A stretch of DNA of 64,000 nucleotides from the NCBI RefSeq assembly GCF_028737195.1, contig NZ_JAQZAJ010000002.1, positions 496,001 to 560,000 of the forward strand. Direction: 5' to 3'. Below the pieces are notes generated by a model, which saw nothing but the letters and a program-made list of their open reading frames with translations, made no database searches and was not told the DNA's origin. Source of the stretch: Pseudovibrio exalbescens. GTDB taxonomy: Bacteria; Pseudomonadota; Alphaproteobacteria; Rhizobiales; Stappiaceae. The translations under genes and the position numbers were made by a program. Shown one piece after another: positions 1 through 64,000 of the stretch; the stretch's first letter is position 1; each line of letters starts with the position of its first letter.

Positions 1-1
1 G

Positions 2-244
2 CTTTGCGTTGAGATGGCTCGCTTCAAGAACGCAGATGTGGTCTGGTGTCAGGAAGAGCCGAAGAACATGGGGTCATGGTTCTTCGTTCAGGAGTACATC
101 GAGTGGGTACTGGAGCATGTGAACGCAAAGGTGAGCCGTCCGCGTTATGTCGGTCGTCCGGCTGCTGCGGCAACAGCAACAGGTCTCATGTCCAAGCACC
201 TTGCGCAGCTTCAGGCTTTCCTCGACGACGCGTTCGCTGAGTAA
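2..244 (+). CDS. sucA: 2-oxoglutarate dehydrogenase E1 subunit, C-terminal end (partial)
   Basis: The visible 80 codons are the C-terminal end of the thiamine-diphosphate-dependent E1 component of the 2-oxoglutarate dehydrogenase complex (TCA cycle, cytoplasm); the gene starts before the window. The stretch around codons 10-23, with WCQEEPKNMGSW, is the strongly conserved tail of this family, followed by YVGRPAAAATATG. It is 65 bases upstream of the E2 gene in the same direction, the usual sucA-sucB arrangement, so the two are likely co-transcribed. The family call is firm despite the short fragment. Confidence 0.93.
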   Translation, partial: LCVEMARFKNADVVWCQEEPKNMGSWFFVQEYIEWVLEHVNAKVSRPRYVGRPAAAATATGLMSKHLAQLQAFLDDAFAE

Positions 245-309
245 GATCCTACGCTAACAGATACAGTCCGAGCGGCCCATTGGGCCCTGAATTGAGAAGA
301 GATTAGATT

Positions 310-1842
310 ATGGCGACGGAAATTCGTGTGCCCACTCTGGGTGAATCCGTAACCGAAGCGACCATTGCTCAATGGTTCAAGAAGCCAGGCGATGCCGTTT
401 CCGCGGATGAGCCACTGGTTGAACTTGAAACCGACAAGGTCACTGTAGAGGTGCCAGCGCCGGCGGCGGGTACTCTAGAAAACATCGTGGTCAAGGAAGG
501 CGATACCGTGGAAGTTGGTGCGCTCCTTGGTGCCATTCTGGAAGGCACAGCCGCTGCTGCACCTGCCCCTGCGAAAAAAGAAGAAGCAGCTCCAAGCTCT
601 TCTGATGCGCTCAAGTCTGCTGAGCCCGTTAGCGTTGTAGTGCCGTCTGCTGGTGAAAGCGTCACTGAAGCTGAAGTCGGTGAATGGTTCGTGAAGGTAG
701 GAGATGCCGTAAAGGCGGACGATACCCTTGTTGAACTGGAAACTGATAAGGCGGCTCAGGAAGTGCCAAGCCCTGTAGCGGGTACGGTCATCGAGATTGC
801 GCAGGCAACAGGGTCTACCGTTGAGCCGGGTAACCTGCTTTGCAAGATCGCCCCGGGTGAAGGCGCTGCTGTAAGTACACCTGCCCCTGCCGCCGCAGCT
901 GCTGCGCCAGCGCAACCTGCTGCTTCCAGCCCTGCGCCGTCTACTTCGATGCCTCCGGCACCGTCCGCCTCCAAGATGCTGGCAGAAAAAGGCCTGTCCC
1001 CAGATCAGGTCGCAGGTTCCGGCAAGCGTGGTCAGGTTCTCAAGGGAGATGTGATTGCAGCTGTTGCATCAGGTATCTCCGCCGCACCGGCAGCACAGGC
1101 CGCACCTGTTGTTGCACGCGCACCATCGTCTCCTGAAGATGAAGTTCGCGAAGAACGTGTCCGCATGACCAAGCTGCGCCAGACCATCGCCCGCCGCTTG
1201 AAGGATGCCCAGAACACCGCAGCAATGCTGACCACTTACAACGAAGTGGACATGAAGCCGGTGATGGATCTGCGCAAGCAGTACAAGGACATCTTTGAGA
1301 AGAAGCACGGCGTGAAGTTGGGCTTCATGGGCTTCTTCACGAAGGCTGTAACCCATGCGCTCAAGGAAATTCCTGCGGTCAACGCAGAGATCGATGGCAC
1401 GGACATCATCTACAAGAACTACGCCCACATTGGCGTTGCTGTTGGCACGGACAAGGGCCTGGTTGTACCTATCGTTCGCGATGCCGACCAGATGTCCATT
1501 GCAGAGATTGAAAAAGAGATCGGCAACCTGGGCCGCAAGGCGCGTGATGGCAAGCTCGGCATGGCCGACATGCAGGGTGGAACATTCACCATCTCCAACG
1601 GCGGTGTCTACGGCTCTCTGATGTCGTCTCCAATTCTGAATGCACCGCAGTCTGGTATTCTGGGCATGCACAAGATTCAGGAGCGTCCTGTAGCCATGAA
1701 TGGTCAGGTCGTCATTCGTCCGATGATGTACCTTGCGCTCTCTTATGATCACCGCATCGTTGACGGCAAAGAGGCTGTAACCTTCCTCGTTCGCGTCAAG
1801 GAAAGCCTCGAAGATCCGCAGCGTCTGGTTCTGGATCTCTAA
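310..1842 (+). CDS. odhB: Dihydrolipoyllysine succinyltransferase (E2 of 2-oxoglutarate dehydrogenase), two lipoyl domains
   Basis: E2 core of the 2-oxoglutarate dehydrogenase complex: it carries succinyl groups on lipoyl-lysine and passes them to CoA. Two tandem lipoyl domains are visible, with ETDK lipoylation sites at Lys43 and Lys147, separated by Ala/Pro/Glu-rich linkers. An E3/E1-binding domain lies at about residues 217-252, and the catalytic acyltransferase domain ends with the active-site DHRIVDG motif (His481). At 510 residues it is longer than the one-lipoyl E. coli enzyme (about 400); the extra length is the second lipoyl domain. It sits between sucA and lpd, completing the complex genes. 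The start has a purine-rich AAGAGA upstream. An acetyltransferase identity is possible from sequence alone, but the sucA neighbour argues for succinyl. Confidence 0.96.
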
Positions 1843-1856
1843 GAAAATTCAGCGTT

Positions 1857-1876
1857 GCCCGGCCTTCGCGCCGGGC
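1857..1876 (+). terminator. Hairpin between odhB and lpd
   Basis: A perfect 7-bp stem (GCCCGGC / GCCGGGC) with a 6-base loop lies 15 bases after the odhB stop. There is no clean T-tract after it, so it may act as an mRNA-processing or partial termination hairpin within the odhB-lpd transcript rather than a strong terminator. Confidence 0.4.
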
Positions 1877-1924
1877 ATCTCGCTTTCCCGTCCTCGGGCT
1901 CACGATTTACATAGGGATTAGAAT

Positions 1925-3328
1925 ATGTCCTACGATCTCGTCGTTATCGGCACAGGTCCTGGCGGCTACGTGTGCGCCATCAAGGCGGCTCAGCTTGGTA
2001 TGAAGGTGGCCGTTGTCGAAAAGCGCAAAACCCACGGCGGCACCTGCCTGAACATTGGCTGCATTCCGTCCAAAGCACTGCTGCACTCCTCCGAAGTGTT
2101 TGAAGATGCGACGCACAATTTTGAGAAGCTCGGCATCAAGACCTCCAAGCCTAAGGTTGACTGGAAGGCAATGCTTGCCAACAAGGAAAACGTTGTTGAG
2201 AGCAACGTGACCGGCATCGACTTCCTGTTCAAGAAAAACAAGGTTGAAGCGCATCACGGCACGGGCCGCATCCTGAGTGCCGGTAAGGTGGAAGTCACCG
2301 CTGAAGACGGCTCAACCTCTATTCTTGAGACAAAGAACATTGTCATTGCGACTGGCTCTGACGTGATGTCTCTGCCGGGCATCGAGATCGATGAAAAGCA
2401 GATCGTTTCTTCCACGGGCGCTCTGGAACTGGAGAAGATTCCAGGTAAGCTGGTTGTCGTCGGCGCTGGTGTGATTGGTCTGGAACTGGGCTCTGTTTAC
2501 GCGCGCCTTGGTTCTCAAGTCACCGTTGTTGAGTTCATGGACAAGATCCTTGGCCCAATGGATGCCGACGTCTCTCGCCAGTTCATGCGCATGCTGAAAA
2601 AGCAAGGCATCGAGTTCAAGATGTCTTCCAAGGTAACAGGCGTTACCAAGAAGGGGCGCGGTCTGGAAGTGACAGTAGAACCAGCCGAAGGGGAAGCGCA
2701 TGCTGAGACCATTGACGCTGATGTGGTTCTGGTTGCAATCGGTCGCCGCCCTTACACGGAAGGCCTCGGCCTTCAGGAAGCCGGCGTTGAGCTGGATGAG
2801 CGTGGCCGGGTGAAAACGGATGCGCACTTCAAGACCAACGTGAATGGTATCTACGCCATCGGTGATGTGATCACGGGTCCTATGCTGGCTCACAAAGCTG
2901 AAGATGAAGGCGTTGCTGTTGCCGAGATCCTCGCCGGTCAAGCCGGTCACGTGAACTACAATGTGATTCCGAGCGTTGTATACACGGCCCCGGAAGTGGC
3001 GTCTGTTGGCAAGACCGAGGACGAGCTTAAAGCTGACGGCGTCAAGTACAAGGCAGGCAAGTTCCCGTTCACGGCGAACGGCCGCGCAAAGGCGATGCTG
3101 TCAACCGATGGGATGGTCAAGGTGCTTTCCGATGCTGAGACCGATCAGGTACTTGGCGTTCATATCATTGGCCATGGCGCAGGCGACATGATTCATGAGG
3201 CCTGCGTACTGATGGAGTTTGGCGGGTCTTCGGAAGATCTGGCTCGCACCTGTCACGCGCACCCGACCATGTCCGAAGCGGTCAAGGAAGCTGCTATGGC
3301 AGTGTTCGCCAAGCCAATTCATATGTAG
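1925..3328 (+). CDS. lpdA: Dihydrolipoyl dehydrogenase (E3)
   Basis: FAD-dependent E3 that reoxidises dihydrolipoamide with NAD+. The N-terminal FAD-binding GTGPGG motif is at residues 9-14, the redox-active disulfide is in [13 protein letters not shown] (Cys41, Cys46), the NAD-binding GAGVIG motif follows near residue 180, and the C-terminal catalytic HPT...E dyad is His446/Glu451. The length of 467 residues is standard. It is third in the order sucA-odhB-lpd, so it most likely serves the 2-oxoglutarate dehydrogenase complex, although E3 can be shared with other 2-oxoacid dehydrogenases. A terminator follows directly. Confidence 0.96.
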
Positions 3329-3355
3329 TTGGCTACCTAAAAGTAAAAGACAGAG

Positions 3356-3389
3356 AAAAGGCCGATACGTCATGCGTAGCGGCCTTTTT
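3356..3389 (+). terminator. Rho-independent terminator after lpd
   Basis: The inverted repeat AAAAGGCCG / CGGCCTTTT flanks a 15-base loop, and the descending arm runs into a T-tract. It lies 28 bases after the lpd stop and closes the 2-oxoglutarate dehydrogenase operon. Confidence 0.85.
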
Positions 3390-3473
3390 CTATGAGGGGG
3401 CTGTCTTCATCCCCTGTTCACATTTGCACCTTTAGGTTGATCAGCATTCAGCACTGAGATCGGGGGAACGGAA

Positions 3474-3914
3474 ATGTCAGATGGGTACGACAAGTATGTC
3501 GATGACCAAATACGAAAAGCGGTCCATTCGGGAACGAATTCGCATGCCGACCCGGCCGTTCGCGCACAAGCGGCGATGAAGGGCATTTACCTTGAAGATA
3601 CGGCTTCTGGGCAGCGTACTCCAGTACATCAAACCCCAACGATAATCGGGGGAACTTCCGATGCCATCGACAACATGTGGGACATGATGCCTTGGTGGGT
3701 TTATGCGGTCTTTGCCGCGATCGGAGCAGTAGTCGCGGTAACTGTATTTGCGCCAAACGCACAGCCTGATGGCCAGCTTCTGGTCGCCGCAGCCGGTGCA
3801 GGGATCGGCGCTTTCAGTTTGCTGGTCTTACGCGCACTCTCACACATGCTGCTGTGGGCGGCAATCTTGGGCGGTCTGGCCCTTGTGGCATTTGCGGTTC
3901 TGGGCGGAGGCTGA
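3474..3914 (+). CDS. Hypothetical small membrane protein
   Basis: I do not recognise this 146-residue protein. It has a hydrophilic N-terminal half (about residues 1-68, rich in Asp, Ala and Thr) and three hydrophobic segments, at about 74-94, 101-122 and 124-145, so it is probably a three-helix inner-membrane protein with a cytoplasmic N-terminal part. The start is supported by a GGGGGA-type Shine-Dalgarno about 7 bases upstream. It is monocistronic: a terminator lies upstream and a convergent gene begins 6 bases after its stop. Coding is supported by length, clean membrane topology and codon use like its neighbours. Confidence 0.75.
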   Translation: MSDGYDKYVDDQIRKAVHSGTNSHADPAVRAQAAMKGIYLEDTASGQRTPVHQTPTIIGGTSDAIDNMWDMMPWWVYAVFAAIGAVVAVTVFAPNAQPDGQLLVAAAGAGIGAFSLLVLRALSHMLLWAAILGGLALVAFAVLGGG

Positions 3915-3920
3915 AGGGTT

Positions 3921-4346
3921 TCAGTCTCTCAGCAAGATGAAATTACGTTTTAGGTTCTTGCTCTCGTCGCCATGCACGCTTGTCTTCATGTGCACCTCAA
4001 GGCGGTCTTGACCTGGCAAAACATTGAGGTGCTGAGACTTGAAGATGCCGCCGTACTGGAACAGCATGATGCCGGATTGATGGAGCAATCCATCACTCCA
4101 GCCCCAAGAACAATCGCGCGGGCGGCAAGAGGTTTGCACCCGTGCACTGATTTCAGGTGCGGACCCAGTGCAGTCGACTTTCAGGTGCATTCGGCTCAGA
4201 TCGTGAAGTTCCGCCTCTGGATTGTACCACTCGCCGGCAATATGGGTCGGGCATTGGCCGCGCTCCGTTGCATGAACACTATCCGTATCCGCAACTAAAA
4301 AGCTCGTTGCCACGAGAATGGTCAAAATAAGCGTAAGGCCAATCAT
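3921..4346 (-). CDS. Hypothetical exported cysteine-containing protein
   Basis: Unrecognised protein of 141 residues with a clear N-terminal signal sequence: a hydrophobic run begins at the second residue, followed by a probable signal peptidase I site near VHA-TE. After cleavage, four cysteines (in GQCP, VDCTG, TSCRP and RDCSW) could form two disulfides, which fits a periplasmic location. I chose the ATG at 4346 because AAGGGGAG lies 6 bases upstream; an in-frame ATG six codons earlier would place that ribosome site inside the gene. It is convergent with the membrane protein at 3474 and separated from thiE by 57 bases. I infer a secreted protein only; no function is suggested by sequence. 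Confidence 0.7.
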   Translation of the reverse strand: MIGLTLILTILVATSFLVADTDSVHATERGQCPTHIAGEWYNPEAELHDLSRMHLKVDCTGSAPEISARVQTSCRPRDCSWGWSDGLLHQSGIMLFQYGGIFKSQHLNVLPGQDRLEVHMKTSVHGDESKNLKRNFILLRD

Positions 4347-4403
4347 GTCATGCTCCCCTTGCACATCTAGGGGCGTGGGCGCGCCCCTAGACAGTTGTGC
4401 TGA

Positions 4404-5045
4404 TCAAGCGTAACGCTGTTTTGCCTGAAATACCAGTTTTGCCAGATCAGCGGACGCTTTTCCTGGCATATGATCCCCGCATATCGCCGAAATCACAGCA
4501 ACTCCTGCCGCGCCATGGGCGATTACTTCCTCGGCATTGCTGTGATTGATTCCGCCGATTCCCACCACAGGAAGGCTGCTTTGCACGGTGAGCGCACCGA
4601 AAGACTTGATTCCAACATCATCGGCGTCAGCCTTGGAGCCGGTTGGATAGCAAGCGCCTATGCCAAGATACTGCAGGATTGCCGGATCAGCGGCATCAAG
4701 ATCTGCCTGGCTGGAAACGGAAAGGCCCAAGACCTTCTCAGGGCCAATCAGGCGCCGCGCATCGGCTGCACTCATGTCACTCTGGCCCACATGAACACCG
4801 GGCGCATCTACCGCCAGAGCAACATCCACACGATCATTTACAATGAGTGGGATGCCCTTTGGCTCCAGAACAGCCATCATGCGCCGCGCAAGGTCAACTT
4901 GCTCACGAGTAGAGCCAGTTTTGTCACGAAGCTGCACCAGCGTCGTACCATTATTCACTGCCGCTTCCACCACTGCCACTGGATCTTGTCCGGGGCAGTC
5001 CTGAGGGCCAATGATGAGATAGACGGAAAGGTCAATTTGGGGCAT
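4404..5045 (-). CDS. thiE: Thiamine-phosphate synthase
   Basis: Joins hydroxymethylpyrimidine diphosphate with thiazole phosphate to give thiamine phosphate. The family landmarks are present: the QLRDK segment near residue 40, NDRVDVALAVDAPGVHVGQ near residue 80, a TGSKADA phosphate-binding segment near 135, and a GIGGI motif near 160. The length of 213 residues is typical. Its ATG overlaps the thiM stop in a TGATG arrangement, so the two are translationally coupled and share the TPP riboswitch upstream of thiM. No thiD lies beside them, so HMP phosphorylation must come from elsewhere in the genome. Confidence 0.95.
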   Translation of the reverse strand: MPQIDLSVYLIIGPQDCPGQDPVAVVEAAVNNGTTLVQLRDKTGSTREQVDLARRMMAVLEPKGIPLIVNDRVDVALAVDAPGVHVGQSDMSAADARRLIGPEKVLGLSVSSQADLDAADPAILQYLGIGACYPTGSKADADDVGIKSFGALTVQSSLPVVGIGGINHSNAEEVIAHGAAGVAVISAICGDHMPGKASADLAKLVFQAKQRYA

Positions 5046-5845
5046 CAGAGACTATCCAGTTTGCCGGCTTCCTTCACCTGTTCAGGCGTCAGGTGATAAA
5101 GCTGATTGATGATGTCGACCTGGAGGCTGGCAGGCCCTGCCGTGTCTTGAGCGGCAGTTTCGCCAGCCAGACCCAGGAACAGCAGCGCATGTGCCGCAGC
5201 CTCCAACTTGTCTTCTGCCACGGCAACCGCAGCACCAGTCAGTGCGGTTGCAGTACAGCCGAGACCCGTCACGAACGGCATGAGCTCGTGGCCATTTTTC
5301 ACGGTCAGAGTACGTTCTCCGTCAGTGATGTAGTCGGTTGGTCCGGAGACCGCGACCACGGCCCCGCTCGTTCTGGCCAGTGTTTTGGCCGCAACCAACG
5401 CCGCCTCGGAGCTGTCGGTGCTGTCGACGCCTTTTCCGCCTGAACCTTCGCCGGCTAAAGCCATGATCTCGGAGGCGTTACCCCGAATGACGGTAGGCTT
5501 GAAGGCCAGTAGCTCTTTGGCAAGGTTGGTGCGGAACGTCAGTGCGCCAACAGCCACAGGATCTAGCACCCAGGGGCGGCCAGCTTTTTGCGCGGCGGCA
5601 CAGGCCAGCTTCATGGCTTCTGCCTGCGCTGGGGTCACGGTACCCACATTTACAACCAGCGCGCCTGCTACCGAAGCCAGTTCAGGCGCTTCCTCAGGGC
5701 CATCAACCATCGCAGGGGAAGCGCCAATGGCGAGCAAAGCGTTCGCAGTGGTGTTAGCCACCACAATATTGGTCATGTTGTGGACCAGCGGGCTGGTCTG
5801 TCGAATTTTGGTGAGGGTCTCACAAGCGCTCTCGATCAGGTTCAT
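5045..5845 (-). CDS. thiM: Hydroxyethylthiazole kinase
   Basis: Phosphorylates hydroxyethylthiazole so it can be reused for thiamine synthesis (a salvage enzyme). Family features are the N-terminal PLVHNMTN motif near residue 19, ASPAMVDGPEE around residues 43-53, the VLDPVAVGA motif near 95, and the Gly-rich TGLGCTATALTGA near 193 that positions ATP and substrate. The 266 residues match the usual length. The start is preceded by AAGGAAG at a 5-base spacing. It is the first gene of a thiM-thiE operon with a TPP riboswitch immediately upstream, so expression should fall when thiamine diphosphate is plentiful. Confidence 0.95.
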   Translation of the reverse strand: MNLIESACETLTKIRQTSPLVHNMTNIVVANTTANALLAIGASPAMVDGPEEAPELASVAGALVVNVGTVTPAQAEAMKLACAAAQKAGRPWVLDPVAVGALTFRTNLAKELLAFKPTVIRGNASEIMALAGEGSGGKGVDSTDSSEAALVAAKTLARTSGAVVAVSGPTDYITDGERTLTVKNGHELMPFVTGLGCTATALTGAAVAVAEDKLEAAAHALLFLGLAGETAAQDTAGPASLQVDIINQLYHLTPEQVKEAGKLDSL

Positions 5846-5919
5846 CGATACTTCCTTTGTGAGCGAGGAGAGCGAGAAAGAAGAGGGCTCAAGCGTATTT
5901 GCCGCCTAAGTTTGTGATC

Positions 5920-5999
5920 GCTCCCTTCGCTGGCATTATCCAGATCAGGTCATACGGGTCTAATCTCAGCCCTTTCGGGCACCCCGGTTCACAGGGAAT
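5920..5999 (-). promoter_or_regulatory. TPP riboswitch (THI element) upstream of thiM
   Basis: Read on the minus strand, the leader contains the hallmark TPP-aptamer blocks in order: GGGGTGCCC, a GAAA-capped stem leading to GGCTGAGATTAGACCC, then ACCTGATCTGGATAATGCCAGCGAAGGGA-like sequence (given here in parts: ACCTGATCTGG, ATAATGCCAGCG, AAGGGA). The outer TTCCCT and AGGGA arms close the P1 helix. The aptamer ends about 75 bases before the thiM ATG. A purine-rich Shine-Dalgarno lies just before the ATG, so control may be translational; I do not see an obvious downstream T-tract terminator. Confidence 0.95.
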
Positions 6000-6028
6000 A
6001 GACTAGGTGTGAAACCCCGGAAATTCAA

Positions 6029-6042
6029 CGGGCTTCAGCCCG
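6029..6042 (-). terminator. Short hairpin after xerC
   Basis: On the minus strand a perfect 5-bp stem (CGGGC / GCCCG) with a TGAA loop lies 11 bases after the xerC stop and is followed by TTGAATTT. This is a weak terminator candidate separating xerC from the thiamine leader. Confidence 0.4.
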
Positions 6043-6053
6043 AAAGGTGAGGA

Positions 6054-7013
6054 TTACCGACGTGGATGCGCCTTGTCATATGCATCAAGCAAGCGAGCGC
6101 TGTTGACTTCCGTATAAATCTGCGTGGTTGAAAGGCTGGCGTGGCCAAGCAGTTCCTGAATGGAGCGCAGGTCGCCGCCGCCAGAAAGCAGATGCGTTGC
6201 GAAGGAGTGGCGCAAGGCATGGGGCGTCGCCGTGTCCGGCAGGCCAAGAGCGCCGCGGATTTTCTGCATGGCGAGCTGGATCGCGCGCGGGTTCAGCTTG
6301 CCGCCGCGCACGCCAACGAACAACGGTCCCGTTGGCTCCAGGGTGTGCGGGCACTGAGCCTTATAGTCTTCGATTGCCTCAACAATTACGGGCAGAACAG
6401 GAACGAGCCGCTCCTTGCCGCCCTTGCCGCGAATGCGAATGGACTTGTCGCTCGCCTTTGGTGCTGTTGCCGGTGTCAGGGAAAGGGCCTCAGAAATACG
6501 AAGTCCACATCCATAAAGCAGCGTGAAGACGGCGGCATTGCGCGCTTCCACCCAAGGGGTGTCTTCAAAGGCTAAGTCCTTGCTGACAATCGTTTTTGCG
6601 TCTTCCACGTTGATGGGTTTCGGCAGGCTGCGGGGCAGACGCGGGGTGCGGACAGCCGCTGCTCCGGCAGCATTGACCTCGCCCCGGCGCTCCAAGAATG
6701 AGAGGAATGAGCGTACACCTGCAAGGCCGCGCGCCAGAGTGCGGGTCTGCGCCCCGGTTTGGCGACGGCGGGCCAGAAAGCCACGGAAATCGGAGGGTCT
6801 CAAGTCCTTGAGGTCGTTGATGGCAGGCGCGCCGCCCAAATGATCCGTCAAAAACCGCAGGAATTGGCGAACGTCGCGCTCATAGGCTTCCAGTGTGTTC
6901 TCTGAAAGCCGCCGTTCTGACCCCAGATGATCAAGCCAATCATCAATCCCGGCGTTCAGGTCCGGTTGCGCGATGATCAGCAGTTGGTCGGTGTTGTCTG
7001 CAGGATTTGCCAT
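6054..7013 (-). CDS. xerC: Tyrosine recombinase XerC
   Basis: Site-specific tyrosine recombinase that, with XerD, resolves chromosome dimers at dif. It has the N-terminal SAM-like core-binding domain (about residues 22-110) and the C-terminal catalytic domain with the full active-site set: Arg172 in GCGLRISEAL, a Lys near 197-200 in the KGGKERLVP hairpin, His265 and Arg268 in HALRHSFATHLL, His291 in LLGHASLSTTQ and the nucleophile Tyr300. The length of 319 residues fits XerC/XerD. A housekeeping xerC rather than a phage integrase is inferred because no mobile element or att-like repeats surround it and codon use matches its neighbours. It is adjacent to priA and endA, with no obvious operon. 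Confidence 0.92.
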   Translation of the reverse strand: MANPADNTDQLLIIAQPDLNAGIDDWLDHLGSERRLSENTLEAYERDVRQFLRFLTDHLGGAPAINDLKDLRPSDFRGFLARRRQTGAQTRTLARGLAGVRSFLSFLERRGEVNAAGAAAVRTPRLPRSLPKPINVEDAKTIVSKDLAFEDTPWVEARNAAVFTLLYGCGLRISEALSLTPATAPKASDKSIRIRGKGGKERLVPVLPVIVEAIEDYKAQCPHTLEPTGPLFVGVRGGKLNPRAIQLAMQKIRGALGLPDTATPHALRHSFATHLLSGGGDLRSIQELLGHASLSTTQIYTEVNSARLLDAYDKAHPRR

Positions 7014-7066
7014 GACACGAGCTAACCCGAAAACACTCTAGGAATGGTTACCGAAGCCTTGCGAAA

Positions 7067-7801
7067 TCAGGAAGCCGGCGCGATGAGCGGATTTGCGTTG
7101 TTTTGAATAAAAAGGATACGTTGGTTGCGTTCAAGCTCCCAATCGGAGGGCGGATCCATCTCATTCCAGTTCAGGTACATGTCGCGCTCCTCATCGGTCA
7201 GCGGCATGTTGTAGGTCGCATTCATATAAAGGTAAGCTCGGGCGATGTCCCCTCTTATCCCCTCTTGGGGCTCCATGACCTTAGCCGTGAAATCTATCTC
7301 GAAGTCACAAGCGCCATAAGCGCGTGGCTCGCCTTCCAAAGAAGAGATGCGGAAGTTGGAACGATCTCCGTTCAATTCGCCAACAGCGGGGACAAGATTG
7401 TGAAGGTCGGCTTCCATGGCTCGGAACTCATCATCCACTTTGCCACAGCATCGACGCCCCTTGTAGGTCTTGCCCTTTGAAGTGACGCAGGCCTCATGCC
7501 CTTCGCTCCAACAGACCCGGTCCTTGCCAAACCGGGAAGCGGGCACGATGTGCTCCCACTCGATCCGGCTGCCGCGTTTTGCATTCTTGCGAGGCTCATA
7601 GCCGCAGGACGCCGCGTCTACTTGTTTCTCGTCGGAGTAGCTGCAGCCACAGTAAAAGCTGGTGCGCTCGGACACTTCTTTATAGATGGAGCGCTCAAGA
7701 TGCTTTTTTGCGGTGCTGAATGAGAAATCTGGCTGAGCAAGTGAGGGGCCGCTCAGCAGGATGAGAAGAAGCGTGCAGAGCCAAAGGCGGAACGTTGCCA
7801 T
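7067..7801 (-). CDS. endA: Secreted endonuclease I family nuclease
   Basis: EndA/Vvn-type non-specific nuclease, predicted periplasmic or secreted. A signal peptide covers about residues 1-22 (cleavage near SLA-QP). The beta-beta-alpha-metal active site is visible in RIEWEHIVPAS (His general base near residue 84) together with the conserved DLHNLVPAVGELNGDRSN segment, whose Asn and Arg contact metal and DNA. Eight cysteines, including GCS, CCG and CGY motifs, suggest disulfides as in Vvn. The length of 244 residues is usual. Likely roles are scavenging nucleotides and phosphate from extracellular DNA or degrading incoming DNA; the sequence does not choose between them. Confidence 0.92.
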   Translation of the reverse strand: MATFRLWLCTLLLILLSGPSLAQPDFSFSTAKKHLERSIYKEVSERTSFYCGCSYSDEKQVDAASCGYEPRKNAKRGSRIEWEHIVPASRFGKDRVCWSEGHEACVTSKGKTYKGRRCCGKVDDEFRAMEADLHNLVPAVGELNGDRSNFRISSLEGEPRAYGACDFEIDFTAKVMEPQEGIRGDIARAYLYMNATYNMPLTDEERDMYLNWNEMDPPSDWELERNQRILFIQNNANPLIAPAS

Positions 7802-7931
7802 TATCGTTTAAACCTGTCTTGTGCAGTCTTGTTGCTTTCAAGAGAGGTGGACGCAGGGCGCTTAAGAATGTGTTAAGCATGCCGCTGACTTTTGAATGGC
7901 CTGCATTCTTCTGTGTAAGAGCGTCGCAAAA

Positions 7932-7961
7932 TGAAAAAGCGCAGGCCCGAAAACCTGCGCT
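7932..7961 (-). terminator. Terminator after the transaldolase gene
   Basis: On the minus strand the perfect 8-bp stem AGCGCAGG / CCTGCGCT, with an 8-base loop, is followed by TTTTTCAT. It lies 31 bases beyond the stop of the gene ending at 7993. Confidence 0.88.
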
Positions 7962-7992
7962 CCAACAAACTCAATTGTGATCGGCGAGCTGA

Positions 7993-8646
7993 TCAGACGA
8001 TGCTCTGACCGGTCTTTTCCCAATCCTTCATGAAGGCTTCCAGCCCCTTGTCGGTGAGCGGGTGCTTCACGAGAGACTTCAGTGTTGCAGGTGGAATGGT
8101 CGCCACATCGGCACCGATCAAGGCGCAATCCTTCACGTGGTTCACGGAGCGGATGGAAGCTGCCAGAATTTCGGTTTCGAACGCGTAGTTGTCATAGATC
8201 TGACGGATCTCAGCAATCAGGTCCAGCCCTTCGACGTTGATGTCGTCAAGACGGCCAATGAATGGAGAGATGAAAGTCGCCCCGGCCTTGGCTGCCAGCA
8301 GTGCCTGATTTGCCGAGAAGCAAAGGGTCACGTTGGTCTGCACGCCCTTGTCGGAAAGAACGCGGCAAGCCTTCAGGCCATCAAGGGTCAGCGGAAGCTT
8401 GATGCAAATGTTGTCGGCAATGGCAGACAACTCTTTCGCTTCGGTCAGCATGGCTTCTTTTTCCATGGCAACCACTTCTGCGGAGACAGGGCCGTCTACG
8501 ATATCGCAGATCTCAGCAATGACCTCTTTCATTGGGCGGCCAGCCTTCATGATCAGTGACGGGTTGGTGGTAACACCGTCGAGAAGGCCTGTTTCTGCCA
8601 GCTCACGAATTTCTGCAGTGTCAGCAGTGTCGACGAAGAACTTCAT
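7993..8646 (-). CDS. Fructose-6-phosphate aldolase / small transaldolase (TalC-type)
   Basis: Compact transaldolase family member of 217 residues, the size of the decameric FSA/TalC group rather than the long TalB group. The N-terminal MKFFVDTAD and GVTTNPSLI segments and the Schiff-base Lys83 in NICIKLPLT identify the family. In the cytoplasm it either transfers dihydroxyacetone units (pentose phosphate pathway) or cleaves fructose 6-phosphate; small family members do either, and I cannot tell which from sequence. It is transcribed alone, divergent from priA, with its own terminator. Confidence 0.92.
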
Positions 8647-8797
8647 GCCAAAATGGCTCCTGTTTTCATTCTTCCAGCCCCAACCTGTTGTTAGATGGGG
8701 AGGTTATCCAGAAATGAGTCTATGACGTGCCTTCTTTAGCCTAGACTGCATTGATCCTACAGTCTTCTATATGCAAACCAACAAAAGGACTTGAGGC

Positions 8798-11011
8798 TTG
8801 GAAGGAACTGCGGAAATTTTTGGCGACCTACCTCTTGGAAATCAAGCGCTAATTGTGCCTGTGCTGGTTCCAGTCGCTGTCGCAGGCCCTTATTCCTATA
8901 AAGTCCCACAGGGAATGCAGGTTCGGCCGGGCTCAATCGTGCGAGTACCGCTGGGCACCCGCACGGTTGTCGGTGCGGTCTGGGACGGGGAGCCGGATGG
9001 ATCGGTTAACCCCAAGAAATTGAAGAGCATCGAACACGTTTACGACGCCGCTCCTCTTGGAGAAGACCTGCGCCGCTTTGTGGACTGGGTGGCAAATTGG
9101 ACACTTGGTGCGCCGGGCATGGTGCTGCGCATGGTGCTGCGCTCAGAAGAGGCGCTGGAGTCTGAAAAGCAGGTGCTCGGCTTTCGCCGCATCTCTGGCA
9201 AGGAGCCGGAACGGCAAACCGCCGCCCGAAAGCGCGTGCTTGAGCTGTTGGACGAGGGCATGGCCTGGACCAAGGCCGGCTTGGCTGGTGCTGCGGGCGT
9301 GAGCCCTTCTGTTGTGGATGGTCTGAAAGAGCAGGGTGTCCTTGAGACAACATTTCTCCCGGCAACGCCGCCCTTGCCGGATCCTGACCCCAACCTGCCC
9401 GGACCAACGCTCACCCCGATGCAGTCCGAGGCTGCCGAGCGCCTTGTGGCTGCCGTCGGCCACGGCTTCAAGTGCTTCCTGATAGATGGCGTCACGGGCT
9501 CCGGTAAAACCGAGGTCTATTTTGAAGCGCTGGCAGAAACCATGCGCAACGGACAGCAGGCTCTCATTTTGCTGCCGGAAATTGCTCTCACCAGTCAGTT
9601 CCTTGAGCGTTTTGAACGGCGCTTTGGTGTACGGCCTGCCGAGTGGCATTCACAAGTGCCCGCCAGGCGGCGTGAACGGACATGGCGAGGTGTCGCCAAT
9701 GGCGAGGTGAAGGTTGTTGTCGGTGCCCGGTCTGCGTTGTTCCTGCCGTTCTGCAATCTGGGTCTTGCCGTGGTCGATGAAGAACACGACGGGGCGTACA
9801 AGCAGGATGACCGTGTTCCTTATAATGCACGCGATATGGCCGTCGTTCGCGGACACATATCTGGGTTTCCCGTAATCTTGGCCAGCGCAACGCCCTCCGT
9901 GGAAAGCCGGGTGAACGCGCAGCTTGGCCGCTATGAATTAGTGTCCCTGCCAGAGCGGGCGTCCGGCGCTGAGCTGCCTGAGCTGGTCGGCATCGACATG
10001 CGAACGGATGGACCGGAGCGGGGCCGCTGGCTGGCTCCCACCCTTGTGCGTGAGATTCAGGAAACGCTGACAGATGGCAATCAGGTGCTCCTGTTCCTGA
10101 ACCGGCGCGGTTATGCACCGCTAACGCTATGCCGCTCGTGTGGACACCGGTTCCACTGCGAAAACTGCTCGGCATGGCTGGTGGAGCACCGGTTCAAGGG
10201 GCGACTCGTTTGTCACCACTGTGGCTATTCGCAGCCGATTCCAGACAAATGCCCGGAATGCAGCAAGCCTGATACGCTGGTGGCCTGCGGCCCAGGCGTG
10301 GAAAGAATAGGTGAAGATGTCGCAGATCTCTTCCCTGAAGCCCGTGTTTTGGTGCTGTCGTCGGACCTGCCGGGCGGAAATGAGCGAATCAAACGAGAAA
10401 TGGAGCTCATCGAAAAGGGCGAAGTGGACATCGTGATCGGCACTCAGCTTGTGGCAAAGGGTCACAACTTCCCCCTCATGACGCTTGTTGGGGTGATTGA
10501 TGCCGATCTTGGGCTTGCCAATGGTGACCCTAGGGCCGCTGAAAAAACATTTCAGCTTTTAGCGCAGGTGACAGGGCGTGCAGGACGCATCAGCGGAGGC
10601 GGAAAAGGCTTCCTGCAGACCTACAATCCCGACCAGCCCGTCATCAAGGCGCTGCTCTCCGGTAAGCCAGATAACTTTTACGGCGTCGAGATTGAGTCGC
10701 GCGAACACGCGGGTTTGCCGCCTTTTGGAAGACTCGCTGCGCTCATCATTTCCGGCCCGGATCGACCGACTGCTGAAAGTTATGCACGACATGTGGTGCG
10801 CGCCGCACCTGTTGATAGCCCGGTGTCCATCCTTGGTCCGGCAGAGGCGGCAATGGCTCAGGTGCGTGGCAGATTTCGTTTTCGTGTATTAGTGATTGCC
10901 CGTAGAGGGTTTGATTTGCAAGGGTTTCTGCGAGCTTGGCTACAAAGAGTAGATCAGCCTAGAAATGCAGTCCGCCTACAGGTGGACATCGATCCGCAGA
11001 GCTTCATGTAG
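8798..11011 (+). CDS. priA: Primosomal protein N' (replication restart helicase PriA)
   Basis: 3'-to-5' DNA helicase that reloads the replisome at stalled forks. An N-terminal DNA-binding domain is followed by Walker A (GVTGSGKTE, about residues 230-238), the DEEHDGAYKQ box (about 328-337), and the zinc-binding insert with four CxxC-type pairs (CRSCGH, CENC, CHHC, CPEC; about residues 445-488). The helicase C-domain then has GTQLVAKGHNFP and QVTGRAGR. The length of 737 residues is normal. The start appears to be TTG at 8798, with AAAGGA 9 bases upstream; no in-frame ATG nearby gives a better site. It lies upstream of the ATP synthase operon, which has its own intergenic region. Confidence 0.96.
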   Translation: MEGTAEIFGDLPLGNQALIVPVLVPVAVAGPYSYKVPQGMQVRPGSIVRVPLGTRTVVGAVWDGEPDGSVNPKKLKSIEHVYDAAPLGEDLRRFVDWVANWTLGAPGMVLRMVLRSEEALESEKQVLGFRRISGKEPERQTAARKRVLELLDEGMAWTKAGLAGAAGVSPSVVDGLKEQGVLETTFLPATPPLPDPDPNLPGPTLTPMQSEAAERLVAAVGHGFKCFLIDGVTGSGKTEVYFEALAETMRNGQQALILLPEIALTSQFLERFERRFGVRPAEWHSQVPARRRERTWRGVANGEVKVVVGARSALFLPFCNLGLAVVDEEHDGAYKQDDRVPYNARDMAVVRGHISGFPVILASATPSVESRVNAQLGRYELVSLPERASGAELPELVGIDMRTDGPERGRWLAPTLVREIQETLTDGNQVLLFLNRRGYAPLTLCRSCGHRFHCENCSAWLVEHRFKGRLVCHHCGYSQPIPDKCPECSKPDTLVACGPGVERIGEDVADLFPEARVLVLSSDLPGGNERIKREMELIEKGEVDIVIGTQLVAKGHNFPLMTLVGVIDADLGLANGDPRAAEKTFQLLAQVTGRAGRISGGGKGFLQTYNPDQPVIKALLSGKPDNFYGVEIESREHAGLPPFGRLAALIISGPDRPTAESYARHVVRAAPVDSPVSILGPAEAAMAQVRGRFRFRVLVIARRGFDLQGFLRAWLQRVDQPRNAVRLQVDIDPQSFM

Positions 11012-11064
11012 CACTCCAACGCCGATACAATCCATGGGCTGTGCGTTGGAATACTTAGCCCGTA

Positions 11065-11093
11065 TTGCATGGCTGTCATGCCTGTGCTATGCG
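11065..11093 (+). promoter_or_regulatory. Candidate promoter of the atpHAGDC operon
   Basis: TTGCAT (11065-11070) and TATGCG (11088-11093) are separated by 17 bases in the gap between priA and atpH. A perfect inverted repeat TCCAACGC / GCGTTGGA at 11015-11050 just upstream may end the priA transcript. This is a pattern match only. Confidence 0.35.
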
Positions 11094-11224
11094 AAGCGCG
11101 GCTTTAAGGATACAGACCACTCAACTCTGTTTCCAAGAAACTGAATTAGAAGCGACTTTTCAAGGTGTTGGAATCTTGGCGAGTCTCGCTACCAACCTTG
11201 AATGCGCCGGAGAGCACGGATCCA

Positions 11225-11785
11225 GTGACTGACAACGTATCTCTCATTTCAGGCGTGGCCTTGCGTTACGCATCCGCGTTGCTAGACCTTGCTGAAGAGC
11301 AGAATGCAATTGCGGAGGTTGAGGCTGCACTCGATCGTTTTGAAGCGCTCATCAAAGAGAGCTCTGATCTAGAACGCCTCATCAAGAGCCCCGTTTTTAG
11401 TGCAGACGCGCAGCTTAAAGCGCTCACAGATATATTGGAAAAGGCCGGCATTTCTGGCCTGACCGCAAATTTTGTAAAGTTGGTTGCCAAGAATCGGCGC
11501 CTCTTTGCGATCCCAGGTATGATTTCAGCCTTCCGTTCGCTGCTTGCTGCCAAGCGCGGCGAAGTCACCGCTGAGGTGACTTCCGCTACCGAACTATCGG
11601 CTGATCACACTGCTGCCCTGAAAGAAGCTCTCAACGCTTCCACAGGCAAAGACGTTAACGTGGTAGTGAAAGTGGACCCATCCATCATTGGCGGTCTGAT
11701 CGTGAAGATCGGCAGCCGGATGATCGACACTTCACTGCGTACCAAGCTCAACTCTCTTAAGTTCGCGATGAAAGAGGTCGGCTGA
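11225..11785 (+). CDS. atpH: ATP synthase F1 delta subunit
   Basis: Delta subunit of the peripheral stalk (OSCP homologue) linking the F1 head to the b-subunit stator. Family signatures are the N-terminal [14 protein letters not shown] segment and the C-terminal [29 protein letters not shown] segment (in short: DPSIIGGL and IGSRMID). I prefer the GTG at 11225 because GGAGAG lies upstream and the resulting 186 residues match the usual length; a GTG 60 bases earlier would add 20 unconserved residues. The stop overlaps the atpA start (TGATG). First gene of atpHAGDC. Confidence 0.94.
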
Positions 11786-13314
11786 TGGATATTCGGGCCG
11801 CGGAAATTTCCGCCATCCTAAAGGACCAGATCAAGAACTTCGGTCAAGAAGCCGAAGTTACTGAAGTAGGTCAGGTTCTTTCCGTAGGTGACGGGATTGC
11901 CCGCGTTTACGGTCTGGACCAAGTCCAGGCGGGTGAAATGGTCGAGTTCCCTGGAGGAATCCGGGGCATGGCACTCAACCTAGAATCTGACAACGTCGGT
12001 GTCGTTATCTTCGGTAACGACCGTGACATTAAAGAAGGTGACACCGTAAAACGTACCGGTGCCATCGTTGACGTACCGGTAGGTAAAGGCCTGCTGGGTC
12101 GCGTCGTGGATCCACTCGGTAACCCGATCGACGGCAAAGGCCCGATCGAGGCGACTGAGCGCCGTCGTGTGGACGTTAAAGCGCCTGGCATTCTGCCACG
12201 TAAGTCCGTGCACGAGCCAATGTCTACCGGCCTCAAGGCAATCGATGCCCTGATCCCGATCGGCCGTGGTCAGCGCGAACTGGTTATTGGTGACCGCCAG
12301 ACCGGTAAAACCGCGATCATTCTCGACACCTTCCTCAACCAGAAGCCTCTGCACGCTGGTGACGATGAAGACGCCAAGCTCTACTGCATCTACGTTGCAG
12401 TTGGTCAGAAGCGCTCTACCGTTGCTCAGTTCGTTAAGGCACTGGAAGACGCTGGTGCTCTTGAGTACTCCATCGTTGTCGCTGCGACCGCTTCCGATCC
12501 AGCACCTCTCCAGTACCTGGCACCGTTTGCCGGTACAACAATGGGTGAGTTCTTCCGTGACAACAGCATGCATGCTGTGATTGGTTACGACGATCTGTCC
12601 AAGCAGGCTGTGGCTTACCGCCAGATGTCTCTGCTTCTCCGTCGTCCACCAGGACGTGAAGCTTTCCCAGGTGACGTTTTCTACCTGCACTCCCGTCTGC
12701 TCGAGCGTTCTGCAAAGCTGAACGAAGAGAACGGTAAAGGCTCCCTGACTGCTCTGCCGGTAATTGAAACACAGGGTAACGACGTGTCGGCGTTTATTCC
12801 GACCAACGTTATCTCCATTACCGATGGTCAGATCTTCCTGGAAACCGATCTGTTCTTCCAGGGTATCCGCCCTGCTGTGAACGTTGGTCTGTCAGTGTCT
12901 CGCGTGGGTTCTTCCGCGCAGATCAAGGCAATGAAGCAGGTTGCTGGTCCAATTAAGGGTGAGCTTGCGCAGTACCGCGAAATGGCGGCATTTGCTCAGT
13001 TCGGCTCTGATCTGGATGCGACCACCCAGCGCCTTCTGGCCCGCGGTGCGCGCCTGACTGAACTGCTGAAGCAGCCTCAGTTCTCTCCGCTCAAGACGGA
13101 AGAACAGGTCGCTGTGATCTACGCTGGTGTGAACGGCTACCTTGACGGTATCCCTGTTGACCAGGTTCGCGAGTTCGAAGAAGGCCTGCTGCGCTTCCTG
13201 CGTGCAGACCATGCAGAACTTCTCTCCGCTATCTGGGAGAAGAAGGCTCTGGATGCAGAACTCACTGAGAAACTGAAGGCTGCTATTGACGCGTTCGTCA
13301 AGACCCTCGGTTAA
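11785..13314 (+). CDS. atpA: ATP synthase F1 alpha subunit
   Basis: Non-catalytic nucleotide-binding subunit of F1. The N-terminal beta barrel begins MDIRAAEIS; the P-loop is GDRQTGKT at about residues 169-176; [20 protein letters not shown] (in short PGREAFPGD and HSRLLER) follows near 290; and the C-terminal helical domain is intact. The 509 residues match the family exactly. Its start overlaps the atpH stop by one base, implying coupled translation, and atpG follows after 32 bases. Confidence 0.98.
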
Positions 13315-13346
13315 TCGAAGCAACGGCATAAGGAACGGGGGCGCCC

Positions 13347-14228
13347 ATGGCGAGCCTTAAGGACCTAAAAAACCGCATCGCTTCGGTCAAAGCGACGCAG
13401 AAGATTACCAAGGCCATGCAGATGGTGGCCGCGGCTAAGCTGCGTCGTGCTCAGGAATCCGCAGAAGCATCTCGTCCCTATGCCGAGCGCATGGGGGCGG
13501 TGCTGAGCAACTTGGCTTCCGGAGTACAGGGTCGTGACGATGCGCCAAAGCTGATGGCAGGCACGGGCAAGGAACAGGTACACCTGCTTCTCGTCTGCAC
13601 CGCAGAGCGTGGTTTGTGTGGTGGTTTCAACTCCTCCATCGCCAAGCTGGCGCGTGAACACGCCAAGAAGCTGATTGCTGAAGGTAAGACGGTTAAGATC
13701 GTCACCGTTGGCAAGAAGGGCTTCGATGCACTGAAGCGTGATTTGGGTCAGCACATTATTGAGAAGATCGAGCTGACTGATAAGAACGTTGAGTACAGCA
13801 GCGTTAAGCAGATCGCCGACAAGATCCTCACCATGTATGATGAGGAAAAGTTCGACGTTTGCACACTGTTCTATTCGAAGTTCCGGTCAGTAATTAGTCA
13901 GATTCCAACCGCAACTCAGATCATCCCGGCAACTTTTGATGCTGAAGACGATCAGGCAGCTGCGGGCGAGAATGCGCTCTACGATTATGAGCCGGATGAG
14001 CAGGAAATCCTTGAGACCCTGCTTCCTCGGAACATTTCAGTACAGATCTACAGCGCAATTCTTGAAAACGCTGCGTCCGAGCAGGGTGCACGCATGTCCG
14101 CAATGGACAACGCGACCCGCAACGCCGGCGAGATGATCAATAAACTGACACTGAGCTACAACCGTCAGCGTCAGGCACAGATCACCAAGGAACTGATTGA
14201 AATCATTTCAGGCGCAGAAGCGCTCTGA
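13347..14228 (+). CDS. atpG: ATP synthase F1 gamma subunit
   Basis: Central rotor shaft of F1. The N-terminal coiled-coil helix begins [21 protein letters not shown] (in short KNRIASVK and TQKITKAM), the Rossmann-like middle domain has the GLCGGFN signature near residue 90, and the C-terminal helix has [12 protein letters not shown] and [15 protein letters not shown], which dock in the alpha-beta ring. At 293 residues it is normal for alphaproteobacteria. It lies between atpA and atpD in the standard order. Confidence 0.97.
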
Positions 14229-14250
14229 CCGAGTTGAGACGAGGATTTAA

Positions 14251-15681
<1,431 letters not shown>

Positions 15682-15708
15682 GCTCGATCTGGCGATCGAA
15701 AGTGAAAG

Positions 15709-15732
15709 GCAGCGGTTTGCAAAAGCCGCTGC
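15709..15732 (+). other. Intercistronic hairpin between atpD and atpC
   Basis: GCAGCGG and CCGCTGC pair across a 10-base loop in the 79-base atpD-atpC gap. The downstream TTCTTG is too poor in T for a strong terminator. It may partly reduce or protect the transcript to adjust epsilon versus beta levels; this is an inference from position only. Confidence 0.45.
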
Positions 15733-15760
15733 TTCTTGAAACGGACAGAGGAAGAGCTAA

Positions 15761-16159
15761 ATGGCTGAGACTTTCCAGTTTGAACTGGTTTCACCAGACC
15801 GCCTTCTGCTTTCAGAAGCAGTGACTGCAGCTGTAGTACCTGGCTCTGAAGGTGAATTTGGCGTCGGTGCCGGTCACTCGCCGTTTCTGTCGACCATGCG
15901 CCCGGGCGTTGTTCGCGCAACCGGGGCAAATGGTGATCAGCACGCGTACTTCGTACGGGGTGGTTTTGCCGATGTATCTGCATCAGGCATGACTGTTCTG
16001 GCGGAGCAAGCGATCCCGATGAGCGAAATTGACGCTGCCTATCTAGACCAGCAGATCCAAAATGCTGAGGAAGATCTGGCGGATGCCAAGGACGACATCG
16101 AGCGCCAAAAGGCCGCGCTGGTGTTGTCACAGCTGCAGGAAATCAAAGCCGCGCTGTGA
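15761..16159 (+). CDS. atpC: ATP synthase F1 epsilon subunit
   Basis: Epsilon subunit, which sits on gamma and restrains ATP hydrolysis. The N-terminal beta sandwich shows FELVSPDRLLLSE, VPGSEGEFGVGAGHSPFLSTMRPG (in short PGSEGEFGV and GHSPFL) and YFVRGGFADVSASGMTVLAE (in short RGGFADV). The C-terminal helical part is alanine and charge rich. The length of 132 residues is typical. Last gene of the operon; GAGGAAGAG precedes the start and a strong terminator follows. Confidence 0.96.
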   Translation: MAETFQFELVSPDRLLLSEAVTAAVVPGSEGEFGVGAGHSPFLSTMRPGVVRATGANGDQHAYFVRGGFADVSASGMTVLAEQAIPMSEIDAAYLDQQIQNAEEDLADAKDDIERQKAALVLSQLQEIKAAL

Positions 16160-16189
16160 GCAGAAAAGGCTAGTCCAAGAAATTAAAAA

Positions 16190-16214
16190 CCCCGGCCAAA
16201 AGCCGGGGTTTTTT
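16190..16214 (+). terminator. Rho-independent terminator of the ATP synthase operon
   Basis: The perfect 7-bp stem CCCCGGC / GCCGGGG with a CAAAA loop is followed by six Ts and preceded by As. It lies 30 bases after the atpC stop. Confidence 0.93.
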
Positions 16215-16302
16215 GTTGCAGCTTGACGCTGTCTTTTCTTTCTAGGGAGATTGGTGCCCTGTGCTGCACCAAGTAGAAAGAGGTCTCTTCTTCTTCGTGT
16301 TC

Positions 16303-16509
16303 TTAAGCAGCCATGCGGCGGCTGAATGGAACAAACTTGGTCTGAGCCGAACGCGACTTGCGCTGTTCTGGGGTCTCATAAACAATCGTGCGGTGATGGG
16401 CACAATAAGAGCCGTTTTCCGCTTTGTTGGTGCAAGGGAAGCTGTAGTTTCCGCTATCACCTTCGGTCCATTTGCATTGCCCTGGACGCGGCATGGTCAT
16501 GGCAGTCAT
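16303..16509 (-). CDS. Small protein resembling the C-terminal module of GcrA
   Basis: A 68-residue protein whose residues 11-45 have the spacing of the conserved tail of the alphaproteobacterial cell-cycle regulator GcrA: a CKW followed by a GD pair, then F-x-C, then G-x-YCxxH and a final aromatic. Here these are CKWTEGDSG, SFPCTNK, GSYCAHH and VYE, giving Cys12, Cys26, Cys36 and His39 as possible metal ligands. The N-terminal helix-turn-helix of GcrA is absent, and the C-terminus is basic (EQRKSRSAQ, FSRRMAA). AAGG lies 9 bases before the ATG. It stands alone, downstream of and convergent with the ATP synthase terminator. I recognise this as a similarity read by eye; the function, and whether it binds RNA polymerase or DNA, are unknown. 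Confidence 0.7.
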   Translation of the reverse strand: MTAMTMPRPGQCKWTEGDSGNYSFPCTNKAENGSYCAHHRTIVYETPEQRKSRSAQTKFVPFSRRMAA

Positions 16510-16848
16510 GGTTGCGAGCCTTCTTATTTTCTTTCAGCTTATTGAAAAGGCCAGTCGCCACGTCAATGCGCGGCCGGAGCACGATGCCGTCGGTAAGCTG
16601 TCTCGATTTTCGGAATTGAATAAACGGCTGAAACGCCCGAAGCGTTCCGCCGTTGCTGGAATGAAACCTAATCAGTTTGCCCACAGATTTCTAGAGGGGT
16701 ATTGCCAGTATTGAGGCGGCTCTAGGGGAAGATTCCAGATAAGTCACTGAAGAAAGGCTTTTCTTCCGATCTCATATATTTTCAATTAATTCATTTAAGG
16801 GATGCGAACTGTCATTTAACTGTCGCGAAAACTCGAATCTCAGCAGAA
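16510..16848. other. Gene-free interval upstream of the GcrA-tail gene
   Basis: 339 bases without a convincing gene. The part nearest 16800 is AT-rich. A 7-bp inverted repeat (GAAGAAA / TTTCTTC, 16749-16766) lies 83 bases beyond the stop of the molybdenum gene and could serve as a weak terminator, but no T-tract follows on the minus strand. The interval should contain the promoter of the small gene at 16303-16509; I see no confident -35/-10 pair. Confidence 0.5.
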
Positions 16849-18483
16849 TCACGCGTCGCTTTTGAGGGAAAAACTACCCATCTTGGCACCGAAGTGATCG
16901 AGTGCTGTGGGGTCATCCAGATCAAGCCGGGCCGTGCGCCCAAGTTCAATGGTGTAGATCGCTTCTGCGTTCTCTTCCATCACCGGTTTGCCACCAATGT
17001 CACCGTGAAGGCGGGTGAGCGGGCTGAAGAAACGGCGATCCCACAGCACCGGGTTGCCGCGTTTGCCTTCGCACGTGGCAACACCAATAAGCTTCCCGGC
17101 ATTGGGCTCATAGCCTGCCAGCAGTTCGTTCACATGGGTTGCCGCAATCTCAGGCATGTCGCCAAGCAGCATGACGGCAATTTCAATGCTGTCGGGCAGG
17201 CTATTGATGCCTGCTGCAACTGAGGTCGAAAGCCCTGCCTCGGCGCGTTCGTTGTGGACCACTTGTACGGACAGGCCTTGGAGCGCCTTTTGGATCGCGT
17301 CGCCTTCTTTTCCGACCACCACATGAACCCTGTCCACCTTGCTTTCAATGGCACTGAGCGCGACTTGCCGGATAATGGGAACCCCATGCACGCGGGCGAG
17401 AAGCTTGTTGTGGTCGCCCGTCCGGCGGGATTGACCCGCAGCAAGAATGATCGCCGCGGATTGACGCTTACGGTGTGCCTCGTCAACTTCTTCCTCTCGT
17501 GGCTGGGGCCGGGAGTAGATCTCCTTCAAAAGGCCACCAACGCCCATGGCCTTGATCTGACCGGCGGTGATTGGAAGATCCGCCAGCAGGCGGTTTAGCA
17601 CCCAGTCAAAGCCATTTTCTTGAGGGCTGCGCGCGCACCCCGGTGCGCCAATGGCGGGCTTTCCGGCGAATGAACCCAATACCAAAAGGTTGCCCGGATC
17701 AACGGGCATACCGAAATGCTCGATGTTGCCGCCTGCACTGCGAAGCGCGCTGGGAATAATGTCGTTGACATCAACGACGGCTGAAGCACCAAAGATAATG
17801 AGCAGATCAAAGCCAGCGGGATCGAGGGTGCCAAGGGCCTCTTTCAGGTCAGGGTAGGTGTGCGGCACCTCAAGATGGGCTGAGATTACAGATCCAGAGG
17901 GTCTGAGGCGGTCCTGCAGTGCGGCAAGTGTCTTGCCGATCACCTGGCCCTTCAAATGGGGCAGGGTGGTGGAGACCACGGCAACGCGTTTTGCCGTGTA
18001 AGGGGCAACGCGAATGGCGCCCTGAATGGCTGCCGCCGCCGCGCCCAGATGACGTTCTTCGGCTGCAAGCGGAATGATCTTGGCTGTAGCGAGCATCCGC
18101 CCTTTTTCGACGGGAGCGAACGGTTCCAACGTCGCCATGGTGATCGCAGGGTCGATCATGTTGGCGCTCAAGATGGCATCTTCGTCCAGCTGGAGAATCC
18201 CTGCGTGCTCCGCGTAGAGATTGACACGGCCGGTAAAAGGCGGCGCTACAATGGTTCCGGCCCCGGCCGCGCTTGCTGCAAAGCGTTGTGCTGCTTCATC
18301 CTCATGAATGTCACCAGCATCAAGCCGAGCGACAGTAAGACTGGCAACACCGGCTGCTTCAAGGGTGGCAACCTCCCCTTCGGAAAGCCTGTGCCCCTTT
18401 TTCAGATGCAGGCCAGCTGCTTTCAAGGAGTGGGCGAGATAGCACCCGGTTGCCTGAGAAGTGGGAAGCTCTCCGAAATACAT
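16849..18483 (-). CDS. Molybdopterin-binding / MobA-like nucleotidyltransferase fusion
   Basis: A two-domain protein of 544 residues. Residues 1 to about 335 resemble the MoeA/MogA-type molybdopterin-binding fold (a GSVISAHLEVPHTYPDLKEAL region and a LLIIFGASAVVDVNDIIPSAL region, in short IIFGASAVVD). From residue 342 on is a MobA/MocA-type NTP transferase with the LAAGQSRR...NKLL signature and a LLGDMPEI metal-binding motif near residue 439. Such fusions, paired with XdhC as here, are known to prepare the molybdenum cofactor, including cytidylylation to MCD, for xanthine-dehydrogenase or CO-dehydrogenase family hydroxylases. It is 12 bases downstream of xdhC in the same operon. The hydroxylase it serves is not in the window. 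The exact nucleotide (CTP or GTP) is not decided by sequence. Confidence 0.87.
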   Translation of the reverse strand: MYFGELPTSQATGCYLAHSLKAAGLHLKKGHRLSEGEVATLEAAGVASLTVARLDAGDIHEDEAAQRFAASAAGAGTIVAPPFTGRVNLYAEHAGILQLDEDAILSANMIDPAITMATLEPFAPVEKGRMLATAKIIPLAAEERHLGAAAAAIQGAIRVAPYTAKRVAVVSTTLPHLKGQVIGKTLAALQDRLRPSGSVISAHLEVPHTYPDLKEALGTLDPAGFDLLIIFGASAVVDVNDIIPSALRSAGGNIEHFGMPVDPGNLLVLGSFAGKPAIGAPGCARSPQENGFDWVLNRLLADLPITAGQIKAMGVGGLLKEIYSRPQPREEEVDEAHRKRQSAAIILAAGQSRRTGDHNKLLARVHGVPIIRQVALSAIESKVDRVHVVVGKEGDAIQKALQGLSVQVVHNERAEAGLSTSVAAGINSLPDSIEIAVMLLGDMPEIAATHVNELLAGYEPNAGKLIGVATCEGKRGNPVLWDRRFFSPLTRLHGDIGGKPVMEENAEAIYTIELGRTARLDLDDPTALDHFGAKMGSFSLKSDA

Positions 18484-18495
18484 GCACTGCCTCTC

Positions 18496-19527
18496 CTAAG
18501 CTTTCGCACCACGTCGGGCGAGTATAATCTCCGCCATGATGGCAACTGCGATTTCCGCCGGACTGGCGGCACCAATGTTCAAGCCGATGGGGGCGTGGAT
18601 GCGATCAATGCTCTCCCGCGAGAAGCCCTGTTCGAGGAGACGCTCCACACGGCGGCCATGGGTCTTCTTGCTTCCAAGGGCGCCAATGTAAAAGCAGTGC
18701 GCCTTCAACGCGGCTTCAAGCGCCGGGTCGTCGATCTTTGGGTCGTGAGTAACAGCAATCACGGCGCTGTGCGCATCAAGTGGCTGCTTGTCCAGCGCTT
18801 CTTCTGGCCACTGCGCCCGCAAGTCTACATCAGCAAAACGTTCCGGCGTTGCGAATGCGGTGCGCGGGTCAATGACCGTAAGATCGTACCCGGCGATCTT
18901 CGCCATCGGCGCGAGCGCTTGTGTGATGTGAACGGCCCCAACAGCGATGATGCGGAGGGCGGGGACATGGACGTTCAGGAACAGGTCGCGCCCATCATCG
19001 GGCTGAAAGCGGCCCGATTTGCCGGTCCGTAAGCGCACGCCGATCTCGTCTTGAAGCGCCACATCTAAAGGAAGCGCGTCTTCCGTGAAAAGGGTCGTGG
19101 TGCCGCTAGCAATGTCTGTGGCCAGCACCGCGCCCCGCCGGGAAGTGCGGGCGGCGTTCATCTGAGCCAGCCAATCAGGGCTGGAAAGTGCTTCCACGCG
19201 AACGGTTATGCGCCCCCCGCAAGACAAACCAACCCGCCAAGCCGTTTCATCAGCAACGCCGAACTCCAAGAGGCGCGCCGTGCCATCCTCGATGGTGTCC
19301 ATGGCCTCGGTGACGACTTCCCCTTCAACGCAGCCACCTGAGACGGAGCCTTCAAAGTTTCCGTCGGCATCAATGAGCAGGTGACTGCCAATCGGGCGCG
19401 GGGCCGAGCCCCAGGTTTCGATGACCGTGGCCAGCGCACAGGCGCGGCCTTGCTGTAGCCACTGCTCAGCAACGGCCAGCACGTCGTTTGAAGTCGCTCG
19501 ATTTTGCGGTGCCGAAAGGTCGGCCAT
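18496..19527 (-). CDS. xdhC: XdhC/CoxI family molybdenum-cofactor maturation protein
   Basis: 343-residue XdhC family protein, which binds sulfurated molybdenum cofactor and inserts it into xanthine-dehydrogenase-type enzymes. The N-terminal domain carries ALATVIETWGSAPRPIGSHLL (in short WGSAPRPIG) and GSVSGGCVEGEV near residue 65, and the C-terminal Rossmann-like domain has IIAVGAVHITQAL and VIDPRTAFATPERF (in short DPRTAFAT) near residue 230, then GALGSKKTHGRR. I start at the ATG at 19527 because AGGAG lies 6 bases upstream; a further upstream ATG lacks a site. It is first in a two-gene operon with the MobA-like fusion gene. Confidence 0.92.
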   Translation of the reverse strand: MADLSAPQNRATSNDVLAVAEQWLQQGRACALATVIETWGSAPRPIGSHLLIDADGNFEGSVSGGCVEGEVVTEAMDTIEDGTARLLEFGVADETAWRVGLSCGGRITVRVEALSSPDWLAQMNAARTSRRGAVLATDIASGTTTLFTEDALPLDVALQDEIGVRLRTGKSGRFQPDDGRDLFLNVHVPALRIIAVGAVHITQALAPMAKIAGYDLTVIDPRTAFATPERFADVDLRAQWPEEALDKQPLDAHSAVIAVTHDPKIDDPALEAALKAHCFYIGALGSKKTHGRRVERLLEQGFSRESIDRIHAPIGLNIGAASPAEIAVAIMAEIILARRGAKA

Positions 19528-19643
19528 AATCGGCTCCTGCCATGTCATCCTGGTTTACTATAAGTAGTTGCAGGGAGGCAGGAAACCAACAAAAAGCGCC
19601 GGACAGAAGCCCGGCGCTTAGTAATTGGTCGAAAGGAGGGGGC

Positions 19644-21254
19644 TTACTCGGCAGCTGCCCGCAAACCCGGTCCCGCGCTCAAAATGTCTCCATCCACTGC
19701 ATCTGCAAACTGAGTGAAGTTCTCGATGAACATGGACACCAACTTGGCCGCCTGAGCGTCATAGGCGTTTGGATCCGCCCAAGTGCCGCGTGGGTTCAGG
19801 ATGGTTGTGTCAACGCCTTCCACGGCCAACGGAACGGCAAAGCCGAAGTTGCTGTCCGTGCGATAGGCCACATCGTTCAAAGAGCCATCCAGTGCTGCGC
19901 GAAGCAGAGCCCGTGTTTCCTTGATCGGCATGCGATGACCGACGCCATAGGCCCCGCTGGTCCAGCCGGTGTTCACCAGCCAGCAGTTTACGCCGTGCTC
20001 CTGAATGAGCTTTTTCAGCAGAGCGCCATACTCGGAGGGATGACGAGGCATGAAGGGAGCACCAAAGCAGGTGGAGAACGTTGCTTGTGGTTCCGTCACG
20101 CCGCGCTCTGTGCCGGCAACCTTGGCGGTGTAACCGGAAAGGAAATGGTACATGGCCTGAGAGCCGGTCAATTTTGCGATTGGGGGCAGAACCCCAAAGG
20201 CATCGGCTGTCAGCATGATGATGTTCTTTGGGTGCGGCGCGCGGCCACTGTCACTTGCATTTGGAATGAAGTGGATTGGGTACGCGCAGCGGGTGTTCTC
20301 CGTCTTTGAGCCGTCGTCAAAGTCTGGAACGCGCTGCTCATCCAGAACGACATTTTCGAGCACCGTGCCGAAGCGCTCTGTGGTCGAGAAAATCTCAGGC
20401 TCCGCTTCACGAGAAAGCTTGATGGTCTTTGCGTAGCAGCCGCCTTCAAAATTAAAGATGCCTTCTGGACCCCAGCCGTGCTCGTCATCGCCCACCAGTG
20501 TGCGCGACGGGTCAGCGGAAAGGGTGGTCTTTCCGGTGCCTGACAGGCCGAAGAACACGGCAGTGTTGCCTGCATCGCCCACATTGGCGGAACAATGCAT
20601 TGGCATCACGCCCGCATCAGGCAGCAGGTAGTTCAGCATCGTAAAGACCGACTTCTTCATCTCGCCAGCATACGCGGTGCCGCCAATAAGCACGATCTTG
20701 CGAGACAAGTCGCAGGCAATAACGGTTTCGCTGCGGCAGCCATGCTTGCTCGGGTCAGCCTTGAAGCTTGGCAGATCGATGATGGTCATTTCCGGCACGA
20801 AGGAGGCCAGCGCCGACCGTTCCGGGCGCAGCAGCATGTTGCGAATGAAAAGAGAGTGCCAGGCAAACTCTGTGAACACCCGCACGTTCAAACGCTGCGC
20901 GGGGTCGGCTCCGCCATAAAGATCCTGCGCGAACAGCTCCATGCCTTCCGCGTGAGAAAGCATATCGGCCAAAAGCACATCAAAGTGCGCCGGGCTGATG
21001 GCGGAGTTGTTCTCCCACCAGACCTGATTTTCGGTCTTTTCGTCCTTCAAGACGAACTTGTCCTTGGGGGATCGGCCTGTGTGGTCCCCCGTGTCGGCGA
21101 CCAGTGCGCCACCTGCTGCCAGGCTGGCTTCGCCGCGCTTCAGCGCATATTCGTAAAGTTCAGGCTCGCTTAGGTTCCAGCTGAGGCTCTTAAGGTTCTT
21201 CAAACCAAATGCCTCACTCCCACAATCGGAATTACGTAATCCGAACTCTACCAT
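19644..21254 (-). CDS. pckA: Phosphoenolpyruvate carboxykinase (ATP)
   Basis: Converts oxaloacetate and ATP to phosphoenolpyruvate, the entry step of gluconeogenesis. Signatures are the GRSPKDKF substrate loop near residue 60, the [14 protein letters not shown] metal/oxaloacetate site near 215, the P-loop [11 protein letters not shown] near 252 and the downstream DDEHGW motif. The 536 residues are normal. GAGGAAA precedes the ATG by 8 bases. It is divergent from chvI across a 408-base intergenic region; this pckA-chvI-chvG arrangement is conserved in Rhizobiales and their relatives, where the two-component system controls pckA. Confidence 0.97.
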
Positions 21255-21662
21255 TATTCTGATTTCCTCAGTCGCTCACCTGTTTACTTGCATCTCTCCT
21301 AGAGATCGTTCAGGTGAATCTGGTTTATGCCTCTTGCGACAGGGTGGACGGTAAATGAGTATTTGGGAAACAACAAGACCAGAGAAAGTCGTTAAACCGA
21401 TTGAAATTCGAGTTCTGTAAACTTCGAGTATAATACTTTTCTTTTAAATGGATTTAGCTGGGGGATGCGTGGAAATAACCCCAAAAACTGATGGAGTATT
21501 GCCGCGCACTGGGTTATGGCGTGGGCTTGGATGCTGAGGCGGCTGTGGATTAACCCATTCTTCAGGCCGGGTTTTGCCTTATTTCACGACTATTTGTCCC
21601 TCGTGCCTAAATCGGGTAATCATTATCGAAAGTAAGTTTTGTGAGAGGATCGGGCCCCGACC
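21255..21662. promoter_or_regulatory. Divergent pckA-chvI control region
   Basis: 408 bases between two divergent genes. It holds a perfect TATAAT at 21429-21434 on the plus strand (about 230 bases before the chvI ATG) with only a poor match for a -35 element at normal spacing. The heptamer TTCGAGT occurs twice, at 21407-21413 and 21424-21430, as a direct repeat ending in that -10 box; this could be a regulator site. The promoters for both genes should be here. The chvI ribosome site (AGAGGA) is about 13 bases from its ATG, which is longer than usual. Confidence 0.45.
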
Positions 21663-22361
21663 ATGCCGACCATTGCTCTGGTTGATGACGACCGCAACAT
21701 TCTAACCTCTGTCTCGATCGCTCTGGAGTCCGAAGGTTACCGCGTTCAGACCTATACGGACGGTGCTTCTGCACTGGAAGGTCTTCAAAATGATCCGCCG
21801 GATCTTGCTATTTTCGATATCAAGATGCCGCGCATGGATGGCATGGAGCTGCTGCGCCGGTTGCGCCAGCGCTCGGATCTGCCGGTTATCTTTCTGACGT
21901 CGAAGGACGACGAGATTGATGAACTGTTCGGCCTAAAAATGGGTGCGGACGACTTCATTCGGAAGCCGTTCTCACAGCGTTTGATGGTAGAGCGCGTAAA
22001 GGCCGTGCTGCGCCGCGTGCAGCCTCGCGATGCGTCCGCTGCGGCAAGCGAAGGCGACAAGCTTCTGGAGCGTGGCCACCTGACAATGGATCAGGAGCGT
22101 CACACCTGCACATGGATGGGCAAGCCCGTAACGCTTACCGTCACAGAGTTTCTTATCCTGTTCGCGTTGGCTCAGCGTCCGGGCGTTGTGAAAAGCCGCA
22201 ATGCACTCATGGACGCCGCCTACGATGATCAGGTTTATGTCGATGACCGAACCATCGACAGTCACATCAAGCGCCTCCGCAAGAAGTTCAAGGTTGTCGA
22301 TGACGACTTTGATATGATCGAAACCCTTTACGGCGTCGGTTATCGCTTCCGCGAAGGCTGA
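21663..22361 (+). CDS. chvI: Response regulator ChvI (OmpR family)
   Basis: Two-component response regulator. The N-terminal receiver domain (residues 1-120) has the acidic VDDD pair, phospho-acceptor Asp52 in [12 protein letters not shown], Thr/Ser in IFLTSKDD and Lys in IRKPFSQ. The C-terminal winged helix (about 135-232) contains [17 protein letters not shown] (in short [13 protein letters not shown]) and YGVGYRF typical of OmpR/PhoB. The 232 residues match ChvI. The sensor gene chvG follows after 17 bases. In rhizobia this acid- and envelope-sensing system controls exopolysaccharide, motility and pckA. Confidence 0.95.
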
Positions 22362-22378
22362 TTGGATCTCAGCGCTTT

Positions 22379-24202
22379 ATGGCTTCTGAGCAGGTATCAA
22401 AAGATCACGTGGACAAGACCGCGCAGCCACGGCGTCCGGAAACGGACGGCGGACGGAACAACGCGTTTGGCTGGGTGCGCCGCCGTCAAGTACGCCGACG
22501 CATCCTGACCCGATGGGCGTCCGTGCTTGGCACCTATGTGTTTTCCTCCCTGACACGCCGCATTCTGGTTCTGAACCTTGTGGGCCTCTTCGCAATGGTG
22601 GTGGGTATCTTGTACCTGAACCAGTTTCGTGCGGGCCTGATTGATGCGCGTGTACAATCGCTGCTCACGCAGGGCGAGATTATCGCGGGCGCCATTGCCG
22701 CTTCTGCAACGGCAGACAGCAACCAGGTGATGGTGGATCCGGAACAGCTGCTGCGCCTGCAGGCCGGAGAAAGCATTGATCCCGGCTCCTCGCTGTCCAG
22801 TCTGGATTTCCCGATCAACCCGGAGCTGGTGGGGCCAATCCTGCGCCGGTTGATTTCGCCGACCAAGACGCGCGCGCGGATCTATGATCCGGATGGGACG
22901 CTGCTCCTCGACAGTTCCCATATCTACGCCCAGACCCAGATTTTCAGGTTTGATCTGCCCCCTCCCAATCAGGAGGAAGAGCCGTACTTCCAGAACCTCT
23001 GGCAAGAGGTGAAGTTCTGGATGCGGCGCGGTGAATACCCGCTCTACAAGGAACTGGACGACAGCAGCGGCCTTGACTATCCCGAGGTGGCAGCAGCCAT
23101 GGCCGGCTCGCCCGCCAGTGTGGTGCGCTTGTCACCACGTGGGGAGATGATCGTTTCCGTGGCTATTCCGGTGCAGCGGTTCCGTGCGGTTCTGGGCACC
23201 TTGCTTCTGTCGACGCAAGGGGGCGACATCGACGACATCATTGCTGCTGAGCGCAGCGCGATCATCAAGATCTTCGTTGTCGCGGCCGTTGTGGTGATGG
23301 TGCTCTCTGTCCTGCTGGCAGGAACCATCGCAGGCCCGGTGCGGCGTTTGTCCGACGCGGCCCAGCGTGTGCGGTACTCCAGCAAATCTCGTGAGGAAAT
23401 CCCGGAGTTCCCGGGGCGTTATGACGAGATTGGCCACTTGGCACGGGTGCTGCGCGAGATGACCAATGCGCTCTATAATCGTATGGATGCCATTGAGAAC
23501 TTCGCCGCTGATGTGGCGCACGAACTCAAGAATCCGCTGACCTCCTTGAGGAGCGCCATCGAAACCTTGCCTCTGGCCAAGAACGAAGCCTCCCGCGAAC
23601 GCTTGATGGAAGTCATCCAGCATGACGTGCGCCGTCTGGATCGGCTGATCTCGGATATCTCCGAGGCCTCGCGGATCGACGCGGAGCTTGCACGCGCGGA
23701 CTCCGAGATCTTCGACATCGCCGTGCTGCTGCGCACCGTGACGGACATTGCCAACGAGCGCTGGGGTGAGGATGTGCCGCGGGTCAAGCTGACCGTGACC
23801 GCGTCCAAGCTGGACCACCCCTACGAGGTGTTTGGCAAGGCCGAGCGCCTGTCGCAGGTCTTCAACAATCTCATTGATAACGCGCGCTCGTTCTCGCCAA
23901 ACGATGAGGCCATCGACATTACCGCCACACGCCAAGGCAACAAGGTGCTCATTACGGTGGATGACTGCGGTCCGGGCATCAATGCGGATGTCATGGAGCG
24001 CATTTTTGAGCGCTTCTACACAGACCGGCCTGCCAACGAAGGCTTCGGCAACAATTCGGGCCTTGGTCTTTCCATTTGCCGACAGATCGTGGAAGCCCAC
24101 GGCGGAACCATCACGGCAGAAAACCGAGAGCAAAAAGGCGATGACGGCAAGGTGCTTGGTGCCCGGTTCATCGTCACACTGCCCGCAAAGCGCGTGAGCT
24201 GA
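22379..24202 (+). CDS. chvG: Sensor histidine kinase ChvG (ExoS)
   Basis: Inner-membrane sensor kinase of 607 residues. Two transmembrane segments, at about residues 63-80 and 295-318, flank a periplasmic sensor domain. HAMP follows (about 319-370), then the H-box with phospho-acceptor His381 in ADVAHELKNPL, and the ATPase domain with N-box LSQVFNNLIDNARSF (in short FNNLIDNA), DDCGPGIN, and the G2 box NSGLGLSICRQIVEAHGG (in short SGLGLSICRQ). The partner regulator is chvI directly upstream; hprK starts 2 bases after its stop. The periplasmic repressor ExoR is not in the window. Confidence 0.95.
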   Translation: MASEQVSKDHVDKTAQPRRPETDGGRNNAFGWVRRRQVRRRILTRWASVLGTYVFSSLTRRILVLNLVGLFAMVVGILYLNQFRAGLIDARVQSLLTQGEIIAGAIAASATADSNQVMVDPEQLLRLQAGESIDPGSSLSSLDFPINPELVGPILRRLISPTKTRARIYDPDGTLLLDSSHIYAQTQIFRFDLPPPNQEEEPYFQNLWQEVKFWMRRGEYPLYKELDDSSGLDYPEVAAAMAGSPASVVRLSPRGEMIVSVAIPVQRFRAVLGTLLLSTQGGDIDDIIAAERSAIIKIFVVAAVVVMVLSVLLAGTIAGPVRRLSDAAQRVRYSSKSREEIPEFPGRYDEIGHLARVLREMTNALYNRMDAIENFAADVAHELKNPLTSLRSAIETLPLAKNEASRERLMEVIQHDVRRLDRLISDISEASRIDAELARADSEIFDIAVLLRTVTDIANERWGEDVPRVKLTVTASKLDHPYEVFGKAERLSQVFNNLIDNARSFSPNDEAIDITATRQGNKVLITVDDCGPGINADVMERIFERFYTDRPANEGFGNNSGLGLSICRQIVEAHGGTITAENREQKGDDGKVLGARFIVTLPAKRVS

Positions 24203-24204
24203 CC

Positions 24205-24645
24205 ATGGCTCCATCCCACCACGGTACCTGCGTCGTCATTGGCAACAAAGGGGTTTTGATTCGTGGTGCGTCCGGTTCCGGCAAGTCTGGCCTAGCATTC
24301 GAACTGATCCAGCGAGAGCGGTCAGCGGGCAGATTCGCCTGTCTGGTGGCCGATGATCAGGTCTACATTGACGCTATCAACGGACGTCTTGTCGCGCGTT
24401 GCCCAGAGCCAACCAGGGGTTTAATGGAGCTTCGCGGTCACGGGATTGTGAAAATGCCCCACCTAAACCGTGCGGTGCTGCGATTGATTATTGATATTGA
24501 GGGGCTTTCTCACATAGAACGGCTGCCTGAGTCTCATGAGCTTGAAACAGAGGTCCTTGGCATAAAGGTTCGTCGTCAACCGGTGCCTTTGGAAAGCTTT
24601 GATGCATCGGTGAGGCTGGCTTACGCAGCGCTAAGAACCCTGTAG
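24205..24645 (+). CDS. hprK: HPr kinase/phosphorylase, short alphaproteobacterial type
   Basis: 146 residues corresponding to the C-terminal catalytic domain of HPr kinase; the N-terminal half seen in Gram-positive enzymes (about 310 residues) is missing, which is usual in alphaproteobacteria. The P-loop GASGSGKSG is at residues 21-29 (Lys27), the following ADDQVY motif near 51 and the LMELRGHGI signature near 73 match the family. It phosphorylates the regulatory serine of HPr, encoded two genes downstream. It is packed against chvG (2-base gap), linking carbon/nitrogen PTS status to the ChvG-ChvI system by gene order. Confidence 0.93.
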   Translation: MAPSHHGTCVVIGNKGVLIRGASGSGKSGLAFELIQRERSAGRFACLVADDQVYIDAINGRLVARCPEPTRGLMELRGHGIVKMPHLNRAVLRLIIDIEGLSHIERLPESHELETEVLGIKVRRQPVPLESFDASVRLAYAALRTL

Positions 24646-24768
24646 TTGCCTATCGGATTGGCGATGTGGTGACACTTTGCCGATTTTTCTTGCACTGCGG
24701 CGCAGGCTCTTAGAAAGTGGGGCAAGTGACACGTCAAAGTGTTACCTCTCAAATCTCGCAGGAATTGA

Positions 24769-25173
24769 ATGATAGGTCTTGTTCTAGTCACCCACGGCCG
24801 TTTGGCCGAAGAGTTCAAATCGGCCCTCGAACATGTGGTTGGGCCGCAATCAGGGGTGTCGACAATTTGCATCGGTCCGGATGACGACATGGAGCAACGT
24901 CGTCAGGACATTTTGAAGTCAGTTGAGCAGGTAAATGACGGATCGGGTGTGGTGCTGCTAACCGACATGTTCGGTGGTACGCCATCAAACTTGGCGATCT
25001 CTGTCATGAACGGAACCTCAATAGAGGTGGTAGCTGGTGTAAACCTGCCCATGCTGATCAAGCTGGCAAGTGTGCGCAATGATCTGTCACTGGCGCAAGC
25101 CGTAGAAGAAGCAAGAAACGCCGGTCAGAAATACATTTCTGTCGCCAGTCAGGTGTTATCCGGTCAGGGTTGA
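24769..25173 (+). CDS. PTS system EIIA component, mannose family
   Basis: EIIA-Man-type domain of 134 residues. The phospho-accepting His9 lies in VLVTHGRLAEEF, and the LTDMFGGTPSNLA motif (about residues 65-77) is the family signature. No EIIB/EIIC permease is nearby, so it is part of the incomplete, regulatory PTS of alphaproteobacteria rather than a sugar uptake system. Its last codons run into the ptsH leader. It lies in the conserved order hprK-EIIA-HPr. Confidence 0.93.
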   Translation: MIGLVLVTHGRLAEEFKSALEHVVGPQSGVSTICIGPDDDMEQRRQDILKSVEQVNDGSGVVLLTDMFGGTPSNLAISVMNGTSIEVVAGVNLPMLIKLASVRNDLSLAQAVEEARNAGQKYISVASQVLSGQG

Positions 25174-25181
25174 AACAAAGA

Positions 25182-25466
25182 ATGAATACGGTTCATGTGC
25201 TTGAGCGCGAGCTTGAAATCGTCAACCAGCGCGGCCTTCATGCGCGCGCCTCGGCCAAGCTTGTAAAGCTGGTTGAGACCTTCGATGCTGAGGTTGTCGT
25301 CTCCAAAGATGGCCAAAGCGTGGGTGGAACGTCGATTATGGGCTTGATGATGCTTGCTGCGGCACCGGGATGTTGCATCCATGTAAGGGTTACAGGCCAG
25401 CAACATCAGGAAGCCATGGCGGCCATTGTGGCCCTCATCGAAGACGGTTTTGGCGAGCGCGACTAG
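25182..25466 (+). CDS. ptsH: Phosphocarrier protein HPr
   Basis: 94-residue HPr. The PTS phosphorylation site is His20 in QRGLHARAS and the HprK-phosphorylated serine is Ser51 in GTSIMGLMML. I use the ATG at 25182; an in-frame TTG at 25170 overlapping the EIIA stop is also open but less likely. HPr relays phosphate from EI to EIIA, and its serine phosphorylation by HprK adjusts that flow. The stop codon sits inside the stem of the terminator that follows. Confidence 0.94.
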   Translation: MNTVHVLERELEIVNQRGLHARASAKLVKLVETFDAEVVVSKDGQSVGGTSIMGLMMLAAAPGCCIHVRVTGQQHQEAMAAIVALIEDGFGERD

Positions 25467-25484
25467 GGATTAGTCGCCTTTTTT
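25459..25484 (+). terminator. Terminator overlapping the ptsH stop codon
   Basis: GCGACTA and TAGTCGC form a 7-bp stem with a 5-base loop, followed by CTTTTTT. The ascending arm contains the end of the ptsH reading frame, including its TAG stop, so a terminating ribosome would sit on the hairpin. Confidence 0.88.
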
Positions 25485-25533
25485 GTTTGTGGACCGGCGA
25501 TTTGAGTCGGCCCCCTACCATTGTTACGCAAAT

Positions 25534-25555
25534 GATATAAAGGAACCTTTATATC
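25534..25555 (+). promoter_or_regulatory. Perfect 22-base palindrome in the ahcY leader (possible SahR-type operator)
   Basis: GATATAAAGG-AA-CCTTTATATC is a perfect 10-bp inverted repeat with a 2-base centre, 115 bases before the ahcY ATG. Its AT-rich arms and position fit an operator for a dimeric regulator. ArsR-type SahR proteins control S-adenosylhomocysteine recycling genes in many proteobacteria and use similar AT-rich palindromes; assigning this site to SahR is an inference. An alternative is that it works as an RNA hairpin. A second hairpin (GCGGCG / CGCCGC, 25633-25650) lies just before the gene. Confidence 0.55.
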
Positions 25556-25669
25556 TTTATTGCTTTCTCCCTTCCAACTACGCTATAACCCGTGCCAAGC
25601 ATCAGGGTCAATGGGCCTTGAGAGTTGGAACTGCGGCGTACCTGCGCCGCGTCATGCGGGAAAAGTTGG

Positions 25670-27070
25670 ATGACCGGATTTACCGATTACAAAGTAAAGG
25701 ACATCTCTCTGGCTGAATGGGGCCGGACTGAGATCGAAATCGCTGAAACAGAAATGCCAGGCCTGATGGCTTGTCGCGAAGAGTTCGGCGAGAGCAAGCC
25801 TCTCAAGGGCGCCCGCATTGCAGGTTCCCTGCATATGACCATTCAGACCGCTGTTCTGATTGAGACCCTCGTGGCGCTGGGCGCAGAAGTTCGTTGGGCA
25901 TCCTGCAACATCTTCTCCACGCAAGATCAGGCTGCTGCTGCAATCGCGGCGGCTGGCATTCCGGTTTTCGCTGAAAAAGGCGAGACGCTGGAAGAGTATT
26001 GGAACTATGCTGACCAGATCTTCGACTGGGGCAACGGCGAAACCGCCAACATGATTCTGGACGATGGCGGCGACGCAACCCTGATGATCCTTCTGGGTGC
26101 CAAGGCAGAGACGGACCCATCCGTTCTCGACAACCCTTCCAACGAAGAAGAAGTTGCCCTGTTCGCAACCATCAAGCGCCGTCTTGAGCGTGACCCAGGT
26201 TACTTCTCCAAGGTGAAGGCGAACATCAAGGGTGTTTCCGAAGAAACCACCACTGGCGTTCTGCGTCTTTACGAAATGCAGAAGAAGGGCGAGCTGCCAT
26301 TCCCTGCGATCAACGTGAATGACTCCGTAACCAAGTCCAAGTTTGACAACCGTTATGGCTGCCGTGAGTCCCTCGTGGACGGCATTCGCCGTGGTACCGA
26401 CGTGATGATGGCTGGCAAGGTTGCTGTTGTGGCAGGCTACGGCGACGTGGGCAAGGGCTCAGCACAGTCTTTGACCGGAGCTGGCGCACGTGTGATCGTG
26501 ACCGAAATCGATCCGATCTGCGCGCTTCAGGCCGCGATGGATGGGTTTGAAGTCAAGACCATGGAAGAAGCTGTCAAGGAAGGCGACATCTTCGTTACAG
26601 CAACGGGCAACAAAGACGTCATCACCGCAGACCACATGCGTGAGATGAAGGACATGGCCATTGTCTGCAACATCGGTCACTTCGACAACGAGATCCAGGT
26701 TGCGGCTCTGCGTAACTTCAAGTGGCGCAATGTGAAGCCACAGGTCGACATGATCGAGTACCCGAACGGCAAGCGCCTTATCCTTCTCTCTGAAGGTCGT
26801 CTGGTTAACCTTGGCAATGCGACCGGCCACCCAAGCTTCGTAATGTCCGCCAGCTTCGCTAACCAGGTTCTGGCGCAGATCGAGTTGTTCACCAAGGGCG
26901 ACGCGTACAAGAACGAAGTTTATGTTCTGCCTAAGCACCTGGACGAGAAGGTTGCGCGGCTTCACCTGAAGAAGCTCGGCGTGACGTTGCAGGAGCTGAC
27001 CGACGATCAGGCGAACTACTTGGGAATTGAAAAGACAGGCCCGTTCAAGGCCGAGCACTACAAGTACTAA
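25670..27070 (+). CDS. ahcY: Adenosylhomocysteinase
   Basis: Hydrolyses S-adenosylhomocysteine to adenosine and homocysteine, removing the inhibitor left by methyltransferases. The N-terminal [10 protein letters not shown], catalytic-domain [15 protein letters not shown] (in short SLHMTIQTA), [13 protein letters not shown], the NAD-binding [12 protein letters not shown] motif (near residue 253) and the C-terminal PFKAEHYKY, which reaches the neighbouring active site, are intact. I start at the ATG at 25670 (466 residues, the alphaproteobacterial length); a longer reading frame adds 15 unconserved residues. It is separated from ptsH by a terminator and has its own long leader with a palindrome. 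Confidence 0.97.
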
Positions 27071-27085
27071 TTAACAGAATCGCAC

Positions 27086-27114
27086 GCCCCGCTTCCATAT
27101 ATGGTATGCGGGGC
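27086..27114 (+). terminator. Hairpin after ahcY
   Basis: GCCCCGC and GCGGGGC pair around a 15-base loop that itself contains the palindrome CCATATATGG. No T-tract follows. A second perfect hairpin (CCACTA / TAGTGG with an ATTG loop) sits at 27126-27141. Together they probably protect or terminate the ahcY transcript. Confidence 0.5.
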
Positions 27115-27306
27115 GGGCCACGTCACCACTAATTGTAGTGGATGGGTCGCAGGCCCGGAATATTTGTTTACTATTTGTAAAGAACCTCTTCTTCGCGTTT
27201 CCGTATCGAGTTATCTTGGTTAACGAATCAGTCGTGAGTGTAGCCAGTTGAGCGACTTATTCGCGGTCCGGTTTTCGGACCTTGGCGGCGAAAAAGGGGG
27301 CACTAC

Positions 27307-29823
27307 ATGCCAGCAGGCTGGCAACAACACGCACGTTCCAACGTGCTGTGGCGAACAAGGATTCGGCAATTTGCAAATCTATTTGGTGTTGGCGCGTTCG
27401 CTCTAGTTGGTGCTGCCGGTTTCTCTCAAGCAATGGATTTTCTGCCGCAATTCTCAGGGACGTCTGTCGACGCACTGAAAGTGGTATGGCTGGCTGCGAT
27501 TGCCGGCGCGATCATGTTTGCCGTGGCAACAGCTCTCATGATGGTGCGCAGTCGTCGTCGCCTTGAAGGCACGATTGCCCAACTGCGTCAGGCGCGGGCA
27601 AGCGCCGTTGCACGGATTGATCGGCTCGAGAACATCCTTGAAACAGAAGATTCCCTGATGCTGGTCTGGGAAGGGGCTGAGCGCATTCCTGCGGTCGCAG
27701 GTCATTTGCCGGACTCGCTCAATTTCCCGGAGGGCATCAACCAGCTTCTGGAATACGAGGCATGGCTGGAGACCAAGTCTGCTGAGGCTCTTCGCGCCTA
27801 TCTTGATCATCTGCGCACCCATGGTGAGCCGTTCCGGCTCACTTTGAGCACCACCAATGGTGTTTATCTGGAGGCAACAGGGCGCACCGCAGGTGGGGCC
27901 GCAGTGCTGCGCCTGCGTGACCTGACGGGCGACCGTCAAGCCAGCGCGCGCCTGTCAGAGCAGAACGAGAAACTGCAAAATCAGCTTGAAGGCATCCGCA
28001 GTCTGCTGGACGCGTTGCCGGGCCCTGCCTGGCAGAGAGATGATGCGGGTAAGCTCGTTTGGGTGAACACGGCATATCTGGATGCGGTTGAAGCCAGCAC
28101 CCTTGCCGATGTGCTTTCCAAGGGGGCAGAGCTTTTGGACGCCAAGGGCCGTATGAAGCTCAGCACAATGCGCGAGACCAACGGCGTTTACAGCGCACCA
28201 ATGCCGGTTGTTGCTGCTGGAGAGCGGTGTGTCTACCAAATCACCGATGTTTTGAGTGACAAGTCAAGCGCGGGCCTTGCGCAGGACATCAGCGAGCTGG
28301 AGCGCGTTCAGAACGAACTGCGCCGTACGTTGGACTTCCACACCCGTACGCTGGATGAACTCCAAACCGCTGTCGCCATCTACGGTGCCGACCGCCGTTT
28401 GAAGTTCCACAATGCTGCATACCGCACGCTTTGGGAACTGGATCCATCCCTGCTGGAATCGTCGCCTGAAGAAGGCGCAGTTCTTGATGCCATGCGTGCA
28501 GCACGCAAGCTGCCGGAGCAGGCGGACTACCGCTCATGGCGCGCCAAGCATCTGGAGAGCTACCAATCGCTGGAAGCGCGTGAGTTCTGGTGGCACCTGC
28601 CGGACGGGCGTACCCTGCGTGTGATCGCGAACCCGCATCCTCAAGGCGGCGTGACGTACATCTACGAGAATGTAACCGAGCGCCTCGATCTGGAAAGCCG
28701 CTACAACTCCCTCATTCGCGTTCAGGGCGAAACGCTGGATCACCTGTCCGAAGCTGTGGCTGTGTTTGGCTCCAATGGCCGTCTGCGCCTCTGGAACCCG
28801 GCGTTTGCCGACATCTGGCGCTTTACAGAAGCCGAGTTGCAAAACGAGCCGCATGTTTCTGGTTTGGTGGAGAAGTGTAAGCATCTCTTGCCGGATTCGA
28901 CCGTGCTCAAGGAACTTGCTGGCGGCATCACGGGCCTGTCTGACAGCCGTACCAACCTCACGGGGCGCATGGAGCGTATTGATGGAATGATCATCAATTA
29001 CGTAACTGTCCCGCTGCCCGATGGCGGGACGTTGCTGACCTTCGTCAACGTGACCGACAGCGTGAATGTTGAACGGGCGCTGGTGGAAAAGAACGAGGCA
29101 CTGGAAGAGGCGGACCAGCTGAAGAACACCTTCATTCAGCATGTGTCTTACGAGCTGCGCTCGCCGCTCACCACGATTATCGGCTTTGCGCAGTTGCTTT
29201 CCGACCAAAAGTTCGGCGATCTGTCCACCAAGCAGACCGAGTACATGCAGTACATCCTGTCGTCCTCGTCGTCACTGCTGGCCATCATCAATGACATTCT
29301 GGATCTGGCGACGGTGGATGCCGGTATTATGGAGCTCAACATCTCCGATGTGGATGTGGCCGAGACCGTGTCCGAAGCCATCGTTGGTCTTCAGGATCGC
29401 TTGACCGAATCCAACATCAGCCTGAACACCAACCTGCCCGATAACATTGGCACCATTCGCGCAGACGAACGCCGCCTCCGGCAGGTTTTGTACAATCTTT
29501 TGTCCAACGCCGTACGCTATTCTGAAGCGGGCGGACAGGTGGATGTCAGGTGTGTTCGTGATGCAAATTCCATCAAGTTTACCGTGGAAGATCATGGGGT
29601 TGGCATTCCCGAGGAACTGCTGGAACAGGTGTTCTCCCGCTTCGTGGGCAGGGGAGCGGCTGGAAGCCGACACGGGGTTGGCCTTGGACTTGCCATTGTA
29701 AAGAGTTTTGTTGAGCTGCACGGCGGCACCGTTGACATCTCTTCCAAGGAAGGCGAAGGCACCACCGTCACCTGTACATTCCCGCTGGAGCCGCGTGTTC
29801 TGGATCTTCAAGCTGCGGAATAA
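27307..29823 (+). CDS. divL: DivL-type cell-cycle histidine-kinase homologue with phospho-acceptor tyrosine
   Basis: An 838-residue membrane-anchored PAS-kinase. Two hydrophobic segments lie at about residues 25-42 and 58-80, a coiled coil follows, then several PAS-like repeats (about 110-600). In the H-box the histidine is replaced by tyrosine: QHVSYELRSPL with Tyr615. This substitution is the hallmark of DivL, which acts as a non-canonical partner of CckA to control CtrA. The ATPase part keeps LRQVLYNLLSNAVRYS (in short NLLSNAVRYS), VEDHGVGIP and GVGLGLAIVKSF. AGGGGG is 7 bases before the ATG. Upstream of the tsaE fusion gene as in other alphaproteobacteria. The long 5' gap (27071-27306) has two GANTC sites (near 27077 and 27226). 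Confidence 0.88.
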   Translation: MPAGWQQHARSNVLWRTRIRQFANLFGVGAFALVGAAGFSQAMDFLPQFSGTSVDALKVVWLAAIAGAIMFAVATALMMVRSRRRLEGTIAQLRQARASAVARIDRLENILETEDSLMLVWEGAERIPAVAGHLPDSLNFPEGINQLLEYEAWLETKSAEALRAYLDHLRTHGEPFRLTLSTTNGVYLEATGRTAGGAAVLRLRDLTGDRQASARLSEQNEKLQNQLEGIRSLLDALPGPAWQRDDAGKLVWVNTAYLDAVEASTLADVLSKGAELLDAKGRMKLSTMRETNGVYSAPMPVVAAGERCVYQITDVLSDKSSAGLAQDISELERVQNELRRTLDFHTRTLDELQTAVAIYGADRRLKFHNAAYRTLWELDPSLLESSPEEGAVLDAMRAARKLPEQADYRSWRAKHLESYQSLEAREFWWHLPDGRTLRVIANPHPQGGVTYIYENVTERLDLESRYNSLIRVQGETLDHLSEAVAVFGSNGRLRLWNPAFADIWRFTEAELQNEPHVSGLVEKCKHLLPDSTVLKELAGGITGLSDSRTNLTGRMERIDGMIINYVTVPLPDGGTLLTFVNVTDSVNVERALVEKNEALEEADQLKNTFIQHVSYELRSPLTTIIGFAQLLSDQKFGDLSTKQTEYMQYILSSSSSLLAIINDILDLATVDAGIMELNISDVDVAETVSEAIVGLQDRLTESNISLNTNLPDNIGTIRADERRLRQVLYNLLSNAVRYSEAGGQVDVRCVRDANSIKFTVEDHGVGIPEELLEQVFSRFVGRGAAGSRHGVGLGLAIVKSFVELHGGTVDISSKEGEGTTVTCTFPLEPRVLDLQAAE

Positions 29824-29872
29824 CTGCCAGATTTAAACCGGCACAAGGCTGGATGGGGCTCATCAGCGCACA

Positions 29873-31387
29873 ATGATTGTCACGTTATATTCTCAAGCCG
29901 AAACCGAGCGTTTTGCGGAAGACTTTGCGGAATTTTTGAAGCCGGGCGATGTGATCGCCCTTTCCGGTGATTTGGGCACGGGCAAGTCCACGTTCTCCCG
30001 CGCATTGCTGCGCTATCTGGCCGGAGAGCCAGAGTTGGAAGTGCCTAGCCCAACCTTTACGCTCGTTCAGACCTATGATCTGGAGCGTCTGTTTCTGGCG
30101 CATATGGACCTTTATCGCCTCGAAGAGCCAGAAGAGCTGGAAGAGCTTGGCCTTGAGGACACGCTGGAGCGCGGCGCAGCCCTTGTTGAGTGGCCAGAGA
30201 TGGGAGATGCCCGGTATTGGCCCGAAGCGCTTCTGGTGAAGATTGAGGAAGGGCCTGAGCCGGACAGCCGGATCTTCACCCTAACGCCGCAGAGCAGCGA
30301 TTGGGACGCGCGGCTGAAGCGTCTGCAGGCACGCCGTGAGCTGCTGCTCGGCACAACGTGGATGGAGCGGCCTCGGGATCACCTCAAGGGCGACGCCTCC
30401 ACCCGTAGTTATCTGCGCCTAAATGGCGAGGCTGGCGGCGCGGTTCTGATGGATTATCCGCCAAGGGCGGGGGAGGCAACGCTGCCCTCCGGCAAGACCT
30501 ATGCACAGTCCGTACATCTGGCGCATTCCATCGATGATTTTCTCGCCATAGCGGAAGAGCTGCGCCATCGCGGTTTGCGCGTGCCTGAGATCTATGCGCT
30601 GGATCGGCCCAATGGTCTTGCGCTAATGGAGGACCTCGGCACTCAGTTCATCGTGCAGGACGGTGCGCCCATCGCAGACCGATACAAACGCGCGCTGGAT
30701 GTGCTGCTTCACATGCACCAGCAGGCGTGGCCGGAGACGGCCCGTTCGGGCGATGCAACCCATGCCCTTGGCCGCTATGATCTGGCCTCCTACATGACCG
30801 AGGCCGAACTCTTCATGGAGTTCTATCGCCCGCACGCGGAGGGCAAAGAGGCTTCCAGCAAGGACCGGACCCTGTTCAAAGAGGCTTGGCAAAAGGCACT
30901 CGCACCGCTTGAGGCCCTGCCAAAGACTTGGGTGATGCGGGACTTTCACAGCCCCAATCTGCTTTGGCTCGACCGGGCTGAAGGGCTGGACCAGATTGCG
31001 CAGATCGATTTTCAGGACGCCCTTATTGGACCAATTGCTTATGACGTTGCGTCCCTTGTGATGGATGCCCGCCTGACGATCCCTCGTGACCTTCAGGAAG
31101 AGCTGCTGGCGCACTATTGCGAAAAAGCGCTTAAATACCTAAGTGATTTTGATGAAGGCCTGTTTAGGTACGGAGTTGCTACACTTGCAGCCCATCGTAA
31201 CACTAAGATTTTGGGGGGCTTTGTCCGGTTAAATACCGTATTTGGTAAGCCGGCGTATCTTGAGCATCTGCCCCGGATCAGAGAGTATCTTGTACAGGCT
31301 CTTTCACATCCTGAGCTGGAAGAGCTCAAGACGGTGTATGACGTCATACTGCCGTCAAATCCTCTGCTGCACAGTGCGAGCAAATAG
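29873..31387 (+). CDS. Fusion of TsaE (tRNA t6A synthesis ATPase) and AmgK-like sugar kinase
   Basis: 504 residues in two parts. Residues 1-150 are TsaE: Walker A GDLGTGKSTF (about 32-41), PSPTFTLVQ near 61 and HMDLYRLE near 82; TsaE powers threonylcarbamoylation of tRNA. Residues about 155-504 are an aminoglycoside-phosphotransferase fold like AmgK: GDASTRSYLR near 169, the catalytic loop VMRDFHSPNLLW with Asp357 and Asn362, and IDFQDA near 379. AmgK phosphorylates N-acetylmuramic acid at C1 for cell-wall recycling. The next gene, a MurU-like nucleotidyltransferase, is its known partner. The fusion reads as one continuous frame with no frameshift. The sugar specificity is an inference. Confidence 0.88.
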   Translation: MIVTLYSQAETERFAEDFAEFLKPGDVIALSGDLGTGKSTFSRALLRYLAGEPELEVPSPTFTLVQTYDLERLFLAHMDLYRLEEPEELEELGLEDTLERGAALVEWPEMGDARYWPEALLVKIEEGPEPDSRIFTLTPQSSDWDARLKRLQARRELLLGTTWMERPRDHLKGDASTRSYLRLNGEAGGAVLMDYPPRAGEATLPSGKTYAQSVHLAHSIDDFLAIAEELRHRGLRVPEIYALDRPNGLALMEDLGTQFIVQDGAPIADRYKRALDVLLHMHQQAWPETARSGDATHALGRYDLASYMTEAELFMEFYRPHAEGKEASSKDRTLFKEAWQKALAPLEALPKTWVMRDFHSPNLLWLDRAEGLDQIAQIDFQDALIGPIAYDVASLVMDARLTIPRDLQEELLAHYCEKALKYLSDFDEGLFRYGVATLAAHRNTKILGGFVRLNTVFGKPAYLEHLPRIREYLVQALSHPELEELKTVYDVILPSNPLLHSASK

Positions 31388-31417
31388 TTCTTCCAATTTA
31401 CTTGAAAGAATAAAGGA

Positions 31418-32152
31418 ATGAATAAGAACCCAATCGCTCACCCAGAGCGTGCCATAGTGCTATCGGCTGGCATGGGCAAGCGCATGCGCCCGTTGACCGC
31501 CACCACCCCGAAGCCTCTGATCGAAGTGGCCGGCAGATCCATGCTGGACTACACCTTGCAGCGCCTGCAAAAGGGCGGCGTTCAGGAAGCGGTGGTGAAC
31601 GTGCACTATCTGGCTGACTTGGTGGAAGTTCATGCCAAGAAGTTTCAGGGTATGGCCGTTGCCATTTCTGACGAACGCGATGAGCTGCTGGAGACCGGCG
31701 GCGGCGTAAAGAAGGCTCTGCCACACCTGGGAAACCAGCCGTTTCTGGTGACCAACTCCGACAGCCTCTGGATTGAGGGCGTGCGCCCAAATCTGGAGAC
31801 CATGGCCGAGGCGTGGAATCCTGAGAAAATGGACATCCTGTTGCTGATGGTGCCAAGTGTGAATTCCGTTGGCTACACCGGCAAGGGCGACTTCACCATG
31901 GACGTTGAAGGTGTTTTGAAGCGTCGCGTGGAGCGAACCGTGGCGCCCTATGTCTATTCCGGCACTGCCATCTTCAAGCCAGAGGTGTTTGAGGATACCC
32001 CAGACGGGCCGTTTTCCCTGAACTTGCTGTTTGATCGCGCGATCGAACAGGGGCGTCTTTATGGCGTGGAAGGGGATGGCCTGTGGCTTCACGTGGGAAC
32101 CCCGGAAGCTTTGGTTGATGCCGAAAGAGCCATTGCAGAAAGCGTGAACTGA
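31418..32152 (+). CDS. murU: MurU-like nucleotidyltransferase
   Basis: 244-residue sugar-1-phosphate nucleotidyltransferase. The N-terminal LSAGMGKRMRPLTATTPKPL (in short SAGMGKRMRPLT and PKPL) is the nucleotide-binding signature; NSDSLWIEG near residue 111 supplies the metal aspartate. With AmgK, MurU converts recycled MurNAc to UDP-MurNAc, bypassing de novo synthesis and giving intrinsic tolerance to fosfomycin in other bacteria. It is 30 bases downstream of the TsaE-AmgK fusion gene, which strongly supports this assignment over glucose or mannose activation. AAAGGA is just before the ATG. Confidence 0.85.
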   Translation: MNKNPIAHPERAIVLSAGMGKRMRPLTATTPKPLIEVAGRSMLDYTLQRLQKGGVQEAVVNVHYLADLVEVHAKKFQGMAVAISDERDELLETGGGVKKALPHLGNQPFLVTNSDSLWIEGVRPNLETMAEAWNPEKMDILLLMVPSVNSVGYTGKGDFTMDVEGVLKRRVERTVAPYVYSGTAIFKPEVFEDTPDGPFSLNLLFDRAIEQGRLYGVEGDGLWLHVGTPEALVDAERAIAESVN

Positions 32153-32197
32153 CGCCTAAAAAGGATCATCTCTTGATTCTTTTGCAGGCGGTCTGTT

Positions 32198-35100
32198 TTG
32201 AGCCAGAACAAGCTTTTCACCATCGCACCACCAACGCCTTTCCTTCAGACGTTGGTGGAGAACCTCCTCACAGGTGAACTGGTTCCCGGGTTTGATGCCA
32301 ACTCAAGCCCGCTCGCGCTCAGCAAGGTAACCATATATGTGCCCACGCGACGTGCGGCGCGGTCCTTGCCCACCCTCCTGCGAGAGGCGATGGGCCAGCG
32401 GTCCATCCTGCTGCCCAAAATTCTGCCCCTTGGCGACGTGGAGGAAGACGAGCAGGTTCTGCGGCAAGAGCCGGATGCGGAGCCTCTGCCTCCTGCCATG
32501 TCGTTGATGGAGCGCAAGCTGGCCATGACACAGCTCGTGTGGGCGTGGAAGGGCCATTTGCGCCGCGAACTGTTGGGCCTGGGCGAGGGCGATACATCGG
32601 CGTTCCCGGCATCCTCAGCAGATGCGGCATGGCTTGCCGGTGATTTGCTGACCTTGATGGATGAGGTGCAGACGGAAGAAGCCAACTGGACCGACCTGAC
32701 GGGCCTTGTGCCGGACAATCACGCCCAATACTGGCAGATCACGCTGGAGTTCCTGCGCATTGTGAGTGAGCAGTGGCCCGCCTTCCTGAAAGAAGCCGGG
32801 TTCATGGACCCCAAGGCCCGCCGGTCGGCGTTGATCCGCCGCGCCGCGCAGCTGCTGCGAGATCAGCCACCCAAAGGGCCGGTGATTGTCGCAGGCGCGA
32901 CGGGCTCCGTGCCAGCGACAGCGGAGCTTTTAAAAGCCGTGCTTTCCTTGGAGCATGGAGCCATTGTCCTTCCAGCTCTTGACCAGCGCATGGACAATGA
33001 AAGCTGGAAAGCCTTGGGCGGAACGGATGAGGGCATGGCTGTGCCCGGTCACCCGCAATACAGCCTGCAGAAACTTCTCGCCACCTTGGGGCGCACCCGT
33101 GACGACGTGGTGGCGCTGGGGACTGTTTCGAGCCCTTCCTTGAGCCATCGAAGCGCAATCGTAAACGAGGCGCTGCGTCCGGCAGACACCACGGATGCCT
33201 GGCAGGGCTTTTTTGCAAGCGAGCTGGCAACCAAGCGGCCCGAAGCCTTCCAGAATGTCGCGGTGCTTTCAGCGGGCAGTGAAGCGGAAGAGGCGCTGGC
33301 CGTCGCCTTGGTGTTGCGTGAAGGCATAGAAGCGGACAAGAAGGTGGCGCTCATCACGCCAGACAGAACACTGTCCCGCCGCGTGGCCTCGGAGTTGGCG
33401 CGTTGGAACATTGCCGTTGATGATACCGCTGGCCGTCCGCAAGATCAGACGCCGCCTACCATCCTCGCCATGCTGACCGCCAAGCTTGCCTTGGGCGGCC
33501 TCGACCCTGTTCAACTTCTGGCGCTGTTGAAGCACCCGTTGGCTCGGTTCGGTTTGCCGGTAAAGGAAGTGCGCGCCGCCGCGCGTGCGCTTGAACGTGG
33601 TGTGTTGCGCGGGCCGTCACCCCGGCCCGGCATATCAGGTCTGAAAGAAGCCATTCTCGCAGCCCGATCCGCCGTGGAAGACAGGCACACCCCACGCTGG
33701 AAAAAGCTGGTAGAGGCAGACTGGCAATCGATCGATCAGCTCGTTATGCGGCTGGAGGAGGCGATTGGTCCTCTCGAGGCGCTTCTGGGTGCAGCGTCCG
33801 ATGTGGATGTCAAACACATTGCCCAACTGCATACTGATGCGGTGATAAAAGTTGCCGAGGAAGAAGACGGCTCCACCACCGAACTTTTCAAGGGAGAAAC
33901 CGGTGCTGCCCTTGCAGACACGCTGACCTCTCTTCTGGACGCTGAGACCAGCAGTCTCGCCATTCCGGCCGCGGAATGGCCCGGCGTCTTTGCCGCCCTT
34001 GTGTCTGGCAATGCGGTGCGCTCCAAGCTGCCCGCAGACCCTAGAGTGCACCTGCTTGGACCGATGGAGGCGCGGCTTCAGCATTTCGACCGGGTGGTGC
34101 TCGGCGGATTGAACGAAGGTATCTGGCCGCAAAGAACACGTAACGACCCTTGGCTCAACCGTCCCATGAAAGGCCAGATCGGCCTCGACCCGCCGGAACG
34201 GCGCATTGGGTCCTCAGCCCATGACTTTTTGTGCGCCATGGGGGCGGAAGAAGTGGTCTTGTCCCGCTCAGCGCGGGTGGATGGTGCCCCGGCTGTAGCC
34301 TCCCGCTGGCTGCAACGGATTTTGACGCTGGCCGGGGACGAAGTGACAACCGCCATGAAGCAGCGTGGCACGCCCTACGTGGAAATGGCGCGAACACTGG
34401 ACCGCTTGGAAGTGCCGGTGATGCCAGCTGAACGCCCGGAACCCAAGCCGCCGCTCAATGCGCGGCCCAAGCAGCTGTCGGTCACGCGCATCGAAACCCT
34501 GATACGCGACCCCTACGAGATTTACGCCCGCAACATTCTGAGACTGGAGGAAGTTGACCCTATTGGCGGCGAGCCAAATGCTGCCGACAAGGGCACCATC
34601 ATCCATGATGCGCTGGCAAACTTCTTGAGCCAGTGGGATGCGGCTTTTGATGACAAGGCCATTCGAGCCCTGTTGGATGAAGGGGGGCGGTTGTTCCGCC
34701 CACTAGACGCGTTCCCGGCCATTCGAGCGCTGTGGTGGCCCCGTTTCGAGAAGATCGCAGAAAGCTTCGTTGGCTTTGAATATGGCCGTGCCGCCGATAT
34801 TGAAAGGCGTTTTCTGGAAGTGTCTGGGGGAGCGGAGATGAAACGGCCAGATGGCAGTACGTTCAAGCTGACTGGCCGGGCGGACCGCATTGATCTGATG
34901 AAAGGCAATCAGCTTCAAGTGATTGACTACAAGACCGGCGTTCCGCCCTCGCAAAAGCAGGTGGAGGCGCTGCTCTCGCCCCAGCTGCCGCTTGAAGTGG
35001 CCATGATCCGCCGAGGTGGGTTTGAGGGCATACCGGCAGAAGCTCCAGTCAGCTCAATCCTCTATGTACAGTTGAAGGGCGGACGTGAGGCTTTGAAAGT

Positions 35101-35311
35101 CCACAAGCGCGACCCGGAAGATCAGAGCGTGGAAGAACTTGCCGAAGAAGCATGGAGCCGACTGGAACAGTTGGTTGCGGCCTATGAAAACCCGGCGAAG
35201 GGATACTTGTCCCGTGCCCGTGTTTTGAAAGAGCGTCAATGGGCCTCGGCCTATGACCACCTCGCCCGCGTGCAGGAATGGTCCCTTGGCGGCGAAGGGG
35301 AGGACGACTGA
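32198..35311 (+). CDS. addB: Double-strand break repair protein AddB
   Basis: 1037-residue alphaproteobacterial AddB, partner of AddA in the helicase-nuclease that resects double-strand breaks and loads RecA (functional RecBCD equivalent). The N-terminal region has an inactivated UvrD-like fold with no standard Walker A lysine box. The C-terminal part carries a PD-(D/E)xK nuclease: DKGTIIHDALANFLSQW-type helix near residue 800 (in short GTIIHDAL) and VIDYKTGVP near residue 907. Its stop overlaps the addA start in TGATG. It follows murU by 45 bases. Confidence 0.93.
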   Translation: MSQNKLFTIAPPTPFLQTLVENLLTGELVPGFDANSSPLALSKVTIYVPTRRAARSLPTLLREAMGQRSILLPKILPLGDVEEDEQVLRQEPDAEPLPPAMSLMERKLAMTQLVWAWKGHLRRELLGLGEGDTSAFPASSADAAWLAGDLLTLMDEVQTEEANWTDLTGLVPDNHAQYWQITLEFLRIVSEQWPAFLKEAGFMDPKARRSALIRRAAQLLRDQPPKGPVIVAGATGSVPATAELLKAVLSLEHGAIVLPALDQRMDNESWKALGGTDEGMAVPGHPQYSLQKLLATLGRTRDDVVALGTVSSPSLSHRSAIVNEALRPADTTDAWQGFFASELATKRPEAFQNVAVLSAGSEAEEALAVALVLREGIEADKKVALITPDRTLSRRVASELARWNIAVDDTAGRPQDQTPPTILAMLTAKLALGGLDPVQLLALLKHPLARFGLPVKEVRAAARALERGVLRGPSPRPGISGLKEAILAARSAVEDRHTPRWKKLVEADWQSIDQLVMRLEEAIGPLEALLGAASDVDVKHIAQLHTDAVIKVAEEEDGSTTELFKGETGAALADTLTSLLDAETSSLAIPAAEWPGVFAALVSGNAVRSKLPADPRVHLLGPMEARLQHFDRVVLGGLNEGIWPQRTRNDPWLNRPMKGQIGLDPPERRIGSSAHDFLCAMGAEEVVLSRSARVDGAPAVASRWLQRILTLAGDEVTTAMKQRGTPYVEMARTLDRLEVPVMPAERPEPKPPLNARPKQLSVTRIETLIRDPYEIYARNILRLEEVDPIGGEPNAADKGTIIHDALANFLSQWDAAFDDKAIRALLDEGGRLFRPLDAFPAIRALWWPRFEKIAESFVGFEYGRAADIERRFLEVSGGAEMKRPDGSTFKLTGRADRIDLMKGNQLQVIDYKTGVPPSQKQVEALLSPQLPLEVAMIRRGGFEGIPAEAPVSSILYVQLKGGREALKVHKRDPEDQSVEELAEEAWSRLEQLVAAYENPAKGYLSRARVLKERQWASAYDHLARVQEWSLGGEGEDD

Positions 35312-38300
35312 TGCAGATCCCGGCAAAGACACTGGAAAGTCAGGCGAAGGCCGCCCACCCCCTCAACTCGGCTTGGGTAAGTGCCAATGCAGGCTCCGGC
35401 AAGACCTTCGTTCTGGCGCGGCGTGTCATTCGCTTGCTGTTGAACGGCACTGATCCATCGCGCATTCTCTGCCTGACCTTTACCAAGGCCGCGGCCGCCG
35501 AAATGGCAACGCGCGTTTTCGATATTCTTGCCTTCTGGACCAGTCTGTCCGATGCTGAACTGGCAAAGGAACTTGAGGTGATTGAAGGTCGCCCGCCAGA
35601 ACCGAAAAAGGTTTCTGAAGCGCGCAGGCTGTTCGCAAGAGCACTGGAAACACCGGGTGGCCTGAAAATTCAAACGATTCATGCCTTCTGCGAAGCTCTG
35701 TTGCATCAGTTCCCGCTGGAGGCAAACGTGGCCGGGCACTTTTCCGTGCTCGATGACCGCATTGCCGACGAGCTGCTTTCAGAAGCGCGGGCCCGCGTGT
35801 TGCACCGGGCAGAGGTGGACCCGGATACGGATCTTGGCCGGGCCCTTGCGCTGCTCATTGAGCTGCTGCCCGATGCAGGTGTTGAGAGCGCCCTTTCCGA
35901 GCTTATTGGCAAGCGCGATGCCTTCTACCGTTGGATTGTCGCTGCAGGTTCTCTGGAAAATGCGCTGGGCGAACTGATCGCAAGCTTTGGATTGACGGCC
36001 AACGACACCCCTGAAGCAATTGATGCCGCCTTCAAGAGTGAGTGCCTGCTGTCATCGCAAGAGGTGAAAGCCTATGCCGAAGCGCTGCGCACAGGCACGA
36101 AAACAGATCAAGGGCGCGCCGATGCCATGCTGGCAACCTTGGCGGCTCCCACAGATGAGGTCTGGCGGAGAAGCTGGCTGGATGTGTTCCTCACTCAGAA
36201 GATGGAACCTCGCAAAAGCCTCGGCACCAAGAAGATTCAGGAGGGCTTTCCGCATGTGATTGAGCACATGATGGAGGAGCAGCAACGTTTGCTGAGCCTC
36301 TTGGAAAAGCGTGCTGCTGCAATCACCGTTGCGGGCACCAAGGCGATATTGCATCTGTCTGACGCAGTGCTTCAGCACTACGAGAAGGACAAGATTCAAC
36401 GCGGGTTTCTCGACTTTGAAGATCTGGTAGTACGCGCCGCGAACCTGCTCTCTCGCTCGGATGCGGCCCGGTGGGTTCAATACAAGCTGGATCAGGGGCT
36501 TGACCATATCCTCGTGGATGAAGCGCAGGACACGAGCCCGCGTCAGTGGGAAGTGATTGGCGCGCTGGCAGAGGAATTCTTTGCAGGCGAGGGCGCGCGG
36601 GCGGGCGTTCGAACCATTTTTGCCGTCGGCGATGAAAAGCAATCGATCTACTCATTTCAAGGCGCAGTGCCTGCGTATTTTGCGCAGATGCGTGACTTCT
36701 TTAAACGACGCGCCGGTGAAGCTCAGAAAACCTTTGAGGCCATTGAGCTGAACCTTTCGTTCCGCTCCACTCCGGACGTACTGGGTGCCGTCGACAAGGT
36801 GTTCGAGGTTCCTGAGGCCTATGCGGGCCTGTCGCAGGACAATCTTGCGCCGGTGCATGAGGCCATTCGCCGGAATGATCCCGGTCTCGTTGAGATTTGG
36901 CCCCTGGAAGAGCACGCGGACATAGAGGAACCAGAGGATTGGACTGAGCCTGTCGACCGGATCGGCAGCTCAAATCCAATGATGCGGCTGGCACGCCGGA
37001 TTGCAGGGCAAATCCGTGACTGGGATGAGAATGGCGTGGCATCGCCGGGAGATGTGCTGGTGTTGGTGCGCAAGCGTGGCCCGTTTGTGGATGCGCTGAA
37101 CCGCGAGTTGAAGCGTCTTGACGTACCTGCTGCCGGTGCGGACCGGCTGACCCTGACAGACCATATCGCCGTGCAGGACTTGGTCGCGCTGGGCCGGTTC
37201 ATTCTGTTGGCGGAAGACGACATGTCTCTTGCCTGCACATTGAAAAGCCCTTTGTTTGGCCTGTCCGACGATGACCTATTCGAGATTGCTCATGAAACGC
37301 CGGGCCGTCCTCGCCCCGGCACGCTCTGGCAGATGCTGGTGAGAAAGGCGGACAGCTCCGAAAAGTGGGCGGCAATCCGCAGTCAACTGGAAGACTGGCG
37401 TGATCGCGCCGACTTTGTGCCGCCTTTCGAGTTTTATGCGCGCATTCTGGGGGGCGATGGGCATCGTCTCAACTTCCGCCGCCGTCTTGGCTCGGAAGTG
37501 GATGATGTGCTTGACGAGTTCCTTGCCCTGACAATCACATTTGAGCAGACCGGGACACCGGGTCTTGAAGGCTTCCTTGCTTGGCTTGCCGCCGCGCCAA
37601 CCGAGATCAAGCGCGAGCTGAACAACGCCAAAGGCATGGTGCGCATTATGACCGTTCACGGCTCCAAGGGGCTGGAAGCGCCGTTTGTCATTCTGGCGGA
37701 CAACTGTTCTGCGCCCGTATCGGCGCATCACGATCCGGTGATGCTGGAAAAGGCACGGCAAAACGACGAAAAAGCCGCGAATGCACTCGTATGGCTGCCC
37801 ACTTCTGCACTGCGGACGCCGTGGCACAAGGAGGCCCTGCAAGCCATGCGGGACGGGCAGGAGGAAGAGTATCGTCGCCTGCTTTACGTTGCCATGACCC
37901 GTGCCAAGGACCGCCTTGTCGTATGTGGTTGGTCGCCAAAGCGCGGGCCTCATGCCAATTGCTGGTATTCGATCATTGATCGCGGTTTGGCTGCTGAAAG
38001 CCGCCCGCAGCTTGATCAACTCGGCAATACCATCGGCCTGCGCTGGACCCGGGACGGCGTTGAAAAAGAAGAGCCAAAGCTTGGCGGAACAAAAGCGGAG
38101 CCCGTGAATGCGGCGGTAAGTTTGCCTGCGTGGGTTACGCGCAATGTGTCGGCACCAGACCGTTTGCGGCGCTTGAAGCCATCCGCTGCGTTTGAGGAAA
38201 TGGAAACCAAGCAAGGCATCGAGCCTCCCTCTCCGATACAGGCCCTTGAAGCTGCACGCCAGCCCGAAAGCTGGCCGTTGGTCCGGGGGCGTATGGTTCA

Positions 38301-38781
38301 CCGCCTTTTGGAAATTCTGCCGGAGCTGCCCGAGACGGAGCGTCACGCAGCCATGGAACGCTACATCGCCATTGCCTTGCCGGAGGCGTTCCGCGACCGC
38401 GAGGAAGACTTGCGCAAGGATGTGCTCGGCGTCTTGCATCACCCAGAATACAGCGCGCTGTTCACCGTTGAAGGGCAGGCTGAAGTCCCCATTCAGGGGC
38501 TGCTCAAAGATGAAGCCGGGCAGGATGTGGAGGTGTCAGGCATCATCGACCGGCTCGTTTTGCAAGGGGATGAGCTTTGGATTGTCGACTATAAAACCAA
38601 TTCACAGCTTCCTGATCATCCGTCAGCGGTGAGTGAAGAGTATGCAGCGCAGCTTGCGGTTTATAAGAAATTGCTCATAAACCTCTATCCCACTAAGAAA
38701 ATCCGAGGTTTTCTGCTCTACACCGGTGGCCCGGTCCTCTTTGAGGTGCCGCAGGAGCGACTGGATCATTTCAATTTCTAA
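35311..38781 (+). CDS. addA: Double-strand break repair helicase AddA
   Basis: 1156-residue UvrD-family helicase with a C-terminal nuclease. Walker A SANAGSGKTFVLARR (in short NAGSGKT) is near residue 24, TFTKAAAAEM follows, the DEAQDTSPRQW motif (Walker B/motif II) is near residue 400, VGDEKQSIYSFQGA (in short GDEKQSIYSF) near 445, VMTVHGSKGLEAPFV-like text (here IMTVHGSKGLEAP) near 780, and the nuclease motif IVDYKTNSQ is near 1093. I start at the ATG at 35311, which overlaps the addB stop; an ATG 33 bases earlier lies inside addB. addA and addB are clearly one operon. Confidence 0.96.
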   Translation: MQIPAKTLESQAKAAHPLNSAWVSANAGSGKTFVLARRVIRLLLNGTDPSRILCLTFTKAAAAEMATRVFDILAFWTSLSDAELAKELEVIEGRPPEPKKVSEARRLFARALETPGGLKIQTIHAFCEALLHQFPLEANVAGHFSVLDDRIADELLSEARARVLHRAEVDPDTDLGRALALLIELLPDAGVESALSELIGKRDAFYRWIVAAGSLENALGELIASFGLTANDTPEAIDAAFKSECLLSSQEVKAYAEALRTGTKTDQGRADAMLATLAAPTDEVWRRSWLDVFLTQKMEPRKSLGTKKIQEGFPHVIEHMMEEQQRLLSLLEKRAAAITVAGTKAILHLSDAVLQHYEKDKIQRGFLDFEDLVVRAANLLSRSDAARWVQYKLDQGLDHILVDEAQDTSPRQWEVIGALAEEFFAGEGARAGVRTIFAVGDEKQSIYSFQGAVPAYFAQMRDFFKRRAGEAQKTFEAIELNLSFRSTPDVLGAVDKVFEVPEAYAGLSQDNLAPVHEAIRRNDPGLVEIWPLEEHADIEEPEDWTEPVDRIGSSNPMMRLARRIAGQIRDWDENGVASPGDVLVLVRKRGPFVDALNRELKRLDVPAAGADRLTLTDHIAVQDLVALGRFILLAEDDMSLACTLKSPLFGLSDDDLFEIAHETPGRPRPGTLWQMLVRKADSSEKWAAIRSQLEDWRDRADFVPPFEFYARILGGDGHRLNFRRRLGSEVDDVLDEFLALTITFEQTGTPGLEGFLAWLAAAPTEIKRELNNAKGMVRIMTVHGSKGLEAPFVILADNCSAPVSAHHDPVMLEKARQNDEKAANALVWLPTSALRTPWHKEALQAMRDGQEEEYRRLLYVAMTRAKDRLVVCGWSPKRGPHANCWYSIIDRGLAAESRPQLDQLGNTIGLRWTRDGVEKEEPKLGGTKAEPVNAAVSLPAWVTRNVSAPDRLRRLKPSAAFEEMETKQGIEPPSPIQALEAARQPESWPLVRGRMVHRLLEILPELPETERHAAMERYIAIALPEAFRDREEDLRKDVLGVLHHPEYSALFTVEGQAEVPIQGLLKDEAGQDVEVSGIIDRLVLQGDELWIVDYKTNSQLPDHPSAVSEEYAAQLAVYKKLLINLYPTKKIRGFLLYTGGPVLFEVPQERLDHFNF

Positions 38782-38804
38782 GAGGATCTTGGAAATCGGT
38801 TTGC

Positions 38805-38833
38805 TTGACGCTTAAGGTTCGGCTTCCTACCTT
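38805..38833 (+). promoter_or_regulatory. Candidate promoter of trxA
   Basis: TTGACG (38805-38810) and TACCTT (38828-38833) are 17 bases apart, 57 bases before the trxA ATG. The -35 element is nearly ideal for the housekeeping sigma factor. Confidence 0.6.
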
Positions 38834-38889
38834 CGACACAACGGAGCCGCCCTGTCGGGTGACTCGAGAAAACAGAAACGAGGCACGAA

Positions 38890-39210
38890 ATGGCGACTGT
38901 AAACGTCAGCGACGACACATTTGAAACCGAAGTCCTGAAAAGCTCCACACCTGTGCTGGTGGACTTCTGGGCGACATGGTGCGGCCCTTGTAAGATGATC
39001 GCTCCGTCTCTTGAAGAAATTTCTGACGAGATGAGTGGCGCTGTGAAGATTGCCAAGCTGGACATCGATTCCAATCAGCAGGCCGCAATGAACTATGGTG
39101 TGCGTTCGATCCCGACGATGATCCTGTTCAAGGACGGTGAGCCTGCAGCCACGCTCGTTGGCGCACATCCAAAAGGCAAGATTGCAGATTGGATCAAGCA
39201 GTACTCGTAG
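38890..39210 (+). CDS. trxA: Thioredoxin
   Basis: General cytoplasmic disulfide reductase of 106 residues. The active site WCGPC has Cys31 and Cys34, preceded by VDFWATW; the cis-Pro loop is [11 protein letters not shown] near residue 75. The length is exactly that of classical thioredoxin 1. It is transcribed alone between addA and grpE, with a good promoter and a terminator. It is a common neighbour of addA in this order. Confidence 0.98.
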
Positions 39211-39252
39211 GCCCACTGAAAAGCCGCTGAGAAACCTGTTTGTTTAGCGGAA

Positions 39253-39288
39253 CTCCGGTCACACATGTGGCCGGAGGCCTTTTGTTTT
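39253..39288 (+). terminator. Terminator after trxA
   Basis: CTCCGGTCACA and TGTGGCCGGAG form a long stem with one G-U pair, followed by GCCTTTTGTTTT. It lies about 42 bases after the trxA stop. Confidence 0.88.
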
Positions 39289-39383
39289 AAGCAATCTTCG
39301 CCTAAATAAGACGCTGGGCCTGCACTTGGCAGGCAATCTGTCTGCATGAGCTCTTTGATGAGCCTGTAACGAGTGGGATAAGG

Positions 39384-40034
39384 ATGACAAACGAAAGCAA
39401 GAACCCTGAAGAGGAACTCAGCAACGTAACCCCTGAGGCTACTGAGAGTGCTGAAGCTCTGGAAACTCCGCTAGAGGAAGGGGTGCTCGAGTTTGAAGAC
39501 CCATCAGCTGTTCTGGCAGCAGAAAACGCTGAGCTTAAAGAGCGCGCTCTGCGCCTGATGGCTGAGATGGAGAACCTTCGTCGTCGCACCGAAAAGGAAG
39601 TACGTGACGCGAAAGCCTACGCGGTTGCTTCCTTCGCGCGTGACATGCTGGTCGTCAACGACAACCTCGGCCGTGCGATTGAAGCCCTGCCTGAGGAAGC
39701 GCGTTCAAATGGAGACAGCTCTCTGGCTTCTCTGATTGAAGGCGTTGAAATGGTGGAGCGCGACATGCTGAACCAGCTGGAAAAGCATGGCGTGAAGCGC
39801 ATCAGCCCAGAAGGCGACAAGTTCGACCCGAACTTCCATCAGGCCATGTTTGAAGTTCCAAACCCAGAAGTGCCAAACGGCACGGTGGTTCAGGTGGTTC
39901 AGGCAGGCTATGTGATCGGCGACCGGGTTTTGCGTCCAGCCATGGTTGGCGTGTCCAAGGGCGGCCCAAAAGCTGCGACAAATCCGGCAGACAAGCCTGC
40001 AGAGCCGGGTTCAACTGTCGATAAAAGCGCCTGA
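39384..40034 (+). CDS. grpE: Nucleotide-exchange factor GrpE
   Basis: Cofactor that releases ADP from DnaK. It has an acidic N-terminal tail (about residues 1-45), a long dimerising coiled coil with [23 protein letters not shown] (in short [14 protein letters not shown]) and the C-terminal beta domain with [30 protein letters not shown] (in short [11 protein letters not shown] and [11 protein letters not shown]). The length of 216 residues is typical. GGATAAGG precedes the ATG. dnaK and dnaJ are not adjacent here. Confidence 0.97.
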
Positions 40035-40060
40035 CCATTGACTTTGCGGCGATGTTAAGT

Positions 40061-40089
40061 AAAGCGGGGCCTTACAGCTCCGCTTTTTT
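40061..40089 (+). terminator. Terminator after grpE
   Basis: AGCGGGGC and GCTCCGCT pair (one G-U) around a 6-base loop and are followed by six Ts. Confidence 0.88.
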
Positions 40090-40162
40090 GTTGGCTGAAA
40101 GCGAGCTGATCCTCATACAACAATGGCACTGAGTTCAGGCCCATCTGGCAGAGCAGACCGCA

Positions 40163-40801
40163 ATGATCGCTTGGCAGTATCTCGATTATCTTGGCGTGGC
40201 CGTTTTCGCTATCACAGGCGGCCTTGTTGCCGCGCGTTTGCGGCAGGATTTGATCGCTTTTTTGTTCTTCTGCACGCTGACGGGCATTGGCGGCGGAACT
40301 CTTCGAGATGTGCTGCTCGACGCGCCCGTGTTCTGGACCCAGAATGAGTCCTACCTGATCATCTGTGGCGCAGTGGCTGTCCTCATGTGGTTTACAGCGC
40401 ACATTTGGGAGCGCCTCGACAAGCCGATCCGCTGGATGGATGCGCTCGGAATCGCGGCCTACTGCGTGATGGGGGCTGCAAAAGCCCTCACGTTTGGGGA
40501 GGCCTACTTTGTGGCCATTCTCATGGGCGTCGCCACGGCGACCTGTGGCGGCATCATCCGGGACATCGTTGCTGGTCAACCGTCGGCCATTAGCCAGCGT
40601 GAGGTCTATGTGGCTGCCACTTTTGCTGGCGCAACGGCCTATGTGGTCGTGCATGCCTTTGCGCTTGGAGACAATTGGGCCGCGCTGGCCGGCTTCTCCG
40701 TGGCCATGCTTCTGCGGGGCGGGGCACTGACCTTTGGTTGGTCTTTGCCAACCTACTTGCCTCCTGCAGACCGGAAAAAGAAAAAGCAGAAGGCGGACTA
40801 A
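40163..40801 (+). CDS. TRIC-type (UPF0126/YicG) membrane protein
   Basis: 212-residue inner-membrane protein with seven hydrophobic segments in two related halves. Each half carries the family's glycine-rich arginine motif: GIGGGTLRDVLLD near residue 42 and ATCGGIIRDIV near residue 128. The family includes prokaryotic TRIC trimeric cation channels; some members have been linked to glycine uptake, so the substrate is open. The C-terminus is strongly basic (RKKKKQK). Its stop overlaps the end of the convergent ornithine cyclodeaminase-family gene by four bases. Confidence 0.88.
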   Translation: MIAWQYLDYLGVAVFAITGGLVAARLRQDLIAFLFFCTLTGIGGGTLRDVLLDAPVFWTQNESYLIICGAVAVLMWFTAHIWERLDKPIRWMDALGIAAYCVMGAAKALTFGEAYFVAILMGVATATCGGIIRDIVAGQPSAISQREVYVAATFAGATAYVVVHAFALGDNWAALAGFSVAMLLRGGALTFGWSLPTYLPPADRKKKKQKAD

Positions 40802-41760
40802 ACCCGCATGAAGACATGGCTTGCTGCCGCAAGATCTTCAATTGCGGTGCCGACGGATTTGAAAAGTGTCTTTTGATCGTAAAACCGGCGTCCGGCCTTG
40901 GTGCCTTGGCACAGCTCGGTGAGATCGGCAGCGATATCGGCGCGGGTGATCAAATTGTCTTCCAAGGGGCGGACCAGATCTCCAGCACGGCTCAAGGCAC
41001 CCTCATAGCTGTCTACAAACAGGCGGCAATCTTGCACCGCCTGGTCATCACATTCGCGCATGTGTGGCAAGTAGGCGCCCATCAAGTCGAGGTGACAGCC
41101 TGCTGACAGCCATGCTCCGTGCACAAGAGGGTCAGTTGACAGGGTAGCGCAGGAAATGATGTCTGCGCCCCGCACAGCGCCCTCCAGATCCGCCGTCGCG
41201 CTGATCTTCACGCCAGGTATCTTGACGCGGGCGGCGAGCGACTCCGCAGTCTTGTTGGTCCGGTTCCAGATCAGAACCTCAGATATGGGCCTGACGGCGC
41301 AATGCGCGCGAATGAGGAAAGGTGCAAGGCCGCCCGCACCTATCATCAGCAGGCGTTTTGAATCCTCTCTGGAAAGATAGGAGGAGGCAAGCGCAGAGGT
41401 CGCAGAGGCCCGCCACAACGTCAGCTCCCTGCCATCAAGAACTGCAAGGGGCTGGCCGGTCTTCCCGGATTGCAGAAGATAGACGCCCATGACCGTTGGA
41501 AGGTTGTCTCTGCGGTTTTCCGGAATCACGGAGGAAATTTTTGTGCCGATAAAACCCCGGTCGCTGGTGCCCTGCGCCCGAAAATCGTTCCACGACGGCA
41601 TAAGGACCAGTGAAGCTGTCGCCTCGTTGTTAGGCCGTTCTATCCGCAGATGATGCGCTGGCGGCGTAATGCAGCCAGTCCGGAAGGCACGGCGCAGGGT
41701 TTCTGCGAGTTCGCGAATGGTCATCACAGCATTGATTTCCTGCGCTGTGATTACCCTCAT
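40798..41760 (-). CDS. Ornithine cyclodeaminase / mu-crystallin family protein
   Basis: NAD(P)-dependent enzyme family of 320 residues. Visible features are the KISSVIPENRRDNLPTV segment (in short ISSVIPENR; the substrate carboxylate loop, near residue 76), the Rossmann glycine motif LMIGAGGLAPFLIRAH (in short GAGGLAPFL) near 140, and the GAHLDLMG-like SAGCHLDLMGAY near 220. Known members include ornithine cyclodeaminase, alanine dehydrogenase and ketimine reductases, and I cannot choose between them. No amino-acid operon surrounds it. It is 25 bases downstream of the LapA-domain gene on the same strand, so it may be part of the sppA-ihfB-lapA transcript. Confidence 0.87.
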   Translation of the reverse strand: MRVITAQEINAVMTIRELAETLRRAFRTGCITPPAHHLRIERPNNEATASLVLMPSWNDFRAQGTSDRGFIGTKISSVIPENRRDNLPTVMGVYLLQSGKTGQPLAVLDGRELTLWRASATSALASSYLSREDSKRLLMIGAGGLAPFLIRAHCAVRPISEVLIWNRTNKTAESLAARVKIPGVKISATADLEGAVRGADIISCATLSTDPLVHGAWLSAGCHLDLMGAYLPHMRECDDQAVQDCRLFVDSYEGALSRAGDLVRPLEDNLITRADIAADLTELCQGTKAGRRFYDQKTLFKSVGTAIEDLAAASHVFMRV

Positions 41761-41785
41761 CGCGAACTCCTCAACTCAAGATGTG

Positions 41786-42139
41786 TTAGGCGGCCTTCTT
41801 CTTGTCCGGCATCGGCAGGCTTGGTGCCGTACCCACGGTCGCCACTTGTTTCAGGCGCTCCGCCTCGTTCTTCAGCTCCGCCGCTTCACGGCGCTTTACC
41901 CGCGCTTCCTTGCGATAGCGACCCTGTTTGGCCCAAGAGGCGATGCCGCCAATGAGCACGCCTACGGCGACGGCTGCAAACAACAACCAGAACACCGGAA
42001 TGTTAAAGGCCAGAGCCGTGTCTGTCGGGTTGAACGGATTGAGTGACACCGTCACCGAGTGCCTGTTGGCGATTGCCAGTGCAATCAAAACCACTGCGAT
42101 GGGTATCAGCAGAAGATTCCTAAGGAACCGTGTCACCAT
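41786..42139 (-). CDS. LapA-domain membrane protein
   Basis: 117-residue protein with two transmembrane helices (about residues 7-25 and 46-66) and a long basic, probably coiled-coil cytoplasmic tail (about 69-117, many Arg/Lys/Glu). NRHSVTVSLNPF between the helices is typical of the LapA/DUF1049 family, which in E. coli assists lipopolysaccharide assembly (LapA-LapB). Directly downstream of ihfB, a common order in alphaproteobacteria. Confidence 0.85.
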   Translation of the reverse strand: MVTRFLRNLLLIPIAVVLIALAIANRHSVTVSLNPFNPTDTALAFNIPVFWLLFAAVAVGVLIGGIASWAKQGRYRKEARVKRREAAELKNEAERLKQVATVGTAPSLPMPDKKKAA

Positions 42140-42151
42140 TTCTCTCCAAGA

Positions 42152-42454
42152 TCAGTCGTCTTCACCGTGATCAACGCCACCGTTCAGCCGTTCTCTCATT
42201 TCCTTGCCGGTCTTGAAGAACGGAACGTACTTCTCGCTTACCTCGACCTTTTGGCCGGTGCGAGGGTTGCGTCCCGTGCGGGCCGGACGGTTTTTCACCG
42301 AAAAAGCCCCAAAACCGCGTAACTCCACGCGATCCCCGCGCATGAGGGCTGAGGTTATCTCATCGAGAATTGCATTCACGATGTTCTCCACGTCCCGTTG
42401 ATAGAGATGCGGATTCTGTTCGGCGATCGTTTGAACCAATTCTGATTTAATCAT
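42152..42454 (-). CDS. ihfB: Integration host factor beta subunit
   Basis: DNA-bending HU/IHF family protein of 100 residues. The N-terminal helix pair begins MIKSELVQ; the beta arm carries [12 protein letters not shown] with the intercalating proline of RNPRTG; the ending [11 protein letters not shown] is typical of IHF-beta. I place the start at 42454, behind AAGGGGGGG. The start lies 8 bases inside sppA, suggesting coupled translation. The tail (GGVDHGEDD) is slightly longer than in E. coli. Confidence 0.95.
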
Positions 42455-43457
42455 GTTCTGCCCCCCCTTGCATAGAGCGAGTTGCCGCACCCGGAGCGTG
42501 CCAAACAGACACCAGACCGTCAAGCGACGAAGCCTGATCACCGAGGTTCTTTGCGGAATAGATCAATGCGTTCAAAAGATAATCCAGATTAGCTGGCAAG
42601 GAATTGCCAGAGCTGGCGTTTGCAAAAAGGCCAAGTTCCGTTTCTTTCGGTATCTTCCAATCGATAACCTTGAGATCGGATGGCACATTGCGTTCTTCTT
42701 CAAGCCACGTGATGGCAACTTCTTCGCCGCCGATGGCATCAACAAGCTTGTTTTCAACGGCCTGATGGCCGCTGTACACCTGCCCATTGGCCAGTGCGTG
42801 TGCTTCTTCAGATGTAAATCCACGCCGCTCGGCTACCAGCCCAACGAACCATTCGTAGGAATCCGTGACCAGACTCTCCAAAACCGCCTTGGCCTCTGGC
42901 GAGGCGGGCTCATAGAAGTTGGGTTCGGCCTTCAAGGGAGAACTCTTCACGGTGTCCATTTCCAGCCCGATCATGTCCAGCAAGCCCTTGGCGTTCCCGA
43001 ACTGAAAAAGAACCCCGATTGAACCCGTTAGAGAGTTGTATCGAGCAACCACATGGTCTGCGGCAATCGCCGTCATGTAGCCTGCCGATGCACCAATGGT
43101 TCCGATTGTGGCTACAACCGGCTTTTCCTCCGCCAGCTTGCGCAGAGCGCCATAGAGGGCCTCTCCGCCTGTCGTCGTTCCGCCAGGAGAATTGATGGAA
43201 ACAATGACGCCGCGTACCGAATCGCTCTCCGCTATTCGGGAAATCATCTCCAACCGTTCGCGATCGTCAAGAATGGCACCATTCACGGTGATGCGCGCAA
43301 TGTGTTGGCGGGACTTCGAAAAGTCAGCAACGCTGGAGTTCATCAGAATGAACGTACCAATGCCTAAAACGACGATAAGGAAACAAAGGATGCGCCAGAA
43401 CGATACTTTCCGCCTCAATCGGCGGCGATCTATTACGATGTCGCTGTCCAAACTCAT
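42447..43457 (-). CDS. sppA: Signal peptide peptidase SppA, short type (S49)
   Basis: Membrane-anchored serine protease that degrades cleaved signal peptides. One N-terminal transmembrane helix (about residues 21-40) precedes the S49 domain. The nucleophile is Ser124 in [10 protein letters not shown] and the general base is Lys176 in [10 protein letters not shown]; the 52-residue spacing equals that of Bacillus SppA (Ser147/Lys199). At 336 residues it is the single-domain form. It is the first gene of a likely sppA-ihfB-lapA operon. A GGGAG 12 bases before the ATG is the best ribosome site, a longer spacing than usual. Confidence 0.94.
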
Positions 43458-43661
43458 AGGGGTGGTGGGCTCCCTGTTTACGCCTCAGCCTGACGCAGAT
43501 GTGCCGATCGCGGTTGCAAACGACGATCCATTCAAAATTCAAATGTTAGTATGAACCAGAAAAAGTCGCTTGAAAACAACCATCTGCGTCTTTTAGACGA
43601 ATCTGGCGAAGTTGCACCTGCCGAATTCGGCAGGTTACATCTATCAGTGGTTGTATTCGGG

Positions 43662-43961
43662 TCAGGATGTACCTAATTCCGCTTCTTCGCGGGCAATTGC
43701 CTGTTCCATGAGCTGTCGCCACAGCCCCTCATAGAAGTCCGGGTTCAAGTTTTCTGCGTCAGCATGGGCGCGGACGTTGCGCGCAACCTCTTCTACGCGT
43801 TCATTGATTCGGGCTGGCAGCCCCATTGGCTTCTTGATTTCGGCAGCGCGGTTGATGTAGCTCCACCGTTCCGCAAAAAGCGAAATCAGTTCTTTGTCCA
43901 GACGGTCAATCTCCTGCCGCAGTTGGGTCATGTCTGCGCAGTCTTGTGCTAAGCGATTCAT
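43662..43961 (-). CDS. Chorismate mutase (AroQ class)
   Basis: 99-residue all-helical chorismate mutase, which converts chorismate to prephenate for Phe/Tyr synthesis. Family residues are LRQEIDRLDKELISLFAERW (in short RQEIDRLDKELI), then a Lys in the AAEIKKP segment, and the C-terminal YEGLWRQLMEQAI helix, with the Arg and Lys side chains that bind the substrate carboxylates. I start at 43961, with AGAGG 6 bases upstream; a longer reading frame has no ribosome site. It is a free-standing mutase with no prephenate dehydratase fusion. Confidence 0.93.
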   Translation of the reverse strand: MNRLAQDCADMTQLRQEIDRLDKELISLFAERWSYINRAAEIKKPMGLPARINERVEEVARNVRAHADAENLNPDFYEGLWRQLMEQAIAREEAELGTS

Positions 43962-44225
43962 TCCTTGCCTCTTTTTTTGTGCGTCATGCTTAGGAGAACG
44001 CATAAAGATGTGCAAGCGCGGGCCGTTGCTTGGCAACTACTAAGGAACATTTGGGGAATTTGGAAAAAAGAGTGCCGCCAAGTTCCTCAGGAGGTGGGGG
44101 GGAGCTGGGAACAAGGCGGCATTATGAGTGGTCTATGGGACCAGTTGGACTTTCGTCCTTATTCAGGTCACTGTGTTTACCGGCTGCTCTGAAAATCCGG
44201 CGTGTCCAGTGATCGTTCTTACTTG
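43962..44225. other. Gene-free interval after chorismate mutase start
   Basis: 264 bases that must contain the chorismate mutase promoter on the minus strand. A 22-codon reading frame starting at 44124 on the plus strand has no ribosome site and looks accidental. I see no RNA gene or repeat here. Confidence 0.45.
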
Positions 44226-44404
44226 GCGCGATAGACTAGGGGCATAATCGATCGCGCTTTGTTTGGGAGCTCCGTAGCCGGTTGCTGCAAGGACGGCGTT
44301 CTAAGAAGAGCTCCCGCTCATCACTACGGCTTCGGGCGGACCGTAGGATGATCACGGTGCTGCGTTGCTTCCAACGCAAAATATCGTGGAGCGGTAATCA
44401 CCGC
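44226..44404. other. Dense cluster of perfect inverted repeats (possible structured RNA)
   Basis: Five inverted repeats follow in 180 bases: GCGCGAT/ATCGCGC (44226-44257, followed by TTTGTTT on the plus strand), GGGAGCTC/GAGCTCCC (44265-44315, enclosing GCCG/CGGC), CTACGG/CCGTAG extended to an 11-bp stem with one bulged A (44319-44351), TGCGTTG/CAACGCA with a CTTC loop (44361-44378) and GCGGT/ACCGC with an AATC loop (44391-44404). The CCGTAG at 44272-44277 could compete for the same CTACGG arm. The last three overlap the small reading frame on the minus strand. I cannot match this to 6S, SRP, tmRNA or RNase P RNA. Strand and existence of a transcript are unproven. Confidence 0.4.
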
Positions 44405-44473
44405 AGATGCTGCGAGCGCTAGAGACATGAATACTGGAAAGATCATGATCAGCTCTGCTGGGTTTGTGCTCAC
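44324..44473 (-). CDS. Small single-pass membrane protein, 49 residues (unrecognised)
   Basis: A short frame starting with GTG at 44473, preceded by GGAGGG (44479-44484) at an ideal 5-base spacing, and ending with TAG at 44324. The product has a 7-residue polar start (STNPAE), a hydrophobic helix (about residues 8-28: LIMIFPVFMSLALAASAVIT) and a short charged tail rich in His, Arg and Pro (EATQHRDHPTVRPKP). This looks like a membrane-anchored small protein with its C-terminus in one compartment. Nothing else in the interval has such a good ribosome site. I do not recognise the family. The coding evidence is the Shine-Dalgarno, the helix and clean ends; a shared structured region is the main rival explanation. 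Confidence 0.55.
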   Translation of the reverse strand: MSTNPAELIMIFPVFMSLALAASAVITAPRYFALEATQHRDHPTVRPKP

Positions 44474-44484
44474 AGCGACCCTCC

Positions 44485-45089
44485 GTTCTTTTTATTTTTT
44501 ACGTAAGGGTAATTTACACAAAGCATGCCAGTTTGGAATAGCGATAAAAACGGGAATTTTTGCCAGTTTGCAGCCGTGAAGTAGCAATCTGCAACTTGGG
44601 GTGATAGAAATGACAGGTATGGCTAAGCAATATGCAATTGTGCCCGAAACAAGGCGTACAACGTTTGATAGCTATCCCCGGATCACTGGCATTTCTTGGG
44701 TATATCTTGTTAAAAGATAACTCTGCGTAACATGGCATGTTGCGCCGAAGGTTTTTTTCAATAATATGTGCGACCTTTCCCGGCTACTTAATATCCGTCA
44801 ACTTTCAAGTGATTGTGGCGCAAAAGTGCAGAGAATTTAGTAGTTTCTGCAGTGTTTTTGAAATTTTGACAGGTATTCGATACTCCTCGCGCAACGAAAA
44901 AACAGTGAACAGTGTGTTCATCTTTTAGAACATGTTGCCTTGCGAAAGGTTTTCCTCGGAATGGTTTTTTAATAATATGATTTTTTGAGGCATGAGGTTC
45001 TGCCGCTAAGGCAATTTTTGGATGCTTCTTACCCATTCGACTGATGATTAACTCGACAGTTCTACTGGAGGTGGCGCACAGTTCCTCCG
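44485..45089. other. AT-rich interval without convincing genes
   Basis: About 600 bases, clearly more AT-rich than the rest of the window, with many runs of T and A. Several 60-80 codon open frames exist but lack ribosome sites and have low-complexity, Cys-rich products. It should hold promoters for the small gene at 44324-44473 (minus) and the acetyltransferase gene at 45090 (plus). Low GC could mark old horizontal DNA or simply a long regulatory region. Confidence 0.5.
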
Positions 45090-46307
45090 ATGCATGTCTC
45101 AGGTAGTGATTCAGAATTTAGAATGGGCAGCCAAACCCAAATAGCCCGAGGGGAAGTAGAGCTTCCTGAAAGAAAAGAGAAGGACAGATCCAAGAATCTG
45201 TCCCTTGCTGTTCTTGATTCACCTGACGGAATGGAGCGCAGCAAGCACCAGTGGCATGCGCTGGAAGAGCGGTGCGCACCTCATTCGGTCTTTACAAGCT
45301 GGCCTCTGTGCTTCGCTGCTTTGCAAAACCTGAGTGATCATGAGCGCGGCTGCATTTTTACAGTCTGGGATGGAGAGAAGCTCGTTGCGGTGTTGCCGTT
45401 GAAGCGTGTCGCGCGGCGTGGCCTTGCCAAACTGACCAATCTCATCTCGGAGGGGCATTCAACGCTCGACCTTATGGCCGATGAAGCTGTCTCGCGGTCC
45501 GACCTTCTGGCGGTTCTTGCGCCGGCTTTCAAGGCTGCTAAGGCCGACTTGTTGGAACTGCGCGAGTTGAAGATGAACCAGGCGCTCATGCAGTTCCTGG
45601 AATGGGCCGGTCATGCGCACAAGTTCAAGGGCACGACGGCGCAGCTGGACTTGCAAAGCAGCTCAAGCTTCGAGGACTATTTTGTCGATATCGGCGAAGA
45701 ACTGCGCCAACGCATGCATACGGGTCGTCGACAACTGGAAAAAGTCGCTCCGATCGAACACAAGATCATCACAGATCATCAGCAGCTTATAGAGCAAACA
45801 ATGCCCGAGTTTGGCCCGCTCGCCTCCATGGATGAAGCGCGCGTGCGGAAGCTAAGCTTCATTCGGGCGTTGGCATCGGCCCCAAGTGAAGCCTGTCGGG
45901 TCGTTCTTACAGTCATAAAGCACGGCGATCGGATGATTTCGCGCGAGTGGGGGGTCATTCACCGCAAAGGATACACGGCCTATGCGATCTGCCGCGATCC
46001 GGCCTATGACAAGTTTCATACGCATGCGCTTCATAACGCCGAAAACATCCGCATGTGCTTTGAGAACAAACTGAAGAGCATGGACTTTGGCGCACACCTT
46101 AAAACAGAAGCCATCGCTTGGACCAACAACCTGACTCCGGTGTTCGATGTTTATCGAGCTCTGACGCCAAAGGGGTATCTCTATCTCTATGGTTGGCGCG
46201 CTGCTCTTAAGCCTGCCTTGAAGTGGCTTGTGCGCAAGGGGCGCAAGCTGCTTGCCGTTGGATTTCGAAAGCTGCCAAGGCGCGCGTCTTCTTCATCTGC
46301 ATCATAG
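45090..46307 (+). CDS. CelD/BcsL-family GNAT acetyltransferase
   Basis: 405-residue protein with the Acetyltransf_6 (CelD/BcsL) fold: an N-terminal half ending near LDLMADEAVSRSDLL (in short DEAVSRSDLL), then a GNAT core with LRQRMHTGRRQLEK near residue 212 (a typical R-x3-GRR...LEK box), GLASMDEARV-like text (PLASMDEARV) near 249 and ENKLKSMDFG near 331. The C-terminus is strongly basic (KGRKLLAVGFRKLPRRAS), suggesting membrane or polyanion association. Members often modify exopolysaccharide or cellulose, but no polysaccharide genes are nearby. The ATG at 45090 is 18 bases from the nearest GGAGG, so the true start may be the ATG at 45123. Family call by eye. Confidence 0.75.
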   Translation: MHVSGSDSEFRMGSQTQIARGEVELPERKEKDRSKNLSLAVLDSPDGMERSKHQWHALEERCAPHSVFTSWPLCFAALQNLSDHERGCIFTVWDGEKLVAVLPLKRVARRGLAKLTNLISEGHSTLDLMADEAVSRSDLLAVLAPAFKAAKADLLELRELKMNQALMQFLEWAGHAHKFKGTTAQLDLQSSSSFEDYFVDIGEELRQRMHTGRRQLEKVAPIEHKIITDHQQLIEQTMPEFGPLASMDEARVRKLSFIRALASAPSEACRVVLTVIKHGDRMISREWGVIHRKGYTAYAICRDPAYDKFHTHALHNAENIRMCFENKLKSMDFGAHLKTEAIAWTNNLTPVFDVYRALTPKGYLYLYGWRAALKPALKWLVRKGRKLLAVGFRKLPRRASSSSAS

Positions 46308-46411
46308 CCAGGCATTGCTGAGACTTTGGGGCGCTGGCCTCTATGCTCGAAAAGGGGGCAGTGGGCCAAATGCCAGCGGAAGCTTGGAGGCGACGGGTGT
46401 CTGAAATGGAT

Positions 46412-46434
46412 AACCCGGCGTGAAGCCGGGTTTT
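46412..46434 (+). terminator. Terminator after the acetyltransferase gene
   Basis: The perfect 8-bp stem AACCCGGC / GCCGGGTT with a 5-base loop runs into TTTC on the plus strand. Its symmetric base composition lets it work on the minus strand also, 31 bases after the glycerate kinase stop. Confidence 0.75.
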
Positions 46435-46464
46435 CGCGAGCGAGTCTTGACGGGAAATGCCGAC

Positions 46465-47607
46465 TTAGGAATGGCCTTGGGAGAGAGCCATCACTGCGGC
46501 AACGTTGCGCGCGGTCTGAGTCACGTTGAACTTCGCTTCCGTCAAGGCCTCTTGTAGTGAGACAGAACGGGGCACGACGCTGAAGATCGCGTCGATACCA
46601 TGATCATGGACCACATGGCTGTCTGTGGTCAGGCAGCCAGCAATGCCAATGACCGGCTTGTTGGCTGCTTTGGCGATACGGGCCACGCCCATGGGCGTTT
46701 TGCCGTTGATGGTCTGGCTGTCGATGCGGCCTTCTCCGGTGATTACTAGATCCGCATCCTTCACAGCCTCAGCCAAGCGCACCGCATCCATCACAATGTC
46801 AATGCCAGGTCGCAGCACAGCATTGAACAGACCCATGAACGCCGCACCAAGGCCGCCCGCAGCGCCAGCACCAGGAACGTCTTTCACGTCTTGGCCCAGC
46901 TGGTCTTTCATGACGGCGGCATAGTGCGCGAGGTAGCCGTCGAGTTCTTGCGCGACTTGCGGTGAGGCCCCTTTTTGCGGGCCAAAGACATGTGAGGCAC
47001 CGTTTGGACCGCACAGAGGGTTGGTGACATCACATGCCACCTCCAGCCGCACACCTGCCAGTCGCGGATCCACACCAGAGATGTCTATGCGCGCCAGACT
47101 TCGCAGTGCGCCACCGCCAGCAGGTAACTCGACGCCATCATCATCAAGCATCCGCACGCCCAGAGCCTGCGCCATGCCCAATCCGCCGTCATTGGTGGCA
47201 CTGCCACCAATGCCAACAATGATGTGTTCCACGCCCTCATCGAGAGCAGTCTTGACCAGTTCGCCTGTCCCAAAGGTCGATGTGACCAATGGGTCCCTCT
47301 GATCTTGGGGAACAAGGTGCAGGCCGGAGGCGGCGGCCATTTCGACTACCGCTGTCTTGCCGTTGCCCATCAGGCCAAAGAAGGCTTTGACAGGTGTTCC
47401 CAACGGGCCCGTGACGGTTTTTTCGACTATCCGGCCGTTGGATGCGTCAACCATGGACTGAACAGTGCCTTCGCCGCCGTCAGCCACAGGTAGCTTGAGG
47501 TAGTCGACATCCGGGAAAATCTCCCGAAAGCCCTCTTCAATGGCCTCGGCGACTTCCATCGCCGTCAGGCTTTCTTTGAAGGAATCGGGTGCGATTACAA
47601 TTTTCAT
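46465..47607 (-). CDS. Glycerate kinase (GlxK/GarK type)
   Basis: 380-residue type-I glycerate kinase, which phosphorylates D-glycerate to 2-phosphoglycerate. The N-terminal KIVIAPDSFKES motif is the family signature; VADGGEGTVQSMV near residue 45, IIVGIGGSATNDGG near 125 and LVITGEGRIDSQT near 283 follow. I start at the ATG at 47607 because the conserved region begins there; the annotated longer frame adds nine residues from a TTG without a ribosome site. It is 10 bases downstream of the GntP permease gene. Together with that gene and the regulator it forms a glycerate-use cluster. Confidence 0.93.
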   Translation of the reverse strand: MKIVIAPDSFKESLTAMEVAEAIEEGFREIFPDVDYLKLPVADGGEGTVQSMVDASNGRIVEKTVTGPLGTPVKAFFGLMGNGKTAVVEMAAASGLHLVPQDQRDPLVTSTFGTGELVKTALDEGVEHIIVGIGGSATNDGGLGMAQALGVRMLDDDGVELPAGGGALRSLARIDISGVDPRLAGVRLEVACDVTNPLCGPNGASHVFGPQKGASPQVAQELDGYLAHYAAVMKDQLGQDVKDVPGAGAAGGLGAAFMGLFNAVLRPGIDIVMDAVRLAEAVKDADLVITGEGRIDSQTINGKTPMGVARIAKAANKPVIGIAGCLTTDSHVVHDHGIDAIFSVVPRSVSLQEALTEAKFNVTQTARNVAAVMALSQGHS

Positions 47608-47617
47608 GATTTGAAAC

Positions 47618-48883
47618 TCACACAAAGAAACCAAAGACGCCGAAGATCAGGGTTGAGATGACCGCAATCGTCAGACCAACGGCAGATTCGTATGGCAACA
47701 GCTTAAGGCGTTCTTTGATGTCCATGTACACAGCACCGCCGGTGGCATGGAAGAAACTGCCGTGAGGCATGTGGTCCAGAACCGTCGCACCTGCATGCAT
47801 CATGGCTGCACCTGCAAGCGAGGCAACGCCCAGTTCCATGATGGTTGGCCCGAAGACGTTGGAGGCAACTGCCGTACCAGCCGTGGTGGATGCCGTCGCA
47901 AGTGACATGGTTGCACCGGAAATCGGGGCAAGAAGGTAGGAAGGCAAGCCAGAGGCGGCAAGCACGTCAATCAGGCCGGTCTTGAGACCGGAGTTGGCGA
48001 TGATGCCAGCCAGCGTACCGGTACCCAGCAGCATGATGGCCACAGGCGCCATGCGAGACAATCCGGAAACGGCAAAGGCATTTGTTTCGCGGGCACGGCC
48101 CATGGCAACGGCACCAAGCACACCACCCAGAGGCAACGCAATCAGCGGGTCAACGCTGATACCGGCGAACGGACGCAGCGCCAGAAGCACGATCGCAACA
48201 AGCGGGGCCACAAGTGAAGCACTGAAGCTCGGCAGTTCGCTGTAGTCTACGGACACAACTTCATGCTCTTGCACCATGCCACCCTTGGTGCGCAGGCTTT
48301 GAGCAATGAAATAGGCTGCCACCAGACCGCAAAGGCCCGGGATGACGCCAGCTGCCATGACAGTGGTCAGCGGCACGTTGAAGGCATCTGCAGCCGCAAT
48401 GGCGTTCGGGTTTGGAGACATCACGTTACCCGCCTTGCCGCCGCCGATCATGGCAAGAAGAACCGCCATCTTGGACAGGTCAGCGCGCCGGGCCACTGCC
48501 AGAGCAATCGGGGAAACCGTGATCACGGCCACGTCGACGAAAACGCCCACGGCAGTCAGGATCATGGTGGCAATCGCCAGTGCCAGCAGGGCACGGGTCT
48601 CGCCGACTCGTTTTACAATTGTTTCCGCGATGGATGTGGCTGCGCCAGATTCAATCAGCACACCGGCCAGTACGCCAGCGGCCAGAATACGCAGTACGGA
48701 TGTTGTGATGCCCTGTGCACCGCCAATCATCAACGACACAGTGCCGGACAGGTCGACGCCGCCCACGAGACCGCCGACAAGCGCGCCAATGATCATGCCG
48801 TAAGCCGGTGACACGCGTTTGAGGATCAGGACAATTGCGATCGTCAGCGCGACCAATGCCCCAAGGGTAGAAACCTCCACCAT
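47618..48883 (-). CDS. GntP family permease
   Basis: 421-residue inner-membrane transporter with about twelve hydrophobic segments. GntP signatures are GGGKAGNVMSPNPNAIAAAD (in short GGGKAGNVMSPNPN) near residue 147 and a C-terminal MPHGSFFHATGG. The family imports gluconate, glycerate or similar organic acids with protons. The adjacent glycerate kinase and CdaR regulator make D-glycerate the likely substrate. The start at 48883 has GGGAGCAG about 3-7 bases upstream and matches the usual N-terminus. Confidence 0.92.
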   Translation of the reverse strand: MVEVSTLGALVALTIAIVLILKRVSPAYGMIIGALVGGLVGGVDLSGTVSLMIGGAQGITTSVLRILAAGVLAGVLIESGAATSIAETIVKRVGETRALLALAIATMILTAVGVFVDVAVITVSPIALAVARRADLSKMAVLLAMIGGGKAGNVMSPNPNAIAAADAFNVPLTTVMAAGVIPGLCGLVAAYFIAQSLRTKGGMVQEHEVVSVDYSELPSFSASLVAPLVAIVLLALRPFAGISVDPLIALPLGGVLGAVAMGRARETNAFAVSGLSRMAPVAIMLLGTGTLAGIIANSGLKTGLIDVLAASGLPSYLLAPISGATMSLATASTTAGTAVASNVFGPTIMELGVASLAGAAMMHAGATVLDHMPHGSFFHATGGAVYMDIKERLKLLPYESAVGLTIAVISTLIFGVFGFFV

Positions 48884-49014
48884 AATCTGCTCCCAGTTTT
48901 TAAGAATGCAGGGCAAAATCTACGCTCGGCTGCCACCCATTGCTTTAGGCGCGCACACAGAGAATCTGTAAGATTTCAGAGGAATTCTTGTGCAAGTGCA
49001 CGACGTGCTTTTGC

Positions 49015-50232
49015 TTAGCCTTGATGCAGCATGGCCAAGTAAAGCCTTGTCTTGTCAGCAATATTGTAGAGGTTGAGCCCGGTTTCCTCTTCAATGCGCT
49101 TCAGGCGATAACGCAATGAGTTGCGGTGTATCCCAAGTTCCGCGCAGACGCTGATGTGGTCTTCGTTGTTGCGGAAAAAGCAGGCCAGCGTCTCAAGCAA
49201 CACGTCCTTGCCTTCCAGAGCACGGATGGGGCGACACAGCTCCGCACCACGCCAGTTGCGCCCGGACAAGCCATTGATCAGAACCGCAAGGGTGTGATCA
49301 TGATAAAACAGCATATGCCCTGCATTGTGGGCATCTGCGTCTGAAACCGCCTCAAGCGTTGCCTTGGCGGTTTCATAGGACCGAGACAGTCCGGAAAGGC
49401 CTTGAAAGAACCCTCCAAGCGCAATGCGGATTTCAAAGTCCGTCTCGCGCCGGACGCGCTCCATCAGCTTGGCGACCCGCTCGCGCTCCAGTTCCTGAGA
49501 CCATCCGGTTCGATTCAACGTAATCGGCTTGAGAACGATGACTTCGTTGCGCGCAACTGAAGAAATGCCAACCAGATTGTTGCGCTCAGGAAACTCCAGC
49601 AAATGCACAAGCCTTTGCAAGTGGTCCAGAGAAAGCTCCTGACCTGGGGCCGGAAGGACGCGCACAATGCTGGCGATCCGGGGTTGGGATAGATCTATGC
49701 CCAGCCGCTCGGCTATGGTGCGCAAGTGCATTTCATGCAGGTCTGGGCCTTGCACCAGTTGCAGGACCAGCTCTTCGCGGTGACGCTTGTCCCATTCAAC
49801 ATGGTTCAACAGCGACGCTTGCTCGATGATCAGTTCGGCGGCCATCTTCACCAGCTCGGCGTAGCGGCGAACCTGCTCCGGCGGTCCGGAAATACCAACC
49901 ACGCCGATGGGGGCTTCTTGAAACAGAATGGGGATGTTTACGCCCGGGCGCACGCCTGTCAGGTGCTGCGCAGTTGCTGCATCAATATCAACCGTGCGGT
50001 TGTCGTTAATGGCCAGCAGCGCGCCCTCATGGCGCTGGTGTAGGCGGCTCGGATCGCCGGACCCGATGATCAGGCCATTCCCGTCCATCACGTTCACTGA
50101 AAACGGGATGATCTTCATGGCCCGTTCTACAATTTGCCTCGCGATAGATGAATTGATCTGAGTTTTTTCAGAGTGCGCAGCTTTGTCCAAGCCCCGTTCA
50201 CCAAATGGAACGTGCTTCACTTCCCCCAACAT
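49015..50232 (-). CDS. CdaR (sugar diacid) family transcriptional regulator
   Basis: 405 residues. The N-terminal part (about 25-160) is a putative sugar-diacid recognition domain with INSSIARQIVERAMKIIPFSVNVMDGNGLIIGSGDP (in short ARQIVERAM and DGNGLIIGSGD). The middle is a GGDEF-like linker, and the C-terminal PucR-type helix-turn-helix carries ELGIHRNSLRYRLKRIEEETGL (in short HRNSLRYRLKRIEE). In E. coli CdaR activates genes for glycerate, galactarate and glucarate use. Here the regulated genes are most likely the gntP-type permease and kinase immediately downstream on the same strand. Whether it is transcribed with them across the 131-base gap is unclear. Confidence 0.9.
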   Translation of the reverse strand: MLGEVKHVPFGERGLDKAAHSEKTQINSSIARQIVERAMKIIPFSVNVMDGNGLIIGSGDPSRLHQRHEGALLAINDNRTVDIDAATAQHLTGVRPGVNIPILFQEAPIGVVGISGPPEQVRRYAELVKMAAELIIEQASLLNHVEWDKRHREELVLQLVQGPDLHEMHLRTIAERLGIDLSQPRIASIVRVLPAPGQELSLDHLQRLVHLLEFPERNNLVGISSVARNEVIVLKPITLNRTGWSQELERERVAKLMERVRRETDFEIRIALGGFFQGLSGLSRSYETAKATLEAVSDADAHNAGHMLFYHDHTLAVLINGLSGRNWRGAELCRPIRALEGKDVLLETLACFFRNNEDHISVCAELGIHRNSLRYRLKRIEEETGLNLYNIADKTRLYLAMLHQG

Positions 50233-50428
50233 GACAGTGACTTCCCCGCAAGTGTTCTGTTCTTGTAAGCAACGTAGCGTTTGATCCTAGGGGTAATAGA
50301 TGAATTGAAATAAATCTAGTGGGTATCCTGCGGCTAAGTTGCACCGGATCATTTGCGCTGCGGGCGTGGGCTCTGGCCGGGCGTCACAGGTCGCGATGCA
50401 ATCTGTGCCGAGCGGTCCAATGTGCCAC

Positions 50429-50458
50429 AAAAAAAGCCCGGCCAGACGGCCGGGCTTT
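50429..50458 (-). terminator. Terminator of rpsA
   Basis: On the minus strand the perfect 11-bp stem AAAGCCCGGCC / GGCCGGGCTTT with a 4-base loop is followed by TTTTTGTGG. It begins 24 bases after the rpsA stop. Confidence 0.92.
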
Positions 50459-50482
50459 CTCTCAGATCACTAAAGGATCCTA

Positions 50483-52177
50483 TTAGTCTTCGTCGCGTGC
50501 CTTCATCGCTGCAGCGAGGATGTCGCCGAGAGAAGAGCCAGCTTCGGAAGAACCGTACTGTGCAACCGCTTCCTTTTCTTCGGCGATTTCGAGCGCCTTG
50601 ATGGAAACGCCTACGCGGCGGGTCTTCTTGTCGAACTGGGTAATGCGAGCTTCAAACTTGTCACCAACGTTGAAGCGTGCTGGATCCTGTTCGTTGCGTT
50701 CACGGGACAGGTCGGCGCGGCGTACGAATGCAGTCAGGTCGCTGTCTGCAATCTTGACTTCCAGACCGCCGTCCTTGATCTCGATTACTTCACAGTTCAC
50801 AACCGCGCCCTTACGGACGTCGCCAGCTGCTGCTTCAAACGGATCGGAGCCGAGCTGCTTGATGCCGAGGGAGATGCGTTCTTTTTCAACGTCAACGTCG
50901 AGAACGATCGCCTTGACAACATCACCCTTCTTGTACTCTTCGATAACCTGTTCGCCTGGACGGTTCCAGTCGAGGTCGGAGAGGTGAACCATGCCGTCAA
51001 CGTCGCCTTCGAGGCCGATGAACAGACCGAATTCAGTCTTGTTCTTGACTTCGCCTTCGACTTCAGCGTTGACAGGGAACTTCTCAGCGAAGGCTTCCCA
51101 TGGGTTCTGAAGGGTCTGCTTGAGGCCCAGAGAAATGCGGCGCTTGGAAGCGTCCACTTCCAGAACAACCACTTCCACTTCCTGAGAAGTAGAAACGATC
51201 TTGCCTGGGTGTACGTTCTTCTTGGTCCAAGACATTTCGGAAACGTGGATCAGACCTTCGATGCCTGGTTCCAGCTCGACGAATGCGCCGTAGTCGGTGA
51301 TGTTGGTCACGCGACCGGAGAACTTTGCGTTCAGCGGGTACTTTGCGTCGATGCCTTCCCATGGATCGGTCTCGAGCTGCTTCATGCCGAGGCTGATGCG
51401 ATGGGTTTCCTGGTTCACGCGGATAACCTGAACCTTCACGGTCTGACCGATTGTCAGAACTTCGCTTGGGTGGTTAATGCGGCGCCATGCAATGTCGGTA
51501 ACGTGCAGCAGGCCGTCGATACCGCCGAGGTCAACGAATGCACCGTAATCGGTGATGTTCTTAACAACACCCTCAACGGTCTGACCTTCTTCAAGGCTCT
51601 GTACCAGCTCAGAACGCTGCTCTGCGCGGGTCTCTTCCAGAACAGTACGACGGGAAACGACGATGTTGCCACGACGCTTGTCCATCTTCAGGATCTGGAA
51701 TGGCTGAGCGTTGTGCATCAGCGGAGTCACGTCGCGCACTGGACGGATGTCCACCTGAGAGCGTGGAAGGAAGGCAACGGCGCCATCCAGATCCACGGTG
51801 AAACCACCCTTGACCTGGTTGAAGATCTGACCGGTAACCTTTTCGCCTGCTTCGAAAGCAACTTCCAGACGAACCCAGCTTTCTTCACGGCGCGCTTTGT
51901 CACGGGACAGAACAGCTTCGCCGAGAGCGTTTTCAACGCGCTCAAGGTAAACTTCAACTTCGTCGCCAACGCTCATTTCGCTGTCGCGAGCCTTAGCGCC
52001 GAATTCCTTGAGTGGGACGCGGCCTTCTACTTTGAGACCTACGTCGATAACTGCGAGATCTTTTTCAATGGCAACAACTGTGCCCTTGACCACGGTACCT
52101 TCATAAACGTCGGAAGTGGCAAATGATTCTTCCAACAGGGCCGCAAAATCTTCAGCAGCTGCGTTCATGTTTTCCAT
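50483..52177 (-). CDS. rpsA: 30S ribosomal protein S1
   Basis: 564-residue S1 with six S1 (OB-fold) repeats that help mRNAs reach the ribosome. Repeats begin near residues 30, 115, 200, 285, 370 and 455; the ITDYGAFVDLGGIDGLLHVTD and ITDYGAFVELEPGIEGLIHVSEMSW segments (in short ITDYGAFV) mark repeats 3 and 4. The start at 52177 (MENMNAAAED) is behind AGGAG with a 5-base gap; an upstream ATG adds six residues. It is last in aroA-cmk-rpsA, the standard alphaproteobacterial order. Codon use is strongly biased, as expected for an abundant protein. Confidence 0.97.
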   Translation of the reverse strand: MENMNAAAEDFAALLEESFATSDVYEGTVVKGTVVAIEKDLAVIDVGLKVEGRVPLKEFGAKARDSEMSVGDEVEVYLERVENALGEAVLSRDKARREESWVRLEVAFEAGEKVTGQIFNQVKGGFTVDLDGAVAFLPRSQVDIRPVRDVTPLMHNAQPFQILKMDKRRGNIVVSRRTVLEETRAEQRSELVQSLEEGQTVEGVVKNITDYGAFVDLGGIDGLLHVTDIAWRRINHPSEVLTIGQTVKVQVIRVNQETHRISLGMKQLETDPWEGIDAKYPLNAKFSGRVTNITDYGAFVELEPGIEGLIHVSEMSWTKKNVHPGKIVSTSQEVEVVVLEVDASKRRISLGLKQTLQNPWEAFAEKFPVNAEVEGEVKNKTEFGLFIGLEGDVDGMVHLSDLDWNRPGEQVIEEYKKGDVVKAIVLDVDVEKERISLGIKQLGSDPFEAAAGDVRKGAVVNCEVIEIKDGGLEVKIADSDLTAFVRRADLSRERNEQDPARFNVGDKFEARITQFDKKTRRVGVSIKALEIAEEKEAVAQYGSSEAGSSLGDILAAAMKARDED

Positions 52178-52383
52178 AAAAACTCCTGGTGCCATAAGCT
52201 ATGGCGTCGCCGGCGGGTTAGTGTTGATGTAAAGGGAGTCAAGTAGCCCGGCTTCCCAAAAGGTGTTGGGAAACAACCGCTTATAAAAAGCGGGCCGGCG
52301 AGGGCGGGATGCAAGACTCCAATTGTCTGTAATGCGGTCGGGCGACCAAACAAACGCTCAAACTTCTGCTTTCCAGAAAAAGC

Positions 52384-54425
<2,042 letters not shown>

Positions 54426-54569
54426 TCACCCTGTATTCGGGGTGAGACTCTTGAGATTATTCAATGCTGAATAAACCTTATTCGGCACAATTCCGCGATT
54501 AATCTTTGACAGAACGGGCATGCTAAGGCTATGGGGCTCGTCAAAGTGAATGAAACGAAGGTGACAACC

Positions 54570-54953
54570 GTGGCAAGACCGGAACTCGGCACCAAGCGCC
54601 TGTGTGCAGCATGTGGCGCGAAATACTACGACTTGAACCGTGATCCTATCACCTGTCCTAAGTGTGGTGAGGTGTTTGATCTTGGTATTGCAGTAAAGAC
54701 TGCAAAGGCAGCTCAGGCAGTTCAGATCGAGGAAGAAGAAGATGTACTCGAGCCACAAGGCGCCGAAATTGTGAGCCTTGAGGACGCTGACGCTGAAGTG
54801 TCTGGTGACGATGATGTGCCGGATCTTGAAGATGCTGGTATCGACGATGAGGAAATCAGCACTGGCGATGACGAAGATGTTTTCCTTGAAGAAGACGACG
54901 ACGAAAACGCCGTGCCGGGCATCGTAGTCAGCCGCGACGACGACGAAAGCTAA
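54570..54953 (+). CDS. TIGR02300 family protein with zinc ribbon and acidic tail
   Basis: 127-residue small protein divergent from aroA. The N-terminus ARPELGTKRLCAACGAKYYDLNRDP (in short PELGTKR and KYYDLNRDP) is the TIGR02300 signature; two CxxC pairs (CAAC, CPKC) form a probable zinc ribbon. The C-terminal two thirds is exceptionally acidic (long Asp/Glu runs). I choose the GTG at 54570, which has GAAGG 8 bases upstream and places the PELGTKR block at the start as in relatives; an ATG 39 bases earlier is an alternative. Its function is unknown; its constant position beside aroA-cmk-rpsA suggests a housekeeping role. Confidence 0.85.
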   Translation: MARPELGTKRLCAACGAKYYDLNRDPITCPKCGEVFDLGIAVKTAKAAQAVQIEEEEDVLEPQGAEIVSLEDADAEVSGDDDVPDLEDAGIDDEEISTGDDEDVFLEEDDDENAVPGIVVSRDDDES

Positions 54954-55000
54954 AATTTCCACAGACTGTGCAGGAACTTGGCTTTCGCCACTTATTCTGC

Positions 55001-55029
55001 TTGATCATCGGGGGCGGCGCGACTATGTT
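55001..55029 (+). promoter_or_regulatory. Promoter of the tRNA-Ala pair
   Basis: TTGATC (55001-55006) and TATGTT (55024-55029) are 17 bases apart, about 40 bases before the first tRNA. The spacer is GC-rich (GGGGGCGGCGCG), as is common for stringently controlled stable-RNA promoters. Confidence 0.6.
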
Positions 55030-55067
55030 CCGCCTCCATCGGACCTCCCGAGGTTCGGCAGGCGACT

Positions 55068-55143
55068 GGGGCTATAGCTCAGTTGGGAGAGCGCGTGAAT
55101 GGCATTCACGAGGTCAGCGGTTCGATCCCGCTTAGCTCCACCA
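55068..55143 (+). tRNA. tRNA-Ala (GGC), copy 1
   Basis: 76-nt cloverleaf with encoded CCA. Acceptor GGGGCTA pairs with TAGCTCC (one G-U), D-arm GCTC/GAGC, anticodon stem CGTGA/TCACG with loop ATGGCAT giving anticodon GGC, variable AGGTC and T-arm AGCGG/CCGCT with TTCGATC. It reads GCC and GCU codons. Confidence 0.98.
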
Positions 55144-55200
55144 GCCTCCTGCTTGAAGATGTTCATAAGCTAGTGATAGCCTGTGAACGACCTGTGGAAT

Positions 55201-55276
55201 GGGGCTATAGCTCAGTTGGGAGAGCGCGTGAATGGCATTCACGAGGTCAGCGGTTCGATCCCGCTTAGCTCCACCA
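55201..55276 (+). tRNA. tRNA-Ala (GGC), copy 2
   Basis: Identical over all 76 bases to the copy at 55068-55143, with a 57-base spacer between them. The spacer shows no resemblance to another tRNA and no terminator, so both are likely cut from one transcript that ends at the strong terminator just downstream. Confidence 0.98.
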
Positions 55277-55280
55277 TTTC

Positions 55281-55326
55281 AAAAAAACCACGCTAGCGAA
55301 ATTCGCAGCGTGGTTTTTTGTTTTTT
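55281..55326 (+). terminator. Terminator of the tRNA-Ala pair
   Basis: AACCACGCT and AGCGTGGTT form a perfect stem, closed by GCGAA/TTCGC, preceded by As and followed by TTTTTTG then six Ts. A very strong rho-independent terminator, and on the other strand it could end the photolyase transcript. Confidence 0.95.
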
Positions 55327-55353
55327 GCCCGGCCCGGCAGCTTGATCGAAGCT

Positions 55354-56778
55354 CTAAGCCGCCGCTTCTGAAAGGCTTTTGAACGCCGCCAGTGCCCGAT
55401 CCCGAGAGGCTTTCACATCAACGATTGGTCGAGGGTAGGTCTCGCCCAGGGAAATGCCTGCTTCCTTGAGCACCAGCTCGGGTGCATCCCAAGGCTTGAA
55501 CAGGAACTTGTCAGGCAAGTTTGCCAGCTCCGGCACATAGTGGCGCGTGTAGCTGCCATCCGGATCGAACTTTTCCCCTTGCAAAACCGGATTGAACACA
55601 CGGAAGTATGGCGCAGCATCGGCCCCGCAGCCCGCAATCCACTGCCAGCTGGCGCTGTTATTGGCAAGATCTGCGTCAAACAGGCAATTCCAGAAGTGCT
55701 TTTCACCTTCTCGCCAGTCCATAAGCAGGTTCTTCACCAGAAATGACCCAACAACCATGCGAATTCGGTTGTGCATGTATCCGGTCTGCCAGAGTTCCCG
55801 CATACCTGCATCGACAAGGGGGTATCCAGTCATGCCCTTCTTCCAGCGGCGAAGCGCTTCTGCGTCGGTGCGCCAAGGAAAGGCATCGAACTTTTCCTGC
55901 AGGTTTTCTTCCGGAAGCTGCGGGTTGTTGTAAAGCAGGTTGTAGGAAAACTCCCGCCAGCCAAGTTCGCTCAGGAAATGATCTGCATCGCGGTCGATTT
56001 CTCTGTGGTGCACCGCCGCCCAGACTTGGTGCGGGGAAATTTCGCCAAAATGCAAATGCGGCGACAGGCGCGAAACTTTCGGCTTGGACGGGATGTTGCG
56101 CTCTTCCTTATAGCCGTTGATGCCGCTTTCCAAAAACGCGGCAAGGCGAGACTGCGCCGCCTTCTCCCCGATCGCCCAATGGCTGGCAATGGTCTTCCCC
56201 CACTCCCGCCGGGGCAGAAGGTTCAGGTCATCCAATTGAGTTGCGGCGCCGGGGGCAGCGGCGAACTTCAAGCCTTCGGGCGCCTTCATCGGCGATCTTG
56301 GCGGTAGACTTTGCAGGCAACCTTTCCGGTAAAATGGAGTGAAGACTTGATAGGGCTTTCCGTCTGCCTTCAAGATGTCCCAAGGTTCCCACAGCAAGGA
56401 CGCGTTGAAGCTCTCGCAATGAAGGTCCCGTGCTCTCAGGTCGGCCTTGATCCTCTTGTCCCGCTCCATGCGCCACGGTTCGTAGCAGCGGTTCCAGAGC
56501 ACCGCGTCTGCACCGAACTCGTCTATGAGTTCGTCCAGCACATCCTCTGCCTTGCCGCTTCTAATGATCAGGTGACCATCAAGTGATTGGTTGAGCGCCG
56601 CGAGGGAGTGGTGAAGCCACACTTTTGAAGCGCCGCCAAGCGCATGTTCTTCAGCGTCTTCAGTCTCCAGAATAAAAACAGGAAGCACCGCACCCGTTTC
56701 AGCCGCCGCTGACAGCGCAGGGTTGTCGCTGAGGCGCAGATCTTGCCTGAACCACATCAGGGCTGTTTTTGTGCTCAA
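55354..56778 (-). CDS. phrB: Deoxyribodipyrimidine photolyase (CPD photolyase, class I family)
   Basis: FAD-dependent light-driven repair enzyme. The N-terminal Rossmann domain starts TALMWFRQDLRLSDNPAL (in short WFRQDLRL); the FAD-binding domain has GWREFSYNLLYNNP (near residue 275), RRWKKGMTGYPLVDAGMREL (in short GYPLVDAGMREL), NRIRMVVGSFLVKNLL and DLANNSASWQWIAGCGADAAPYFR (in short NNSASWQWIAGCG). Tryptophans fit the electron-transfer triad. I prefer a TTG start at 56778, behind GGAAGG at 5 bases and matching the family's N-terminus; the ATG at 56796 has a site too close. Cryptochrome is an alternative. Confidence 0.92.
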   Translation of the reverse strand: MSTKTALMWFRQDLRLSDNPALSAAAETGAVLPVFILETEDAEEHALGGASKVWLHHSLAALNQSLDGHLIIRSGKAEDVLDELIDEFGADAVLWNRCYEPWRMERDKRIKADLRARDLHCESFNASLLWEPWDILKADGKPYQVFTPFYRKGCLQSLPPRSPMKAPEGLKFAAAPGAATQLDDLNLLPRREWGKTIASHWAIGEKAAQSRLAAFLESGINGYKEERNIPSKPKVSRLSPHLHFGEISPHQVWAAVHHREIDRDADHFLSELGWREFSYNLLYNNPQLPEENLQEKFDAFPWRTDAEALRRWKKGMTGYPLVDAGMRELWQTGYMHNRIRMVVGSFLVKNLLMDWREGEKHFWNCLFDADLANNSASWQWIAGCGADAAPYFRVFNPVLQGEKFDPDGSYTRHYVPELANLPDKFLFKPWDAPELVLKEAGISLGETYPRPIVDVKASRDRALAAFKSLSEAAA

Positions 56779-57285
56779 GTGAACCTTCCTTTTCATTCCT
56801 ATGAAAATTCCAATGATGTCCGCAGGTTAGCGTGCTTGGTGCAGCGGGAACATAGTGCGCTGGGGGCGCACGGCAACCATTTGCCCGCTAACCAGCGGAA
56901 AATGCAAGGCAAACCACTCCTTTTCGGGAGCTGGCATGGCGGGCGGATCATCATGCTCTCTGTTCCGTTGGCGTCATGCAATGTGACAGCTGGTGACATT
57001 TTTGTTTTCACTAAATGCACAAATTGCATTTTGATGAATTCGTTTCATTTTTATACATCGTGAATAGTTGGTTCAAGACCGATGCTATATTCATATAAGA
57101 TATTGTAAATATTGTACTATTAAAAATGGGAGATAATTTTCATTGAAAGTTCAAATAACTGTCATTCAGTTGTTTCCCTGGTGGGTAAGATCCTCTGCAT
57201 TCCGTATCCATTGGAAGACAGGGGTGATCTTCAGGGTGCGGATGGAAACAGATCGCGTTTCATTTTACCTGTCTGGAGTTCAGTT
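56779..57285. promoter_or_regulatory. Divergent phr-ugp control region
   Basis: 507 bases with an AT-rich core. ATATTGTA occurs twice with a 1-base gap (57100-57107 and 57109-57116), a 9-bp direct repeat of the kind bound by regulators. A candidate Pho box (CTGTCAT, 57159-57165, with a weak second repeat TTGTTTC 4 bases on) lies 120 bases before ugpB; this would fit PhoB control of ugp, but the second repeat matches poorly. TTCAAG (57072-57077) and TATAAG (57094-57099) at 16 bases are a possible promoter. All are pattern matches. Confidence 0.4.
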
Positions 57286-58596
57286 ATGTCGTACCGCACT
57301 ACAGCCGCCCGCATTGTTGCCTTTGCAGCGCTTGCAACCACATCCACCGCGTCTTTCGCAGCAACCGAAGTTTCTTGGTGGCATGCCATGGGCGGCCGTC
57401 TTGGCGAAGTCGTCAATGAAATCTCTGCAAACTACAACGCCTCTCAGGACGTTTGTCAGCTGACTCCAGTTTACAAGGGCACCTACGAGGAGACCCTGAC
57501 CGCTGGTATCGCTGCATTCCGTGCAGGCGAGCAGCCAAACATCATTCAGGTGTTCGATGCTGGTGCAGCAACCATCATCGGCGCGAAAGGCGCTGTCACG
57601 CCAGCAGAAGACCTGCTGAAAGACGCCGGTGCAGACTTCGACATCAACGACTACATCGCAGGTGTTCGCTACTTCTACGCCGACACCAACGGCAAGATGA
57701 TCGGCATGCCGTTCAACTCTTCCACGCCAATCCTCTACTACAACGAGGAAGCTCTTAACAAGGCTGGCGTTCAGCCTCCAAAGACTTGGGAAGAGTTCGA
57801 AGCCATCGCGCCAAAGCTGAAGGAAGCTGGTTACATTCCGCTCACTCAGTCGCACCTGCCATGGATCTTCACCGAGAACTTCATGTCTCGTCACGACCTG
57901 CCATTTGCAACCAATGCAAACGGTTATGAAGGCGCAGAAGGCACCGAGATCCTCGTAAACAACGATGCGATCAAGGCTCACTTCTCAAAGGTCAAGGAAT
58001 GGCTCGATCAAGACCTGTTCGCTTGGTACGGCACCGGTTGGGCTGACAACCAGAAGCCTTTCCAGGAAGGTGAAGCTGCAATGTGGCTCGGTTCTTCCGG
58101 TTCCTTCGGTGGTCTCATGAAGGCGACAGAATTCGACTTCTCCGCAACTTACCTGCCATATTGGGCTTCTGTGCATGAGACCGGCACCAACACCTTCATC
58201 GGTGGCGCGGCTCTGTTCGCCATGTCCGGCAAGCCAAAGGCTGAAAACGATTGTGTTGCGAACTTCTACAGCTACCTGACATCCCCGGAAGTACAGTACT
58301 TCTGGCACAAGGAAACCGGCTACGTGCCGATCACCAACGCTGCATACGAGCTGGCTCAGCAGGATGGTCACTACGAGCGTTTCCCAGCGGCCGAAATCGG
58401 CATCCAGCAGCTGACCCTGCCGGGCGGTGAGAACACCAAGGGTTACCGCATGGGCTTCTACGTCCAGATCCGCGATGTAATGAACCGCGAATACGGCAAG
58501 ATCTTCTCCGGCGAAGCTTCTGTTGAGGAAGCATTCGACACCATCGAAGAAGAGTCCAACAAGCTGCTTGGCCGTTTCGCAAAGACCTCTGGCTAA
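57286..58596 (+). CDS. ugpB: Glycerol-3-phosphate ABC transporter, substrate-binding protein
   Basis: 436-residue periplasmic binding protein. A signal peptide covers about residues 1-25 (cleavage near SFA-AT). The mature start TEVSWWHAMGGRLGEVVNEI (in short WWHAMGGRLGEVV) and the later GMPFNSSTPILYYNEEAL (in short MPFNSSTPILYYN) are close to UgpB. I use the ATG at 57286, with GGAG 7 bases upstream, because a secretion signal begins there; the frame upstream is untranslated leader. It is first in ugpB-A-E-C. Substrate specificity (glycerol 3-phosphate, and glycerophosphodiesters in relatives) is inferred from similarity. Confidence 0.94.
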   Translation: MSYRTTAARIVAFAALATTSTASFAATEVSWWHAMGGRLGEVVNEISANYNASQDVCQLTPVYKGTYEETLTAGIAAFRAGEQPNIIQVFDAGAATIIGAKGAVTPAEDLLKDAGADFDINDYIAGVRYFYADTNGKMIGMPFNSSTPILYYNEEALNKAGVQPPKTWEEFEAIAPKLKEAGYIPLTQSHLPWIFTENFMSRHDLPFATNANGYEGAEGTEILVNNDAIKAHFSKVKEWLDQDLFAWYGTGWADNQKPFQEGEAAMWLGSSGSFGGLMKATEFDFSATYLPYWASVHETGTNTFIGGAALFAMSGKPKAENDCVANFYSYLTSPEVQYFWHKETGYVPITNAAYELAQQDGHYERFPAAEIGIQQLTLPGGENTKGYRMGFYVQIRDVMNREYGKIFSGEASVEEAFDTIEEESNKLLGRFAKTSG

Positions 58597-58623
58597 GTTT
58601 AGTTCCAGCGTCTTAAGCCAAGG

Positions 58624-58653
58624 CCGAAGGCACCCATGTGTGCCTTCGGTTTT
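58624..58653 (+). terminator. Intercistronic hairpin after ugpB
   Basis: CCGAAGGCAC and GTGCCTTCGG form a perfect 10-bp stem with a 6-base loop, followed by TTTTC. It sits 27 bases after ugpB and 72 before ugpA. Typically such a hairpin partly terminates or stabilises the upstream mRNA so that the binding protein is made in excess over the permease. Confidence 0.8.
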
Positions 58654-58724
58654 CTGGTAAACAGAGCCAGCGCGCCGCCGCCGCTCGGCTCTGCTGCCAA
58701 TTCCCAGTTACACCGGGCAGGCCC

Positions 58725-59606
58725 ATGAAAAGAGTACAGTTCGCCAATCCGCTGATGCCATACATGCTGCTGTTGCCGCAGTTGGTCATCGTGGCGGTTT
58801 TCTTCCTTTGGCCCGCTGCCGAAGCGGTCCGCGCCTCGTTTTATCTTGAAGACCCGTTTGGTTTCGGGGCCACCTTTGTGGGGTTCGACAACTTCACTGA
58901 TGCGCTCTCTAGCAGCGATTATGGAAGAACGGCGCGTTTCACTCTTGGGTTTACTGCTGTTACGGCATTTTTCTCACTTGCCATCGCTCTCTTGCTCGCG
59001 GTGAAAGCCGACAGCGTCATCCGTGGGGCCTCCAGCTATCGCACGCTTCTCATGTGGGTCTACGCCATTGCGCCGCCGGTTGCCGGTCTCATCGGCGTCA
59101 TGTTGTTTGACCAGCACATCGGCCCGCTTTCGGAAATGGCTCGCTTTTTGGGCTGGGACATGCAGATCGGCGTGAACTACTACGATACAGCCTTTGCAAT
59201 GGTGGTCATTTCGGTGTGGAAGCAGGTGCCGATCAACTTCATCTTCTTTCTCTCTGGTTTGCAGAGCGTCCCCAAGTCCGTTCAGGAAGCTGCGGCCATT
59301 GATTGCCGCTCCGGCACACGCCGCTTCTGGACCGTTACGTTCCCACTGCTGGCACCGACGGGCTTCTTCCTGCTGATCATCAACATCACCTACGCCCTGT
59401 TTGACACCTTCGGCATCATTGATCTCGTGCTAAAAGGGGAGCCGGGCAACAATCCGGTCACACTGGTCTACAAGGTGTTCCTTGATGGCTTTCGCGGCAA
59501 TGACCTTGGGGGCTCCTCCGCCCAGTCGGTCATTCTCATGATCCTTGTATTCGTGCTCACGGTTGTGCAGTTCCGCATGATCGAACGCCGCGTTCATTAC
59601 AATTGA
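58725..59606 (+). CDS. ugpA: Glycerol-3-phosphate ABC transporter, permease UgpA
   Basis: 293-residue inner-membrane permease with six transmembrane helices; the MalF-type EAA loop is seen in QEAAAIDCRSGTRRFWTVTFPLL (in short EAAAIDCRS...TFPLL) near residue 190-210, where it docks on the ATPase. I start at the ATG at 58725 (MKRVQFANPLM), which has a normal N-terminus; an upstream ATG adds 29 unconserved residues. It overlaps the ugpE reading frame start region. Confidence 0.93.
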   Translation: MKRVQFANPLMPYMLLLPQLVIVAVFFLWPAAEAVRASFYLEDPFGFGATFVGFDNFTDALSSSDYGRTARFTLGFTAVTAFFSLAIALLLAVKADSVIRGASSYRTLLMWVYAIAPPVAGLIGVMLFDQHIGPLSEMARFLGWDMQIGVNYYDTAFAMVVISVWKQVPINFIFFLSGLQSVPKSVQEAAAIDCRSGTRRFWTVTFPLLAPTGFFLLIINITYALFDTFGIIDLVLKGEPGNNPVTLVYKVFLDGFRGNDLGGSSAQSVILMILVFVLTVVQFRMIERRVHYN

Positions 59607-59617
59607 GGAGCGCCTCC

Positions 59618-60460
59618 ATGAAACGTGAACATATCTTTGATCACCTGATCCTCATCATCGGCGCGCTGTTCATGATTGTTCCTGTCGTCGTAGCCTTCAT
59701 GACCTCTACCCATGATGCGGTTTCGATCTACAAGAATGGCCTTCAGCTCACATGGGGCGGTCACTTCGAAGAGACCTATCGCGCCGTGCTTACGGAAGCA
59801 GGTGGCTTTACCAAGAGCGTCACCGGTCTCACGATGCTCCAGAACTCTCTGATCCTGGGCCTAGGCTTTGCCATCGGCAAAATCGTGATCTCCATGCTGG
59901 CGGCCTATGCCATCGTGTATTTCCGCTTTCCCCTTGGCACCTTCTTCTTCTGGATCATTTTTTCCACGCTGCTGCTGCCGCTGGAAGTGCGCATTCTGCC
60001 AAGCTACGAAATTGTGCAGGGCCTTGGCATGATGAACTCCTACTCCGGTCTCATCGTGCCTCTGATTGCTTCAGCCACTGGCACGTTCTACTTCCGGCAG
60101 TTCTTCAAGTCTGTACCGGATGAGTTGGTGGAGGCGGCGCGAATTGATGGCGCTGGGCCGGTCAAGTTCTTCATCGATATTCTTGTGCCGCTGTCCAAGA
60201 CCATGATTGCGGCGATCTTCATCATCATGTTCGTTTACGGCTGGAACCAGTATCTCTGGCCAACTCTAATTACGACCGACGAAACGTTCTTCACCCTTGT
60301 ACGTGGCATGAAGCAAATCCTTCAGGTTTGGATCGGGGCGCAGATCCCGGACACCAACCAGGCCATGGCTTTGGCCGTGCTGGCCATGCTCCCGCCGGTG
60401 ATCATTGTGGTCGTGTTCCAGTCCTGGTTCGTCAAGGGGCTGGTGGAAAGCGAGAAATAA
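59618..60460 (+). CDS. ugpE: Glycerol-3-phosphate ABC transporter, permease UgpE
   Basis: 280-residue partner permease (MalG type) with six transmembrane helices. The EAA loop is [22 protein letters not shown] (in short [14 protein letters not shown]) near residue 172. I start at the ATG at 59618, with GGAG 7 bases upstream; a nearby longer frame overlaps ugpA. It is 11 bases after the ugpA stop and precedes the ATPase gene. Confidence 0.93.
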
Positions 60461-60461
60461 A

Positions 60462-61565
60462 ATGGCAGGCATCTCACTCAACAACGTTCGCAAAACCTAC
60501 GCTGGCGGGGTCTCTGCCGTGAAGGGCGTCTCGCTCGATATCGAGGATGGCGAGTTCATCGTGCTCGTCGGCCCGTCCGGCTGCGGCAAATCCACCTTGT
60601 TGCGCATGGTTGCAGGTCTGGAAACCATCACAGATGGTGAGGTCACCATTGGCGATCGCGTCGTCAACAAAATCGAGCCAGCAGACCGCGACATTGCCAT
60701 GGTGTTCCAGAACTATGCGCTCTACCCGCATATGTCGGTTTACAACAACCTTGCGTATGGTCTGAAAAACCGAGGCATCGGCAAGGCCGAAATAGATCGC
60801 CGCGTGCGCGAGGCTGCGCGGATCCTGGAGATTGCCGATTATCTGGACCGAAAGCCACGGGCCCTTTCTGGTGGTCAGCGTCAACGTGTGGCCATGGGCC
60901 GGGCCATCGTGCGTGAGCCTGCTGCCTTCCTGTTTGATGAGCCCTTGTCAAATCTGGATGCCAAACTGCGCGTTCAGATGCGCATCGAAATCAAGAAGCT
61001 GCAAAAGTCACTCGGCACTACCAGCCTCTATGTCACCCACGATCAGTTGGAAGCCATGACGCTTGCGGACCGTCTTGTGGTGCTCAACGGCGGCCAGGTG
61101 GAGCAGATCGGCACGCCGATCGATGTCTACGAGAACCCAGCATCCACCTTCGTGGCGAGCTTCATTGGGTCTCCCGCCATGAACCTCATGGAGATCGAGC
61201 GCTCCGGAGAAGGCTGGGCCTTGAGCCGCGGGGAGGGCCTGTCGCTGACCTGCAGCCTCAACGAGACAAGCGCCATACTCGGTCTTCGCCCGGAAGACCT
61301 TCACATCATTGAGGGCGACGGTGCTATCAACGACCCTCTCATGCTCTCTGTCGTCGTCACAGCCGTCGAGCCAGTCGGCGCTGAGAGTTATGTTCATGCC
61401 ACTCTGGGAGAAACGGGGCAGGAAATCATCGTCCGGGCACCCGGTAAACAACACTTTGAGGTTGGATCGGTCCTCAAAGTGGCTGCGAAGAAAGAAAAGC
61501 TGCATTTCTTTTCTTCGGAAACCGGTAAGGCCATTGCGCTGGAAGGCAATCTTCAGCCAGCGTAA
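60462..61565 (+). CDS. ugpC: Glycerol-3-phosphate ABC transporter, ATP-binding protein
   Basis: 367-residue MalK/UgpC-type ATPase. Walker [10 protein letters not shown] is near residue 37, the Q-loop FQNYALYP near 81, the ABC signature [16 protein letters not shown] (in short LSGGQRQR) near 134, Walker [12 protein letters not shown] near 154 and the switch His in [10 protein letters not shown] near 190. The C-terminal TOBE/regulatory domain (about 235-367) contains [10 protein letters not shown]. Start ATG at 60462, just after the ugpE stop. Terminator follows. Confidence 0.95.
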
Positions 61566-61595
61566 TCTGCGAGCCAAGCCCTTCCTGAGGTGGCT

Positions 61596-61624
61596 AAGCC
61601 CGGCCTTTGCGCCGGGCTTTCTCG
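61596..61624 (+). terminator. Terminator of the ugp operon
   Basis: AAGCCCGGC and GCCGGGCTT form a 9-bp stem with a 6-base loop, followed by TCTC. The T-tract is weak, but the stem is strong and 30 bases after the ugpC stop. Confidence 0.78.
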
Positions 61625-61692
61625 TCTCTGGTCAACAAAATCTGTGTCATTTGAACGCATCGCTACGCTTTCGGATTTTAAATGAAATAACT

Positions 61693-61707
61693 TGATATAA
61701 AAACTCA
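61693..61707 (+). promoter_or_regulatory. Candidate RirA-type iron-responsive box upstream of hutW
   Basis: TGA-N9-TCA (TGATATAAAAACTCA), 50 bases before the hutW ATG, has the layout described for RirA iron-responsive operators in rhizobia and relatives. The pattern is short and could occur by chance; the heme-use genes after it raise its plausibility. Confidence 0.4.
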
Positions 61708-61756
61708 TATTTAGCCAGCCGCCGCTAGTGAAACCCGAACTGATCAGTAGGTATTC

Positions 61757-63103
61757 ATGAGCGTAAGCGAGCTTGAGCAGCTATTTGCCAACACATCCGG
61801 CAACCCGATTCAGCATGCATTCACCCGTCGCGGCGGGCATATGCCGGGCGCAGCCGGAACAGACATCCCTGTAGAGGACCATCAGGATGTTTGGTCCCAG
61901 CTTCAGGCCAAGCGGCGGTCTGGGCCAACGGTCATGTATCTGCACGTTCCGTTCTGCGCCAATCACTGCCTGTTTTGCGGCTTCTATCGTAACAAGTGGC
62001 AGGAGGCGCATTCCGCCCCTTATACCAATGCCTTGATCAAGGAGTTGGAGCGCGACGCCTCGTCCCTTGCATCCACGTCGGGCCCCATCAATGCCGTCTA
62101 TTTTGGAGGCGGAACGCCAACTGCATTGCACGCAAAGGATTTGCAGCGCCTCATCCGTCGCATAACGGACCTTTTCCCGCTCGCAGCGGACTGTGAGATC
62201 ACTGTTGAAGGCCGGATCTACCACTTTGATGATGACAAGATCGAGACCTGTCTGGATGCCGGGGCCAATCGCTTTTCAACGGGCGTCCAGTCCTTCAACA
62301 CGCAAGTCCGCAGGCGGCAGGGACGGAAAGCAACCGGCGAGGAGGCCATTCGCTTCTTCGAAGGCCTGCGGGACCGAAACCGCGCTGCCATAATTTGTGA
62401 CCTCATCCTCGGCTTGCCTGACCAGTCAGCAGACGTGTGGCTGCATGACCTTCAAACTGTAACGGACTTGGGGCTGGATGGCGTGGATCTTTACACCTTG
62501 GCCGTGTTTCCGGGCTCGCCGCTGTCCTTGGCCATCAAAAAGGGCAGGATCAGCCCATCTGCGCCCCTCCCGGAGCAGGGTCTCATGTACCAAACCGGGC
62601 TAGAGTATCTGGCCGCGCGTGGCTGGCGGCAATTGTCTTCAAGCCATTGGGCGCGCGGCACCAGAGAGCGGAACCTCTACAACAGTTTGTTGAAATCCGG
62701 TGCTCAGTGCCTGGCTTTTGGCGCAGGTGCCGGGGGTGGCTTGAACAATTTCAGCTACACCAACCATGCGGACTTGGCGGCCTACTATGAGCAAGTGAAC
62801 CGGGGTGTGAAGCCCTTGGCATCCCTGTCAAAAAACGATGCGCTTGCAACGCCGCTCAACCATTTGGCTGCGGGCGTGGAGTCTATGCGCATCGATCTGG
62901 CTGCGCTGGAAAGCAACGAACACCTTGATCAAGGCTTCCTTCAATTCATGACACCGCTTCTGGACAACTGGCGCGCGGCGCAGCTGGTTGAGGGAGAGGC
63001 CGTACTTACGCTCACCACCGCTGGCCGTTTTTGGCACCAGACCCTCTTGACCAATCTGAAGGCAGCCCTGCGGCTCTGGTGCGCCAGCCATCAGCCAACT
63101 TGA
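61757..63103 (+). CDS. hutW: Radical SAM heme-utilisation protein HutW/ChuW
   Basis: 448-residue radical SAM enzyme of the HemN-like group. The cluster motif CANHCLFC (CxxxCxxC, about residues 71-78) is preceded by YLHVPF; the SAM-contacting YFGGGTPTAL is near 115 and the TxVEGR...D segment near 154. ChuW-type members open the heme ring without oxygen while methylating it. It is followed by the HutX gene after 30 bases, the partner seen in heme-use clusters; this is why I prefer HutW to coproporphyrinogen dehydrogenase (HemN/HemW). Confidence 0.88.
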   Translation: MSVSELEQLFANTSGNPIQHAFTRRGGHMPGAAGTDIPVEDHQDVWSQLQAKRRSGPTVMYLHVPFCANHCLFCGFYRNKWQEAHSAPYTNALIKELERDASSLASTSGPINAVYFGGGTPTALHAKDLQRLIRRITDLFPLAADCEITVEGRIYHFDDDKIETCLDAGANRFSTGVQSFNTQVRRRQGRKATGEEAIRFFEGLRDRNRAAIICDLILGLPDQSADVWLHDLQTVTDLGLDGVDLYTLAVFPGSPLSLAIKKGRISPSAPLPEQGLMYQTGLEYLAARGWRQLSSSHWARGTRERNLYNSLLKSGAQCLAFGAGAGGGLNNFSYTNHADLAAYYEQVNRGVKPLASLSKNDALATPLNHLAAGVESMRIDLAALESNEHLDQGFLQFMTPLLDNWRAAQLVEGEAVLTLTTAGRFWHQTLLTNLKAALRLWCASHQPT

Positions 63104-63133
63104 GCCACATTTCCCAACACAAGGATAGACAAC

Positions 63134-63631
63134 ATGACAACAGTTTTGGACCAACTGAAAAAGCAGCTGGCTGAGAACCCCGCAGGGATCTTGGAGAACA
63201 TTGCAAAAGAGCATCAAGTGTCTGTGGCAGATACCATCAGGTGCCTGCCGGAGGACATGTGGCGCGAGCTGGACGGGTCTCATTTCGAGCAGATCATCAA
63301 GGAAATCCCGGAGTGGGGGGCTGTGACCACAATAGCCAACACGGGCGACATGATCTTCGAGGTCTCGGGGGTGTTTCCACGAGGCACCTTTGCACGGGGC
63401 TACTACAATCTGAAGAAAACCGAGGGCGGGTTCTCCGGCCATATCAAGGAAGATGCCTGCCATGCGATCCTGTTTTTGAAGCGTCCATTCTTCTCCAAGC
63501 TATCAGCCTCCATCAATTTCATCAATGCCGACGGGGATTGCTATCTGAAAATCTTCCTCGGCCGTGATGAGGAGGGGAAATTGCGCGCAGACCAGTTGGA
63601 GAAGTTCCACGCGCTATCGGATTGGGCATGA
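63134..63631 (+). CDS. hutX: Heme utilisation cytosolic carrier protein HutX
   Basis: 165-residue HutX/ChuX-family heme-binding protein that accepts heme after import and hands it on. Family-like stretches are LPEDMWRELDGSHFEQIIKEIPEWG (in short CLPEDMWREL and IPEWG), FEVSGVFPRGTFARGYYNL (in short PRGTFARGYYNL) and FLKRPFFSKLSASINF (in short KRPFFSKLS). It lies 30 bases after hutW in one operon. The third common member, HutZ, does not follow: an Hsp20 gene comes next. Confidence 0.88.
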   Translation: MTTVLDQLKKQLAENPAGILENIAKEHQVSVADTIRCLPEDMWRELDGSHFEQIIKEIPEWGAVTTIANTGDMIFEVSGVFPRGTFARGYYNLKKTEGGFSGHIKEDACHAILFLKRPFFSKLSASINFINADGDCYLKIFLGRDEEGKLRADQLEKFHALSDWA

Positions 63632-63728
63632 GCAGGGGGGCGGGCACTGAGCTTTCCACACGCTGGCCAAAACAAACGGGGAGATCTGAAGAGATTTGAG
63701 CCGCCAAACAAGCGAATGGTGGTCACAA

Positions 63729-63757
63729 CTTGAATCCTCCCGCCGTTATCGCCATAT
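63729..63757 (+). promoter_or_regulatory. Sigma-32 type heat-shock promoter of the Hsp20 gene
   Basis: CTTGAA (63729-63734) and CGCCATAT (63750-63757) are 15 bases apart. This matches the heat-shock consensus (CTTGAA and CCCCATxT) closely. Transcription would start near 63765, giving a leader of about 83 bases. Confidence 0.8.
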
Positions 63758-63765
63758 TCCAAAAG

Positions 63766-63847
63766 AACAGAGACAGTGCTGCTGTCCTGCACATCCGGAT
63801 GCCAAGAGTGGGTCCGGACCAAGGTCGCTTTAGAAAGGACTTTGACG
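63766..63847 (+). promoter_or_regulatory. ROSE-type RNA thermometer in the Hsp20 leader
   Basis: The leader ends with a hairpin in which GTCGCTTT (63824-63831) pairs with the AAAGGAC that contains the Shine-Dalgarno (63834-63840). The pairing leaves one bulged G (63827) in TCGCT opposite AGGA, which is the diagnostic ROSE feature (UYGCU against AGGA). Upstream self-complementary stretches (GTGC/GCAC, CATCCGGATG and GGTCCGGACC) form the additional stems typical of ROSE leaders. It should block translation at low temperature and open on heating. Confidence 0.8.
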
Positions 63848-64000
63848 ATGACGCGTATGTCGGCGTTTTCGAGCCCGTTTCTTTTGGGCTTCGACGATAT
63901 TGAGCGAGTGCTTGATCGGGTTAGCAAAGGTGGCAACGACGGCTACCCGCCCTACAATATTGAACGTCTTTCAGTTTCAGACGAAAAAAGTGATGTCATC
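63848..64000 (+). CDS. Small heat-shock protein Hsp20/IbpA family (N-terminal part, truncated by the window)
   Basis: 51 residues before the window edge. The segment FLLGFDDIERVLDRV followed by GYPPYNIERL (in short GFDDIERVLDRV and GYPPYNIE) is the N-terminal signature of the rhizobial/IbpA class of small heat-shock proteins, holdase chaperones. AAAGGA is 8 bases before the ATG. A sigma-32 promoter and a ROSE thermometer precede it, fitting that class. Confidence 0.9.
   Translation, partial: MTRMSAFSSPFLLGFDDIERVLDRVSKGGNDGYPPYNIERLSVSDEKSDVI

Follow-up and report, generated by a model that had tools for sequence, protein, structure and literature searches.

The 49-residue open reading frame (ORF) at positions 44324–44473 on the minus strand of the window, the whole 64-kb stretch of DNA analysed, probably serves as the coding segment at the 5′ end of a candidate small RNA with a dual function, in which a membrane peptide is combined with an anti-Shine-Dalgarno-like riboregulator. 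The conserved element at 44064–44353 on the same strand, which shares 44324–44353 with the ORF, is almost certainly an RNA gene. Judged from the sequences compared, the RNA is the general part of this arrangement, and the peptide is optional, being retained by 4 of 16 species. The RNA family has no Rfam match, and the small membrane protein family is one that standard annotation would skip.

The GTG start codon of the ORF was located at 44471–44473 (minus strand), with the Shine-Dalgarno sequence GGAGGG (44479–44484, minus strand) 5 bases 5′ of it. Translation of 44324–44473 gave VSTNPAELIMIFPVFMSLALAASAVITAPRYFALEATQHRDHPTVRPKP before the stop codon, a peptide with an N-terminal membrane helix and a short charged tail ending in VRPKP; relatives were found at L045, L046, and L054. 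Its top 19-residue Kyte-Doolittle mean was 2.46, starting at residue 8. The GTG frame on the minus strand, the GGAGGG at 5 bases, and the single hydrophobic helix, all described in an earlier note on this DNA, were confirmed from the sequence. Among 790 start-codon and frame combinations of 40–60 codons in the window, three ORFs combined a Shine-Dalgarno-like tetramer with a helix mean of at least 1.6; the 49-residue ORF was the most hydrophobic of these three and the only one with GGAGG. The AlphaFold model of the peptide predicted a helix at residues 5–40 (mean pLDDT 76, pTM 0.39) and shows that helix and nothing further. The window peptide matched no Pfam or NCBIfam family at E ≤ 1, in searches where matches to short peptides are easily missed.

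The same note had placed the ORF in an AT-rich kilobase otherwise lacking genes. An AT-rich tract exists, mainly at 44500–45250 (GC 0.40–0.43), but the GC content across the ORF itself is about 0.48–0.53, and the conserved RNA gene that begins within the ORF on the same strand contradicts the supposed lack of genes. Upstream of the ORF, the block TGGCAY..TTRTGTA (44508–44530, minus strand) is kept in the four genomes with the ORF and is presumed to be the promoter region. A sigma-54 promoter is not claimed, because the block has a GG-N10-GT spacing instead of GG-N10-GC. A scan of the region for sigma-70 promoters found no site and gave a single terminator-like match, on the plus strand; the same scan omitted the minus-strand terminator, as the terminator loop is larger than the scan’s limit of 8. 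An imperfect palindrome, GTTGC-N5-GC(A/T)A, was also observed 5′ of the ORF in each of the four ORF carriers (44581–44595 in the window, minus strand), with a perfect form, GTTGCAAAAAGCAAC, in G004; it is possibly a regulator site.

The RNA core runs from hairpin 1 through the terminator U run. Hairpin 1 (44319–44350, minus strand, as are all following parts) carries the loop CCGCCCGAA, replaced by CUGCCCGAA in G015, and takes in the 3′ end of the ORF, with its final codons and its stop. Hairpin 2 (44266–44315) encloses hairpin 3 (44277–44297), which contains the invariant UCCUUGCAGCA. Hairpin 4 (44226–44257) has the conserved loop UA(U/C)GCCCCUA, and hairpin 5 (44168–44212), with a CAGAGCA loop region, is missing in G008. 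The element ends in a GC hairpin followed by a U run (44064–44120), a strong intrinsic terminator, whose loop at 44088–44106, AGCUCCCCCCCACCUCCUG, is C-rich and anti-Shine-Dalgarno-like. This loop, AGCUCCCCCC(C)ACCUCCUG, was identical across all 13 of 13 alignment rows except for the presence of 6 or 7 C. The loops of hairpins 1, 3, and 4 were, like that of the terminator, nearly invariant.

Folding of the minus strand at 44060–44365 gave a z value of −4.23, with none of 100 shuffles as good, compared with −0.85 and 20 of 100 shuffles for the plus strand of the same region. The alignment of 15 genomes showed the five hairpins and the terminator, with stems that vary by compensating substitutions. 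In the 12 distinct rows, 96.6% of cells were paired, both-sided changes occurred in 21 of 52 pairs, and the covariation score was 0.302; none of 500 shuffles, which take no account of relatedness among rows, reached any of these values. Slid controls were paired at just 27–42%, and the number of pair types was not above that of the shuffles (41 against 39.3, reached by 133 of 500). The terminator arms covary with each other. Rfam gave no match at the RNA locus at gathering scores, and two chance-level matches at E ≤ 5. A conserved structure with an intrinsic terminator at its end, as expected of the RNA gene of a dual-function small RNA, was found in all 16 genomes of the genus.

The genus search was made with the DNA around the ORF (window 44060–44620) as query, and the strongly conserved part proved to be that 3′ of the ORF. 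BLASTN found the RNA in 15 of 16 genus genomes with a single match each, and a second query recovered it in the sixteenth as two pieces at one place. The covariance models R1 and R2, built for the two halves of the RNA, detected the RNA a single time in every one of the 16 Pseudovibrio genomes and had no match in 71 genomes from six further genera of the family; the filters applied drop some weak matches. The hairpin-3 pattern had 25 matches in genome contig records, 12 in Pseudovibrio and 13 in others, and none of these 13 records carried any of the three other RNA motifs checked. An order-wide search for this pattern, allowing a single mismatch at most, gave 5 genomes out of 397; three belong to the window’s genus, and the two outside it had one mismatch each. 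Outside the genus, neither the DNA search nor either covariance model nor the pattern of hairpin 3 gave a supported case. A mobile origin of the RNA was also rejected, since searches at E 1e-5 found it in neither plasmids nor phages and it occurs as a single copy per genome.

On the same strand and 3′ of the RNA lie a chorismate mutase gene (CM_2, 43662–43961) and a gene at 42447–43457, which we take to be sppA-like. The gene directly 3′ of the RNA was chorismate mutase in 14 of 16 genomes and sppA in G004 and G007, where chorismate mutase was not found adjoining the RNA. The upstream gene in G007 and G008 carries repeats and is presumably that of ribosomal protein S1. In the sister-genus genome G016 (L175), the stretch 5′ of sppA is without the RNA. 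RNA-like sequence 5′ of sppA was also sought in ten genomes of other genera and rejected: nine stretches had no C-rich loop, and L177 gave none. At L173 and L174 the open frame starts far upstream, so the stretch examined there is not the true spacer.

The ORF is far more restricted than the RNA. A start codon 40–60 codons upstream together with a stop in hairpin 1 was found only in G000 (the genome of the window), G006, G004, and G007. The remaining 12 genomes have no such ORF and show CAG (10) or CGG (2) at the place of the stop codon. In all four ORF genomes, the first base of the stop codon, U, pairs within hairpin 1 as A-U or G.U, whereas the 11 remaining rows of the alignment (8 distinct) have G-C at this pair. 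The stop-making U is therefore confined to the hairpins of genomes with the ORF. In an rpoB tree these genomes formed two pairs, (G000, G006) and (G004, G007), and their union in one clade was neither supported nor rejected (p-AU 0.184).

G015 (L074) has 48 open codons 5′ of hairpin 1, in phase with the ORF and with a hydrophobic stretch of mean 2.12; this frame has no ATG, GTG, or TTG start and no hairpin stop. A frame of this kind occurred in 0.84% of shuffles of G015’s AT-rich DNA, and it may be a relic, a frame with an unusual start, or an AT-rich coincidence. At L047 and most other main-clade loci without the ORF, several genomes carry GAGAG-UAUCCCAU-UCUCUC 5′ of hairpin 1, possibly a small hairpin with a C-rich loop that replaces the coding part.

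The four peptides (G000, G006, G004, and G007) have 49, 49, 46, and 46 residues and 19-residue helix means of 2.46, 1.77, 2.09, and 2.15, respectively. The helix is N-terminal in each, and all have a short charged tail, mostly basic. In G004, the Shine-Dalgarno sequence is weak and lies far from the start codon. In 5000 dinucleotide-preserving shuffles per genome of the DNA upstream of the hairpin (190 bases in the window), an open frame of 40–60 codons with helix and Shine-Dalgarno sequence arose in 0.02% for G000; the values for the four carriers were 0.02, 0.10, 0.00, and 0.12%, which are not to be multiplied because the genomes are related.

Peptide similarity was scored against composition shuffles after removal of the final VRPKP and the three residues before it. 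It reached z values of 5.2 for G000–G006 and 3.6 for G004–G007, was marginal in three of the four cross-pair comparisons (z 1.8–2.1), and was not significant for G006–G004 (z 0.86). In each of the four pairs tested, from six possible pairs, frame 0 had no stops and scored best among the six frames; other frames of G000–G006 also reached z 3.6, from shared DNA. Nucleotide identity in the ORF body was 50–66%, against 57–61% for shuffled sequence. The architecture is therefore held while the DNA drifts, and what the four carriers keep is a length of 46–49 residues, the N-terminal membrane helix, and the stop inside the hairpin. Codon-position differences between G000 and G006 were 20, 19, and 24 of 40, with no clear third-position excess. 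The VRPKP ending is not countable as evidence for a protein, because this RNA sequence is also kept by genomes that lack the ORF; by this comparison, the invariant tail is explained by the RNA and not by the protein.

From these sequence features the peptide is likely translated, and we infer that it is inserted in the membrane. The proposal of the earlier note, translation into a small membrane protein, finds support in the comparison of the four carriers and is narrowed to 4 of the 16 Pseudovibrio genomes. Stops or frameshifts in relatives that nevertheless keep the nucleotide structure had been named there as counter-evidence. This pattern was seen in part, in the 12 ORF-less genomes, because the conserved nucleotide structure is that of the RNA overlapping the 3′ end of the ORF.

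The candidate dual-function RNA would act as follows. A single transcript of about 400 nt would run from slightly upstream of 44484 to the terminator near 44064. Its first third would encode the single-pass membrane peptide, with a short N-terminus, one helix, and a short charged tail, and the other 290 nt would fold into the five hairpins and the terminator. Translation of target mRNAs would be blocked when the C-rich, anti-Shine-Dalgarno-like loops base-pair with their ribosome-binding sites. The stop codon of the ORF lies in the 3′ arm of hairpin 1, which a ribosome completing the peptide would therefore have to open; a coupling between translation and the folding of this hairpin is thus likely. 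We infer the transcription, the target pairing, and any common pathway of peptide and RNA.

The complement of the terminator loop, with at most one mismatch, had 33 matches in the genome including the loop itself, compared with 24 for the reversed control. Reading of the 29 non-self sites gave two at a plausible ribosome-binding site. At L126 (G000:C1 near 377598) the site has one mismatch and is followed two bases on by the ATG of a frame of 369 codons; at L132 (G000:C1 near 940426) it has one mismatch and is followed directly by the GTG of a frame of 174 codons. Both contain an ordinary Shine-Dalgarno sequence, and on this sequence match they are possible candidate targets of the terminator loop; the loop-complement matches across the G000 genome established no target. 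The site at L151 was rejected as a target, as it lies within a frame, presumably that of an ABC transporter. L133 and L134 (G000:C1 near 980680 and 981336) belong to a GC-rich repeat carrying CCCCCCCTCCTG, in two copies about 650 bases apart; this looks like a repeat region and not a relative of the RNA.

The RNA might instead regulate independently, with the ORF an incidental open frame, untranslated or free of selection, that runs into hairpin 1. The 12 of 16 genomes that have the RNA but lack the ORF fit this explanation, as do the dictation of VRPKP by the RNA, the absent third-position excess, and the open hydrophobic frame without a usual start in G015. Against it, length, helix, start, and stop are kept in four genomes (two pairs) whose body DNA has diverged, shuffles produce such a frame at a rate of at most 0.12% per genome, and frame 0 is the best frame in every one of the four pairs tested; we therefore consider an incidental ORF unlikely. 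A further explanation is that the whole element acts in cis on the (chorismate mutase-)sppA genes that follow it, as their leader or attenuator; the ORF, where present, would then encode a leader peptide. The RNA lies in all 16 genomes directly before chorismate mutase or sppA on the same strand, and this constant co-direction makes a role in cis possible. Against it, the downstream gene varies (chorismate mutase in 14 genomes, sppA in G004 and G007) and the RNA does not, the terminator arms covary mutually, and no competing antiterminator was noticed on non-systematic inspection. This reading was judged improbable, more so than that of an incidental ORF.

Type I toxins are small peptides with one helix and a charged tail, and the ORF peptide resembles them in size, helix, and tail. 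It could thus be a toxin-like membrane peptide held down by its own structured RNA, which we regard as very improbable: the window peptide matches neither Pfam nor NCBIfam families, 12 of 16 genomes keep the RNA although they lack the ORF, and the RNA is present in a single copy per genome without a plasmid or phage match. An extension of the dual-function explanation, in which the translating ribosome anchors the small RNA at the membrane during peptide insertion and also holds hairpin 1 open, would make the RNA a translation-gated, membrane-tethered riboregulator. This extension is speculative and quite doubtful. If it were true, the regulatory form and the place of the RNA would depend on the synthesis of its own peptide, and the same RNA would act free of such control in species lacking the ORF.

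With the dual-function explanation preferred, one genus offers a conserved regulatory RNA with and without a peptide ORF, so that the gain or loss of coding in a small RNA is testable in natural relatives. The stop codon within a conserved hairpin likewise makes the coupling of translation and RNA folding directly testable. A search of open-access papers on Pseudovibrio small RNA and RNA-seq turned up no description of the RNA or the peptide among the papers listed, and the main text of one Pseudovibrio RNA-seq paper has no occurrence of small RNA terms (PMC11796379). Elsewhere in the window, Rfam detected a TPP riboswitch (RF00059, 67.4 bits) at 5903–5996 on the minus strand, followed by minus-strand frames, and two tandem tRNA-Ala (GGC) genes with equal scores at 55068–55143 and 55201–55276 on the plus strand, with 57 bases between them.

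Staphylococcus aureus RNAIII is large, folds into many hairpins with C-rich loops, and encodes a membrane-active peptide in its 5′ part. The Pseudovibrio RNA would be similar in these respects; it differs in having no Rfam match, in coming from another phylum, and in its predicted single-pass helix with a charged tail. Dual-function RNAs regulate by base pairing and encode a protein as well, and RNAIII is named as one of them in the passages of PMC8672173 on this class. According to the same passages, the base-pairing part of SgrST is conserved and its ORF is present in a subset of species (PMC8672173). SgrS/SgrT, as described there, resembles the Pseudovibrio RNA in the ORF lying 5′ of the pairing part, which is putative in Pseudovibrio, in the high conservation of that part, and in the restriction of the ORF to some species. 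The Pseudovibrio RNA differs in having no Rfam match and in an ORF that overlaps the first hairpin and encodes a membrane helix.

VcdRP of Vibrio cholerae, in the account given by PMC8672173, shares with the Pseudovibrio RNA a small ORF 5′ of a C-rich segment, base-pairing in VcdR and putatively so in Pseudovibrio, and an intrinsic terminator. VcdR works via four cytosines, and VcdP, of 29 residues, binds citrate synthase (PMC8672173). Its ORF was conserved in all species tested in that source, compared with 4 of 16 here. Sinorhizobium NfeR1 uses anti-Shine-Dalgarno loops in unpaired hairpin regions, as stated in the relevant part of PMC10746234, and on that description αr14/NfeR1 resembles the Pseudovibrio RNA in this feature. 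The three hairpins of αr14/NfeR1 each have an unpaired CCUCCUCCC, whereas CCUCCUCCC was found in 0 of 16 Pseudovibrio RNAs, which have no Rfam match and whose loops differ from one another. Compared with these systems, the candidate arrangement is unusual in that the stop codon of the ORF lies inside the first conserved hairpin of the RNA; otherwise, it would be a member of the dual-function small RNA kind.
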